Below are positions 1 to 39,952 of a stretch of 39,952 bases of DNA, piece after piece; within the stretch, counting starts at the first letter, position 1; each line of letters starts with the position of its first letter. This DNA comes from a virus, in the IMG/VR virus record IMGVR_UViG_3300013104_000044, positions 1 through 39,952 of that record. One strand, written 5' to 3'. A program made the translations under genes and the position numbers. The notes beneath the pieces were generated by a model. It did not search any database. It had not been told where the DNA came from and worked only from the letters and a program-made list of their open reading frames with translations.

Positions 1-43
1 GGCTGTCGTTGGGCCGGTCCGGTCCCCTCCCCCTGGTGCCTCT

Positions 44-59
44 ATCTCACGAATGAGAT
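44..59 (-). terminator. UUCG-loop hairpin after HNH gene
   Basis: A 6-bp perfect stem (ATCTCA/TGAGAT) closes a TTCG tetraloop when read on the minus strand. It lies 1 nt past the stop codon of the HNH gene. UUCG loops are unusually stable, so this can end or stabilise the HNH transcript. No T-run follows, so termination is inferred. Confidence 0.5.
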
Positions 60-60
60 T

Positions 61-387
61 TCAGTCGGCGTATCGTTGCCGTTTGGCTCCTGCGGCTCGG
101 AGGTTGCAGCCGATGCATTCAGGTCCGCGAATGATGTCGCGGTTGTCGTCGTCGTGTCCGAGGTGCCAGGCGCGTCCGGTTAGTGGCGTGTCGCATCGCC
201 AGCAGGTGATGTGTTCGCCGTTGTCGATGCGGGTCTGCCATGTGCGGCGTTCGCGTTGGAAGGCTGAACCGTAGCCGCGCTCCGCCTTGGTGCCGCGTGC
301 CCTGTCCCGGTCGCGGGTATGGGTGGGGCATCGGGTGGCGTCGGTTAGCTCGGGGCAACCTGGCTCGGCACAGACGCGCTTAGCCAT
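61..387 (-). CDS. HNH endonuclease (packaging-associated)
   Basis: 108-residue HNH nuclease. The N-terminus has a possible zinc knuckle (C6, C11, C20, H23). The C-terminus carries the HNH core: C62-x2-C65, W-H-L-G-H (75-78), N82, then C91-x2-C94-N95. In cos-type phages small HNH proteins work with the terminase to cut cos. Here the gene lies at the left edge and terS at the right edge on the same strand, so on a circular map HNH sits directly upstream of terS. The ATG at 387 was chosen because it begins at MAKRVC and overlaps the end of the preceding small gene; the SD is weak, so translational coupling is likely. A GTG at 456 in the same frame would add 23 non-conserved-looking residues. Confidence 0.85.
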   Translation of the reverse strand: MAKRVCAEPGCPELTDATRCPTHTRDRDRARGTKAERGYGSAFQRERRTWQTRIDNGEHITCWRCDTPLTGRAWHLGHDDDNRDIIRGPECIGCNLRAAGAKRQRYAD

Positions 388-505
388 GGCAGGCGCGGCC
401 GTGCACCTTGACGCGGTGGCCGTGGCAGAGGGATGGCACTGGGTGCGGCGCGCCACAGTCTGGGCAGATGTAGCCGCATGTGCATGGCTTGGGGTGGTCG
501 CTCAC
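380..505 (-). CDS. 41-aa Cys/His-rich microprotein
   Basis: Small ORF starting with GTG inside the GTGA overlap with the upstream 56-aa gene and ending 8 nt inside the HNH gene. The product has CTC, CPDC and CHGH motifs, so it looks like a compact zinc-binding protein. Overlaps at both ends support a real cistron. Function not recognised. Confidence 0.6.
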   Translation of the reverse strand: MSDHPKPCTCGYICPDCGAPHPVPSLCHGHRVKVHGRACHG

Positions 506-672
506 ACCTTGACCGCGTGTTCGATGACGGTGAACCCTTGCGCCTTCGCTGCGTCCTTGCTGGCGTCACCGTGATGGTGGCAGAGGATTAGCCGGGAGTC
601 TCCCTTGGCGTAGGTGTACCCGGCGAGCTCTATGGCTATGGGGCAACCGCAGTCGAGTGGGGGTGTCGGCAT
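502..672 (-). CDS. 56-aa small protein, Cys/His motif
   Basis: ATG start with a good SD (GGGAGG, 6 nt upstream). The product has CGC near residues 8-10 and a CHHH cluster at 31-34, suggesting metal binding. It is the first cistron after the hairpin at 697-728 and overlaps the next gene by 4 nt (GTGA). It would lead an operon running into HNH and, on a circular map, the terminase genes. Family not recognised. Confidence 0.65.
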   Translation of the reverse strand: MPTPPLDCGCPIAIELAGYTYAKGDSRLILCHHHGDASKDAAKAQGFTVIEHAVKV

Positions 673-696
673 AGTGCACCTCCCGGGCGCATGACT

Positions 697-728
697 AACG
701 CCCCGGGCCTGTTGGCTGCCGGGGCGTT
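697..728 (-). terminator. 10-bp GC-rich hairpin, probable terminator
   Basis: AACGCCCCGG (697-706) pairs perfectly with CCGGGGCGTT (719-728) around a 12-nt loop. It lies between the end of the long early operon and the small-gene/HNH unit. There is no long T tract. It is downstream of the promoter candidate at 759-787, so it could terminate the early operon or act as an attenuator. Confidence 0.6.
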
Positions 729-758
729 TGTGGGGACGACGAACGTCCCTCTTGTCAC

Positions 759-787
759 ATCATACATATCCGGTGGATGTATGCCTA
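759..787 (-). promoter_or_regulatory. Candidate minus-strand promoter with inverted repeat
   Basis: Read on the minus strand, TAGGCA (782-787) is followed after 17 bp by TATGAT (759-764), a good -10 match. A perfect inverted repeat, CATACAT/ATGTATG (761-767 and 777-783, 9-nt spacer), lies across the spacer and -10 and could be an operator. The -35 overlaps the stop codon of the upstream gene. It would drive the small genes and HNH and, on a circular map, the late genes. Confidence 0.4.
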
Positions 788-1201
788 GAGCCGCCACGCC
801 TCGTCGTAATCCGGGTGATCGGCATACACGGCGGCGAGTTCCTTGACGACCCATTCGAGCGTCAGTGCCGACATCCATTGATGCTCGGGCGCGTCACTGT
901 CCAGTGCCTCGACGATGGCCCGCTTGGCTGCACACTCGGCCAACACGCGGGCCGGCTGCCAGCGGACAATGTGGGCACGGTCCTCGCTGCGCCCCTCAAT
1001 GCCAGAAGCGTCATACCCCCAGCCTGCAAGAACGCTGTCATCAAACTCAGCGTCGGGGTCCGAATGGCACATCAACGACTGGTCTTCTGACGGCCACTTG
1101 TCGTCGCTTTCTGGTTCCCAGTACCAGACTCCCTGCATCGCCATCTGCGCAACCGCCTCATCCTCTGCGATGCGTGCCAGCAGGAACTCGGTGATCTCCA
1201 T
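785..1201 (-). CDS. DUF6221 family protein
   Basis: 138-residue protein matching the actinobacterial DUF6221 pattern: an N-terminal EFLLARIAEDE helix, a central HIVRWQPARVLAECAAKR segment, and a YADHPDYDEAWRL C-terminus. DUF6221 genes are frequent in actinophages and their hosts; function is unknown. ATG at 1201 chosen over an in-frame TTG at 1207 because AGAGGG lies 6 nt upstream of the ATG. It is the last gene of the early operon before the hairpin at 697-728. Confidence 0.85.
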   Translation of the reverse strand: MEITEFLLARIAEDEAVAQMAMQGVWYWEPESDDKWPSEDQSLMCHSDPDAEFDDSVLAGWGYDASGIEGRSEDRAHIVRWQPARVLAECAAKRAIVEALDSDAPEHQWMSALTLEWVVKELAAVYADHPDYDEAWRL

Positions 1202-1212
1202 AGCCAACCCTC

Positions 1213-2007
1213 TCAGACTGCGTGCCGTCGTTGCAGCGCATATGCCACCGCGCCCTTGTCGTAGAGCTTGCGCCCATCATGGTCCTGCCCTGATTGCTCG
1301 ATCCAACCGCGCTTCACCCACTGCCGGATCGTTGACTCGCCGACTACCTTGCCGAACTGGTGGTGCACGAACGATGCCAACTCTGCTGCCGTGATGAGCT
1401 TCGATGCCTCACTGCCGAAGATGGCGTGTTCCCACCATGAGACGACGGCTCGTTCGCCGCACTCCTGGCACCGCGCCCATGACTCACCCGCGTCCTGGTC
1501 TGGGTAGGCGCGCACGTTCCCGCCGCATGGTTGCCCGGTTTCGTCGTTCTTGAGTGGGCATATCCCGATGCCGAGCCAGTCTTTACGTTGCGGCTTGGCA
1601 TGGCGCAGCACCTTGCCTGCCGACGTGTGCAGTTCGTCAGCCATGTCGTCGACCGCGCAGTGTCCGGTCATGTGCCGCGCCCAACGCATCAGGAACAGGC
1701 ACATGCCGTCGACGTCGTGACCGTGCGGGATCACCGTCGTCACATCGAAGTCCTCGACCACGACACGCGCCCAGCCTTGGAGAACGGCCGTGATGTCGCC
1801 ACGGTCGCTGATGACGATGTCGAGTGTCGTCACGTCGTCGTTTTCGTCAGAGTTGTCCTCGCTGCGTCGGGTGCTGGAGCGTGTGCCGCTGGTGCCGAGT
1901 GGGCCGAGCGGGATGGCGCGGATTCGGGGGAGCATGTTGGGCCAGAGTTCGCGGATGGTGGTGAGGTCGGCGAGGATCTGCGCCTCTTTGTCGCGGAGTG
2001 TGGTCAT
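1213..2007 (-). CDS. Zinc-ribbon plus helix-turn-helix protein
   Basis: 264 residues. The N-terminal ~140 residues are helical and unassigned. A four-cysteine zinc ribbon follows (C150, C161, C180, C183). A C-terminal HTH-like region (about 205-260: GESTIRQWVKRGWIEQ, then GRKLYDKGAVAYAL) resembles a MerR/winged-helix DNA reader. The ATG at 2007 has AGGAGG 6 nt upstream and overlaps the previous gene by 4 nt. A DNA-binding role is likely; the target is unknown. Confidence 0.75.
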   Translation of the reverse strand: MTTLRDKEAQILADLTTIRELWPNMLPRIRAIPLGPLGTSGTRSSTRRSEDNSDENDDVTTLDIVISDRGDITAVLQGWARVVVEDFDVTTVIPHGHDVDGMCLFLMRWARHMTGHCAVDDMADELHTSAGKVLRHAKPQRKDWLGIGICPLKNDETGQPCGGNVRAYPDQDAGESWARCQECGERAVVSWWEHAIFGSEASKLITAAELASFVHHQFGKVVGESTIRQWVKRGWIEQSGQDHDGRKLYDKGAVAYALQRRHAV

Positions 2008-2216
2008 GCTTCCTCCTGTGCTCGGTGTTCTGGGCAGCACCATTCGGCGGTGTCGGTGCACCACGGGTCGTGATCGTCAGGTAGATCAGGCGCGGCACGG
2101 AGCGGGACGTACGCCTCGGGCGGGTTGCCGATGAGTTGCCATGAGTCGATCCAGTTGATCGGCCCGGGTTGATTGCTGGTGTGTTCGGGGCCGCCCGCTG
2201 CTGCATGGATCTTCAT
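2004..2216 (-). CDS. 70-aa hypothetical protein
   Basis: Starts at an ATG sharing 1 nt with the stop of the upstream 53-aa gene (TAATG) and ends with a 4-nt overlap on the next gene. It is rich in Trp and Pro and has a C-terminal WC...WCCPEH segment that may bind metal. No family recognised. Confidence 0.65.
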   Translation of the reverse strand: MKIHAAAGGPEHTSNQPGPINWIDSWQLIGNPPEAYVPLRAAPDLPDDHDPWCTDTAEWCCPEHRAQEEA

Positions 2217-2377
2217 TAGTCGTCCTCCAATGGTCGGAACCCGATGTGCATTTCGGGTGCCGTCGCGTAGTTGTCGCCGTGTTCGACCATCGCGTCTAGC
2301 TGGCTGTCGCGTTGTTCGGTCGGGTCGTTGTCGCTTGAGGGTTGGAAGCTGATCTCGAAGTGGAATCTGAGCGGCAT
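2216..2377 (-). CDS. 53-aa hypothetical protein
   Basis: Begins with MPLRFHFEIS and has an acidic C-terminus. SD AGAGGA lies upstream and the start overlaps the previous stop (TGATG). No Cys motif. The small, charged product is of unknown function. Confidence 0.6.
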   Translation of the reverse strand: MPLRFHFEISFQPSSDNDPTEQRDSQLDAMVEHGDNYATAPEMHIGFRPLEDD

Positions 2378-2535
2378 CAGTAGTCCTCTTGGAAGCAGCA
2401 GTCGGGCGGGTAGATGATCACTTGCCATCCGGTTGGTTGGCAGGCGTGCTCGGTGGGTGTGGGGGTGATCTCGCCGCAGCGGGGGCACTCTTGCTCGTGC
2501 GCGCAATCCAGGTCGTGCCCTTCGTGCTCATTCAT
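2377..2535 (-). CDS. 52-aa Cys-rich small protein
   Basis: MNEHEGHDLDC opens a sequence with CAHEQECPRC and later CQ and CC residues, consistent with a small zinc-binding domain. AAGGA precedes the ATG by 6 nt. It overlaps its neighbours by 4 nt and 1 nt. Function unknown. Confidence 0.65.
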   Translation of the reverse strand: MNEHEGHDLDCAHEQECPRCGEITPTPTEHACQPTGWQVIIYPPDCCFQEDY

Positions 2536-2765
2536 GACTGGTCCTTCCGCCATGCGTCGAGTGCCGCTATAGCGGCTGCGGTGAGTGCAGATCCGGGCGG
2601 GATGTATCCGGACATGGATCCGGTGAGCGCAGCAGCTTGTGCGGTTGATAGTCCGGCCTGTTGGGCGTGTTCGACTGCGGCTTGGATGGATTCCCCGAGT
2701 GCGACGCAGGATGGTCGGTCGTGTCCGTAGTCGAGGTCGGCTCGGCATCGTGGGCAGGCGTTCAT
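2532..2765 (-). CDS. 77-aa zinc-knuckle protein
   Basis: Starts MNACPRC; the CPRC pair plus a later Cys may form half a zinc site. The rest is Ala-rich and helical (residues ~25-75). It overlaps both neighbours by 4 nt. The upstream GGCGGGCAGT resembles that before the next upstream gene's start (2977), hinting at a duplicated junction. Confidence 0.65.
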   Translation of the reverse strand: MNACPRCRADLDYGHDRPSCVALGESIQAAVEHAQQAGLSTAQAAALTGSMSGYIPPGSALTAAAIAALDAWRKDQS

Positions 2766-2977
2766 GACTGCCCGCCGCCGATGAGCCAGTGGCGGCAACC
2801 GTTCCGGTCGATTTCATCGCGCATGACTTCCGTCCCGTCCTCGTGTCCCCATGTCGTCGCGGTGATCGGTGGTAGCCCGGGGTTGAGCACTTCGCCACCG
2901 ACGTAGTTCGTGATGCTGGATAGCGGCTTGAGGCCATCGCGGGCGGCTTCGGATTCGCCGCAGGTGATCTGTCGCAT
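2762..2977 (-). CDS. 71-aa hypothetical protein
   Basis: ATG at 2977 lies in a TGATG overlap with the upstream gene. The product has an N-terminal RQITCGESEAARDGL stretch and a C-terminal CRHWLIGGG stretch. No family recognised. The position inside a strictly overlapping operon is the main support. Confidence 0.6.
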   Translation of the reverse strand: MRQITCGESEAARDGLKPLSSITNYVGGEVLNPGLPPITATTWGHEDGTEVMRDEIDRNGCRHWLIGGGQS

Positions 2978-3378
2978 CACTGCCCGCCGTCCAGTGCGCG
3001 GATCGTCGGACACGGGTGCTCACGGCGGCACTCTCGGCAATCGCCGGCGTGGGCGCATCCGCCACCGAACAGGGGATTGCAGTCCGGGTAGCCAGTGCAC
3101 TCGTGCGGCTGATGCAGCGCTCGCACGGTGTCCCGTAGCGCTGCCGTCTCAGCCACCGCACGATCACGGTCGTTATTCGCCTTGCCAAGCGCGACTACAC
3201 CGTCAGCTGCAACGCCCACCACCAATTGATACTTCTTGTCCAACTCGCCGGTCCGCAATAAGCCAGCATCAGCCAAGGCGTCGATCAGTTGACGCGGTGT
3301 CGCTCGCTCTGGGTAGCGGCTGACCATCTCGTGTCCGATGATCTGCATGGCTTGGTTTCGTTCGGCATCACTGGTCAT
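2977..3378 (-). CDS. 133-aa protein with C-terminal Cys cluster
   Basis: An N-terminal helical half is followed by a region with at least seven Cys and several His (about residues 95-125: HECTGYPDC, GGGCAH, CRECRREHPC), probably one or two zinc sites. SD GGAGCG precedes the ATG at 3378. Overlaps the next upstream gene by 4 nt. A nucleic-acid-binding role is possible but not shown. Confidence 0.7.
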   Translation of the reverse strand: MTSDAERNQAMQIIGHEMVSRYPERATPRQLIDALADAGLLRTGELDKKYQLVVGVAADGVVALGKANNDRDRAVAETAALRDTVRALHQPHECTGYPDCNPLFGGGCAHAGDCRECRREHPCPTIRALDGGQ

Positions 3379-3848
3379 CGCAGCGCTCCTGAGTCGTCGG
3401 CGGGTTTTCCTTCGGCATGTGCGCGTCCGGCTTCCCATCCGGCCATGAACGCCTTGTGCGCCGTGGTCAGGTCGGTTGGGCCGTAGTCCTTGCGGTAGGT
3501 CGCCCAGTCGCAGGCGCGGTCGTTCTGGTCGCGTTCGGCCCGCAGCTTGGCGACCTCGGCCCTCGCGTCATCTAGCGCAACCTTGAGGATGTTGCCGAAT
3601 AGCGAACCTTCGGCCTCGTCGTCCGTGTCGTCGCCGGTCCGCAACAGGCCAGCGAGCTTGTCTGCGACGCGATGCTCGAATGCGTGGTCATCGACTTCCT
3701 GGTCCACGCCGTGCCAACCGCATATGCAGCTACGGTTCCAGCCGCCAAGGACGCCTCGGAAGCCTCCAGTGCTGTCGTGGGCCAGACGGTGATCGTGCAG
3801 CACCTTCGCCACCGTCTCGATGGTCTGGTCGCGTTCGTTGTCAGGCAT
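3375..3848 (-). CDS. 157-aa hypothetical protein
   Basis: Begins MPDNERDQTIETVAKVLHDH. It contains a CICGWHG segment (about residues 41-47) of the type seen in small actinophage proteins, then a coiled-coil-prone stretch (DDARAEVAKLRAERD) and a C-terminal FMAGWEAGRAHAEG helix. AGAGGA precedes the ATG. Function unknown. Confidence 0.7.
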   Translation of the reverse strand: MPDNERDQTIETVAKVLHDHRLAHDSTGGFRGVLGGWNRSCICGWHGVDQEVDDHAFEHRVADKLAGLLRTGDDTDDEAEGSLFGNILKVALDDARAEVAKLRAERDQNDRACDWATYRKDYGPTDLTTAHKAFMAGWEAGRAHAEGKPADDSGALR

Positions 3849-3942
3849 CGGCGCGGTCCTCTCGTGTGATCTCCCACGTCGGGTGTGCGTGGCTGGTGTT
3901 GTAGTCCACGCCGTAGTAGTTCCGGACGTATTCAGCGCTCAT
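3841..3942 (-). CDS. 33-aa conserved-type microprotein
   Basis: The product begins MSAEYVRNYYGVDY. A similar EYVRxYYGV start is familiar to me from small actinophage and actinobacterial proteins of unknown function. It overlaps the downstream gene by 8 nt and the upstream one by 4 nt. Confidence 0.65.
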   Translation of the reverse strand: MSAEYVRNYYGVDYNTSHAHPTWEITREDRADA

Positions 3943-4184
3943 GCGTCGGCCCTCGATTCGTTGTGTGTGCGTTGCATCGGGTTGGTGTACGTGGTGACCG
4001 TTTCGACCGCTTGCCCGTTGTGGCCGATGGCGATGTCGGTGTTCGCGCAGCAGGGGAAGTCGTCGCCGAAGTCACAGGCGGCGTTCTCCCGGCCTAACTC
4101 GGCGTCCGGGTCTACTGGCACGCAATGGCACGTGTCAGCCCCGCACGCCGCGATTGGGACACCGCATTGGCGCGAATAGCTCAC
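3939..4184 (-). CDS. 81-aa Cys-rich protein
   Basis: GTG start in a GTGA overlap with the upstream nuclease gene. Eight Cys are spread along the chain (CGVPIAACGADTCHC, AACDFGDDFPCC), which suggests disulfides or metal sites. Function unknown. Confidence 0.65.
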   Translation of the reverse strand: MSYSRQCGVPIAACGADTCHCVPVDPDAELGRENAACDFGDDFPCCANTDIAIGHNGQAVETVTTYTNPMQRTHNESRADA

Positions 4185-4528
4185 GACGCCACCTCCCCAT
4201 CGCCATAGCCAGCCTCGAGCAGCAGCCCGACGAGATCCGCGAACGTGACCATCGCCAGGTAGTCGCCCGCCTGCTCACCTTGGCCGTTACATCGAACGAC
4301 GGCGATCGGTAGGCGACCGTCAGCGGCCTTGGCTGCCTGGGCGAGCCATGCACGCGGGTGGAAGTCGCTACGTGCTTTGACCTCGATCGCGACATCGGGT
4401 GTGCCCGTCACGTCGGAACCGGGGATGGATGCGGGCACTCGTTCGGCGTGCGGCCACCCGTGCTGGGCCATGTACGCGGCGACAGCAGCCTCAGTGCGGC
4501 GTGCCCGTGCGACTCGTGGCGTTGTCAT
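4181..4528 (-). CDS. PD-(D/E)XK nuclease, Holliday-resolvase-like
   Basis: 115 residues with a core expected of the PD-(D/E)XK fold: E13 in an N-terminal helix, D45 in GTPD, and E49-x-K51 in IEVKAR, followed by an amphipathic helix and PIAVVRCNGQG. Actinophage proteins of this size and motif order are commonly annotated as Holliday junction resolvases. It fits with the exonuclease module at 7.4-8.8 kb. It overlaps neighbours by 4 nt on both sides. Substrate is inferred, not shown. Confidence 0.75.
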   Translation of the reverse strand: MTTPRVARARRTEAAVAAYMAQHGWPHAERVPASIPGSDVTGTPDVAIEVKARSDFHPRAWLAQAAKAADGRLPIAVVRCNGQGEQAGDYLAMVTFADLVGLLLEAGYGDGEVAS

Positions 4529-4752
4529 GCGCTTGCCCGTCGTGCAGTGGTGCGCCGGTTTGGTGCTTCACCGGTCGCGGTGCGCCAGCAGGACTCACAC
4601 CACGGCAGCAACCCGTCGCGGTGTTGCACGAACCGGTGCGGGCCGGGGCAGTTGGCTTCGATGGCGGCGGTGAGTTCTTCGCGGGCTTCACGGAGCCGGA
4701 TCATGGCGTTTATGAGGCGGCCACGGTTGCCGCCAGTCGTCTCGGCGGTCAT
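4525..4752 (-). CDS. 75-aa hypothetical protein, CxxC
   Basis: Helical N-terminus (INAMIRLREAREELTAAIE), then CPGPH and CESC motifs that may bind zinc, then a basic tail. 4-nt overlaps at both ends. Function unknown. Confidence 0.65.
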   Translation of the reverse strand: MTAETTGGNRGRLINAMIRLREAREELTAAIEANCPGPHRFVQHRDGLLPWCESCWRTATGEAPNRRTTARRASA

Positions 4753-4895
4753 CGGGTGGCCTTGCCTTCATGCGGCACTTCCGTCGGCTTGCATGGGCAG
4801 TCCGACCCCGCGATGTGCACACCATCGAATCGGTGGTGCATCAGGTTGCGGCCCTCGTTGGCGGGTCGGTACTCGGTGAAGAGTTCTTCGCTCAT
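4749..4895 (-). CDS. 48-aa hypothetical protein
   Basis: Begins MSEELFTEYRPANEGRN, with a CPC motif near the C-terminus. SD AGGAGA lies 6 nt before the ATG and the 3' end overlaps the next gene by 4 nt. Function unknown. Confidence 0.65.
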   Translation of the reverse strand: MSEELFTEYRPANEGRNLMHHRFDGVHIAGSDCPCKPTEVPHEGKATR

Positions 4896-4896
4896 G

Positions 4897-5019
4897 TCAC
4901 ATCTCCTGGATCTTGCGGTTGAGGTCGGCGGCGGTCCATGCGCCGATCGGGTGGTGGCAATGGCAATGTGCTGTCCAGCGGCCGTGAACGTGGCGGATGG
5001 TGAAGTGCGCGCGGGTCAT
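4897..5019 (-). CDS. 40-aa His-rich microprotein
   Basis: MTRAHFTIRHVHGRW is followed by AHCHCHHP, a dense Cys/His cluster that could hold a metal. Its last codons contain the SD (AGGAG) of the next gene, and its start overlaps the upstream stop by 4 nt. Supported by operon structure only. Confidence 0.6.
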   Translation of the reverse strand: MTRAHFTIRHVHGRWTAHCHCHHPIGAWTAADLNRKIQEM

Positions 5020-5381
5020 GCGGCGGCCCTCGCGCTGGGGCAGTGCTCGAACCTGCGTCCAAGGTCAGGTCGGCCGGCGCGGTACATGGACCGCGCGACG
5101 GAGTTAGGGCTGATCCCCAGGTCGGCGGCGATGTCGGCGGTGCTGAACCCGTAGCCGATCTGCTCCTCGATGAACGCGACACGCTCGGCCCGTGCTTCGA
5201 CAGCGCGGTCGGTGTTCCACTTCGCGATGGACTGTCGCGCGGGGGTGCCGAGTCGGGGCATTTTCCCGAGCTGCCATGCGAAAGAGGTCTTCTCTCGGTT
5301 GGCGCAGGGGTGGCATCGGTATGCGGCCCAACTGCATTGGTGGCCGCAGTCGATGCAGCGGGAGCGGCGGTTCTCGGTCAT
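5016..5381 (-). CDS. Zinc-finger plus HTH DNA-binding protein
   Basis: 121 residues. Four Cys near the N-terminus (CIDCGHQC, CHPC, within residues 9-26) make a zinc ribbon. Residues ~65-105 form a classic HTH (GFSTADIAADLGISPNSVARSMYRAG). The combination suggests a sequence-specific DNA-binding regulator. The SD AGGAGG lies 8-9 nt before the ATG. Regulatory target unknown. Confidence 0.8.
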   Translation of the reverse strand: MTENRRSRCIDCGHQCSWAAYRCHPCANREKTSFAWQLGKMPRLGTPARQSIAKWNTDRAVEARAERVAFIEEQIGYGFSTADIAADLGISPNSVARSMYRAGRPDLGRRFEHCPSARAAA

Positions 5382-5384
5382 GGG

Positions 5385-5546
5385 TCAGTCCTCCTTGAGG
5401 TGTTGTTGGCGTGAGCGTTCGATGAGTTCGCGGAAGTTGGTTGGCTTGGGTGCCGTATCAGTGGGGCATTTGGTGCAGGTGCCGAGTGGTTGCCCGTCGT
5501 GGTCTGGGCATTCCTTGGGGTCGAAGTGGAGTTGGTGCCGTCTCAT
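5385..5546 (-). CDS. 53-aa small protein, CxxC
   Basis: Starts MRRHQLHFDPKECPDH; CP..CTKC suggests a zinc site. The start overlaps the upstream stop by 4 nt, with no clear SD, so coupling is likely. Function unknown. Confidence 0.6.
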   Translation of the reverse strand: MRRHQLHFDPKECPDHDGQPLGTCTKCPTDTAPKPTNFRELIERSRQQHLKED

Positions 5547-5740
5547 GCTTGGCCGCGTTTCGCTGATTTGATCCCCGGGTTGTACGCGCACGCACGCGTA
5601 GCTAAAGGCGACATTGGTCCGACTAGGTGAGTGGTTTCTCCGTTAGTCCGTACGTCCGTCCGTACGTGCATTGCGTCAAGCATCTGCTTGTGGCATTGCT
5701 CCGAGCATTGCTCCGAGCATGTCGCGTTTCTGCTAGTCAT
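5543..5740 (-). CDS. 65-aa protein with internal tandem repeats
   Basis: Joined to both neighbours by 4-nt ATGA overlaps. The 5' part contains a 12-bp unit repeated in tandem (TGCTCGGAGCAA twice, near 5697-5724) and, further on, GTACGGAC repeated, giving CSEQCSEQC and VRTDVRT in the protein. Codon use is less GC-biased than in its neighbours. It may be a real small protein or a repeat-bearing regulatory stretch that happens to be open. Confidence 0.5.
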   Translation of the reverse strand: MTSRNATCSEQCSEQCHKQMLDAMHVRTDVRTNGETTHLVGPMSPLATRACAYNPGIKSAKRGQA

Positions 5741-6138
5741 TCGTCGCCCACCGCCCGAATACCGTTGCGGCTCTTGCGCTTTGCCTTCGCGTGCTCATCT
5801 TTCGACCAGCGAGCGGACGCCGCTTTCTGCGCCTTCTCAGACCGTGCCCTAGTGGCGTCATTTGACTCTTGGAACTCCGACCATTCGGGGACAATCCAGC
5901 CGCCAGGGACCTCTTTTAACGCCGAACAGGCCGTCAAACGTGCGAAATCTTGGTTGCGACCGTGACAAAACGGTGCCGCAGCTCGGGGTATGAAACCGTC
6001 CGTTCCATGCTTCCCGCAGTAAGCCAGGGCACACACCCAGACGAATGCGGCGCGGTGTCCGTCACGCTCACTGAGCAGTCCGAGTATCTTCGGGTTGTCC
6101 GGCATCGATGTGTCGAGCCGAACCCATGGCAGTCCCAT
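5737..6138 (-). CDS. DnaD/replisome-organiser-like protein
   Basis: 133 residues. The N-terminal half (MGLPWVRLDTSMPDNPKI, then AAFVWVCALAYCGKHGTDGF and WIVPEWSEFQ) resembles the N-terminal domain of phage replication-initiation or replisome-organiser proteins. The C-terminal third is a Lys/Arg/Ala-rich basic tail (SEKAQKAASARWSKDEHAKAKRK). SD GGGAGG lies 5 nt before the ATG. It is the only replication-initiation candidate in the window. Confidence 0.6.
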   Translation of the reverse strand: MGLPWVRLDTSMPDNPKILGLLSERDGHRAAFVWVCALAYCGKHGTDGFIPRAAAPFCHGRNQDFARLTACSALKEVPGGWIVPEWSEFQESNDATRARSEKAQKAASARWSKDEHAKAKRKSRNGIRAVGDE

Positions 6139-6224
6139 CAGTCCTCCCTTGGTGGTGGTGTGCCTTGGTAGTGGCATCCGGCGCACCCTGCGAACGGGCA
6201 GGAATCTCCACAGTGGTCGCTCAT
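6138..6224 (-). CDS. 28-aa Cys-rich microprotein
   Basis: MSDHCGDSCPFAGCAGCHYQ then a Pro-rich tail. Four Cys and two His in 18 residues suggest a tiny metal-binding peptide. It starts within the ATGA overlap at the end of the methyltransferase gene and ends in a TGATG overlap with the DnaD-like gene. The SD is embedded in the conserved FGEGA codons of the methyltransferase. Confidence 0.6.
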   Translation of the reverse strand: MSDHCGDSCPFAGCAGCHYQGTPPPRED

Positions 6225-7033
6225 GCGCCCTCCCCGAAGTCGAGCGCGGGCTGATCGCCCTTGAGCACGACTTGCCCTTGCGCTTCGCAGATCCGACTCT
6301 CGGCGATCTGCTGGTAGTGCTCGACCATCTCGACACCGATGAACTTGCGCCCCGACTTAACTGCCGCGACACCGGTCGTGCCAGATCCCATGAATGGATC
6401 GAGGATCGTTCCGCCCTCGGGCGTCAATGTGAGTAGGTCCGTGATGACGCCGACGGGCTTCTCTGTGAGGTGCTGACGCTTGCTCGAAGTTGGTGGGGTG
6501 TGCCGCAGTACGGTCGATGGATACACGTCCTGGGGGTTGCTGTGTGGTCCGTTAGTCGCCCACACGACGTACTCGACGTGGTTGCGGAACCGCCCACGGA
6601 CTGGTCGTCCGATTCCCTTATCCCATACGGCTATTGCGCGCCAGACGAGGCCAGCAGCCTGCACTGCGTCGGTAGTAGTCGGGATCTGCCGCCAGTCGGT
6701 GAAGGTCGCGAACGTGCCACCGGGGCGAAGGATGCGCTGACATTCGGTCATCCAGATGGAGCACCACACGAGGTACCCGCGTTGGTCGCGCGTGTCGCCG
6801 GTAAATCCTTCGTATGATGCAGTCGGCTTGCGACTGCTGCCGTCTGCGTTCTGCGACCAGCCGCGATATTTCTGCTCGACGGGTGCTTGACGGTCGCCAC
6901 GGAATGCGCCACCGCTGGAGTACGGCGGGTCGGTGATGACAGCGTCGACGCTGCCACTCGGCAGCGACCGGAGGACTGCTAGCGAATCTCCGTTATACAG
7001 CGTCACGGAGTCGTCTTCGTAATACAGACTCAT
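6221..7033 (-). CDS. DNA methyltransferase 1 (N4-C/N6-A, beta class)
   Basis: 270 residues. Catalytic DPPY motif at 35-38, SAM-binding DPFMGSGTTG at 212-221, and a variable region between; DPPY before FxGxG is the beta-class order. N-terminus MSLYYEDDSVTLYNGD and C-terminus LDFGEGA closely match the second methyltransferase at 8787-9515, so the two are paralogues. No restriction partner is visible, so it is probably an orphan enzyme protecting phage DNA. GAGGTG precedes the ATG. Confidence 0.92.
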   Translation of the reverse strand: MSLYYEDDSVTLYNGDSLAVLRSLPSGSVDAVITDPPYSSGGAFRGDRQAPVEQKYRGWSQNADGSSRKPTASYEGFTGDTRDQRGYLVWCSIWMTECQRILRPGGTFATFTDWRQIPTTTDAVQAAGLVWRAIAVWDKGIGRPVRGRFRNHVEYVVWATNGPHSNPQDVYPSTVLRHTPPTSSKRQHLTEKPVGVITDLLTLTPEGGTILDPFMGSGTTGVAAVKSGRKFIGVEMVEHYQQIAESRICEAQGQVVLKGDQPALDFGEGA

Positions 7034-7221
7034 TGCACGGTCACCTCGACGTCGGGTCGCACGGTCCAGGCGGCGTAGTCGGTGTAGAAGAGGAACACTT
7101 TGCCGTCTTCGTGGATGACTGTTTTGAGGGTGAAGGATCGTTCGACACCTTTGGCGGTGTAGGTGACCCGCTTGCCGGAGTCACGGTGCCGGTTGAGTTC
7201 GCCGGCTGGCATGATGGTCAT
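7030..7221 (-). CDS. 63-aa hypothetical protein
   Basis: MTIMPAGELNRHRDSGKRVTYTAKG..., a small predicted all-beta protein with an FLFYTDYAAWTV strand. SD GGGAGG lies 6 nt upstream. It overlaps the methyltransferase by 4 nt. Function unknown. Confidence 0.65.
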   Translation of the reverse strand: MTIMPAGELNRHRDSGKRVTYTAKGVERSFTLKTVIHEDGKVFLFYTDYAAWTVRPDVEVTVQ

Positions 7222-7424
7222 GCGGTCCTCCCGAAGCTGTCTCGGTGGCGCATGATGCCGCGGTCGTTGACCCAGCCGTCCATGTCGAGCACGTTCGGTG
7301 ACTGGTCGTCGGGTACGGCGAGCGTTGTTCCTTGGCAGTTTTTGCACACACCCCACGCGGGTTCGACGATCCGGTCTTGGCCGCATTCTTTGCACGCGGC
7401 CCGGTACCGTTTGACGGCGGCCAT
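7218..7424 (-). CDS. 68-aa zinc-ribbon protein
   Basis: CKECG (about residues 12-16) and CKNC (about 26-29) form a likely four-cysteine zinc ribbon; the rest is acidic. The start lies in a TGATG overlap. Possibly an accessory of the adjacent recombination genes. Function unknown. Confidence 0.65.
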   Translation of the reverse strand: MAAVKRYRAACKECGQDRIVEPAWGVCKNCQGTTLAVPDDQSPNVLDMDGWVNDRGIMRHRDSFGRTA

Positions 7425-7975
7425 CAGTTGTCGCCGCCTTCTGACGCGAGTTGCGCGGCCCGGTCCTTGAGCGCCTGCTGTAGTGGTCCGTCGAGGTGGC
7501 CGGCGTCGTTCGCGGTCTTCCATATGCGGTTCAGTTCGTCGCGTGTGGACGCCTTGCCAGCCTGGGTCGCGTAGTCGGGTCGGGGCGCTGCGTCGGCCAA
7601 GGGTTCGACATGCCAGGTTCCAGACTTACCGCGGGTCAGGATGATCGGTGCATCCTTCGGGCCGTCGATGCCACTGAGTGCCCGGATTCGTATGCCGCCT
7701 TCTTTGCTCTTGCCGAACATCACGTCGGGGTCGCGGTATAACTCGACTCGGCGGCCGATCCACTTCGATGAGTCGGTGGTCAGGCAGTAGCCGAGCACTC
7801 GGCGCATGTTCTTACCTGGCCGCCATGGTCGGGGGAACTCGGCCAGGTGGACGTTGATCGGCTGGTCTGCGTTGTTGCGCGTCACCTCTGTGATGGTGAA
7901 AATGCGTGGCCCGTCTGCGAGTTCGACATTGTCGAGCTGGTCGGACTTTGGTGCGAGCGTGTCGGAGATATCCAT
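7424..7975 (-). CDS. Recombination-module protein, exonuclease partner
   Basis: 183 residues beginning MDISDTLAPKSDQLD. The GPRIFTITEV, PINVHLAEFPRPWRPGKNMRRVLGY and WIGRRVELYRDPDV segments mark a widespread actinophage family that I know as hypothetical and usually found next to YqaJ-type exonucleases. The start lies in a TGATG overlap with the exonuclease stop. A role with the exonuclease (annealing or ssDNA binding) is inferred from position only. Confidence 0.65.
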   Translation of the reverse strand: MDISDTLAPKSDQLDNVELADGPRIFTITEVTRNNADQPINVHLAEFPRPWRPGKNMRRVLGYCLTTDSSKWIGRRVELYRDPDVMFGKSKEGGIRIRALSGIDGPKDAPIILTRGKSGTWHVEPLADAAPRPDYATQAGKASTRDELNRIWKTANDAGHLDGPLQQALKDRAAQLASEGGDN

Positions 7976-8790
7976 CAGGCAACCTCGATGTCTGAGAAGT
8001 CGGGGATTCGTTCGGTTGGTGGCAGTCCTTCGACGGCCTTTTCGTATTGCGCGACGATGGCGTTTATCTGCTGCTCTGCGTCGACGAGTGCTTCGGCGAT
8101 GGCGGTGAACCATGCCGGGTCGGGCTCGATCCGCTTGGGCCACAACGGCATCCCGGGCGAAAAGGACACGAAATCGATCCACTTGCGGCCGGTGACGAGT
8201 AGGAACGTCTGGCATTGCGGCATGTACTGCGCCGGCACCTGGTCGGCGAGGATCGTCGCGAGGTGTGTTTTCGGTCGCGGCGACTTGATCTCGATGCCGC
8301 CCTCATCGCCCACGAGACCATCGGGTGAGCAACCGAGGACCGCGCCCCACTTGTCTTCGGTGCAAAACCCCAATTCGACTACGGGTGCGTAGTTTTCGGC
8401 GTAGTGCTCGCGGGCATGCGGTTCGTATTCGGTGCCGCGTTGCATGTCGGAGTTGGGTCGGATCTGGAACGGTTCGCCGGTGATGCGTTCGGCGGCGAGG
8501 GACATGATCAGCGCGTGGCTGGTGTCGTTGTTGGCGGTCACAAGTCGCGCCGGTGCAGCACTCGCGCTGACCTTGCGTGCGTCGTGAACGGTCTTCATCG
8601 GTTTGCCGCCACGCAACGCCACGCACGGGTCGCCCGCGTTGGATTCGCAGTCGGCGCAGGGGAACTCGGTGGGGTCGGGTTGCTGCCGGGTGATGAGGTT
8701 GCCCACGGTGCTTGCGGTGACGATGCCGCACCGTGCAGCCAGCCACTCCGGGCTTCCCTGCTCCAATTCTGGGTACTCTCGGAGACTCAT
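7975..8790 (-). CDS. YqaJ-type exonuclease with inserted zinc finger
   Basis: 271 residues. N-terminal GSPEWLAARCGIVTAS, E121/E123, then D157 (CSPDG) and E167-x-K169 (IEIKSP), followed by QVPAQYMPQCQ, give the PD-(D/E)XK order of lambda-exonuclease/YqaJ proteins that resect dsDNA for recombination. Between the first helix and the core lies an unusual insertion (about 41-75) with C45-x2-C48, C56 and H69 around GDPCVALRGGKPMKTVHDAR, like the small actinobacterial C/H zinc fingers. The SD GGGGAGG lies in the end of methyltransferase 2, overlapping by 4 nt. Confidence 0.88.
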   Translation of the reverse strand: MSLREYPELEQGSPEWLAARCGIVTASTVGNLITRQQPDPTEFPCADCESNAGDPCVALRGGKPMKTVHDARKVSASAAPARLVTANNDTSHALIMSLAAERITGEPFQIRPNSDMQRGTEYEPHAREHYAENYAPVVELGFCTEDKWGAVLGCSPDGLVGDEGGIEIKSPRPKTHLATILADQVPAQYMPQCQTFLLVTGRKWIDFVSFSPGMPLWPKRIEPDPAWFTAIAEALVDAEQQINAIVAQYEKAVEGLPPTERIPDFSDIEVA

Positions 8791-9515
8791 GCGCCCTCCC
8801 CGAAGTTCAGGACGCCCTGCGAAAGTCGTTTCACGATCAGTTCGCAGAATCCCTCGTCCGCCTCGCACAAGATCGCTTTGCAGCCTGCGTCAACTGCGGC
8901 ACGCCCAGTCGTTCCAGAGCCGGCGTAACCGTCGAAGACGACGTCTCCCGGCTTGGTGAACCATTCAAGCCACTGCCGCACCATCCCGAGCGGTTTGGAT
9001 GTGGGGTGTCCTTGCCCCTGTGAACTTGGGAGCACGAAATTTCCCGCCCGTCCGCCACCTGACCATGACGGTCGGATGTCTCGACGGTGCATGTAGGCAA
9101 TTGCCTCCCACCCCTGCGCTGGTCGGTCTCCGCTGATTTGTGGGTTCGGGTTGGTCTTCACCCATACGCCGATGCGTAGCAAGCGCAGCGCCTCGAGTTC
9201 GGTTGCGGCGAAGGTGAATGCGTGCCGATAGTCCATGTTCGCGATAACCCACCCGGAGGTGATTCGCCCTAGTTCTTCAAGGTTGGTGCGCAAGTCTTCT
9301 TCGGTGATGCTGGAGAACGTCTTGATACCGGACAGGACGCGGTTGCCGCGGCGGCCGTATGCGGTGTTGTTGGTGCGGGTGAACTCGTGCGTTTCGGCCG
9401 CGTAGGGCGGGTCTGTTATGACGACGTCGACAGATTTATCACCCATGGTGGCGAGGACTTCGCGACAGTCGCCGTGATGGAGCGTCACGGATTCGTCCTG
9501 GTAGTAGATGCTCAT
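8787..9515 (-). CDS. DNA methyltransferase 2 (beta class)
   Basis: 242 residues. DPPY at 35-38; YAGSGTTG at 197-204 for SAM binding. Paralogue of the 6221-7033 enzyme: shared MS(L/I)YY start and FGEGA end. The middle (target recognition) region differs greatly, so the two probably recognise different sequences. No restriction enzyme is adjacent. GAGGGG lies upstream of the ATG at a somewhat long spacing. Confidence 0.92.
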   Translation of the reverse strand: MSIYYQDESVTLHHGDCREVLATMGDKSVDVVITDPPYAAETHEFTRTNNTAYGRRGNRVLSGIKTFSSITEEDLRTNLEELGRITSGWVIANMDYRHAFTFAATELEALRLLRIGVWVKTNPNPQISGDRPAQGWEAIAYMHRRDIRPSWSGGGRAGNFVLPSSQGQGHPTSKPLGMVRQWLEWFTKPGDVVFDGYAGSGTTGRAAVDAGCKAILCEADEGFCELIVKRLSQGVLNFGEGA

Positions 9516-9516
9516 G

Positions 9517-9828
9517 TCAGATGCCCCTCTGCATGTGCCCGGTGGAGAGTTTCCCGACGACTGGTTCTTCCCACAACGGTTTGCGGGTGACGGGTACGGG
9601 TTCGCTGCTGCTGTCTTTGCGTGTGTTCAGGCCGGGTTGTTCGACGAGTCCGAGCATGTGGAGGATGAGGTCGTCGTCGGGTTGGGTGCGCTTGATGGCG
9701 TAGGTGACGATGTCGCAGTCGATGCGGCTGAACGTGCGTGGTGGTGGTGGCGTCTGCTTGGCCGGTTTCGTGTAGCAGCAGGGGCATTCGCAGTCGAACT
9801 CGGTGCATGTGCAGGTTGCTGTGGTCAT
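9517..9828 (-). CDS. 103-aa protein with N-terminal Cys cluster
   Basis: MTTATCTCTEFDCECPCCYTK places six Cys in the first 20 residues, then a Pro-rich linker and a helical segment (DCDIVTYAIKRTQPDDDLILHMLGLV). GGAGCG precedes the ATG. Function unknown; a metal-binding N-terminal knob is likely. Confidence 0.65.
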   Translation of the reverse strand: MTTATCTCTEFDCECPCCYTKPAKQTPPPPRTFSRIDCDIVTYAIKRTQPDDDLILHMLGLVEQPGLNTRKDSSSEPVPVTRKPLWEEPVVGKLSTGHMQRGI

Positions 9829-9995
9829 TGGTCGCTCCAGTTGTCGGCGATGTCTGCTGGGTCTGGTTGCCGCATGGGGTCGGGTTGCCATGCATCGCGG
9901 TCGGGTACTGCGCGTCGTGCGGCGTCGGCCTGGTCGCGGAAGTAACGGGCGTGGTCTGCGTCCGTGTCGTGCTCGTAGTTGTCAAGCCAACTCAC
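9825..9995 (-). CDS. 56-aa hypothetical protein
   Basis: GTG start in a GTGA overlap with the WhiB stop; 4-nt overlap with the next gene. Acidic, with DADHARYFRDQADAARRA as a likely helix. Function unknown. Confidence 0.6.
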   Translation of the reverse strand: MSWLDNYEHDTDADHARYFRDQADAARRAVPDRDAWQPDPMRQPDPADIADNWSDQ

Positions 9996-10237
9996 GACGC
10001 CCACCGGCCTTGCATGACGAGCCGGGTTCGGTCGCTGGTTCCGCCCCAGACGCCGTGCATGTCGTTGTCGATGGCGTACTGGAGGCATTCGGCTTTGACT
10101 GGGCAGCGTTCGCAGACGGCGTGCGCTTCCTTGTTGTAGCCGCCTTTCTCGGGGAACCACAGGTCGGATGCGCCGCCGATTTGTGCGCAGAGTGCGTCGT
10201 CCATCCATGCGGGGGTGGTGAAGGTGACGTCGAACAT
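9992..10237 (-). CDS. WhiB-family Fe-S transcription factor
   Basis: 81 residues. C17, C42-x2-C45-x5-C51 are the four Fe-S ligands, and GVWGG (62-66) is the family turn, followed by a short basic tail. WhiB/Wbl proteins are [4Fe-4S] partners of the sigma factor and occur only in actinobacteria and their phages, which fixes the host group. Phage copies can act on host genes or block superinfection. The ATG was chosen over the GTG one codon earlier because AGAGGG is 7 nt from the ATG. Confidence 0.95.
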   Translation of the reverse strand: MFDVTFTTPAWMDDALCAQIGGASDLWFPEKGGYNKEAHAVCERCPVKAECLQYAIDNDMHGVWGGTSDRTRLVMQGRWAS

Positions 10238-10452
10238 CACGCGGCCCTCTTCTTCCCGGCTGGGTGGCGTTGCATGGCGCGTGCCCGAGCGGTGTACGCG
10301 GACGACTCGACGACGATGAGCGGTGAGCTGGTGCGTCGCTTCGCTGCACGCCGCTCGAACGTTGCGATTCCCAGGCCGGCAAGGAGTACACCGGCCGCAC
10401 CACTGACCGCAGCGAGGGCGAGACGGGCCAGGTAACGGGTGGGCGCGTTCAT
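10237..10452 (-). CDS. 71-aa single-helix membrane protein
   Basis: One hydrophobic segment (about 8-31) then a strongly basic tail (ERRAAKRR, HPAGKKRAA). SD AGGAGC. Probably an inner-membrane protein with a cytoplasmic basic tail. Overlaps both neighbours. Function unknown. Confidence 0.65.
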   Translation of the reverse strand: MNAPTRYLARLALAAVSGAAGVLLAGLGIATFERRAAKRRTSSPLIVVESSAYTARARAMQRHPAGKKRAA

Positions 10453-10646
10453 GGCCGCTCCTGGTCGTACGGGTATTCCTCGAGCGGCCCTACCAGGACG
10501 GCGAACTCGTAGTCGATGCGCTCCTGGTCGTCGAGGTTGTCGAGCGCGTCGTCACCCATGCGGGCGGCGTTGCAGAGTGCCCACGCGAACCCGTACACGC
10601 CGAGCAGGATCGCGCCACCGATGCAGGTCCACCCGAGTCCAGTCAT
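10449..10646 (-). CDS. 65-aa membrane protein
   Basis: Hydrophobic helix at about residues 4-25 (WTCIGGAILLGVYGFAWAL), then an acidic C-terminus. 4-nt overlaps both sides. Adjacent to another small membrane protein with a basic tail, so the two could pair. Function unknown. Confidence 0.65.
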   Translation of the reverse strand: MTGLGWTCIGGAILLGVYGFAWALCNAARMGDDALDNLDDQERIDYEFAVLVGPLEEYPYDQERP

Positions 10647-10879
10647 TTCGCACCCCTGTATGCACCGGACGCGGCTTCACGGTTGGCGGCTGCCCGGATC
10701 TGGTCGAGTGCGTCCCGGATCTGGTCTGCGGTGCCGTGCACACCGGTGACGACTTGTGCTGTGCCGCCGAACGTTTCAGCGTTGTGGAGTGCGCGTTGCA
10801 GGTTGTGGCGGAATACCCAATGGATGCCCTTGTCGCCGGTCACGTTCGCGCCGTGTGGTCGCGCGTCGATCGTCCTCAT
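10643..10879 (-). CDS. 78-aa hypothetical protein
   Basis: MRTIDARPHGANVTGDKGIH then a helical HNLQRALHNAE... region and a QIRDALDQIRAAA helix. GAGGCG precedes the ATG. 4-nt overlaps. No family recognised. Confidence 0.6.
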   Translation of the reverse strand: MRTIDARPHGANVTGDKGIHWVFRHNLQRALHNAETFGGTAQVVTGVHGTADQIRDALDQIRAAANREAASGAYRGAK

Positions 10880-11322
10880 CGCGTCGCCTCTTCGGCTTCC
10901 AGTGCGTCGGCGTAGGCCCAGCAGAGAACGCTCACGTCCGCCGCCATAACCTCGGTGCGATGGTTGCGCCAGTTGCGCGCAGTGCCGCCTACGTCAGGGC
11001 GCTTGATCGCGATTTCGTCGTCGGCCAGGACACGCAACGGCTCAACGTGCTGCACGTATTTCTCGTCAACGAACGCGAACACTTTGCCGTCCTGCCCCAG
11101 CGTCGAAACCCAGGAACCGTCTTTGCGTTCGCATAGATGCGTCTGCTTGTACGTCCCACCACTGGTGACCCATGCGACGGTTCCGTTTGCCCACTCGAGC
11201 TTCGGCGGGTCGAATGCGTCGGCGAGTTCGTAGTGCACCTTCGCGGTCTTCGGCATGTTGCGTTCGTTGTAGTAGTCGCCGATGATGCGTTCGGCCTCTG
11301 CTGCGTCTTTGTCAGTGGGCAT
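10876..11322 (-). CDS. 148-aa hypothetical protein
   Basis: N-terminal helices (AAEAERIIGDYY), a beta-rich centre (NGTVAWVTSGGTYKQTHLC, GKVFAFVDEKYVQHVEPL) and a C-terminal helical end. Overlaps the upstream 59-aa gene by 11 nt. Function unknown. Confidence 0.7.
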   Translation of the reverse strand: MPTDKDAAEAERIIGDYYNERNMPKTAKVHYELADAFDPPKLEWANGTVAWVTSGGTYKQTHLCERKDGSWVSTLGQDGKVFAFVDEKYVQHVEPLRVLADDEIAIKRPDVGGTARNWRNHRTEVMAADVSVLCWAYADALEAEEATR

Positions 11323-11491
11323 GGCGTGCTTCTTCCGTGAGTGCTTGCGTGTGTTGGTGGACGTGTGCGGCGACGGCGGGCCATGCAGCCTCGAGCCGGT
11401 CGAGCAGGATCGGCGTCGGCGTCAGGTCGTATGCCTTGGATGCGTCTGAGCGGCGGTCGTGGAGTTCGGCTCTGGCCTGCTGCGGTGTCAT
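11312..11491 (-). CDS. 59-aa helical protein
   Basis: MTPQQARAELHDRRSDASKAYDL, then a DRLEAAWPAVAAHVHQ helix. The start is joined to the upstream gene by a 4-nt overlap; the 3' end overlaps the next gene by 11 nt. Function unknown. Confidence 0.6.
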   Translation of the reverse strand: MTPQQARAELHDRRSDASKAYDLTPTPILLDRLEAAWPAVAAHVHQHTQALTEEARHAH

Positions 11492-11709
11492 GGCTGGCTC
11501 GTCCAGGTGAAGGTGACCGCGCGCGCCGTCCAGTCTGTTCGCACCATCGGCAGTCGCCGGTGCCTGCAGATCGTGTGCGCCGACACGTGAATGAATGTGC
11601 GCCGGTGCTTTCCGTGATGTTCAAACCTGGCTTTGCAGGTCCAGCACTGCCAGCCCGCCATAGTTGTGCCGCGCTCGTAGGACTTCCTCAAGGCATCGCG
11701 CTTATTCAC
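11488..11709 (-). CDS. 73-aa zinc-finger-like protein
   Basis: GTG start in a GTGA overlap. WQCWTCKARFEHHGKHRRTFIHVSAHTICRHRR contains CxxC and several His, resembling a single zinc finger with a basic face. Likely nucleic-acid binding; function unknown. Confidence 0.65.
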   Translation of the reverse strand: MNKRDALRKSYERGTTMAGWQCWTCKARFEHHGKHRRTFIHVSAHTICRHRRLPMVRTDWTARAVTFTWTSQP

Positions 11710-11963
11710 GGCTGCCCCTTGAGTAACCGCTCGATCTGCGCGAAGTACGTGCGCTGCTGTTCCTGCGCCGAACGCACCATCTGCTCAGCCACACCCGGCG
11801 TGTAGAACCGCCCGTATGTGCACTCCCTGCGCACCGACCGTTCGTGCTCACGGATCAGCGCCAGAATGTGATGCGCCGTACCAGGAGTGACCGCGACGGG
11901 TGCCGGTGGTGGCGTGAAACTGAGCTGCGCCGGCGGACGGGCGGAGGGCTTACGACCGAACAT
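11706..11963 (-). CDS. 85-aa hypothetical protein
   Basis: Pro-rich N-terminus followed by two helices (TAHHILALIREHERSVRREC and VAEQMVRSAQEQQRTYFAQIERLL). GTG and ATG codons are adjacent at 11966/11963; the ATG was chosen since GAGGTG is better spaced. Function unknown. Confidence 0.6.
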   Translation of the reverse strand: MFGRKPSARPPAQLSFTPPPAPVAVTPGTAHHILALIREHERSVRRECTYGRFYTPGVAEQMVRSAQEQQRTYFAQIERLLKGQP

Positions 11964-12298
11964 CACGGCACCTCGACAACGACAGACACCACGTCAGGTG
12001 TCGCGATCGAGGCGGCGTCAACGAACGCACCCAACTTGGCCGGTGTGTGCCATGCGCCGACCAGGGTCTCGGCGATGTGGTCATGCGTCGCGTACGACAC
12101 AACCTCGGTCGGCTGCGTGTAATGGCGGGCGACAGCTTGCGTGCCCTGCCACACACCAACCGACGCCAAAGCCAGCGCGGCAGTGAACCCGGCAGCCTTC
12201 AAAGCGACGCGGCGAGCGGACACTGGGTGCGCGTCCTGTAAAGTCAAGGTGGACATTTGCGAATCCATTTCTGTGAGTTGTTGATTCGTGGTGTTCAT
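11963..12298 (-). CDS. 111-aa membrane-anchored protein
   Basis: One transmembrane segment at about 31-52 (VALKAAGFTAALALASVGVW) with an N-terminal basic stretch before it, so a type II anchor is likely. The C-terminal ~60 residues would be outside. The start lies just downstream of the hairpin at 12301-12324, whose G-run forms the only SD. Function unknown. Confidence 0.65.
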   Translation of the reverse strand: MNTTNQQLTEMDSQMSTLTLQDAHPVSARRVALKAAGFTAALALASVGVWQGTQAVARHYTQPTEVVSYATHDHIAETLVGAWHTPAKLGAFVDAASIATPDVVSVVVEVP

Positions 12299-12300
12299 GG

Positions 12301-12324
12301 CCCCCGGTGTTCGTGCGCCGGGGG
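12301..12324 (-). terminator. Hairpin upstream of the membrane-anchored gene
   Basis: CCCCCGG (12301-12307) pairs with CCGGGGG (12318-12324), loop 10 nt. On the minus strand the GGGGG arm sits directly before an ATG, so the hairpin could either terminate or hide the ribosome-binding site. Confidence 0.45.
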
Positions 12325-12342
12325 TCTACTTATGCGGCGCGG

Positions 12343-12618
12343 TCAGGAAGCGCTGCGGCCCCGACTGGCAAGGCGAATGTGGTAGAGAATCTGCTCGGCG
12401 ATATCAGCGACGTTGAGGACGGACGCCTGGCAGCCCTCTGCGCCGATCTCTTCGTCGGGCGTCTCGTCTGACGTCACCGACTTGTAGTCACGGAACGCCG
12501 CTACCTCGTGGCCGCCGACGTAGAACACAGCGACCCCTGGCGTCTCGTTGACCTGAAACCAATCGGCCTCGACGGTCGTAGTGCACCTGTCCTCGTCGGT
12601 AATTTCGTATGTCGGCAT
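12343..12618 (-). CDS. 91-aa hypothetical protein
   Basis: Acidic protein: MPTYEITDEDRCTTTVEADWF, a beta-rich start (GVAVFYVGGHEVAAF) and a C-terminal helix (VADIAEQILYHIRLAS). Strong SD AAGGAG, 6 nt spacing. Function unknown. Confidence 0.7.
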   Translation of the reverse strand: MPTYEITDEDRCTTTVEADWFQVNETPGVAVFYVGGHEVAAFRDYKSVTSDETPDEEIGAEGCQASVLNVADIAEQILYHIRLASRGRSAS

Positions 12619-12657
12619 CTGAATCTCCTTGGTGGTGAATGAATGTCGGGGGTCGAC

Positions 12658-12972
12658 TTATGCGCGGCGCCAAACGGCGTTGCGAGATCCGTGTCTGCTG
12701 CGTCGCGCCGCGTTGACCTCGCCGACCCGGACGATCGCGCCCTGTGCGGCGAGGGTCCCGAAGACTGACGGCAGGACATTCGGGTGATGGGGTGCGGAGT
12801 CCCGGTGGAGCTGATCCATCGCCCGGCGCACGTCATCCGCGGAGAACTCGTAACCACGAGGCATCCCGTCGATGAAGCCGCGCACCAGTTCGCCGTAACC
12901 GCGATGCGCTGCCGTGTCCGCGGCGAGGTTCGCCGCCTGGCCCTCGTGGCGCAGGTCGAGTGGGGTAGTCAT
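12658..12972 (-). CDS. 104-aa winged-helix-like protein
   Basis: The FSADDVRRAMDQLHR and NVLPSVFGTLAAQGAIVRVGE segments follow the pattern of a small winged helix: recognition helix then a wing. It overlaps the Xis-like gene by 4 nt. Possible early regulator; not firmly assigned. Confidence 0.65.
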   Translation of the reverse strand: MTTPLDLRHEGQAANLAADTAAHRGYGELVRGFIDGMPRGYEFSADDVRRAMDQLHRDSAPHHPNVLPSVFGTLAAQGAIVRVGEVNAARRSRHGSRNAVWRRA

Positions 12973-13196
12973 GACGCGGTCCTGCTGATCTGTCCCCAGC
13001 CCTCGGTGTCGGCGTCCGCCTGCGCGGCAGGGATGGCGCGAACGCTCATCGCGGCGACGAGTTCGGGGGTGATGAAGTAGGACCCGCCGATCTTGATGGC
13101 GAGGATGTCGCCTGACGCCGCGTGCTCGCGTGCCCAGCGTGGCGATCGGCCGACACTCTCAGCCCACTGCTCGACGGGCATCAAGTGGATGTTCAT
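12969..13196 (-). CDS. Excisionase-like HTH protein
   Basis: 75 residues: MPVEQWAESVGRSPRWAREHAASGDILAIKIGGSYFI is a MerR/Xis-type winged HTH in which a helix pair is followed by a hairpin that reads DNA. Second gene of the lytic transcript after the Cro-like gene, a common place for xis. It could equally be a general early regulator. Confidence 0.7.
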   Translation of the reverse strand: MNIHLMPVEQWAESVGRSPRWAREHAASGDILAIKIGGSYFITPELVAAMSVRAIPAAQADADTEGWGQISRTAS

Positions 13197-13447
13197 GATG
13201 CCTTCTTTGACAGTTCAGAATGAACGGTGACAGTGGACGCCTTCGGCAAAAAAAGGTCGTCCATGCCGACACCCAACGTGACCGCGATTCGTGCGGCTGC
13301 GTCGGAGTCGATGCTCTTGATCTGCCCGTTGAGGATGCGTCCGAGGTAGCTGTGTGACTTCCAACCGATGACCTCGGCAAGCTGCCGTTGGCTGATCTCC
13401 TGAACGATCATCAGCTTGCGGATCTTCTTCGGGTCGATGACTTGCAT
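13193..13447 (-). CDS. Cro-like HTH repressor
   Basis: 84 residues from the ATG at 13447. HTH_3 domain at about 4-62: RKLMIVQEISQRQLAEVIGWKS...LGRILNGQ...AARIAVTLGVGMDDLF. First gene of the minus-strand early operon and divergent from the plus-strand repressor at 13730. Two starts look usable: the ATG with AAGGAGG 5 nt upstream, and an in-frame GTG at 13486 with its own GAAGGAGG, adding 13 residues. Expected to bind the palindromes at 13508-13558. Confidence 0.85.
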   Translation of the reverse strand: MQVIDPKKIRKLMIVQEISQRQLAEVIGWKSHSYLGRILNGQIKSIDSDAAARIAVTLGVGMDDLFLPKASTVTVHSELSKKAS

Positions 13448-13507
13448 CCAAACCTCCTTGATCCGGTCCTGTGTGGTGATTCTCACCGTACACCTCCTTC
13501 GTTCGTT

Positions 13508-13558
13508 GTGTCCAGTGACACCGTATGCCGTGAATGGGCACGGTGTCCAGAGTTACAC
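13508..13558 (-). promoter_or_regulatory. Early promoter with palindromic operators
   Basis: Minus-strand promoter: -35 TGGACA (13544-13549), 18 bp, -10 TACGGT (13520-13525). Overlying it are GTGTCCAGTGACAC (13508-13521, GTGTC/GACAC arms), a second site with GTGTCCAG and ACAC arms (13543-13558), and ACACCGT/ACGGTGT arms (13518-13524 and 13540-13546). The boxes cover both promoter elements, as expected for Cro/repressor control of the early operon. Confidence 0.6.
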
Positions 13559-13729
13559 GGTGGGTATTTTCTAGGGGCAGCAAGAATGTTGGGATTCTGC
13601 GGGTTTTATCGGTAACGTCGTTGTGCCCACTTCGCTTCGCATGGGCAGTGTCCACCTGTTTGCCAGGGTGACCGCCGAGGGTGGACGGTTGCAACCAGCA
13701 CGACGGCCTAGTGAAAGGAGGTGACCGGG
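13559..13729. promoter_or_regulatory. Divergent intergenic region, repressor side
   Basis: This holds the leader of the plus-strand repressor. TATTTT (13565-13570) could be a -10 but lacks a good -35. A further half-site GTGTCCAC occurs at 13648-13655. The strong SD AAAGGAGG sits at 13714-13721. Exact promoter not resolved. Confidence 0.3.
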
Positions 13730-14116
13730 ATGGGCCAGGTTTGGGATCTCGTGGAGCAGCACATGCGGGAGACGCCCTATGGGACGTCAGGCCGGCAGAT
13801 CGCAACGCACGCCGGGTTGAAGCCTTCGACGTTTGCGGCGTGGAAGAACCTCAAGTCGCTCCCGTCCCCGGATCACCTTCGGGCCGTCGCACGGCAGATC
13901 AACGTGCCGTATCGCGTTCTCTTGGACGCGGCGCTCACCGATGCCGGTTACCTAAGGACACGCGATGCAAACAGTGCCGCCCCCAATACACGCGCCGGGG
14001 AGAGCCCGGCGGCAGAGGTCAGGAAACCTCGCGTTGATCGAGGTCCGGTGAGGGAAGCGACACCATCCCGATCAGGCAGTCAGCCGCGTCTTGTCGTGGC
14101 ACCTGATGATCTATGA
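13730..14116 (+). CDS. Putative immunity repressor (HTH)
   Basis: 128 residues. N-terminal HTH: GTSGRQIATHAGLKPSTFAAWKNL, then HLRAVARQINVPYRVLLDAAL, the layout of small actinophage repressor-like proteins. The C-terminal ~55 residues are basic and low-complexity with no recognisable domain. The ATG at 13730 is 8 nt past AAAGGAGG; an upstream GTG at 13721 lies inside the SD. Transcribed away from the Cro-like gene, and its 3' end overlaps the minus-strand ImmA-like gene by 98 nt. The lysogeny role is inferred from position. Confidence 0.7.
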   Translation: MGQVWDLVEQHMRETPYGTSGRQIATHAGLKPSTFAAWKNLKSLPSPDHLRAVARQINVPYRVLLDAALTDAGYLRTRDANSAAPNTRAGESPAAEVRKPRVDRGPVREATPSRSGSQPRLVVAPDDL

Positions 14117-14231
14117 GGATCACCCCCACGCCATCGACGATGTACACGCGGTAGTCGAAGTCCTCCATCCACACAATCCGGTAACCCATGTTGCGGATCG
14201 GCTCGAGTGGGTCGTAGTGCGCATACCCCAT
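14019..14231 (-). CDS. Degenerate ImmA/IrrE-like small protein
   Basis: 70 residues from the ATG at 14231 (GGGAGG 10 nt upstream). The run LEPIRNMGYRIVWMEDFDYRV, DGVGVILIDHQV then RQDAADCLIGMV matches the order of the N-terminal part of ImmA/IrrE metallopeptidases (strand, strand, then the helix that normally bears HEXXH). Here the zinc motif is replaced by IGMVSL. ImmA proteins cleave phage/ICE repressors; this one should lack protease activity. Convergent with, and overlapping, the repressor gene. Family assignment is tentative. Confidence 0.5.
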   Translation of the reverse strand: MGYAHYDPLEPIRNMGYRIVWMEDFDYRVYIVDGVGVILIDHQVPRQDAADCLIGMVSLPSPDLDQREVS

Positions 14232-14289
14232 GTTGCTGGTTCCTCCCTGGACGTGACCTACGCACATCATGGGTGTGACCTCAGACATC

Positions 14290-14320
14290 GGCATAACTAC
14301 TGTCCAGTAGGTGGCATAAC
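14290..14320. repeat. Direct repeats flanking a palindrome
   Basis: GGCATAAC occurs at 14290-14297 and 14313-14320 (23 bp apart, about two helical turns). Between them is TACTGTCCAGTA (14298-14309), a perfect 5-bp inverted repeat with a 2-nt centre that shares TGTCCAG with the operators at 13508-13558. It may be a repressor, Xis or integrase arm site controlling the ImmA-like gene. Confidence 0.45.
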
Positions 14321-14340
14321 GTTTCGGTCTTAGACAGGTG

Positions 14341-15516
14341 TCAAGCGCCGATCTCCTTGGGTGGCGTCCAGTCGATGACGTCGCCCAGGGAGGCAAGGTC
14401 GGCGGGCTGCAGGTGCGTATAGGTCCGTATCGTCGTCTCGATCGACTCGTGACCGAGCTGCTTCTGCAGCCACGCCATCGACTTACCCTCGCGTATTTTG
14501 ATGGAGGCGTAGGTGTGGCGCAGGTCGTGGACGCGTGGTCGCTTGCCAGGTCCGGGGGACCACAGAATCTTGCGCCGGCCGCCAGTTGGTGGCCCGTAGG
14601 TCTTCGTGTCGCCGGCGAACTGGTGGATTGTTTTCAGCCAGGGGCCGTCGTAGAACGGGCCGTAACGCACGACGCCTCCTTTCGGGGTGGTGAACAGCCA
14701 CGCGTCTTGCGGGCGGCCTTCCACGAGCGGCCTGAGCAGGTGTGCGAGCGAGCCCAGGTGGATGGTGCGGTATCCCGCGGCAGACTTCGGCGGACCGTAG
14801 GAGTAGCCGTTACCGTCCGTGTGCTTCCACGCGTGGTGGATGTGCACGAGCTGGGCATCGAGATCGACGTGTCGAACCTTGAGCGCGGTCGCTTCGGAGA
14901 TCCGCATCCCGGTGCCGACAAGGGTGGCGATCAGCGGTCGCCAGTGCTCCGGTGCCGACTCGATGAATCGGCCGACCTCGTCCAGCTCGAGCGTGACCAT
15001 TTCGCGCTTCTCGTCGTCCTTGGGGAGTTCGACGCCCTCGGCGACGTTGCGGGTCAGTAGGTCGGAGCGCACCGCGGCCTTGAGTGCGGCAGAGAGCAGC
15101 GAGTGACGGTGCTTGATCGACTTGTGCGACAGGCCGCGTTCGTCGCGCAGCAGCATGGCGAACCGGGTCACCTGGTCACGGGAGAGCGCGGACAGGGGAG
15201 TGGGCCCGAGGTAGTGCGCGATGTCGCGGGCGTACCCCTCATAGTCGGAGCGGGTGCCGGCGGTGATGTTCGGCAGATGTGCGATGTGGTGGGCGACCTG
15301 TTCGGCGACGGTTCGCTCGGTGGCGGCCTGCGCCTTGGCGAGTATGCGTTCGGCTTCTTGGTGCCCGAGCGAGTCCACGAGGCCGGCGAACTTGCGCGCC
15401 TTTCCTTCGGAGCTGAACGTTTTCACCCGTTGCGGCGATCCTCGGCCGGCGATCCGGTACCGCACGCGCCAACGCTCTGCGCCGTTTTTCGTGTCTCTTC
15501 GTGAGATATCGGGCAT
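14341..15516 (-). CDS. int: Tyrosine integrase
   Basis: 391 residues. N-terminal arm-binding region, SAM-like core-binding domain (about 70-155) and catalytic domain with R205 (TGMRISEA), K244, H330-x2-R333 (HDLRH), H356 (LGHES) and Y366. Complete catalytic set, so it is probably active. The ATG at 15516 follows GAAAGG; the frame stays open upstream through the attP region, but that extension is not protein-like. Integrates at the tRNA-type site immediately upstream. Confidence 0.95.
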   Translation of the reverse strand: MPDISRRDTKNGAERWRVRYRIAGRGSPQRVKTFSSEGKARKFAGLVDSLGHQEAERILAKAQAATERTVAEQVAHHIAHLPNITAGTRSDYEGYARDIAHYLGPTPLSALSRDQVTRFAMLLRDERGLSHKSIKHRHSLLSAALKAAVRSDLLTRNVAEGVELPKDDEKREMVTLELDEVGRFIESAPEHWRPLIATLVGTGMRISEATALKVRHVDLDAQLVHIHHAWKHTDGNGYSYGPPKSAAGYRTIHLGSLAHLLRPLVEGRPQDAWLFTTPKGGVVRYGPFYDGPWLKTIHQFAGDTKTYGPPTGGRRKILWSPGPGKRPRVHDLRHTYASIKIREGKSMAWLQKQLGHESIETTIRTYTHLQPADLASLGDVIDWTPPKEIGA

Positions 15517-15594
15517 TTTTCGTGGCCTTTCGTGCGTCCTCGGTGTGACCCGAGTTCTTCGATCGACCGCCGATCTGTTGCAATCACTGTGATG

Positions 15595-15645
15595 TAGCTG
15601 GTGTCCGGAGGGGGACTTGAATCCCCTGGACTTCCGCGTCATTTC
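15595..15645. other. Candidate attP core (tRNA 3'-end-like)
   Basis: Read on the minus strand, GTCCAGGGG, ATTCAAGTC, CCCCTCCGGACACCA has the form of a tRNA T arm, acceptor 3' strand and CCA end. No 5' half of a tRNA is present. Together with the adjacent integrase this indicates integration into the 3' end of a host tRNA gene. The tRNA identity is not certain. The T-stem closing pair reads A-C instead of G-C. Confidence 0.7.
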
Positions 15646-15751
15646 AGTGTTTGCGCAGGTCAGCGAACTGTAAGTAACGGTCTTCACCCATTTTAGACGA
15701 CGAGTAACGAGAAATGTGCGACCTGAGGTCACACCAACGGGCATAGAGAAA

Positions 15752-15790
15752 CGCCCCCGCCCGAACCGGTGAGGGTCCGAGCGGGGGGCG
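15752..15790. terminator. Large GC hairpin, bidirectional terminator
   Basis: CGCCCCCGC (15752-15760) pairs with GCGGGGGGCG (15781-15790) with one bulged G and a 20-nt loop. T-rich stretches follow on both strands (TTTCTT on plus, TTTCTCT on minus). It separates the plus-strand zinc-finger operon from attP/int. Confidence 0.6.
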
Positions 15791-15814
15791 GTGGAAGTTT
15801 CTTGGTCGTAGGGC

Positions 15815-15850
15815 TTGCGTTGGTGGACGTCCACCGGGTAGAGTGAAGAC
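15815..15850 (+). promoter_or_regulatory. Leaderless-type promoter with 14-bp palindrome
   Basis: TTGCGT (15815-15820), 18 bp, then TAGAGT (15839-15844). The ATG at 15851 begins 7 nt after the -10, so the mRNA would start at or next to the A of ATG, a leaderless transcript common in actinobacteria. A perfect palindrome GGTGGACGTCCACC (15822-15835) fills the spacer and is a likely operator. Confidence 0.55.
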
Positions 15851-16012
15851 ATGAACACCAAGTACTGCGGAATCTGCGAGCAGAACAAGCCGCGTAGTGA
15901 GTTTGACACCGACCTCCGCCGGAAGGACGGCAAGTACCCGACGTGCCGGTCGTGCCGTCAGGAATGGCACGACCGGCTCGCTGCGATGGTGAAGCGTTCG
16001 AAAGTCGCATGA
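15851..16012 (+). CDS. 53-aa zinc-finger protein
   Basis: MNTKYCGICEQNKPRSEF...CRSCRQEWHDRL: C6-x2-C9 and C32-x2-C35 form the zinc finger seen at the N-terminus of some HNH/endonuclease VII proteins and in many free-standing phage proteins. Plus strand, against the late genes. Overlaps the next gene by 4 nt (ATGA). No SD, consistent with leaderless translation. Likely expressed in the lysogen. Confidence 0.75.
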   Translation: MNTKYCGICEQNKPRSEFDTDLRRKDGKYPTCRSCRQEWHDRLAAMVKRSKVA

Positions 16013-16203
16013 GCAAGGATCAGCGCACCGGGGATCGCCACATCGGTCCCCGGCAGCGGACGGTGCGCGGCATCGACCCCGCACTATGGCAGGCCGCGAA
16101 AGACAAGGTCGAGCGCGCCGGCATCAAGGGTGGCGTGTCGGCTGTCGTTGGCGTACTGCTGCAACGGTGGGTCGAAGAGGACTGGCTCGACGATGACTCC
16201 TGA
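16009..16203 (+). CDS. Ribbon-helix-helix-like DNA-binding protein
   Basis: 64 residues: RTVRGIDPALWQAAKDKVERAGIKGGVSAVVGVLLQRWVEED fits one strand and two helices of the RHH/Arc-CopG fold, with an acidic tail. Co-transcribed with the zinc-finger gene through an ATGA overlap. RHH proteins bind palindromes, so autoregulation at GGTGGACGTCCACC is a natural inference. Could be the antitoxin-like half of a pair. Confidence 0.65.
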   Translation: MSKDQRTGDRHIGPRQRTVRGIDPALWQAAKDKVERAGIKGGVSAVVGVLLQRWVEEDWLDDDS

Positions 16204-16213
16204 ACGCAAGAAA

Positions 16214-16242
16214 GCGCCCCCACCCGTGAGGATGGGGGGCAC
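16214..16242. terminator. Strong terminator at end of lysis operon
   Basis: G/C-rich inverted repeat with GCCCCC and GGGGGGC arms. On the minus strand it is followed by TTTCTT, a typical intrinsic terminator for the late transcript. On plus it ends the RHH gene 11 nt after its stop. Confidence 0.75.
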
Positions 16243-16260
16243 TTCTGTGTGCGGGCCGGG

Positions 16261-16305
16261 TCAGGCGACGCGGGGAGTCCAGATGACGGTGATGTCGGTG
16301 GTCAT
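16261..16305 (-). CDS. 14-codon ORF with strong SD
   Basis: MTTDITVIWTPRVA, preceded by GGGGAGG at ideal spacing and lying 11 nt after the holin stop. Too short to judge by composition. It may be a real micropeptide or a translated leader before the terminator. Confidence 0.35.
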   Translation of the reverse strand: MTTDITVIWTPRVA

Positions 16306-16316
16306 GGCGCCTCCCC

Positions 16317-16586
16317 TCAGTTCTTGACGGCGGTAACGGGCGACGGCTTGGCGGTTGTCTCTGCGCCGGTGAGCGATGGCCCGTCACCGTTGACGCTGGA
16401 CGCGGCGAGTGCTTTGAGCAGCGAGACGACGCCAGCGCCCACTGCGACCGATGCGACGTTCTGCCAGTCGACGTCGAGGGCGCCGACTGCTCCGGCGCCG
16501 AGGACGCCGAGTGCACCGCCGGCGATGCTGCTGACGACGCGTTCGGCGGTGGCTGACCAGAACGCTTTGCTGGTGAGGTTGGACAT
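16317..16586 (-). CDS. r1t-type holin
   Basis: 89 residues. FWSATAERVVSSIAGGALGVLGAGAVGALDVDW is the r1t-family signature, followed by a second hydrophobic segment (about 42-62). Two predicted transmembrane helices and a hydrophilic C-terminus. Start overlaps the endolysin stop (TGATG). Forms the lesion or pinhole that starts lysis. Confidence 0.85.
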   Translation of the reverse strand: MSNLTSKAFWSATAERVVSSIAGGALGVLGAGAVGALDVDWQNVASVAVGAGVVSLLKALAASSVNGDGPSLTGAETTAKPSPVTAVKN

Positions 16587-17494
16587 CAGAACTCCTTTGA
16601 TCCGGTCTTGGCTTTGTTGAGTGCCCGCTGCAGCGCTTTCACGCCAGTTGACGGGTGCCACCATGAGCCGTCCATTGCCACGCCGAGGTGGCGTTGCACG
16701 GCGGCGGTGGTGTGCTGCTTCTTGGTGGCGTGCGCCGTGTTGTCCAGGTCGCACACGCCGTCTTCGGCGAGCCTGTGGCCGAGCTCGTCACGACACCCGA
16801 TGCGGTTGAGGTACTCCTGGACGGCGACGACCAGGTCGTGGCGGCCGGTGTTGGTGCCCATGACGGCGGCCCACCGGTTGACGGTTTCCTGGCCCATGTA
16901 GCCGTCGACGTCGAGCAGCTTGGTCGGCTTCGGTGTCGGGGTCGGCTTCGGCGGGTTGACCGGGTTGTTTCCGCTCTTGATCGCCCGGTATTGGGTCTGC
17001 ACCTCGGCGAGCAGGTCAGATCGCACGCCGTCCATGTAGGGGCCGGCGCATGCGGTGGCGAGCCAGTCGTGGTGAAACAGCACGTTGGATGCGCTGGGGG
17101 CCTCGCCGATGATGTTGACGAACAGCCACGCGGCCAACCGTGCGGCGGACTTCCAGGTGACCTCGGCGACGTCCCAGGTGGGCGACAGCGTCTTGTTGCA
17201 CATCTCGATCGAGATGGATCGCTGGTTGCCGACCGTGTTGCCGCACGCCCACGCATACTCGAACGCGTTGGCGTACTGCGCGACTGCGCCGGTGGCGTCG
17301 ACGTCGAAATGTGCGGATGCGGGACGGACTTTCCACACGTTCAGGACGCCCTGGTGAGAGAGTCGGCCGCCGTTGTGGTGGAAGGTGACACAGGTTTTCT
17401 TCCACTTGGAGTGAGTGATGTGTCCGGTGTCGTTCAGGCCGGCGATCAGGTTCTCAATCGGCTGGTCATAGTCGATCGTGCTCAGGTTGACCAT
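16586..17494 (-). CDS. lysA: Endolysin, N-acetylmuramoyl-L-alanine amidase
   Basis: 302 residues. Amidase_2/PGRP domain (about 10-175): H39/H40 (FHHNGG), E97 (SIEMCN), H141/H142 (FHHDW) and C149 (ACAGPY) form the zinc site. A Pro/Thr linker (178-192) leads to a C-terminal region (about 195-295, VDGYMGQETVNRW and QRHLGVAMDGSWW) with two peptidoglycan-binding-like repeats. Cleaves the peptide from MurNAc. No signal peptide, so it needs the holin for release. Start in a TGATG overlap. Confidence 0.92.
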   Translation of the reverse strand: MVNLSTIDYDQPIENLIAGLNDTGHITHSKWKKTCVTFHHNGGRLSHQGVLNVWKVRPASAHFDVDATGAVAQYANAFEYAWACGNTVGNQRSISIEMCNKTLSPTWDVAEVTWKSAARLAAWLFVNIIGEAPSASNVLFHHDWLATACAGPYMDGVRSDLLAEVQTQYRAIKSGNNPVNPPKPTPTPKPTKLLDVDGYMGQETVNRWAAVMGTNTGRHDLVVAVQEYLNRIGCRDELGHRLAEDGVCDLDNTAHATKKQHTTAAVQRHLGVAMDGSWWHPSTGVKALQRALNKAKTGSKEF

Positions 17495-17616
17495 CAGTTG
17501 TCGCCCTCTTCGTAGTCGCCGGGGCCGTCGGGGATCTCTCCGGGGCCGTCCTGGGTGTCGCGTTGCAGTGCGGCCTGGACGTCGGTGTCGTCGTGGTGGA
17601 CGGTGTCGTCGGGCAT
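17494..17616 (-). CDS. 40-aa acidic protein
   Basis: MPDDTVHHDDTDVQAALQRD..., highly acidic with no hydrophobic segment. AAAGGA precedes the ATG, and it overlaps the endolysin start. Found between the DUF2746 gene and the lysin; function unknown. Confidence 0.6.
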   Translation of the reverse strand: MPDDTVHHDDTDVQAALQRDTQDGPGEIPDGPGDYEEGDN

Positions 17617-17642
17617 GGCTTGTTCCTTTCGGGCATGACGAA

Positions 17643-17664
17643 GGCCCCCGCATCTGCGAGGGCC
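17643..17664 (-). terminator. Hairpin upstream of endolysin unit
   Basis: GGCCC-CGC and GCG-GGGCC arms with one mismatch and a 4-nt loop, between the DUF2746 stop and the 40-aa gene. May be an attenuator between tail and lysis genes. Confidence 0.5.
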
Positions 17665-17687
17665 GGTAGTTCGTGACGGAGGTGTGG

Positions 17688-18086
17688 TTATTCGTCTGGG
17701 GTGTCGGGCGGGTCCGACCAGCCGGGTAGTCCGGCGAGCCAGTCGGGGCGTTTGGGTGGCGGTGGTTGCGCGCCGCGGTCGATCCAGTTCCAAAACTCGC
17801 GGATGTGCCGGACGGCGCGCGCCATCTGCTGTTCCAGCGCGCGGATCGCTTCGTCTTGCCCCTTGGAGTGGTCGCGTTCGGCTTCGGCGGCGGTTCGTAG
17901 CGACTTGACTTCGGTCTCTGCTGCGGTGAGTCGGTCTTCCATGTTGGCGAGTGTCCGCCACGCCGATGCGCCGGGGGTGTCAGTGCCGGCGTCCTGCGCT
18001 GACCGGGTGACGTGCCGGGTGGTGAAGAACCCGATAATGAGCGCGCAGACGCCGCCGATCGCGGTCGCTATCTCCCCGATGCTCAC
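17688..18086 (-). CDS. DUF2746-like membrane protein
   Basis: 132 residues. One transmembrane helix (about 4-22), then a coiled-coil region (about 42-95) and a Pro-rich C-terminus. This layout fits DUF2746 proteins found beside lysins in actinophages. GTG start in a GTGA overlap. Possible second holin or lysis accessory. Confidence 0.7.
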   Translation of the reverse strand: MSIGEIATAIGGVCALIIGFFTTRHVTRSAQDAGTDTPGASAWRTLANMEDRLTAAETEVKSLRTAAEAERDHSKGQDEAIRALEQQMARAVRHIREFWNWIDRGAQPPPPKRPDWLAGLPGWSDPPDTPDE

Positions 18087-18520
18087 TGGTCCGGCCCCTT
18101 GTCGAAGGTGGGCATCTTGACCGGCTCGGGCCACCCCGACGCGATGATCACCCAGGAGAGGACACCGAAGTTGATGCCGCCGGATAGTGCCGCGTCGACC
18201 GTCCCCCACCAGTCGCCACGGACGATTGCTTCGGCGATGGCGTCACCGATGACAGCGACTACGAACACGCCCATCGCGCACAGTGCGGACCATCCGGGTG
18301 CGTCGCGTCCGGTGCGGTGGAACGCGTACCGGACCGCGAGCAGCCCGCAGACCGCCCACGCGAACGCTTGGATGGCCCACCCATGCGACAGGAGCCACAC
18401 GCCCGGCACTGGTGCATGATGGCGGAGCACCATGAGCGCTTCGAGGATCCACACGATGCCGCCGGAGAGCAGGAACGCGCCGCGCTTGCCGAGGGTGTGC
18501 CTGACGGATTGGATACTCAT
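18083..18520 (-). CDS. 145-aa polytopic membrane protein
   Basis: Four likely transmembrane segments (about 15-33, 44-66, 79-97, 110-128). 4-nt overlaps both sides. Lies between the receptor-binding protein and the lysis genes, a usual place for a holin-like or lysis accessory protein. No family name assigned. Confidence 0.7.
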   Translation of the reverse strand: MSIQSVRHTLGKRGAFLLSGGIVWILEALMVLRHHAPVPGVWLLSHGWAIQAFAWAVCGLLAVRYAFHRTGRDAPGWSALCAMGVFVVAVIGDAIAEAIVRGDWWGTVDAALSGGINFGVLSWVIIASGWPEPVKMPTFDKGPDQ

Positions 18521-21459
18521 ATCGTGAGCCATTGCGTGCCGTCGCTGACGTATTTCGCTTTGCCCCACTGCGCCAGTGATGCGGACGCTGCCCCGTCGAT
18601 CGTTTTCGTGGTCCCGGCCGATACGACGGTCAGGGCGGTTGCGGCGATGTTCTTCACGACGATCTGCCGGCCCGCTGTGACGGTGGTCGGGTCGGGGAGT
18701 GTCGCCGTCAACGATGACCCGTTGAAGACAACGGTTCCGTCGAGGTTCGGGTCTATCGTGTAGCTCACCGTTTTCGTGGCGAGCCGGTAGTGTGCGTCGG
18801 CAACCCAGCCAGTGTTGCCCGTGCCAGTTACCTTGTTGTACCGCATCCCTTGCCCGTAGTCGAAATACAGCGACCCGACGTTCGCAGTTTGCACGCCGTT
18901 CGGGTTTCCGGAACCCCACACGATCGTGCAAGCTTGCGTGTTGATACCAGACCCGAGTGTTAGTGCGCGGGTTGTGTAGTCGAACGCGTAACGCGGGTTT
19001 GCGTCACCTGAGGACTTATATTTAAAGCCGGTACCGGTCAGCTGGTGTACCCAGTTGGTGGCAGTGCTTAATCCGGCATTGCGCCAACTGGTCGGCATGA
19101 CGGTGAGCATGTTGGACGCGCCGCCGTTGCTTGAGAGTGTGACGCCTGCGGATCCTGTCAATCCGAATTCCATCGCATTGGCGGCGATGACCGTTGGTGA
19201 TTGTGCCCCAGTTTGCAGCGTGTGCACGATGGCGTTGGTTTCGTATCCGGCGATGATCATGTTCACTGATGCGCCGGTGTTCCATTGCATCGGCGGGTTA
19301 CCGTTCGGTGACCACTCGAAGCGTGGGTTAAGCCACACGGCGCCGCTGCCCCCGAACTCGATAATCTGCTCTTCGGGGCGTCCTTCCAGGGACGGGTTAA
19401 TCCATGTGTGGTTCGACCCGGCGCCGGCCTGTTTGATGTGCCGCATACCGATCACCGGGTAGACGCCGTCCTGGTGGGACCAGGAGCCGCCGATGAACGT
19501 GCACTGCGTCACCCAGCCGTCGACGCCATTGGTGGTGTTGTGGTCGTGCAACTGGTTCACGAGGTTGTTTTCCAGCGACACGATGTCGAAGGTGCAATAG
19601 GACACGCCGTTCATCCCGTAGGTGCTGTCCCCGAACAGGATCAGCCCGGACTCGAACTCTTTGATGTGCGGGACATAGAAGTGGCACCGGAAAGCGTTGA
19701 CGACTTTGACGCCTTGAGTGCCGGTCGGCCAGACAGGTTGGCCGGATTGCTTCGTGGCGCAAATGACGTGTGGGAACTTGACGGTCTTCCGGGATATCTG
19801 CCCGAACTGCGATCCGCCGAACTGAACTGCGAGCCCGGACCCGGTGTAGTTGATAGTCAGATCAGAAAGATCGCAATCGCAACCAATCACTAGGGTTTGG
19901 TCAGTGCTGTACGTGCCGCCCGCTTGGACCTGCTGACCCGAAGTGGCGGCAGTGGTTAGCGCGGCTTGCACGTCAGCGTGGGAGACAGTAGCGGGGCGCA
20001 GGATGCCATTCGGTGCGAGGTGCGCGTCGACCTGGGCGTTGAGCGCCGCCTTCGTCTGTGTGCCCGAGGCGATGACGGGTGCGACCGTCGCGTCGGAAGT
20101 GCCTGCGCCGGTCAGGTGCGGGCCTTGCACGACACCATCGACGGCGACCTGGTCGCCGACCATCGTCACGAGCGGTGAGCGACCTGGTGCACCCGCGATG
20201 ACCTGTCCGGGTGCGACCGCACCGGCAGCGACAAGCCGCTGCGACAGGGGCACCACGGCAGGGTCAGCCGCAGACAACTGCGCCGTGTAGGTGGCGGTCT
20301 TGCGGCGGCCCGGGTTGGCTGGGTCGTCCCAGTCGAGGCGGCCGTAGATGACGAATCCGAAGCTGTCGTCGGTCAGGTCCGGGTGATCGGACACCTTGAG
20401 TTCGACCGTGGTCGACTCAGACAGCTTGACCGGCTGCTCGTACGCGGTCGGCGTGAATCCGCCGGTCGTGGAGCGCACGGTCCGGTCGTAGCGGAACGAC
20501 GCGACGACATTGGTGGCAGCCTCGCCGGTGACGTTCTCGGCGTCGATCTGCACCGTCTTTGTCGCGGTCCCATCAACGGGTGCGGCGAGGCGGAAGATCA
20601 GCCCGCGTCGGTTCGACGTCGGGCCAGTGTCGATCCCGAACAGCAACTCCGGGTTGCCGCCCGAGTCGCGCCACAAGCACACGCCCTCGGCTTCGTTGTG
20701 GCCGCCGTCCGCACCCGCCGAGGTGGTCGCCGCCAACTGGGAAATGTCCAGGGTGTGGGTGATCGCACCCGTCGCCCAATCCAACTCGTACAGGGTCGGC
20801 GCCTGGTCGGTGACGGACGACCCGCCGCGGGTGATGTAGAGGCTCTTGTCGGAGGTGGTGAACCCTTGGAACGCCGACAGGTCACCGGTGGGCCAGGTAG
20901 TAGGCGCAGTGAACAGTGGGGAGCCGGTGCCCGCCTTGTAATCGGACAGCTTCCACAGGGTGTAAGTCTCCGTCGTGCCGGACGAGAACTTTGTCGCCAA
21001 CCGGTCCTTCGCCTGGTCGATCGCGAAGTACCCGTTCACGTGCTCGGGGTCGCCGGCGCCGGGGTCAGGAACCGTCTGAGCGTCCGCGAGCAACACCGTC
21101 GCGCCGTTCGGGGTGCCGTTGTATGCCCACCGGACAGCGGTGCCCGTGCCATAACCGACGTCGGACCCCCAGAAGAGCCAGATCCAGACCTTGCCCGACT
21201 CGTATTCGCTGGTGATCGATGCGCCGTGGCCGCCGCCCTGCAACACTGCGTAATCGAGCATCGCACCAGACGAGTCGCAGCGGGCGATGCGCAGGTTCGA
21301 CGGCCCACCCGACACGACACTGTCGACATACGCGACGAAGAACTCGTCCGTCCACGGTGCACGGGTGAACGACTGCATCACCCGGCCGCCGGGGTTGCCG
21401 GCAAGAGTGGTGACCAGCCGAGGCTTCATGTCGGTCAGCAGGGGCAGGTCAGTGCTCAC
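18517..21459 (-). CDS. Receptor-binding tail protein, propeller plus beta-helix
   Basis: 980 residues. N-terminal ~330 residues (QSFTRAPWTDEFFVAYVDS, YESGKVWIWLFWGSDVGYGTG) resemble the beta-propeller of P68 RBP/TagC-like proteins. A linker with a DUF-like strand domain follows. Residues ~500-830 form a right-handed parallel beta-helix (VNAFRCHFYVPHIKEF, VSYCTFDIVSLENNL, VTQCTFIGGSW), as in tailspikes that bind or cut surface glycans. C-terminus is a stalk-like beta region. Probable host-range determinant. GTG start, GGAG 5 nt upstream. Confidence 0.8.
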   Translation of the reverse strand: MSTDLPLLTDMKPRLVTTLAGNPGGRVMQSFTRAPWTDEFFVAYVDSVVSGGPSNLRIARCDSSGAMLDYAVLQGGGHGASITSEYESGKVWIWLFWGSDVGYGTGTAVRWAYNGTPNGATVLLADAQTVPDPGAGDPEHVNGYFAIDQAKDRLATKFSSGTTETYTLWKLSDYKAGTGSPLFTAPTTWPTGDLSAFQGFTTSDKSLYITRGGSSVTDQAPTLYELDWATGAITHTLDISQLAATTSAGADGGHNEAEGVCLWRDSGGNPELLFGIDTGPTSNRRGLIFRLAAPVDGTATKTVQIDAENVTGEAATNVVASFRYDRTVRSTTGGFTPTAYEQPVKLSESTTVELKVSDHPDLTDDSFGFVIYGRLDWDDPANPGRRKTATYTAQLSAADPAVVPLSQRLVAAGAVAPGQVIAGAPGRSPLVTMVGDQVAVDGVVQGPHLTGAGTSDATVAPVIASGTQTKAALNAQVDAHLAPNGILRPATVSHADVQAALTTAATSGQQVQAGGTYSTDQTLVIGCDCDLSDLTINYTGSGLAVQFGGSQFGQISRKTVKFPHVICATKQSGQPVWPTGTQGVKVVNAFRCHFYVPHIKEFESGLILFGDSTYGMNGVSYCTFDIVSLENNLVNQLHDHNTTNGVDGWVTQCTFIGGSWSHQDGVYPVIGMRHIKQAGAGSNHTWINPSLEGRPEEQIIEFGGSGAVWLNPRFEWSPNGNPPMQWNTGASVNMIIAGYETNAIVHTLQTGAQSPTVIAANAMEFGLTGSAGVTLSSNGGASNMLTVMPTSWRNAGLSTATNWVHQLTGTGFKYKSSGDANPRYAFDYTTRALTLGSGINTQACTIVWGSGNPNGVQTANVGSLYFDYGQGMRYNKVTGTGNTGWVADAHYRLATKTVSYTIDPNLDGTVVFNGSSLTATLPDPTTVTAGRQIVVKNIAATALTVVSAGTTKTIDGAASASLAQWGKAKYVSDGTQWLTI

Positions 21460-21475
21460 AGTGGCTCCTTATTTG

Positions 21476-23188
21476 CTAGCGCGTGTAGGTCAGGCGGACC
21501 ATCGGGCGTGCGGCGACCGTCGAGTAACCGGCGCCGGCGAACTGACAGTTGGTGTTGTTGAACAGCCAGTCAGGGGAGGCGATGATGCAGCCGTTGTTCG
21601 TGGTCGTGAACCAGGACGTCGGGACCGTGATCCACGCGCCCGTGTTACGTGACGGGTAGTCGTGCTTCGTGATGTTGCTGGACGTCGGCGGGGTGGACAT
21701 CGTCGACGGGACAGCGTTCGCGCCCAACGGCCGCAACTCGACCTGCCCGACGTCCTCGCCAGACCAGGTGATCTGCACCCACACTTCGGCCTTCTGGATG
21801 ACGGCGCCACCAGTGAGGGCCTGCGCGATCGTCTTCGTCGTCTCACCGGCAATGCCGTTGCTACCACAGGAGAACGCCCCGAACCATTGGTGCCCGCCCG
21901 CGACTCCCTGCCGGATGTTGCTGGTCGTAGAGCCGCCGGTCGGGTTATAGACGGTGCTGTCGTCAGCCCACGACCTCGAGTTGTCAGCACGCCACGTCGA
22001 GATGTAGGTCCGTTTCGTGCCAGTACCCGGCGCGGTAACAGGGGCCGGAAGCGGGACACGGCCCGTGTCGAAGATCGTCACGACCCAGTTGTCCTGCGTG
22101 GGCACGTTCACAATGTCCGGGGTGAACGCGTTGCCGTTGGCGAAGATGCCGAGCATGAATTTGTACTGCACCGCGCCCTTGCCGGCGGACGGGTCGCCGG
22201 TGATGAAGTTGATCACCAACTGGTCATCGAGGCCGGTCGCTGAGTTCGCGAAGTTCTCCGACTGCTGCCCGATGACCGTGGAAGACGTGGTCGGGTCCGG
22301 TGCTTCCCCGTTCGGGTCCGTCGCGTTCGTCACATAGAACCGGGTCGTCACGTTCGAGTAAGCGCCCGGAGTCAGTGCCGCGTACCCGCGCCAGTGCATC
22401 ACGAGCTGATATGACCGGTTCGGGTTGAGCGGGACGGAGAATTGCCCGATCTGTGTGACCGAGCCGCCTGGCGCGATCGTGATGTTGTTCACCAGCGACG
22501 TGAAGTCGGCGCGGGAGACGCAGCCCCAAGACAGCGTGTCGGCCCACCCGGACGGGCCGGCAGGGTTCGACAACTGCCCGAGCAGCGGGACACCCAGCAC
22601 GATCGGGTCGGCCTGCACCGACAGCGACGTGAACACGCCGCCGCCGTCCTGGTTCACCGACGCCGCAGCAGGCACCGCATAGGCATCCACGGCAATGGTC
22701 GGGTCGGAATACTTGCCGGCGGCCGTCCTGGTCACACAGCGCACGTACACGCTGCCCGTGGCGGGCTGGAACGTCAGCGAGCCGCCCGCAGGTTGCCCGA
22801 TGATCCCGACCCGCGTAGACGAGTCCGGCAGCGGGTCAGGGATGAAGTCGGGGTCGGGGGAGGCGTGCACCTCGAACGCCGTCCAGTCCAACGGTGCGAC
22901 CAGTGCGTCGATGAACGTGCCATCCCATGCGACTTTGATCGACCCCAAGCCGGCAGCAACAGACACTCCAGCAGGGATGGGCGGGATCGGACCGGAGAAT
23001 GTGACCGGGGCGTGCGTGTCGTCGAACTGCGCGCCCACCCGCGACATTAGGTTGCCGTCAGCGTCGACCTCGTCCACGCCGCCGTTCTCGATCGACGACT
23101 GCGCGAGGCCCGACTTCCGCATTTGGGAGATCGCACGGTCAATCCTGCGGTCAATCGCCTTCTCGAACTTAGCGACATAGTCAGGCAC
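21476..23188 (-). CDS. Minor tail protein
   Basis: 570 residues. Short helical N-terminus (AKFEKAIDRRIDRAISQMRK), then Fn3-like beta domains (about 60-170: GSIKVAWDGTF, WTAFEVHAS, GSVYVRCVTRTAAGKYS) and jelly-roll-like modules ending VRLTYTR. Located between other tip proteins. GTG start with AGGTGAG, overlapping the preceding gene by 8 nt. Specific role unknown. Confidence 0.75.
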   Translation of the reverse strand: MPDYVAKFEKAIDRRIDRAISQMRKSGLAQSSIENGGVDEVDADGNLMSRVGAQFDDTHAPVTFSGPIPPIPAGVSVAAGLGSIKVAWDGTFIDALVAPLDWTAFEVHASPDPDFIPDPLPDSSTRVGIIGQPAGGSLTFQPATGSVYVRCVTRTAAGKYSDPTIAVDAYAVPAAASVNQDGGGVFTSLSVQADPIVLGVPLLGQLSNPAGPSGWADTLSWGCVSRADFTSLVNNITIAPGGSVTQIGQFSVPLNPNRSYQLVMHWRGYAALTPGAYSNVTTRFYVTNATDPNGEAPDPTTSSTVIGQQSENFANSATGLDDQLVINFITGDPSAGKGAVQYKFMLGIFANGNAFTPDIVNVPTQDNWVVTIFDTGRVPLPAPVTAPGTGTKRTYISTWRADNSRSWADDSTVYNPTGGSTTSNIRQGVAGGHQWFGAFSCGSNGIAGETTKTIAQALTGGAVIQKAEVWVQITWSGEDVGQVELRPLGANAVPSTMSTPPTSSNITKHDYPSRNTGAWITVPTSWFTTTNNGCIIASPDWLFNNTNCQFAGAGYSTVAARPMVRLTYTR

Positions 23189-24593
23189 TGTTGCTCACCT
23201 TGTCTGGCCGGGCGACAGTCAACGTCGCCGAGTCGCCGTCGTCGGGGTTGAGTTCAATGCCGGTGATCCGCAACGTCTGATCGAGGCCGCCAGTCCAACC
23301 GTTGCCGGACCCGATCACCTCGATCGTGTCGCCCACCTGATACGAACCGAGTTGCGCGAACGGGTGATCCCGCACGATCAGGGTGGCGATGTTCTGGTCG
23401 CCCGCATACGACGACGCCAACTGAGCCGCTCGACGCTGACACTCCGCGGCCGTCTTCAACATCGGATCTTGCACCACCTTGTAACGGTGCAGCCGACCAC
23501 GGTTCGGGACCGCAGCAGCACCACGAGCGGCCTTCCTGCCCTCGCCGGCGCCGATCACAAGCACCATGTCGCAGTAGTCGTCACCGTCCAGCGACACCGT
23601 CGGCACGACCTGCACGTTCACGCCCACCTCGAACCGGTGCTGAGCCGATTGGCGCAGGTCACGCCCCACGGTCGGGTAGCCCAGGTGCAGGGTGTGAACG
23701 ATCGTGTCGCCCGACCATGCGTGGTCCTCGTAGTAGTCGAACCCGCCGTCTTTGGCGAGATCGTCCCAGCGGGCGCCCATGTCGAGCGTGTCGAAATAGT
23801 TGAGCTTCCACGGCTGCAGCTCTTCGCCGTCGCCGTCGACGGTCGGCTTCTTCGTGCGTGCATCAACAACGCCAAGCACGTCAGCGGTGGCAGGCAGCCC
23901 GTCGCCGGTGTCATCCATGGTCACAGTGCCCGTCGCCCGGTCACGCAACAGGTAGAACACGTTCCCGTCAGCGGACGGTTTGCCGTAGGTGCGGGTCGCG
24001 GTGCCGTACCGCTCCTTGCGCTTACCGTTCTCCATCCACCAGTCCACAAACGACGTGCCCACCGGCAGCAACGGGTTGCCGGGGTAGCCCTCGTGGATTT
24101 GCGGCCACTTCTCCACCGGCAGCAAGCCGAGCCGCACCGGTGTCGACGACGGGGAACACGCCACCTGCAGCCCAAGGTTGCAGTTCGAGCGGGCCTGCAG
24201 GTCAGACCAGAACTCGCGGGCAATCGTGAACGGGTCCGCCTGCACGTAATTCATCTCGCCTGCGTACGGCATCCCGGTTGCGAACGCGGTGAAGCCTTGG
24301 CAGGTGATAGCCACGGTCGCGTCATCGACGTCGACACCGGTCACGATGCCACCGCCACGGATGACACCGCCCAGCTCGGCATAGACCGCGGTCTGCCACG
24401 GGACGAAGATGCTGAAATCGACGCCCTTGAGCCTGCCGACCTCCACCGGGATAGTGCCAGTCAGCCCACCCGGACCCGACATCGTCGACGTGATCTTCAC
24501 GCCCGCCAACGGCAAGTCGGTGGCGATCAGTTGCTCACCACCGTTGCCGTCTAGGTTCGTGGCGAAGTAGTGCCATCCCTCGGTCATGGTCAC
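23181..24593 (-). CDS. Minor tail protein, tail-tip hub-like
   Basis: 470 residues. The N-terminal VKITSTMSGPGGLTGTIPVEVGRL, then GVIRGGGIVTGVDVDDATVAITCQGFTAF is the usual start of siphovirus tip/hub proteins of the Gp37/gp27-like type. The C-terminal YQVGDTIEVIGSGNGWTGGLDQTLRITGIE also fits. 4-nt overlap with the upstream gene. Likely part of the baseplate hub. Confidence 0.8.
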   Translation of the reverse strand: MTMTEGWHYFATNLDGNGGEQLIATDLPLAGVKITSTMSGPGGLTGTIPVEVGRLKGVDFSIFVPWQTAVYAELGGVIRGGGIVTGVDVDDATVAITCQGFTAFATGMPYAGEMNYVQADPFTIAREFWSDLQARSNCNLGLQVACSPSSTPVRLGLLPVEKWPQIHEGYPGNPLLPVGTSFVDWWMENGKRKERYGTATRTYGKPSADGNVFYLLRDRATGTVTMDDTGDGLPATADVLGVVDARTKKPTVDGDGEELQPWKLNYFDTLDMGARWDDLAKDGGFDYYEDHAWSGDTIVHTLHLGYPTVGRDLRQSAQHRFEVGVNVQVVPTVSLDGDDYCDMVLVIGAGEGRKAARGAAAVPNRGRLHRYKVVQDPMLKTAAECQRRAAQLASSYAGDQNIATLIVRDHPFAQLGSYQVGDTIEVIGSGNGWTGGLDQTLRITGIELNPDDGDSATLTVARPDKVSNSA

Positions 24594-25582
24594 GAGTTAC
24601 TGTCGTCGGCGACCTCAAGGAACCTCAAAGTCCAAACCATCCCGGACATGTAGTCCATGAATACGCCACGGTGGGACGCGTCGGAGTCGTAGCGGGCCTT
24701 CGGGACGAACGTCTGGTCAGTGCCCCGGTACGACGCCGGGATGTATTGCTCGGCGGCCGCGATCCAGATCGCCCGCGACACCCCAGCCTGTGGCGCGTCG
24801 AAGCGGAAGGTATCCGTCGAGATCGCGCGAGTGTTGCTGCCGGTCGACGGGCCCCACTCGACCCAGTACCGCCCGAACGGGTTCGTATTCGGGTAGTAGA
24901 TGCCCAGCCAGGTGCACTGGATCTGCACCTTGGTAGCCCACGACGGGATGCTCACAACCTGCGGGCCGATCGTGTCGTAACCGTGGCCGGGGAAGATCTC
25001 GCCTGTCGGGTCGGCAGATACCAGGTTCATGTTGGTGTCCGTGGCAACCGCCGTGATGGGCCGGATGACCGTCTGCTCGCGGGGGTTCGCCACGGTGCGC
25101 AGGTCGGTAATCATCGCGTTCGTGATTGCCGCCGTGTTCGCAGGCAGGACGATCTTCGCGAGCAGGATGTACGGGTCAGTCACCGACGACAGCGCGCCAG
25201 AGGTGACGACGTCAGGCTTCACGTAGTTGTAGGTGAGCGGGTCGGCCGGTGCGGGCGACTGGTTGTAATGGAAGTCATCAACGCGCACAATCACGTAATA
25301 CGTTGTGACAGAAGGTAACCCGCCAGGCACCGACAGTTGCGTCGTCGCGTCATTGGCGAACTGGTACGACTCGCAAGCGCCCGCCCCCGCATAGGTCGAC
25401 TCGACCACGCCGCCACCGGTGCGGATGTTCACCCCAGCGCCAGGGACCGCATACGCCGACACCTTCAAGTCGAGCGGGCGAGTCACACCAGACGCGCCAC
25501 TCGTCGCCGCCCAAGCCAAACGGCGAGCAGACGCAGCATCAGCCCGACCACCCTCAACAGCCCACACGGGGGTAAACGTCAT
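24590..25582 (-). CDS. Minor tail protein
   Basis: 330 residues of mainly beta composition with VYAVPGAGVN-type repeats: conserved-looking start MTFTPVWAVEGGRADAASARRL, LPSVTTYYVIVRVDD, and DPYILLAKIVLP as in phage tail-fibre upper domains. Strong SD AAGGAGA. Role inferred from position next to the Dit-like gene. Confidence 0.7.
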   Translation of the reverse strand: MTFTPVWAVEGGRADAASARRLAWAATSGASGVTRPLDLKVSAYAVPGAGVNIRTGGGVVESTYAGAGACESYQFANDATTQLSVPGGLPSVTTYYVIVRVDDFHYNQSPAPADPLTYNYVKPDVVTSGALSSVTDPYILLAKIVLPANTAAITNAMITDLRTVANPREQTVIRPITAVATDTNMNLVSADPTGEIFPGHGYDTIGPQVVSIPSWATKVQIQCTWLGIYYPNTNPFGRYWVEWGPSTGSNTRAISTDTFRFDAPQAGVSRAIWIAAAEQYIPASYRGTDQTFVPKARYDSDASHRGVFMDYMSGMVWTLRFLEVADDSNS

Positions 25583-25593
25583 GTCTGATCTCC

Positions 25594-26484
25594 TTACGCG
25601 GGGACAGTGTCAAGCCACGTCACGACCGCGTACGCAGTGTTCGTGGGGTCAACGGCGTCGAACTGGATGAACTGATGGCCAGGGTTCAAGCGGGCGGTCA
25701 GACGGGACGTGCGCGACAACGTGCCGGCCAACGAATAGCCAGCCCTGCCAAACGTATTCGCCGCCGTGTCGATCAGGAACGACTGCCCGTGCTGCACAGT
25801 CGCAGTGGTCGCGATCTCCCACCCGTCACCCGACAGGCGGATCTTCGACGCGACACCCTCGACCGGCCCGAAGACCTGCACCTTGAACGGTGCCGGCCGG
25901 AACCCGCCGACAGTGACCTCGCCAACGCGGGCCTGCGACGTTGGACGGAACTCGATCGGCCACGCCAAGTCGGGCGACCACACGACACCGCCGTCCGGGT
26001 CGGCCTGAATCAGATCCAGCCGGAGCGTGCGCGTTGATGCGTCGGCCGGTTCGATGTACCGCTCCGGTGCGGCAAGCTTGAACGTCGCCGTAATCTGCTG
26101 CCACTGGTCGTCTTTGCGCTCCAACGGGACGACGTCGAACTTCCGCCCACGGCCCAGGTAACGGTACGTGCGGCCGTTCTGTCGGTACCGCAGCACCGAC
26201 AACACGCCAGGTTGCGCCCTGGTCGAATCCGCCCGCCAAACCTGCTGAAACTCGCTGATCCGGGACCACACATCCAACCCGTCGCGGGCATGAATGACGA
26301 ACTGCAACTCCGGACCGTTCAAGTAATCTCGGCCGAACAGCGACCCGTCACCCTGCGGACGAGTCGCGTCCTGCACGGCCATCTCAGGGCTACCGAAGTC
26401 CAAGCCAGGCGCCAGACGGAACCGTGTTTCCTCGCCGAACAGGAATCCGTCCAACTCCCACTGCTCTTCAAAGAGTTCGGACAT
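25594..26484 (-). CDS. Distal tail (Dit-like) protein
   Basis: 296 residues from the ATG at 26484, in a TGATG overlap with the tape measure stop. The region after the tape measure, the W-x-L-D-GFLFGEETRF start and the long beta-sandwich C-terminus fit siphovirus distal tail proteins that cap the tube and hold the tip. A much longer open frame upstream is antisense-type shadow. Confidence 0.75.
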   Translation of the reverse strand: MSELFEEQWELDGFLFGEETRFRLAPGLDFGSPEMAVQDATRPQGDGSLFGRDYLNGPELQFVIHARDGLDVWSRISEFQQVWRADSTRAQPGVLSVLRYRQNGRTYRYLGRGRKFDVVPLERKDDQWQQITATFKLAAPERYIEPADASTRTLRLDLIQADPDGGVVWSPDLAWPIEFRPTSQARVGEVTVGGFRPAPFKVQVFGPVEGVASKIRLSGDGWEIATTATVQHGQSFLIDTAANTFGRAGYSLAGTLSRTSRLTARLNPGHQFIQFDAVDPTNTAYAVVTWLDTVPA

Positions 26485-29400
26485 CACGCGTTCGCCCACT
26501 TGCCAATGCCGTTGCGGTTCATGCTGTAGAGCAGCTCCTTCGCGACATTGTTGGCGTTGTCCATCGGGACACCGTTGATCTCGATGCGGATCGGTTGTGC
26601 CTGCCCGGACTGCGCCTGCTGCACGATGACGCGCTGCGTCGACTGCACCGGAAGCGCGGACAGCCAGTTCGCCATACCGCCCGTGATGCCACCCGTAGCG
26701 CGCTTGACGAGGTTGTAGCCGTAGTAGTCGGCCACGGCCTTCGTGAGGTCGATGTTCCGCGGCTGCCGTGCATCCTTCGACAGTGGGATGTAAGCCTCCG
26801 GGCCTGCCTCTGCCCACAGGGTGGGGCGGTTACGCACCTGCGCTTCACGCAGTCCGCCGGTCGCCATCCGCTGCACGCCGTTCGCGTCGAGGATGCCGCC
26901 CTTAGCCATGCCGCTGCCACTACCTCGCGCCAAACGCTCATCAACGTGCCGTTGAATGGTCGTCGTCACCATGTAGGTCTGGACTGTGACCGTCTTGTCT
27001 TGGGCGGCCCGCAACAGCGCGGTGATCTTGTTGTAGGCATCCACTGCACCGGGCGCCGACGAGGTGATAGTGACTGACTTCCCATTGGCGGAAACCTGAG
27101 CGCCCTTGATGTTGTTGATTTTCCGCTTCGTGTCCTCCGCTAGCGGTGCGCTCGTACTGATCGTGACCTTCTTGCCATTGGTGGCGATCTGCGCGCCGTG
27201 GATCTGCTTGATTAGCCCAATGACTGCCGGCGCGTTCGGGGTGCCGGCCGGGATGATCACCGACTTACCGTCGGCATCAACGGCAGTACGACCCAGCAAG
27301 CCAAGCAGGCGAGTCGTACCCTCCGCATTCAGTGCCGCGGTCGGGATCGACACGCTGCCGTCGGCTGCCAGACGAGCACCCTTGATGCCCAACAGGTTTC
27401 GCAACGTCTCAGGCGAATCGATGGCCGACGTCGGAATCCGAACGGACTTGCCGGTTGTCGACTGCACGGCATCCTTGATGCTGTAGAGCGTCTTCGCGAC
27501 GTTCTCGGCGTTCGTGGTGCTGGCCGAGACTGTGATCTTCTTGCCAGACACCGAGATCACCAGGTTGCCGAGCTTGTCTACCTTGTAGATGGCGCCGTCT
27601 ACGCCGTCGACGTTCACCGATGTGTCTACATTCGCCGGCATCCGGAACAACTGGTCGGCGAGCTGCTTCGCCTTGTCGCGGTTCATGCCGAATGCGACAG
27701 CCTGCGCGATGTACTTCGACTTACCCGTGTCCAGGATTGCGTTCGACTGCTTCATCGACTTCGTCAGGTTGAATTGGGTCGATGCCCAATCGGTTGTCGC
27801 CGACGCGATCGCGTCGAGCTTCTCCTGGTTGTTGCGGCCCTTCTCGGTCGTGATGTCGAGGGTGCGCCCGTTTTCCTTCAGCGACTTCGTCGCGTCGTCG
27901 ATGGCGGCCTGATACCCGCGAGCAGAACCCCGCGCACCTAGCTGTGCGTCGCCGAGTCCCTTGATCGCTTTCGTGAGCGCGTCTACATCTTCGGCTGACG
28001 TGCCGGCCTTCTTGCCCATGCCCTCGATCGCATCGGCGGCAGCCTTCGTCGGCGACGGAACCGCCTTCGCCTTCTTCGGCAAGTCGTCGATCGCGGCAGC
28101 GTATCCAGAGAGCGCCTTCTTGGCTTGCTCTACCTGGGCGGGGTCCATACCCTTGGTCAACTGCGCGAACGCCCTCTTCGCGCCTGCCGAGTCGCCGTTC
28201 TTGATCATCTGGACAAGGGTCTTGTCCAGCTCTCCGAGTCGCTTGTTTGAACTGTCGGCGCTGCCACCCCACAGGCCGATCTGGTGGGCGAAGTTCTTGA
28301 AGCTGCCCTGATTCGCGGCGGCGAGATCCTGGGAGAAACGCTTCACCACGTCGGAGGTTGACACCACCTGCTCGCGGCCGGCGCCGATCTGATGGCCCCA
28401 CAGGACGACATTCGAGCCAGACTCACGGAACAGGTCGGCGAGACCGCCGGCCGCCTGACCGGACGACAACGACTTCATAGAAGCCGCGAGCTTCTTCGTC
28501 TCGACGTCGGCGACCTTCTGCTCGTCGATGTACTTCGTCACCTTCACCGACGCATAGCCGGCGGCGAGCACTACTGCAGCGCTACCCAAGAGCTTCGCCG
28601 ACCCAACGGCCGCCATCTGTGCGGCGGCAAGCTTGCTTCCGCCGGCAGCCGCGGTCAGGTAGGCAGCCTGGAGGGCGCCAAGGCCGGGGACGAGCCGCCC
28701 GATTATGGCAACGCCAGAGCCGAACGCACCCATCGCGATTGTTTGTCCGCCGGCCAGCGTCACCAGCGCGGCGCCCTGCGCGGTGAACGTCCGCGCCGAA
28801 GCTGCCATCGCACCGCTCTGCACCAACTGCGCCTCAGCGGTGCCGATAACTGCGCCACGGGCGGCGATCTGCGCAGTCGTGTATGCCGCCACAGCGCCAC
28901 GGGCAGCCAAGAACTGAGTGCGGATCTTCTGAACAGCGCCGACGACCTTGATGATCCCGGCGGCAGCCAACAGCCCGCCGGCGCCGAGCGTCAGTAGGCC
29001 CGTACCGACCACGAGGATCGGCTGAGGCAGGTGCGCGATCTTCCCGGCAAGGTCCGTTGCGCCCTGCGCCAATGGGCGCAGGAACTTCGTTGCCGCCGCG
29101 CCACCGTTGATCGCGAGTTCGATCGCGGCCGACTTCAGCTTGTTCAGGTCGCCCTTGAGCGAGTCGAGCTTCTTCGCGGCGTTCTCGGCAGCGAATCCGG
29201 CGTCGTTCGTCTGCTTCTGCCAGTCGGCTACGCCCTTCGCGCCGTCCTTGTAGAGGATGTTCGCGGCCTGGATGGACCGGGCGCCGAACAGGATCGACAG
29301 CGCGGCGTTACGCGACTTGTCGTCAAGTCCGCCCAATTTCTCTGCCAATTCGCCGGCGGTAGCCTGCAGACCGATGAACTTGCCGTTCGCGTCAAAGAAC

Positions 29401-30191
29401 GACAGGTTCAGATCCTTCATCACACCGAGCTGCTTGTCGGTGGGGTCCAGAAGGTTCTGGAACATCGTTTTCAGCGCGTTACCGGCCTTCGCGCCCTTGA
29501 GGCCCGACTGATCAAACTCGGCCAGCACTGCGGTCGTGTCCTCGATCGACACACCCATCAGGTGAGCAAGCGAGCCACCCTCCATGAGGCCCTCAGACAG
29601 TGACGACACCGACGCCGTCGACTTGTCCGCACCGGCCGCCAGCAGGTCAGCAATGTGCGGGATGTCCTTCGCCGACAGCTTGAACATCGTCATCGCCGTC
29701 GCCGCAGTCTCAGCAGCATCGCCGGCCGACACGTTGCCAGCAGCAGCCAACGTGAGCGCACCAGTCAGGCCGCCACCGATGATCTGCGTCGCCGACAATC
29801 CAGCCTTCGCCAGGTCGTCAGCCGCGTCCGCCGACTGCATCGCCGAGAACCCGAACTGTGTTCCCTGCGACTTGACGGCCGCGGTCAGCTTCTCGAACTC
29901 GGCCGGCGTCGAGTGGACGTTCGCCTTGACGACCGCCATCTTCGCGTCGAAATCAGCAGACGCCTTGACCGCAGCACCCAAACCCAGCGCGAGCACGCCG
30001 CCGGCGACCGTGAAACCCTTCGCGAGCTTCGTGACGTTCCCGCCAGCCTGCGTGAATGAACGCGACGCGGCAGCAGATCCCGTCTGCGCCTGACGTGCCA
30101 TCGTCGTCGTGGCGGCACCAGCCGACCGCATACCCGCGACATACTGGCCCACGTTCGCGATCAAACTGATAACAACCGAACGAGCAGCCAC
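26484..30191 (-). CDS. Tape measure protein
   Basis: 1235 residues from the GTG at 30191 (GGAGG 7 nt upstream); another GTG at 30197 is too close to the SD. N-terminal phage-tail tape-measure domain (LSEGLMEGGSLAHLMGVSIEDTTAVLAEFDQSG, TMFQNLLDP). Hydrophobic segments near 390-425 and 480-560. Residues ~875-1065 hold about five imperfect 35-40-residue repeats (GK-V-I-tSA-A-T...I-GA). It sets tail length and is ejected with DNA. Confidence 0.93.
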   Translation of the reverse strand: MAARSVVISLIANVGQYVAGMRSAGAATTTMARQAQTGSAAASRSFTQAGGNVTKLAKGFTVAGGVLALGLGAAVKASADFDAKMAVVKANVHSTPAEFEKLTAAVKSQGTQFGFSAMQSADAADDLAKAGLSATQIIGGGLTGALTLAAAGNVSAGDAAETAATAMTMFKLSAKDIPHIADLLAAGADKSTASVSSLSEGLMEGGSLAHLMGVSIEDTTAVLAEFDQSGLKGAKAGNALKTMFQNLLDPTDKQLGVMKDLNLSFFDANGKFIGLQATAGELAEKLGGLDDKSRNAALSILFGARSIQAANILYKDGAKGVADWQKQTNDAGFAAENAAKKLDSLKGDLNKLKSAAIELAINGGAAATKFLRPLAQGATDLAGKIAHLPQPILVVGTGLLTLGAGGLLAAAGIIKVVGAVQKIRTQFLAARGAVAAYTTAQIAARGAVIGTAEAQLVQSGAMAASARTFTAQGAALVTLAGGQTIAMGAFGSGVAIIGRLVPGLGALQAAYLTAAAGGSKLAAAQMAAVGSAKLLGSAAVVLAAGYASVKVTKYIDEQKVADVETKKLAASMKSLSSGQAAGGLADLFRESGSNVVLWGHQIGAGREQVVSTSDVVKRFSQDLAAANQGSFKNFAHQIGLWGGSADSSNKRLGELDKTLVQMIKNGDSAGAKRAFAQLTKGMDPAQVEQAKKALSGYAAAIDDLPKKAKAVPSPTKAAADAIEGMGKKAGTSAEDVDALTKAIKGLGDAQLGARGSARGYQAAIDDATKSLKENGRTLDITTEKGRNNQEKLDAIASATTDWASTQFNLTKSMKQSNAILDTGKSKYIAQAVAFGMNRDKAKQLADQLFRMPANVDTSVNVDGVDGAIYKVDKLGNLVISVSGKKITVSASTTNAENVAKTLYSIKDAVQSTTGKSVRIPTSAIDSPETLRNLLGIKGARLAADGSVSIPTAALNAEGTTRLLGLLGRTAVDADGKSVIIPAGTPNAPAVIGLIKQIHGAQIATNGKKVTISTSAPLAEDTKRKINNIKGAQVSANGKSVTITSSAPGAVDAYNKITALLRAAQDKTVTVQTYMVTTTIQRHVDERLARGSGSGMAKGGILDANGVQRMATGGLREAQVRNRPTLWAEAGPEAYIPLSKDARQPRNIDLTKAVADYYGYNLVKRATGGITGGMANWLSALPVQSTQRVIVQQAQSGQAQPIRIEINGVPMDNANNVAKELLYSMNRNGIGKWANA

Positions 30192-30207
30192 AGGCACGCC
30201 TCCGCTC

Positions 30208-30240
30208 TATGATGTGAAATTCAGGGAAGGGAGGCACGCC
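30208..30240 (+). promoter_or_regulatory. Candidate promoter and RBS of plus-strand gene
   Basis: TATGAT (30208-30213) is a strong -10; the -35 region at 30185-30190 (CAGCCA) is weak. A purine-rich AAGGGAGG (30227-30234) lies 6 nt before the GTG. It overlaps the upstream leader of the tape measure gene on the other strand. Confidence 0.45.
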
Positions 30241-30432
30241 GTGCCTAAAAGTCGCCGCGAGGCAGGGTTCCTCGCATTAGCGGGGCTCGCTCTCGCCATA
30301 TTTGGGGCTGCAGCCGATATCGAGTACAAGGGCGCTGCCGTCATCATCGGAGCCGTCGCGTTCCTCATCGGCGCCGTGCTGTGGCTCATCCACTACTCAG
30401 CCGACCTGCGCAAACAACCCAGCGACGACTAG
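30241..30432 (+). CDS. Two-helix membrane protein, probable moron
   Basis: 63 residues with two hydrophobic helices (about 8-25, 31-51), a basic N-terminus (MPKSRREA) and a charged tail. It is the only plus-strand gene in the late operon and sits between tape measure and tail chaperone, with its own SD and -10. Such isolated reverse genes are often lysogeny-expressed morons; small membrane proteins among them may exclude other phages. The function is inference. Stop overlaps the convergent chaperone stop by 4 nt. Confidence 0.7.
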   Translation: MPKSRREAGFLALAGLALAIFGAAADIEYKGAAVIIGAVAFLIGAVLWLIHYSADLRKQPSDD

Positions 30433-30851
30433 CCGAACTCCGGTTTCAGTTCGTCCTCACCGAAGTCCTTATCGAGAACGTTGATCGCGACAACCTTCGC
30501 GCCCGGCGTGGGCTTCTCGTGGTCTGCTTGGTGCTTCTCCACGGCTGCGCACGCCTTACACACAAACTCTTCGGCTTTCCAATCGCCGGGCTCGTCGATG
30601 TAGTGCCCGCACCCCATGATCGAGCGTTCGTGCAACGTGAGCGCGATCGACAACAACCGGTCAGACGGCAACCAAGGCTTCGACGGCGAACGACCCTCCC
30701 GGATAACCGAGATCGGCACATGCCAGTCGCGTGCAGTGCGAAGAGTGTTCAGGACTCCGTCGTTGACAGCAGAGCGGAGAGCCCGGGAGAGAAATCCGGC
30801 ATCACCTGACCACCGGAAGCGAACCCGGCCAGCTCCGACAGTGCGTTGCAA
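30429..30851 (-). CDS. Tail assembly chaperone, frameshift extension
   Basis: Frame open from about 30,860; it is reached from the upstream frame by a -1 shift. The C-terminal part ARDWHVPISVIREG...SDRLLSIALTLHERSIMGCGHYIDE...VCKACAAVE carries the C-x-C-G and C-x2-C zinc pattern typical of the long form of actinophage tail chaperones. No separate SD or start is convincing. Coordinates give the open frame; the fused protein would span 31327-30429. Confidence 0.75.
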   Translation of the reverse strand: MQRTVGAGRVRFRWSGDAGFLSRALRSAVNDGVLNTLRTARDWHVPISVIREGRSPSKPWLPSDRLLSIALTLHERSIMGCGHYIDEPGDWKAEEFVCKACAAVEKHQADHEKPTPGAKVVAINVLDKDFGEDELKPEFG

Positions 30852-31327
30852 ATGTCCGCGAACTGCACCTCACCGATGCCCTGACGCATCCGTGCCCAAC
30901 CATCGGCGGGAAGCTTCGGGTATGTGACAGCGACAGCGAGACGGGCATACGCGGCCTTGTCGCCCTTCACCTTGGACTCGACGATCTTCTTGTCCTCGTC
31001 GCCAGTCAGTGCGCGCACCTTCACCGGCAGTGCGGAATCCTCAAGGCGGGCCATCAGCTTCTGCAACTGCTTCGCCACGTCATACAGTTCCTGCACCTGC
31101 GGCGACACGCCGAGCGAGTCATCCTTGTCGTCGTCGTCGAGGTTGACCTGCGACTGCATCAGGAGGAACTTCTGCTCGAGCGCGTCGTATTCGGCGCGTA
31201 GTCCGGCGTCCCGGTAAATCTTCACGGTCCGCGCCGGCAGTGACGCACCGGACAGCCATTCCTCGATGTCGAACTCTTCCGGGTCCGCGTCGATGCCGAA
31301 GCTGTCCTTCTTCTTCGCTGTAGCCAT
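30749..31327 (-). CDS. Tail assembly chaperone, short form
   Basis: 192 residues, mostly helical, acidic in the centre (QVNLDDDDKDDSLG). It lies between the major tail protein and the tape measure, the usual chaperone place, and overlaps the second frame by about 100 nt. ATG at 31327 with AAGGGA upstream. Keeps the tape measure protein soluble during tail assembly. Confidence 0.85.
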   Translation of the reverse strand: MATAKKKDSFGIDADPEEFDIEEWLSGASLPARTVKIYRDAGLRAEYDALEQKFLLMQSQVNLDDDDKDDSLGVSPQVQELYDVAKQLQKLMARLEDSALPVKVRALTGDEDKKIVESKVKGDKAAYARLAVAVTYPKLPADGWARMRQGIGEVQFADICNALSELAGFASGGQVMPDFSPGLSALLSTTES

Positions 31328-31372
31328 TTCCCTTGTCTCCCTTGTTGCGTTCCCCTGTTGAGTGGTGGTGCA

Positions 31373-31410
31373 CCGGCCCGCGCCCAACAAGGGAGGAAGA
31401 CGCGGGCCGG
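31373..31410 (-). terminator. 10-bp perfect hairpin after major tail gene
   Basis: CCGGCCCGCG (31373-31382) and CGCGGGCCGG (31401-31410) flank an 18-nt loop. It starts 11 nt past the major tail protein stop codon. No T tract follows, so it probably reduces rather than ends downstream transcription, matching the need for much tube protein and little tape measure. Confidence 0.6.
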
Positions 31411-31420
31411 GCGATCAGGG

Positions 31421-31954
31421 TCAGACCCCGGCAGCGACCGCCGCGTTCGGCTCGGCCTCGTCGACCAGGACCTTCACGTCGACGCTGATGTAACCGTCGT
31501 CAGTGGACTGCTGCGGCCAGTCGTTCGTGCCAGCCAGGTACAGCACCTCGTCACCGGCGACGAAGTCGTCCTTCGACTTCTTGCCGTTGCGGCGGATGTA
31601 GTAGTAGAGCTTCGTGCCCTTCTCCTTCAGGAGCTGGAAGACCTGGTCGCCGACCTCGCCACCGGTGGACGTGTCAGCCTGTCCGGTCGTCGCGTCGAAG
31701 TAGCGGTACGGGGAGAACTCGAGCGTGTAGTTCGACTGCCCGTACGCCTGGCCCTTGATGTCCTCGCAGAGCAGGTCGGAATCGACAGTCTCCGAGTCGG
31801 CGGGTCCGGCAACGAAGTTGGAACCCTTCACGCGGCACGACGCATCGACGCCGGCGGTGAGCTCGGTGAGCGTCGGCGCGGCCGGGTCTGCCGGCGGGGT
31901 GGTCAGGATGACGAACTTGGTGTGCCCCGCGAGCAGGGATCGCACTGCGGCCAT
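31421..31954 (-). CDS. Major tail (tube) protein
   Basis: 177 residues, beta-rich with a YTLEFSPYRYFDATTG segment and a long acidic/basic loop region, ending in VKVLVDEAEPNAAVAAGV. Placed between the tail terminator and chaperone, with a strong hairpin after it. SD AAAGGA. Builds the tail tube. Confidence 0.85.
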   Translation of the reverse strand: MAAVRSLLAGHTKFVILTTPPADPAAPTLTELTAGVDASCRVKGSNFVAGPADSETVDSDLLCEDIKGQAYGQSNYTLEFSPYRYFDATTGQADTSTGGEVGDQVFQLLKEKGTKLYYYIRRNGKKSKDDFVAGDEVLYLAGTNDWPQQSTDDGYISVDVKVLVDEAEPNAAVAAGV

Positions 31955-31956
31955 GA

Positions 31957-32139
31957 TTACTTGTCCTTTTCAGTGGTGGCGGTATCGGCGTCGGCCGGTT
32001 TGGCGTCTGCCTTCTTCTTGCCCCGCGGGGTCGCGGAGAGTCCTGTTATGGCGGAGAAATCGCCAACAAAGTGGGCGGGCACCGCGTGCGGTAGCTTCCG
32101 GCCCGTGCGCTTTTCGTAAGCGTCGACAAATTCGTGCAT
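31957..32139 (-). CDS. 60-aa protein between tail terminator and tube gene
   Basis: MHEFVDAYEKRTGRKLPHAVPAHFVGDFSAITGLSATPRGKKK then an Ala/Asp/Lys tail. Resembles the small conserved protein seen at this place in many actinophages. AAGGGG precedes the ATG at a long spacing. Function unknown. Confidence 0.7.
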   Translation of the reverse strand: MHEFVDAYEKRTGRKLPHAVPAHFVGDFSAITGLSATPRGKKKADAKPADADTATTEKDK

Positions 32140-32183
32140 GACGAAATGACCCCTTCCGTTGGGGTTGTTGCGGATTGGGTGGG

Positions 32184-32624
32184 CTAGGCCGTGAGCGCAG
32201 CCAGTTTCAGCGTCTCCACGCTGTACAACACGAGCCGGTCGGGCACGTCGTCGTCGCGGGATGCCGGGGACGAACCAGCCGACTCAATACGGGCCATGCC
32301 ACCGCCGGCGCTGATCTCCTGGCCGAAGATCCGGAACGCACGCCCACGAACCCACCGCAACGACTGAGCACACGCCGCAGTCAACGCCGCCGACGCCACC
32401 TGCCCACTCGACACCGGCACCGACGCCACGCATGTCATCCGCGGGTAGAACGCGGACCGCTCCAACTGGGCACCCAACGAGTCATCGGCAGGCTGCCCGC
32501 CATCGAAGAACAGCGCCACGTACGGGTAGGAGGGAACGTCTGGCACCACGTCCAAGTAAACGGTCAGGCCCTCGACCTCGAGCAGTGCCTTCACTGCGAG
32601 CGCGGTCGCTTCGGCGTCAATCAT
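32184..32624 (-). CDS. Tail terminator protein
   Basis: 146 residues: MIDAEATALAVKALLEVEG then a beta-sheet with PYVALFFDGG and MTCVASVPVSSG, as in tail completion (tail terminator) proteins of siphoviruses. Overlaps the previous gene by 4 nt. Caps the end of the tail tube at the head side. Confidence 0.75.
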   Translation of the reverse strand: MIDAEATALAVKALLEVEGLTVYLDVVPDVPSYPYVALFFDGGQPADDSLGAQLERSAFYPRMTCVASVPVSSGQVASAALTAACAQSLRWVRGRAFRIFGQEISAGGGMARIESAGSSPASRDDDVPDRLVLYSVETLKLAALTA

Positions 32625-33013
32625 CCGAGGGCCCGAATCGCACGAGTAGCGGCCGTCTCAAGGAAGCGTGCCGTAACGGTCGCTTCCTCTTCCACGATGT
32701 GCACCGGATCCGGCAGGCGCGGCCCGATCTTGGAGTTGCCGTAGTAGAAGAATGCCAACGAACCGGCGCCACCCTCACGGGGGCCAGCCTCCACGGTGAT
32801 GTCACCGGCATGGTTGGTGGTGTCATACGACCACGCGGCAGCAACGCGGCCGCCCTGAATCGCGGACGCCTCAGCCTTGCCCTTGCGCTTCATCTCGAGG
32901 CCGGCCTTCGCCATAACCGGTGCCACCGCGGCATGAATGGCGGGGCCGGCGGCAGTGAGGTTGCGAGCCAACGCGGCAACCTGGGACACGTCAATGACGA
33001 TCGGGCCAGCCAT
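32621..33013 (-). CDS. HK97 gp10-like head-tail protein
   Basis: 130 residues from the ATG at 33013 (GGAGGTG, 7 nt spacing). Alternating helix/strand with AAAWSYDTTNHAGDITVEAGPR, of the HK97-gp10 minor tail/head-tail joining class. Lies between the stopper and the tail terminator. Confidence 0.75.
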   Translation of the reverse strand: MAGPIVIDVSQVAALARNLTAAGPAIHAAVAPVMAKAGLEMKRKGKAEASAIQGGRVAAAWSYDTTNHAGDITVEAGPREGGAGSLAFFYYGNSKIGPRLPDPVHIVEEEATVTARFLETAATRAIRALG

Positions 33014-33429
33014 CACGACACCTCCGTGCATGAGAAACGCCGCTCGACCGGGTGCGAGCGAGCCGGATCGCGCTGCACCGTGAACCGGCGACCCAAATTC
33101 GCGGGATCGCCGATCACCGGGTCAACCGCCGTAACCGTCGCCCGGTCGCCATTGCGGATCGCGCCCGTCTCGGTAGTGATTGCGAGCGCCAACTTCACAT
33201 CGGCGGCGTCGAACACGGCCTCACCGGCAGACTTTGAGAAGTCCTTGAAATCGGTCCGTATCAGGCGGCACTTGCCGGCGTATATCGCCTGCCAGCCGGG
33301 AACAACCTCGCCCTTATCGTTGACAGTCGGATCACCGTCTGCGCGTTCAACCAGGACCGAATCGACCATCAACGACTCGGCGTGAGCACGCAAGCCCGGC
33401 AGCACCGCGGCGACATCGTCACCGATCAC
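33013..33429 (-). CDS. Head-tail stopper, DUF6093-like
   Basis: 138 residues from the GTG at 33429, in a GTGA overlap. The pattern LRAHAESLMVDSVLVERADG, then GWQAIYAGKCRLI and a C-terminal RRFTVQRDP fits DUF6093/stopper proteins of actinophages. It joins connector and tail. The frame is open further upstream but without a matching start. Confidence 0.75.
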   Translation of the reverse strand: MIGDDVAAVLPGLRAHAESLMVDSVLVERADGDPTVNDKGEVVPGWQAIYAGKCRLIRTDFKDFSKSAGEAVFDAADVKLALAITTETGAIRNGDRATVTAVDPVIGDPANLGRRFTVQRDPARSHPVERRFSCTEVS

Positions 33430-33803
33430 GGCTCGAACCCTGGCTCGACAGCGAACGCGCCACGCGACACCGTGACCGGTGTCAACAGATCCCACATCCA
33501 ATCCTGGATGTCGATCGCACCAGTCGAACGTTGATACGACGCGGTCACCAACGACGAAGCGTCATCCACAGAAACCTGCTTCGATGACGACGACACCGGG
33601 TCAGGGTTCTTGACGCGGTTCGCGACAGCCTCAACCAGCACCGTCGCCAACGCGTCCTGATCCAACAGTGTCGGGTCGCCCAAGCGGACACGGATGATCG
33701 CCCGAGCCTGTGTCAACCAGAGCGCGGCGGACGCAGCCTCGGCCTCGGTGAGCGGCCGACCAAGAGTCACCGCGATCTGCGCGAGCAGTTCATCGTCAGT
33801 CAT
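33426..33803 (-). CDS. Head-tail connector (adaptor)
   Basis: 125 residues. Helical N-terminal part (MTDDELLAQIAVTLGRPLTEAEAAS, ARAIIRVRLGD) and VEAVANRVKNPDP, followed by a tail with WMWDLLTP, is the Gp6/HK97-type adaptor pattern. Forms a ring under the portal. Confidence 0.8.
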   Translation of the reverse strand: MTDDELLAQIAVTLGRPLTEAEAASAALWLTQARAIIRVRLGDPTLLDQDALATVLVEAVANRVKNPDPVSSSSKQVSVDDASSLVTASYQRSTGAIDIQDWMWDLLTPVTVSRGAFAVEPGFEP

Positions 33804-33819
33804 GGTCGGCCGCCTCCCG

Positions 33820-33954
33820 TCACTTCTTCTCGGTCTTCTTCACCGACGCCTTGGATGACGACTTCTCAGCCGTGCCACCAAGACGCTCAGCCAGCTCCTT
33901 GTCGCACGACACGCGAGTGCCAGACGGCAAGGTCACCGTCACGACGTCACCCAT
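33820..33954 (-). CDS. 44-aa head protein (DUF7302-like)
   Basis: MGDVVTVTLPSGTRVSCDKELAERLGGTAEKSSSKASVKKTEKK: a short beta pair then helix and Lys-rich tail, of the type found directly after the capsid gene in actinophages. Its start overlaps the capsid stop by 1 nt. May decorate or join the head; the role is not known. Confidence 0.7.
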   Translation of the reverse strand: MGDVVTVTLPSGTRVSCDKELAERLGGTAEKSSSKASVKKTEKK

Positions 33955-34859
33955 CAGGCGGCGTTGGTGTACTTCACGAACGACTCGGCGTCGTTGAGCA
34001 GGAAGCCGTACTCAGCCTCGGCGCGGATTGCAACCAGGTTGTGCTCCCACAGCGACGTCAGAGTGCCGTTGATGGTCACGGTCGCCTCGGTCGAAACGTC
34101 GTAGGTGATGCCACCCACGGCGCCCCACACGGCCTGCGACCAGTCGCCGCCGTAGCCGACGACAGCCTTGCCGTCCGACGTCGCGACACCGTCGCCCATG
34201 AACGCAGAACGGCCTAGCAGACGACCGGCCTGCAACGCCGAACCCGCGTAAGGCTCCGACACGAACAGCGGGCGACCGTTCAGGTCGACGGCGCCGTTGA
34301 ACGTCGGCTCCATGATCGAGTCGAACGCGAAACCGGTCAGCTTCTTCTTCGCGGCGACCAGCAGCGACAGGCCGGCGTTCACGTCGGCGTAGATGCCGCC
34401 GGTTGCGACCGTGGCCGTGCCCAGCTCGACGGCCTTCGTGGTGGCGTCGATGTTCTGGCCGGCGCCGAACGGGGAGTTCGTGCCGTGCATGGTGGCAGCG
34501 TCGAACGCAAGCGCGAACGCCTCCGCGATGTCGTTGCGCAGGATGCTGATGTAGTTGCCGGGGTTCGCCCGGACAACCTCGGCAGAGACAACCGCGATCG
34601 CGGCAATCTTCTTCGGGGTCATCGACTTCAGACCCAGCGCGCCCTGCGTGGCGGGCTTCTGCCCGGCCTCAGCGACCCAACCGGCGGTCGGCTTGGACGT
34701 GACGACGGGAACCTCGACACCGTTGATGCCGAGCGGCACCTTCCGTGCGAGGGACTGCACGACAGACGACTTCTGCGCCTGGTCGAAGTACGCCTGAGCC
34801 TGATCGGGCTTTAGGAACCCGGAGAAGTCTCCGGTCTGTGTTGCGGCAGTGACAGCCAT
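33954..34859 (-). CDS. Major capsid protein, HK97 fold
   Basis: 301 residues. N-arm, then VPVVTSKPTAGWVAEAGQKP, the spine helix around IRNDIAEAFALAFDAATMHG and the LFVSEPY/VVGYGGDWSQAVWGAVGGI P-domain and A-domain segments are typical of HK97-type capsids. Excellent SD AGGAGG. It forms the icosahedral shell. Confidence 0.9.
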   Translation of the reverse strand: MAVTAATQTGDFSGFLKPDQAQAYFDQAQKSSVVQSLARKVPLGINGVEVPVVTSKPTAGWVAEAGQKPATQGALGLKSMTPKKIAAIAVVSAEVVRANPGNYISILRNDIAEAFALAFDAATMHGTNSPFGAGQNIDATTKAVELGTATVATGGIYADVNAGLSLLVAAKKKLTGFAFDSIMEPTFNGAVDLNGRPLFVSEPYAGSALQAGRLLGRSAFMGDGVATSDGKAVVGYGGDWSQAVWGAVGGITYDVSTEATVTINGTLTSLWEHNLVAIRAEAEYGFLLNDAESFVKYTNAA

Positions 34860-34885
34860 GGTGTCCTCCTAGGACGGGGACGGCA

Positions 34886-35398
34886 TCAGTTGATGCCGAG
34901 TTTTGTCTTGAGTGCCGACTCGATCCCGTCGCCGTTCAGCGCCGGGGGAGTGGCGGACCCGCCTTGAGTAAGGTCGGGCTTGGGGGTCGTCGGACCGGCC
35001 TTGGTCTGCGCCAGTGCGGCGAGTCGTTCGGCCTGCTTCGTCAGGGATGCCTCATCGGTGCCGGTGAGGAAGGTTTCGGCGTCTTCGTCGCTGATGCCGT
35101 GCTTCGCGGCGATCCGCCACCGCAACGCCTCGGACCTGGCAGCCTCGGCGGCCTTCAGGTTCTCCGCTGCGGACGCTTGCGCCTTCTCCAGCTCGGACAT
35201 GTTGGCTTTGCTGATCTTGTCCAGCTCGGCCTGCAACGTCTTCGCGCTGTCCTCGGCTGCCTTGCGCGCGGCGCGTTCGGCGTCGAGGGCCTTCTTGCCG
35301 GCGTCTCCGAGGTTCTGCGGCATATCGGCAGGCGTCGCGCCCTCCGGTGCCGTCTCGGTGGCCGTGGTGGCTTCCTGACTGCTTGTTTCGTCCGACAT
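34886..35398 (-). CDS. Scaffolding protein
   Basis: 170 residues. Acidic N-terminus, long coiled-coil (about 35-100: GKKALDAERAARKAAEDSAKTLQAELDKISKAN...), then a C-terminal region ending ALKTKLGIN. Lies directly upstream of the capsid gene. Guides assembly of the procapsid. Confidence 0.85.
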   Translation of the reverse strand: MSDETSSQEATTATETAPEGATPADMPQNLGDAGKKALDAERAARKAAEDSAKTLQAELDKISKANMSELEKAQASAAENLKAAEAARSEALRWRIAAKHGISDEDAETFLTGTDEASLTKQAERLAALAQTKAGPTTPKPDLTQGGSATPPALNGDGIESALKTKLGIN

Positions 35399-35464
35399 GG
35401 TGGTGCTGCCTCCATCGCAGAGGTTGACCCCCGCGGCCTCGCGCCTTGGGGTGGAATGTGGCGG

Positions 35465-36295
35465 CTAGATGATGTAGCCGTGCAGCCGCAATAACCGGAT
35501 CGATTCGGCCCGGTTCGCGGAAATCTTGTAGATGCTCTCTGGCATGAGGCGGACCTTCTTCGCGCCCCTGCTCTCTGACGTGACCTTGAGATCACGGCCG
35601 AACACTTGCGCCGACGACATCCCGCGGCGAGCATTCACCACCTGCGACATGTCCGCGCCGTCACGGATTGCCTGCGCGCCAGCCTTCGTGAACGACTTGT
35701 CCTGCTCGGCGGGCGACAGTGACTCGAAATACTTCGACGGGTCAGTGCGTAGATCGCCGGACGTGTTCTCCGACGCCGGGACGTGGATGCAGTCACAGAA
35801 CGGGTGCCGCTCGAACCCGGTGTTATACCGGTAGAACGAACCGGCCAAGATCGCGCATCGGTCACACGTCGCGCCCTGGATCATGCGCACGTAACCGACC
35901 GTGCGCGGTCGGGAAGCAATACCCACCGACGCACCATTGCGGCCGGCATCCCGAACCTGCGTGAGCACCATGCGGTCGAACTGCAGCGGCGTGACGAGGT
36001 TCTGGTTTTGCGCGAACGACATCAGGCCGCGCATGTCGCGCCCATCCGATGCCACGCCAGCGAACGCGGCCGGGTTCACCTTGCCGTCCGGGTCCACGTC
36101 GATGTTCTGCTCGGCAAGCATCTCGTCGACTGAGTCCGCACCAGACTGCGCCGCTGAAACCTGCGCCGCGTCCATCAACGCGAGCAACTCGGCCAGTGAA
36201 GCGAACCGCAACGACCGGGCAACTGAAAGAACGCGCAACTGGAAACGCCGAGAGTCGTTGCTGTACCTAAGCGCCGACGCCAGTTGATCCGTCAT
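35465..36295 (-). CDS. MuF-like capsid maturation protein
   Basis: 276 residues. The TCDRCAILAGSFYRYNTGFERHPFCDCIHVP block holds the C-x2-C...H-x3-C-x-C zinc pattern of MuF/VG15 minor head proteins. It overlaps the portal gene by 29 nt, typical for this pair. Probably few copies, ejected with DNA. Confidence 0.8.
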   Translation of the reverse strand: MTDQLASALRYSNDSRRFQLRVLSVARSLRFASLAELLALMDAAQVSAAQSGADSVDEMLAEQNIDVDPDGKVNPAAFAGVASDGRDMRGLMSFAQNQNLVTPLQFDRMVLTQVRDAGRNGASVGIASRPRTVGYVRMIQGATCDRCAILAGSFYRYNTGFERHPFCDCIHVPASENTSGDLRTDPSKYFESLSPAEQDKSFTKAGAQAIRDGADMSQVVNARRGMSSAQVFGRDLKVTSESRGAKKVRLMPESIYKISANRAESIRLLRLHGYII

Positions 36296-37622
36296 TGCCG
36301 GTCAGCTTCAATGCGTCAAGGGTCTGCATGGCTTCCTGCGCCAAATACTTCGCCTCGCGGTCCTTGCGGGTCTGCGACCAGCCCATCTCATCCCACGCGC
36401 CCTGCTGGGACAGTAGGCCGACCTGGCGCAGCTTCACGATCGCGTCGGTCTGCTGTGCGACAGTTGGCGTCGCCGGGTTGATCCATTCGGCGCTGATGCG
36501 TGAGCCTTGGATCTGCTCGGCGCCGGTGAACCTAAGCGCCAATGCGGCGACCCAGCCGAGCGTCACGCCAACCTCGAGGTTCTCCGCTTCAACGCGCTGC
36601 ACCAGCTCTGCTTCTTCGGCGTTGATGCCGCCCTCGCTGGACGGGTTGACCGTCGTAATGCCGAAGTAGCGGGCTGGAAAGCCGGTGATCGTCGCCGCCT
36701 GCGTGCCGTACAGCCGCACGGCTGTCTCGAAGTTCTTCAGGTCGGCTGCCGTGAGTTGGCCGATCTTCGCGCCGGCATTAGTCAGCGTGTGGATCGCATC
36801 GAAATACGCCTTAAACGCCGGGATCGGCTGACCGTTCTCGTCAATGAAGTCCTGCCGAGACACGCCAGTCATCCACATGCGCGGAATACCGTGCGCCTCC
36901 TGCGCGAACTGCATGTTCGTCAGCGACCGGGCCACCGAATCTGTCAACCCGATAATGTCGACCAGCGCCGACTCGCCGACCATCGCGCCACCCGACATGC
37001 GGTTGTTCAGGTGCATCACGACCGGCACTTGGCCCAGCCTGTGGTCGTCGCGGTCGGCCTCAACCCACGAACCGTCCTGCATGACTGCCCACACGGTGTA
37101 ATCCGGCATGTACAGCGTCAGGTTCGTCGGCGACTGACCAGTTTCCGGGTCGATGCCGTAGAAACGCGCCGCGGACGTGACGACCTCGTGACGCACGTCG
37201 ATCGTGGCCGCCATCTCAGTCGGCGACTCAGCCCGAATGAGAGGCAACGTCGGGTCAAGTTCGTTCGACCCCACCGACAAAAACGCACGGCCATAGATGC
37301 GACGGTCGCGGTTGAACATCTTCAACTGAGCCGCCAGGTTCGACGCGTCCGCAATGGCCGCCAGACGAGGATCTGCGACGTCCTCACCCGGCAGGAACAG
37401 TCCGCGCAACTGCTCACGGGCAACCGGCGTATCAACGACAACCCGCGGCCAGTTCGCAACCACCAGGAATCGCCGCATAGCAGGCGGGATCGCCATGCCG
37501 AGCTGCTCAACCTGCTGCAAACAGTGGTAGTAGTCCGAGAACTTCTTGTCGTTGCTGTAGGTGTCGTCAAGTCGCCGCTTTAGCGTGTCAATCGTCTTAA
37601 GCTCATCCGCGGAAAGGGCCAC
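36267..37622 (-). CDS. Portal protein (SPP1 gp6-like)
   Basis: 451 residues. FLVVANWPRVVVDTPVAREQLRGLFLPGED, GRAFLSVGSNE..., then VPVVMHLNNRMSGGAMVGESAL and helical FETAVRLYGTQAATITGFPARYF fit actinophage portal proteins. GTG start with AAAGGTGG upstream. Follows terL with 16 nt between. Forms the dodecameric DNA entry ring. Confidence 0.9.
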   Translation of the reverse strand: MALSADELKTIDTLKRRLDDTYSNDKKFSDYYHCLQQVEQLGMAIPPAMRRFLVVANWPRVVVDTPVAREQLRGLFLPGEDVADPRLAAIADASNLAAQLKMFNRDRRIYGRAFLSVGSNELDPTLPLIRAESPTEMAATIDVRHEVVTSAARFYGIDPETGQSPTNLTLYMPDYTVWAVMQDGSWVEADRDDHRLGQVPVVMHLNNRMSGGAMVGESALVDIIGLTDSVARSLTNMQFAQEAHGIPRMWMTGVSRQDFIDENGQPIPAFKAYFDAIHTLTNAGAKIGQLTAADLKNFETAVRLYGTQAATITGFPARYFGITTVNPSSEGGINAEEAELVQRVEAENLEVGVTLGWVAALALRFTGAEQIQGSRISAEWINPATPTVAQQTDAIVKLRQVGLLSQQGAWDEMGWSQTRKDREAKYLAQEAMQTLDALKLTGNDGSTGVGA

Positions 37623-37638
37623 AAGTCAGCACCACCTT

Positions 37639-39264
37639 TCAGCGCAAGAAGAAGATCGTCGGTTCGTTGCTCGCCCAGCCGGCCACGCGGGTGTCAGCGG
37701 CGGCCTCGTGAGCAAGCACGTCGGCCATTAGTGCGTCAAATTTCTGGGTATCAGACGGCTTGCCCAATAGGAACCGGTCGCCCGTCTTGGCGACCTTTCG
37801 GGCGTTCAGCGCGTGCGTCCTCGTAATCGGGCAGGAATCGTGCGTTGTGGTTCCTTCGGTCAGGTCGTCCCGGTAACGCACCAACGCGTCGAACATGCGC
37901 TGCGTAGTCGCTGTCTTGAACGGCACAACCACATCTTCACCGTGCTCGCCGATCCAGTCCTCAGCCTGGGTGGACCAGATCGGATCGTCATCGAGGTAGA
38001 AGCGGGCAACCTCGAAATCGTCGAAGATCTGAGACACAGCCGCGCGCACCTCGCTGATCGGGATGCGCCCACCCCACTCGGCCGGGTTCCAGATTGTCGG
38101 CCGGTCGTCAGGACCATACGTCGGGGTAAATCGGTAACCGTCGATCGTCTCAGCGCGCAACGCGGTCCAGTCGTTCGACTTCGACCCATCGAACCCAAGG
38201 CAGATCCGACGCTCAGTTGACGGCTCCACGGCGGCATTTCGGGTCCAGTCCTCGTCCGACAGAAACGCGCCCAAGCCCTGCACCAAACGGTTGCCGAAGA
38301 ACCGTTCAGCCTGCGTCGGGTCCGTCTCCACCAACTCTGCGGCCTGCGGGTCGATAGCCGACGTCACATCAACCCAGGGTGCGTCCGCATAGACGTGCAG
38401 GTGGATCTTGTGCCGCTCGCGCTTGTTCGCGTACGACAGGTCAGCGGGCGGCTTCCGGTAGTAGCGGAAAATGTCCGGCCGGCGTGACTCGAATGCTTGC
38501 TGCGCCGCGGAGTTCTCCATCGGGTCCCACGGATTAGTCAACTCGACGCGACGTCCCTGCATGGCGGCTATGCCGCGGCCCATCGTCTGCCACGTATCGA
38601 GCACCTTGTTGCGCGCCGTGTACAGCCCCGACTCGTCACCCAGGCCGGCGGTTAGCGGCTGGCCGAGCTTCGACTTCGCCGCGGCCGACAGTGGAATGAT
38701 CTTCCCGCGGTTCGGCAAGCGGATGAACCCCTCGCGGACTAGCACAAAGTCTTTCAGTGGCCCGTTGTGGATCATCGTTTGCAACGGCTCATAGACGTTG
38801 TTCGTCTGTGACTCCGCGAGCGCTAGCAGCCCAATCAGCGACTTGCGCCGCGGGACTCCCATCGCCTCACCGTCGGCATACGGGTACTCCCAACCACAGT
38901 CGCAGCCGTGGTCGTCACAGCGGTACACCTCGACGCCTGTCGCCCAACCCGCAAACAGGCACGGCCCGACGCCCTCGAACAACAACCAACCGGCACCCCA
39001 AGGTGACTTGCCGCACTTCTGCGGCCCCACGATCACCGAACGGCGGTAGTGGAACGGCTCGAGCAGACGGCGCGGATCGACAGTCGCCTTCGGCTTGATG
39101 CGGTAGTGATTCGCGGTGACGTAGAGCTGCCAGCCGTTGAACGTCAGCGGTTCGCCCTCATACACGCCACCCGGGACGCGGCAATGCTGCTCAATCCAGT
39201 CCGTGGCAAGGAACCCGAGCGTGTGCAGCGGGTCGAAGTCGAGGGCCAGATCGTCAGCCGACAT
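37639..39264 (-). CDS. terL: Terminase large subunit
   Basis: 541 residues. N-terminal ATPase: Walker A GPQKCGKS (80-87), Walker B-like GLGDE (207-211). C-terminal RNase H-like nuclease with D359 (LGFDGSK), the acidic DDD at 425-427 and D510. A Cys-rich insertion (116-123, CDDHGCDC) sits after the Walker A helix; I have seen similar inserts in related actinophage terminases. Overlaps terS by 11 nt. It packages and cuts DNA. Confidence 0.95.
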   Translation of the reverse strand: MSADDLALDFDPLHTLGFLATDWIEQHCRVPGGVYEGEPLTFNGWQLYVTANHYRIKPKATVDPRRLLEPFHYRRSVIVGPQKCGKSPWGAGWLLFEGVGPCLFAGWATGVEVYRCDDHGCDCGWEYPYADGEAMGVPRRKSLIGLLALAESQTNNVYEPLQTMIHNGPLKDFVLVREGFIRLPNRGKIIPLSAAAKSKLGQPLTAGLGDESGLYTARNKVLDTWQTMGRGIAAMQGRRVELTNPWDPMENSAAQQAFESRRPDIFRYYRKPPADLSYANKRERHKIHLHVYADAPWVDVTSAIDPQAAELVETDPTQAERFFGNRLVQGLGAFLSDEDWTRNAAVEPSTERRICLGFDGSKSNDWTALRAETIDGYRFTPTYGPDDRPTIWNPAEWGGRIPISEVRAAVSQIFDDFEVARFYLDDDPIWSTQAEDWIGEHGEDVVVPFKTATTQRMFDALVRYRDDLTEGTTTHDSCPITRTHALNARKVAKTGDRFLLGKPSDTQKFDALMADVLAHEAAADTRVAGWASNEPTIFFLR

Positions 39265-39805
39265 TGGGGACGGCCTTAACGCGGTCCCTCGACGACTTGC
39301 GCGGCTGCTCCTGCTCCGACTCTTCCTCGCGGGAACGCGGACCGACCTCGTCGACCGAGATCGCCCAACCGTTCTCGCGGAGGCCAGCCGGTGTCATGCC
39401 GATCTGGTCAGCGAAGCGGTGCAAGCTGCCCTTGTCGGCGGCCGTAGCGTCAGACGACTCACACAGGACGAACGTGCGAACCCACATCGCTATCGTGTGA
39501 AGTCGCCACGCCTCGGATGGCATAGACCACGCGCAAGCCTGAGGGAGGGACCAAGCCCACGACCACAGCTCGACCTCGCGTTCCGCCACAGCCTTCGTAC
39601 GTGCGGCGTCGAACTCTTGCGACGTGTTGCCGATATCGTCAGTTACCTTCTTGAAGACCTCGCGCTTAGGCAGCGGCCACGACGGAACCTCACCCGGGTA
39701 ACCGGACGACGGAAGTGCGGTCAGCTTGTAACCGCGGCGCTCGGATCGACCCGAGTTCGGGTCGCCCTGCGGGCCACTGCGATTACGGGAACCTCCACGG
39801 GTCAT
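39254..39805 (-). CDS. terS: Terminase small subunit
   Basis: 183 residues from the ATG at 39805 (GGAG 8 nt upstream; ATG 39811 and GTG 39814 are alternatives). Basic N-terminus, then LPKREVFKKVTDDIGNT..., helical VELWSWAWSLPQACAWS and TPAGLRENGWAI, as in actinophage small terminases. It recognises phage DNA and hands it to terL. First gene of the late set in this linear map. Confidence 0.85.
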   Translation of the reverse strand: MTRGGSRNRSGPQGDPNSGRSERRGYKLTALPSSGYPGEVPSWPLPKREVFKKVTDDIGNTSQEFDAARTKAVAEREVELWSWAWSLPQACAWSMPSEAWRLHTIAMWVRTFVLCESSDATAADKGSLHRFADQIGMTPAGLRENGWAISVDEVGPRSREEESEQEQPRKSSRDRVKAVPNVG

Positions 39806-39814
39806 AGTCATCAC

Positions 39815-39952
39815 TCCATCGCCGGCATCGCACCGGGGTCAGGTCGCCAAGCAGCATCGCGCCACTCGGCATGGTTGTTGGAAATCGTCGTCGGGATATA
39901 TCACGGGTGCGGTATGGCGGGACCTTTGAACCCTCCGCACATCGGACGGCCC
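39815..39952. other. Right terminal non-coding region, cos candidate
   Basis: 138 bp without a convincing gene. Together with bases 1-60 it makes a 198-bp gap between HNH and terS on a circle. It has runs of GC near both ends (cggacggccc at the right, GGCCGGTCCGGTCC near the left). A minus-strand TATATC (39895-39900 region) could be a -10 for terS. This is the most likely cos region. Confidence 0.5.

What the first reader, a model, noticed from the sequence alone, without database searches (positions are those of the whole stretch)
30208..30432. Isolated reverse-strand membrane gene in the late operon
Only plus-strand gene between 16.2 and 40 kb, with its own -10 (TATGAT) and SD, 63 aa, two helices. 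Genes placed this way are often morons expressed in the lysogen; a small membrane protein is a good superinfection-exclusion candidate. Its transcript is antisense to the tail chaperone region if it reads on.
Basis: inference. Interest (0 to 1): 0.65.

Follow-up and report, generated by a model that had tools for sequence, protein, structure and literature searches.

The report
Reverse-strand membrane gene beside tape-measure gene
A temperate phage carries, wedged backwards between two of its tail genes, a small gene for a membrane protein with its own likely switch; dozens of other phages of actinobacteria keep a similar envelope-protein gene in the same place, which suggests a lock that keeps rival phages from injecting their DNA into the infected cell.

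Summary
Window 30241-30432 (+) encodes a 63-aa two-helix membrane protein (AlphaFold pLDDT 91) with SD and candidate -10. [quoted passage not shown] The nearest relative (L002) has a 53-55% identical gene at the same place and strand. Among 130 non-duplicate TMP loci, about 51 have an antisense gene in this slot. Nearly all encode envelope proteins (TM hairpins, single-TM, lipoproteins): 32 of 33 coding-like slot ORFs have a TM segment, against 5 of 21 in control stretches. Over half have a -10 hexamer at leaderless distance from the antisense start (24/42; shuffles mean 3, maximum 10). A tyrosine integrase is found in 17/18 records of 35 kb or more with the gene, 7/11 without. HK97 gp15, a proven superinfection-exclusion moron, sits in the same slot, but on the sense strand, and is not homologous. 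The reverse gene was noted in print for Gordonia cluster DN, without a function. Best reading: an independently transcribed moron whose product blocks DNA injection by related siphophages, probably through their TMP. Anatomy shown; function inferred.

The parts
30208..30213 (+). candidate -10 hexamer TATGAT of the + strand gene (leadered, SD-type member)
   Evidence: sequence; slot relatives Anekin L006 and Hestia L011 also have TATGAT about 34 bases before the start plus a purine-rich SD, L002 has TATGCT at -43; no -35 by pattern scan
30229..30234 (+). Shine-Dalgarno GGGAGG, 6 nt before the GTG
   Evidence: sequence
30241..30432 (+). 63-aa two-TM membrane protein MPKSRREAGFLALAGLALAIFGAAADIEYKGAAVIIGAVAFLIGAVLWLIHYSADLRKQPSDD; basic N- and C-tails suggest both ends in the cytoplasm (inference)
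   Evidence: AF2 helices 5-24 and 30-57, mean pLDDT 91.3
30429..30432 (.). CTAG in which the stop codon (TAG) of the + gene overlaps the stop codon of the converging chaperone reading frame
   Evidence: a similar 4-base overlap in the annotations of Kukla, Footloose and BritBrat
26484..30197 (-). tail tape measure protein, TP901 type; starts 43 bases from the + gene, divergent
   Evidence: PHROG hits, best phrog_1533 E 9e-87
30749..31327 (-). tail assembly chaperone, short (G) form
   Evidence: tblastn to annotated chaperones of Arthrobacter phages Pitbull and Hum25; same place and order as in L002
30429..30851 (-). tail assembly chaperone, frameshifted extension (T) reading frame; candidate -1 slip site GGATTTC near 30791-30797 read by eye, not tested
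   Evidence: ORF overlap; annotated two-piece chaperones in the same place in Arthrobacter phages
14341..15426 (-). tyrosine integrase (the phage is temperate)
   Evidence: phrog_1 E 2.1e-59; PF00589
13193..13447 (-). repressor-type HTH protein
   Evidence: phrog_3 E 1.2e-10
12969..13196 (-). excisionase-like protein
   Evidence: phrog_1840 E 4e-5
16317..16586 (-). dedicated holin next to the endolysin, which speaks against the + gene being the lysis holin
   Evidence: phrog_443 E 2.6e-17

Best explanation
A moron-type gene in the chaperone/TMP slot. It is transcribed from its own promoter, opposite to the late operon, and makes a 63-aa hairpin membrane protein with both ends in the cytoplasm. 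Inferred mechanism: made in the lysogen while the late operon is silent, it sits in the cytoplasmic membrane and blocks entry of DNA from related siphophages, most likely by interfering with the incoming tape measure protein or its membrane partner, as proposed for HK97 gp15 and TP-J34 Ltp. Shown: gene, position, conservation, two-helix hairpin (predicted), temperate context, recurrence of the slot, envelope-protein bias and promoter signal across slot genes. Inferred: lysogenic expression, exclusion, TMP as target.
For: Conserved position, strand and sequence in L002, with more synonymous than nonsynonymous change. About 51 of 130 non-duplicate TMP loci have an antisense slot gene. Of coding-like antisense ORFs in the slot 32/33 have a TM segment, against 1/12, 0/3, 0/0 and 4/6 in equal-length control stretches; the exception, L078, reads as a lipoprotein from its likely start, and L068 and Gordonia BritBrat gp17 also look like lipoproteins. 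TAnnnT at -14..-11 of an in-frame start in 24/42 loci, shuffle mean 2.98, max 10 of 1000 (first pass). Integrase in 17/18 against 7/11 records of 35 kb or more; Bridgette has integrase and immunity repressor. HK97 gp15 lies in the same slot; gp15 blocks DNA injection, and HK97 hybrids with the HK022 tail tube and TMP genes escape it (PMC10883804); Ltp, a lipoprotein, targets the TMP (PMC3952083).
Against: No sequence relation to HK97 gp15 (hhalign probability 0.2%), which has one TM and lies on the sense strand; no PADLOC hit for this protein. No expression data. The window's own promoter is only a -10 candidate without a -35. Small membrane proteins of phages also serve other ends. Prophages in GTDB genomes carry the slot gene less often (7/50) than virome contigs (36/68), although the virome list is biased towards close TMPs. 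Periwinkle's slot genes in Gordonia cluster DN are not clearly membrane proteins.
Confidence: 0.5

Rival explanations
1. A lysogenic-conversion membrane gene with another role (envelope change, host fitness, or another effect on the cell), kept in this slot only because an insertion there is harmless to the operon.
For: Sequence diversity of slot proteins, among them lipoproteins, a DUF732 lipoprotein, a DUF4190 protein and a four-TM-like protein, fits a landing site for varied cargo; an HNH endonuclease sits next to the slot gene in Footloose.
Against: Cargo that merely lands there need not be an envelope protein in nearly every case.
Confidence: 0.3
2. The antisense promoter, not the protein, matters: transcription against the late operon damps chaperone or TMP expression in the lysogen.
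For: Promoter signal next to the TMP start in many loci; no terminator found in the window, so the RNA could run into the chaperones.
Against: Protein-level constraint (pN < pS in 8 of 8 pairs, narrowly in one) and a near-universal TM or lipoprotein product are not expected if only transcription mattered.
Confidence: 0.07
3. A second holin or antiholin that tunes lysis.
For: Two TMs with basic tails is a common holin layout (own knowledge); weak sub-threshold Pfam hits to Phage_holin_3_6 in 4 of 14 members.
Against: The window has its own holin beside the endolysin; the hits are below Pfam's cut-off; a gene opposite to the late operon is oddly placed for a late lysis function; lipoproteins in the same slot do not fit.
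Confidence: 0.1
4. A chance ORF.
For: GC-rich DNA has many spurious antisense ORFs.
Against: Conserved in L002 and recurrent in many loci, with coding-like codon usage, SD and pS > pN; slot genes are annotated as genes in isolated phages.
Confidence: 0.02

Closest known systems
HK97 gp15 superinfection-exclusion moron
   Same: 62-aa membrane protein encoded between the frameshifted chaperone and the TMP of a temperate siphophage
   Different: Sense strand with an annotated terminator; one TM followed by a polar C-terminal part; no detectable homology
Reverse gene between chaperones and TMP in Gordonia cluster DN phages (Periwinkle paper, PMC9476921), and the annotated reverse gene (gp16, 17 or 18) of Arthrobacter phages Bridgette, Constance, Anekin, Hestia, Kukla and gp15 of Microbacterium phage Footloose
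   Same: Same slot, same antisense orientation; the Arthrobacter and Microbacterium proteins are two-TM proteins of similar size
   Different: Annotated only as hypothetical or membrane protein; no function claimed; DN proteins are of other kinds (lipoprotein-like BritBrat gp17; Periwinkle gp17-19 not clearly membrane)
TP-J34 Ltp superinfection-exclusion lipoprotein
   Same: Prophage-expressed envelope protein that blocks DNA injection with the TMP as target (PMC3952083); some slot genes also look like lipoproteins (L068, L078, BritBrat gp17)
   Different: Encoded in the lysogeny module, not in the tail slot; the window protein has no lipobox; homology was not tested directly

Membership tests
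HK97 gp15 | encoded between chaperone and TMP | tested here: met
HK97 gp15 | sequence homology | tested here: not met
   hhalign probability 0.2%; gp15 is in phrog_5031, which the window protein does not hit
HK97 gp15 | sense-strand gene, one N-terminal TM | tested here: not met
   antisense, two helices
HK97 gp15 | superinfection exclusion | not testable with these tools
   needs plating tests
Moron (independent gene in a prophage operon) | own promoter | tested here: inconclusive
   candidate -10 in the window without a -35; a promoter signal is statistically clear across slot genes
Moron (independent gene in a prophage operon) | own terminator | tested here: not met
   no intrinsic terminator-like site found by pattern scan
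Moron (independent gene in a prophage operon) | present or absent as a unit between otherwise adjacent genes | tested here: met
   loci with and without the slot gene; chaperone-G stop to TMP distance median 589 against 437.5 bases, Mann-Whitney p 6e-8, distributions overlap
Moron (independent gene in a prophage operon) | expressed in the lysogen | not testable with these tools
   needs RNA-seq
Phage holin | curated holin family score | tested here: not met
   Phage_holin_3_6 18.5 bits against a 28.4 cut-off; PHROG holin E 0.04

The most novel reading that the evidence does not exclude
The chaperone/TMP slot of temperate actinophages is a dedicated exclusion locus: a fast-changing set of unrelated envelope proteins (hairpins, single-span proteins, lipoproteins), transcribed from compact, often leaderless promoters against the late operon and linked to the TMP because TMP-mediated injection is what they act on.
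Probability: 0.4. Interest if true: 0.75.

Novelty: new variant of a known kind. Interest (0 to 1): 0.55.

Why it matters
If right, one genomic address predicts candidate superinfection-exclusion genes in many temperate phages of actinobacteria, and it would give a ready panel to ask how small envelope proteins stop DNA injection through the tape measure protein. It also shows that an apparently orphan 63-aa ORF belongs to a recurrent arrangement.

Tried and rejected
Direct homology searches with the 63-aa protein found nothing: relatives were only found through the neighbouring TMP. Pfam, PHROG and PADLOC gave no reliable family; PDB sequence hits were weak and look like matches to hydrophobic helices. 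A -10 search that left out the last bases before the start codon missed the leaderless signal, corrected. Serine-integrase search of records without a tyrosine integrase: none found. The first tally of slot ORFs without TM (L078, L112) was a start-codon error. Fold search was not run: a two-helix hairpin is not discriminating. Weak or fragmentary antisense ORFs (L107, L114, L136) were left out of the promoter set.

Full report
The observation. Window 30241-30432 (+) is an open frame of 63 codons with GTG start, an SD (GGGAGG, 30229-30234) and a TATGAT at 30208-30213. The finding's coordinates run from the -10 to the stop. A home-made codon-usage gene finder called no other + strand gene from 16,203 to 39,952. 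The gene lies between the TMP (26484-30197, minus) and the frameshifted chaperone frame (stop 30429), and the two stop codons overlap in CTAG. AlphaFold2 on a 12-row alignment of slot proteins gives two helices, 5-24 and 30-57, mean pLDDT 91.3. A pattern scan found neither a full sigma-70-type promoter nor a terminator.

Context. The phage has a tyrosine integrase, a repressor-type HTH protein and an excisionase-like protein, so it is probably temperate. It has its own holin beside the endolysin.

Relatives. Searches with the small protein itself found nothing. Searching with the TMP led to L002 (first 200 TMP codons 76% identical), which has an antisense ORF at the same place, MPKTRREAGVLALLGVVLMLLSGTTGDGQGFLLVGGVVVFAIGAVLWLIHYSHDLRKDPDDSAERR, 53-55% identical, pS 0.56, pN 0.32. 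In all eight pairs compared pN is below pS, though the margin is small for L052/L036. Isolated Arthrobacter phages (Anekin, Constance, Bridgette, Hestia, Kukla), Microbacterium phage Footloose and Gordonia phage BritBrat have annotated reverse genes in the same slot; Pitbull has an unannotated one.

Survey. TMP-based scans of IMG/VR and GTDB genomes gave 80 and 55 loci. I located TMP starts and scored antisense ORFs by codon usage. Of 130 non-duplicate loci about 51 have a slot gene: virome 36/68, isolated phages 8/12, bacterial genomes 7/50. This count rests partly on manual choice of borderline ORFs and should be read as approximate. The distance from the short chaperone's stop to the TMP is larger with the gene (median 589 against 437.5 bases, p 6e-8), but the distributions overlap.

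Kind of product. In equal-length stretches, coding-like antisense ORFs (score 4 or more) have a TM segment in 32/33 in the slot, against 1/12, 0/3, 0/0 and 4/6 in four control stretches. The one slot exception, L078, begins MKRPLIALSVLLTLALAGC from its likely start and matches DUF732. L068 and BritBrat gp17 also look like lipoproteins by eye; Pfam's lipoprotein-site model hits L068 only below its cut-off. Periwinkle's slot genes are not clearly membrane proteins.

Promoter. TAnnnT lies at -14..-11 from the chosen antisense start in 15/39 loci against a shuffle mean of 0.98, max 5 of 1000; the TMP start of the same loci gives 0. Allowing in-frame alternative starts, 24/42 against mean 2.98, max 10. 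At this distance transcription would begin at the start codon, i.e. a leaderless mRNA, which is common in actinobacteria (own knowledge). The window's gene, L002, Anekin and Hestia instead have the hexamer 33-43 bases upstream with a purine-rich SD.

Life style. PF00589 was found in 17 of 18 records of 35 kb or more with a slot gene and in 7 of 11 without (my count; related phages are not independent). No serine integrase was found in the records checked.

Known systems. HK97 gp15 is encoded between chaperone and TMP, on the sense strand with a terminator. It blocks DNA injection, and hybrids with the HK022 tail tube and TMP genes escape (PMC10883804). Ltp of TP-J34 is a prophage-expressed lipoprotein with the TMP as target (PMC3952083). 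The window protein is not detectably homologous to gp15. The Periwinkle announcement states that all cluster DN phages have at least one reverse gene between chaperones and TMP (PMC9476921), with no function claimed; no other held paper that I found describes the slot.

Judgement. Gene and recurrent slot are solid; envelope product and own promoter are well supported for the class; exclusion through the TMP is inference by analogy of place, product type and life style. Interest 0.55.

Noticed in passing
L005 (Arthrobacter phage Pitbull, PQ184828.1), about 2990-3205 minus: An antisense two-TM ORF of about 71 aa in the chaperone/TMP slot is not annotated in the record.
   Followed up: partly
L078, full frame upstream of the TMP: The slot gene reads as a DUF732 lipoprotein (PF05305 E 7e-8).
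   Followed up: partly
L048, about -483..-315 and -248..-56 from the TMP start: Two antisense TM ORFs in one slot.
   Followed up: no
L012 (Microbacterium phage Footloose), 2854-3450: An HNH endonuclease gene sits between the slot gene and the TMP.
   Followed up: no
window 30791-30797 (minus): GGATTTC, a candidate -1 frameshift site for the tail chaperone, read by eye.
   Followed up: no
window 6221-7033 and 8787-9515 (minus): Two ORFs with N6/N4 DNA methylase domain matches (PF01555).
   Followed up: no
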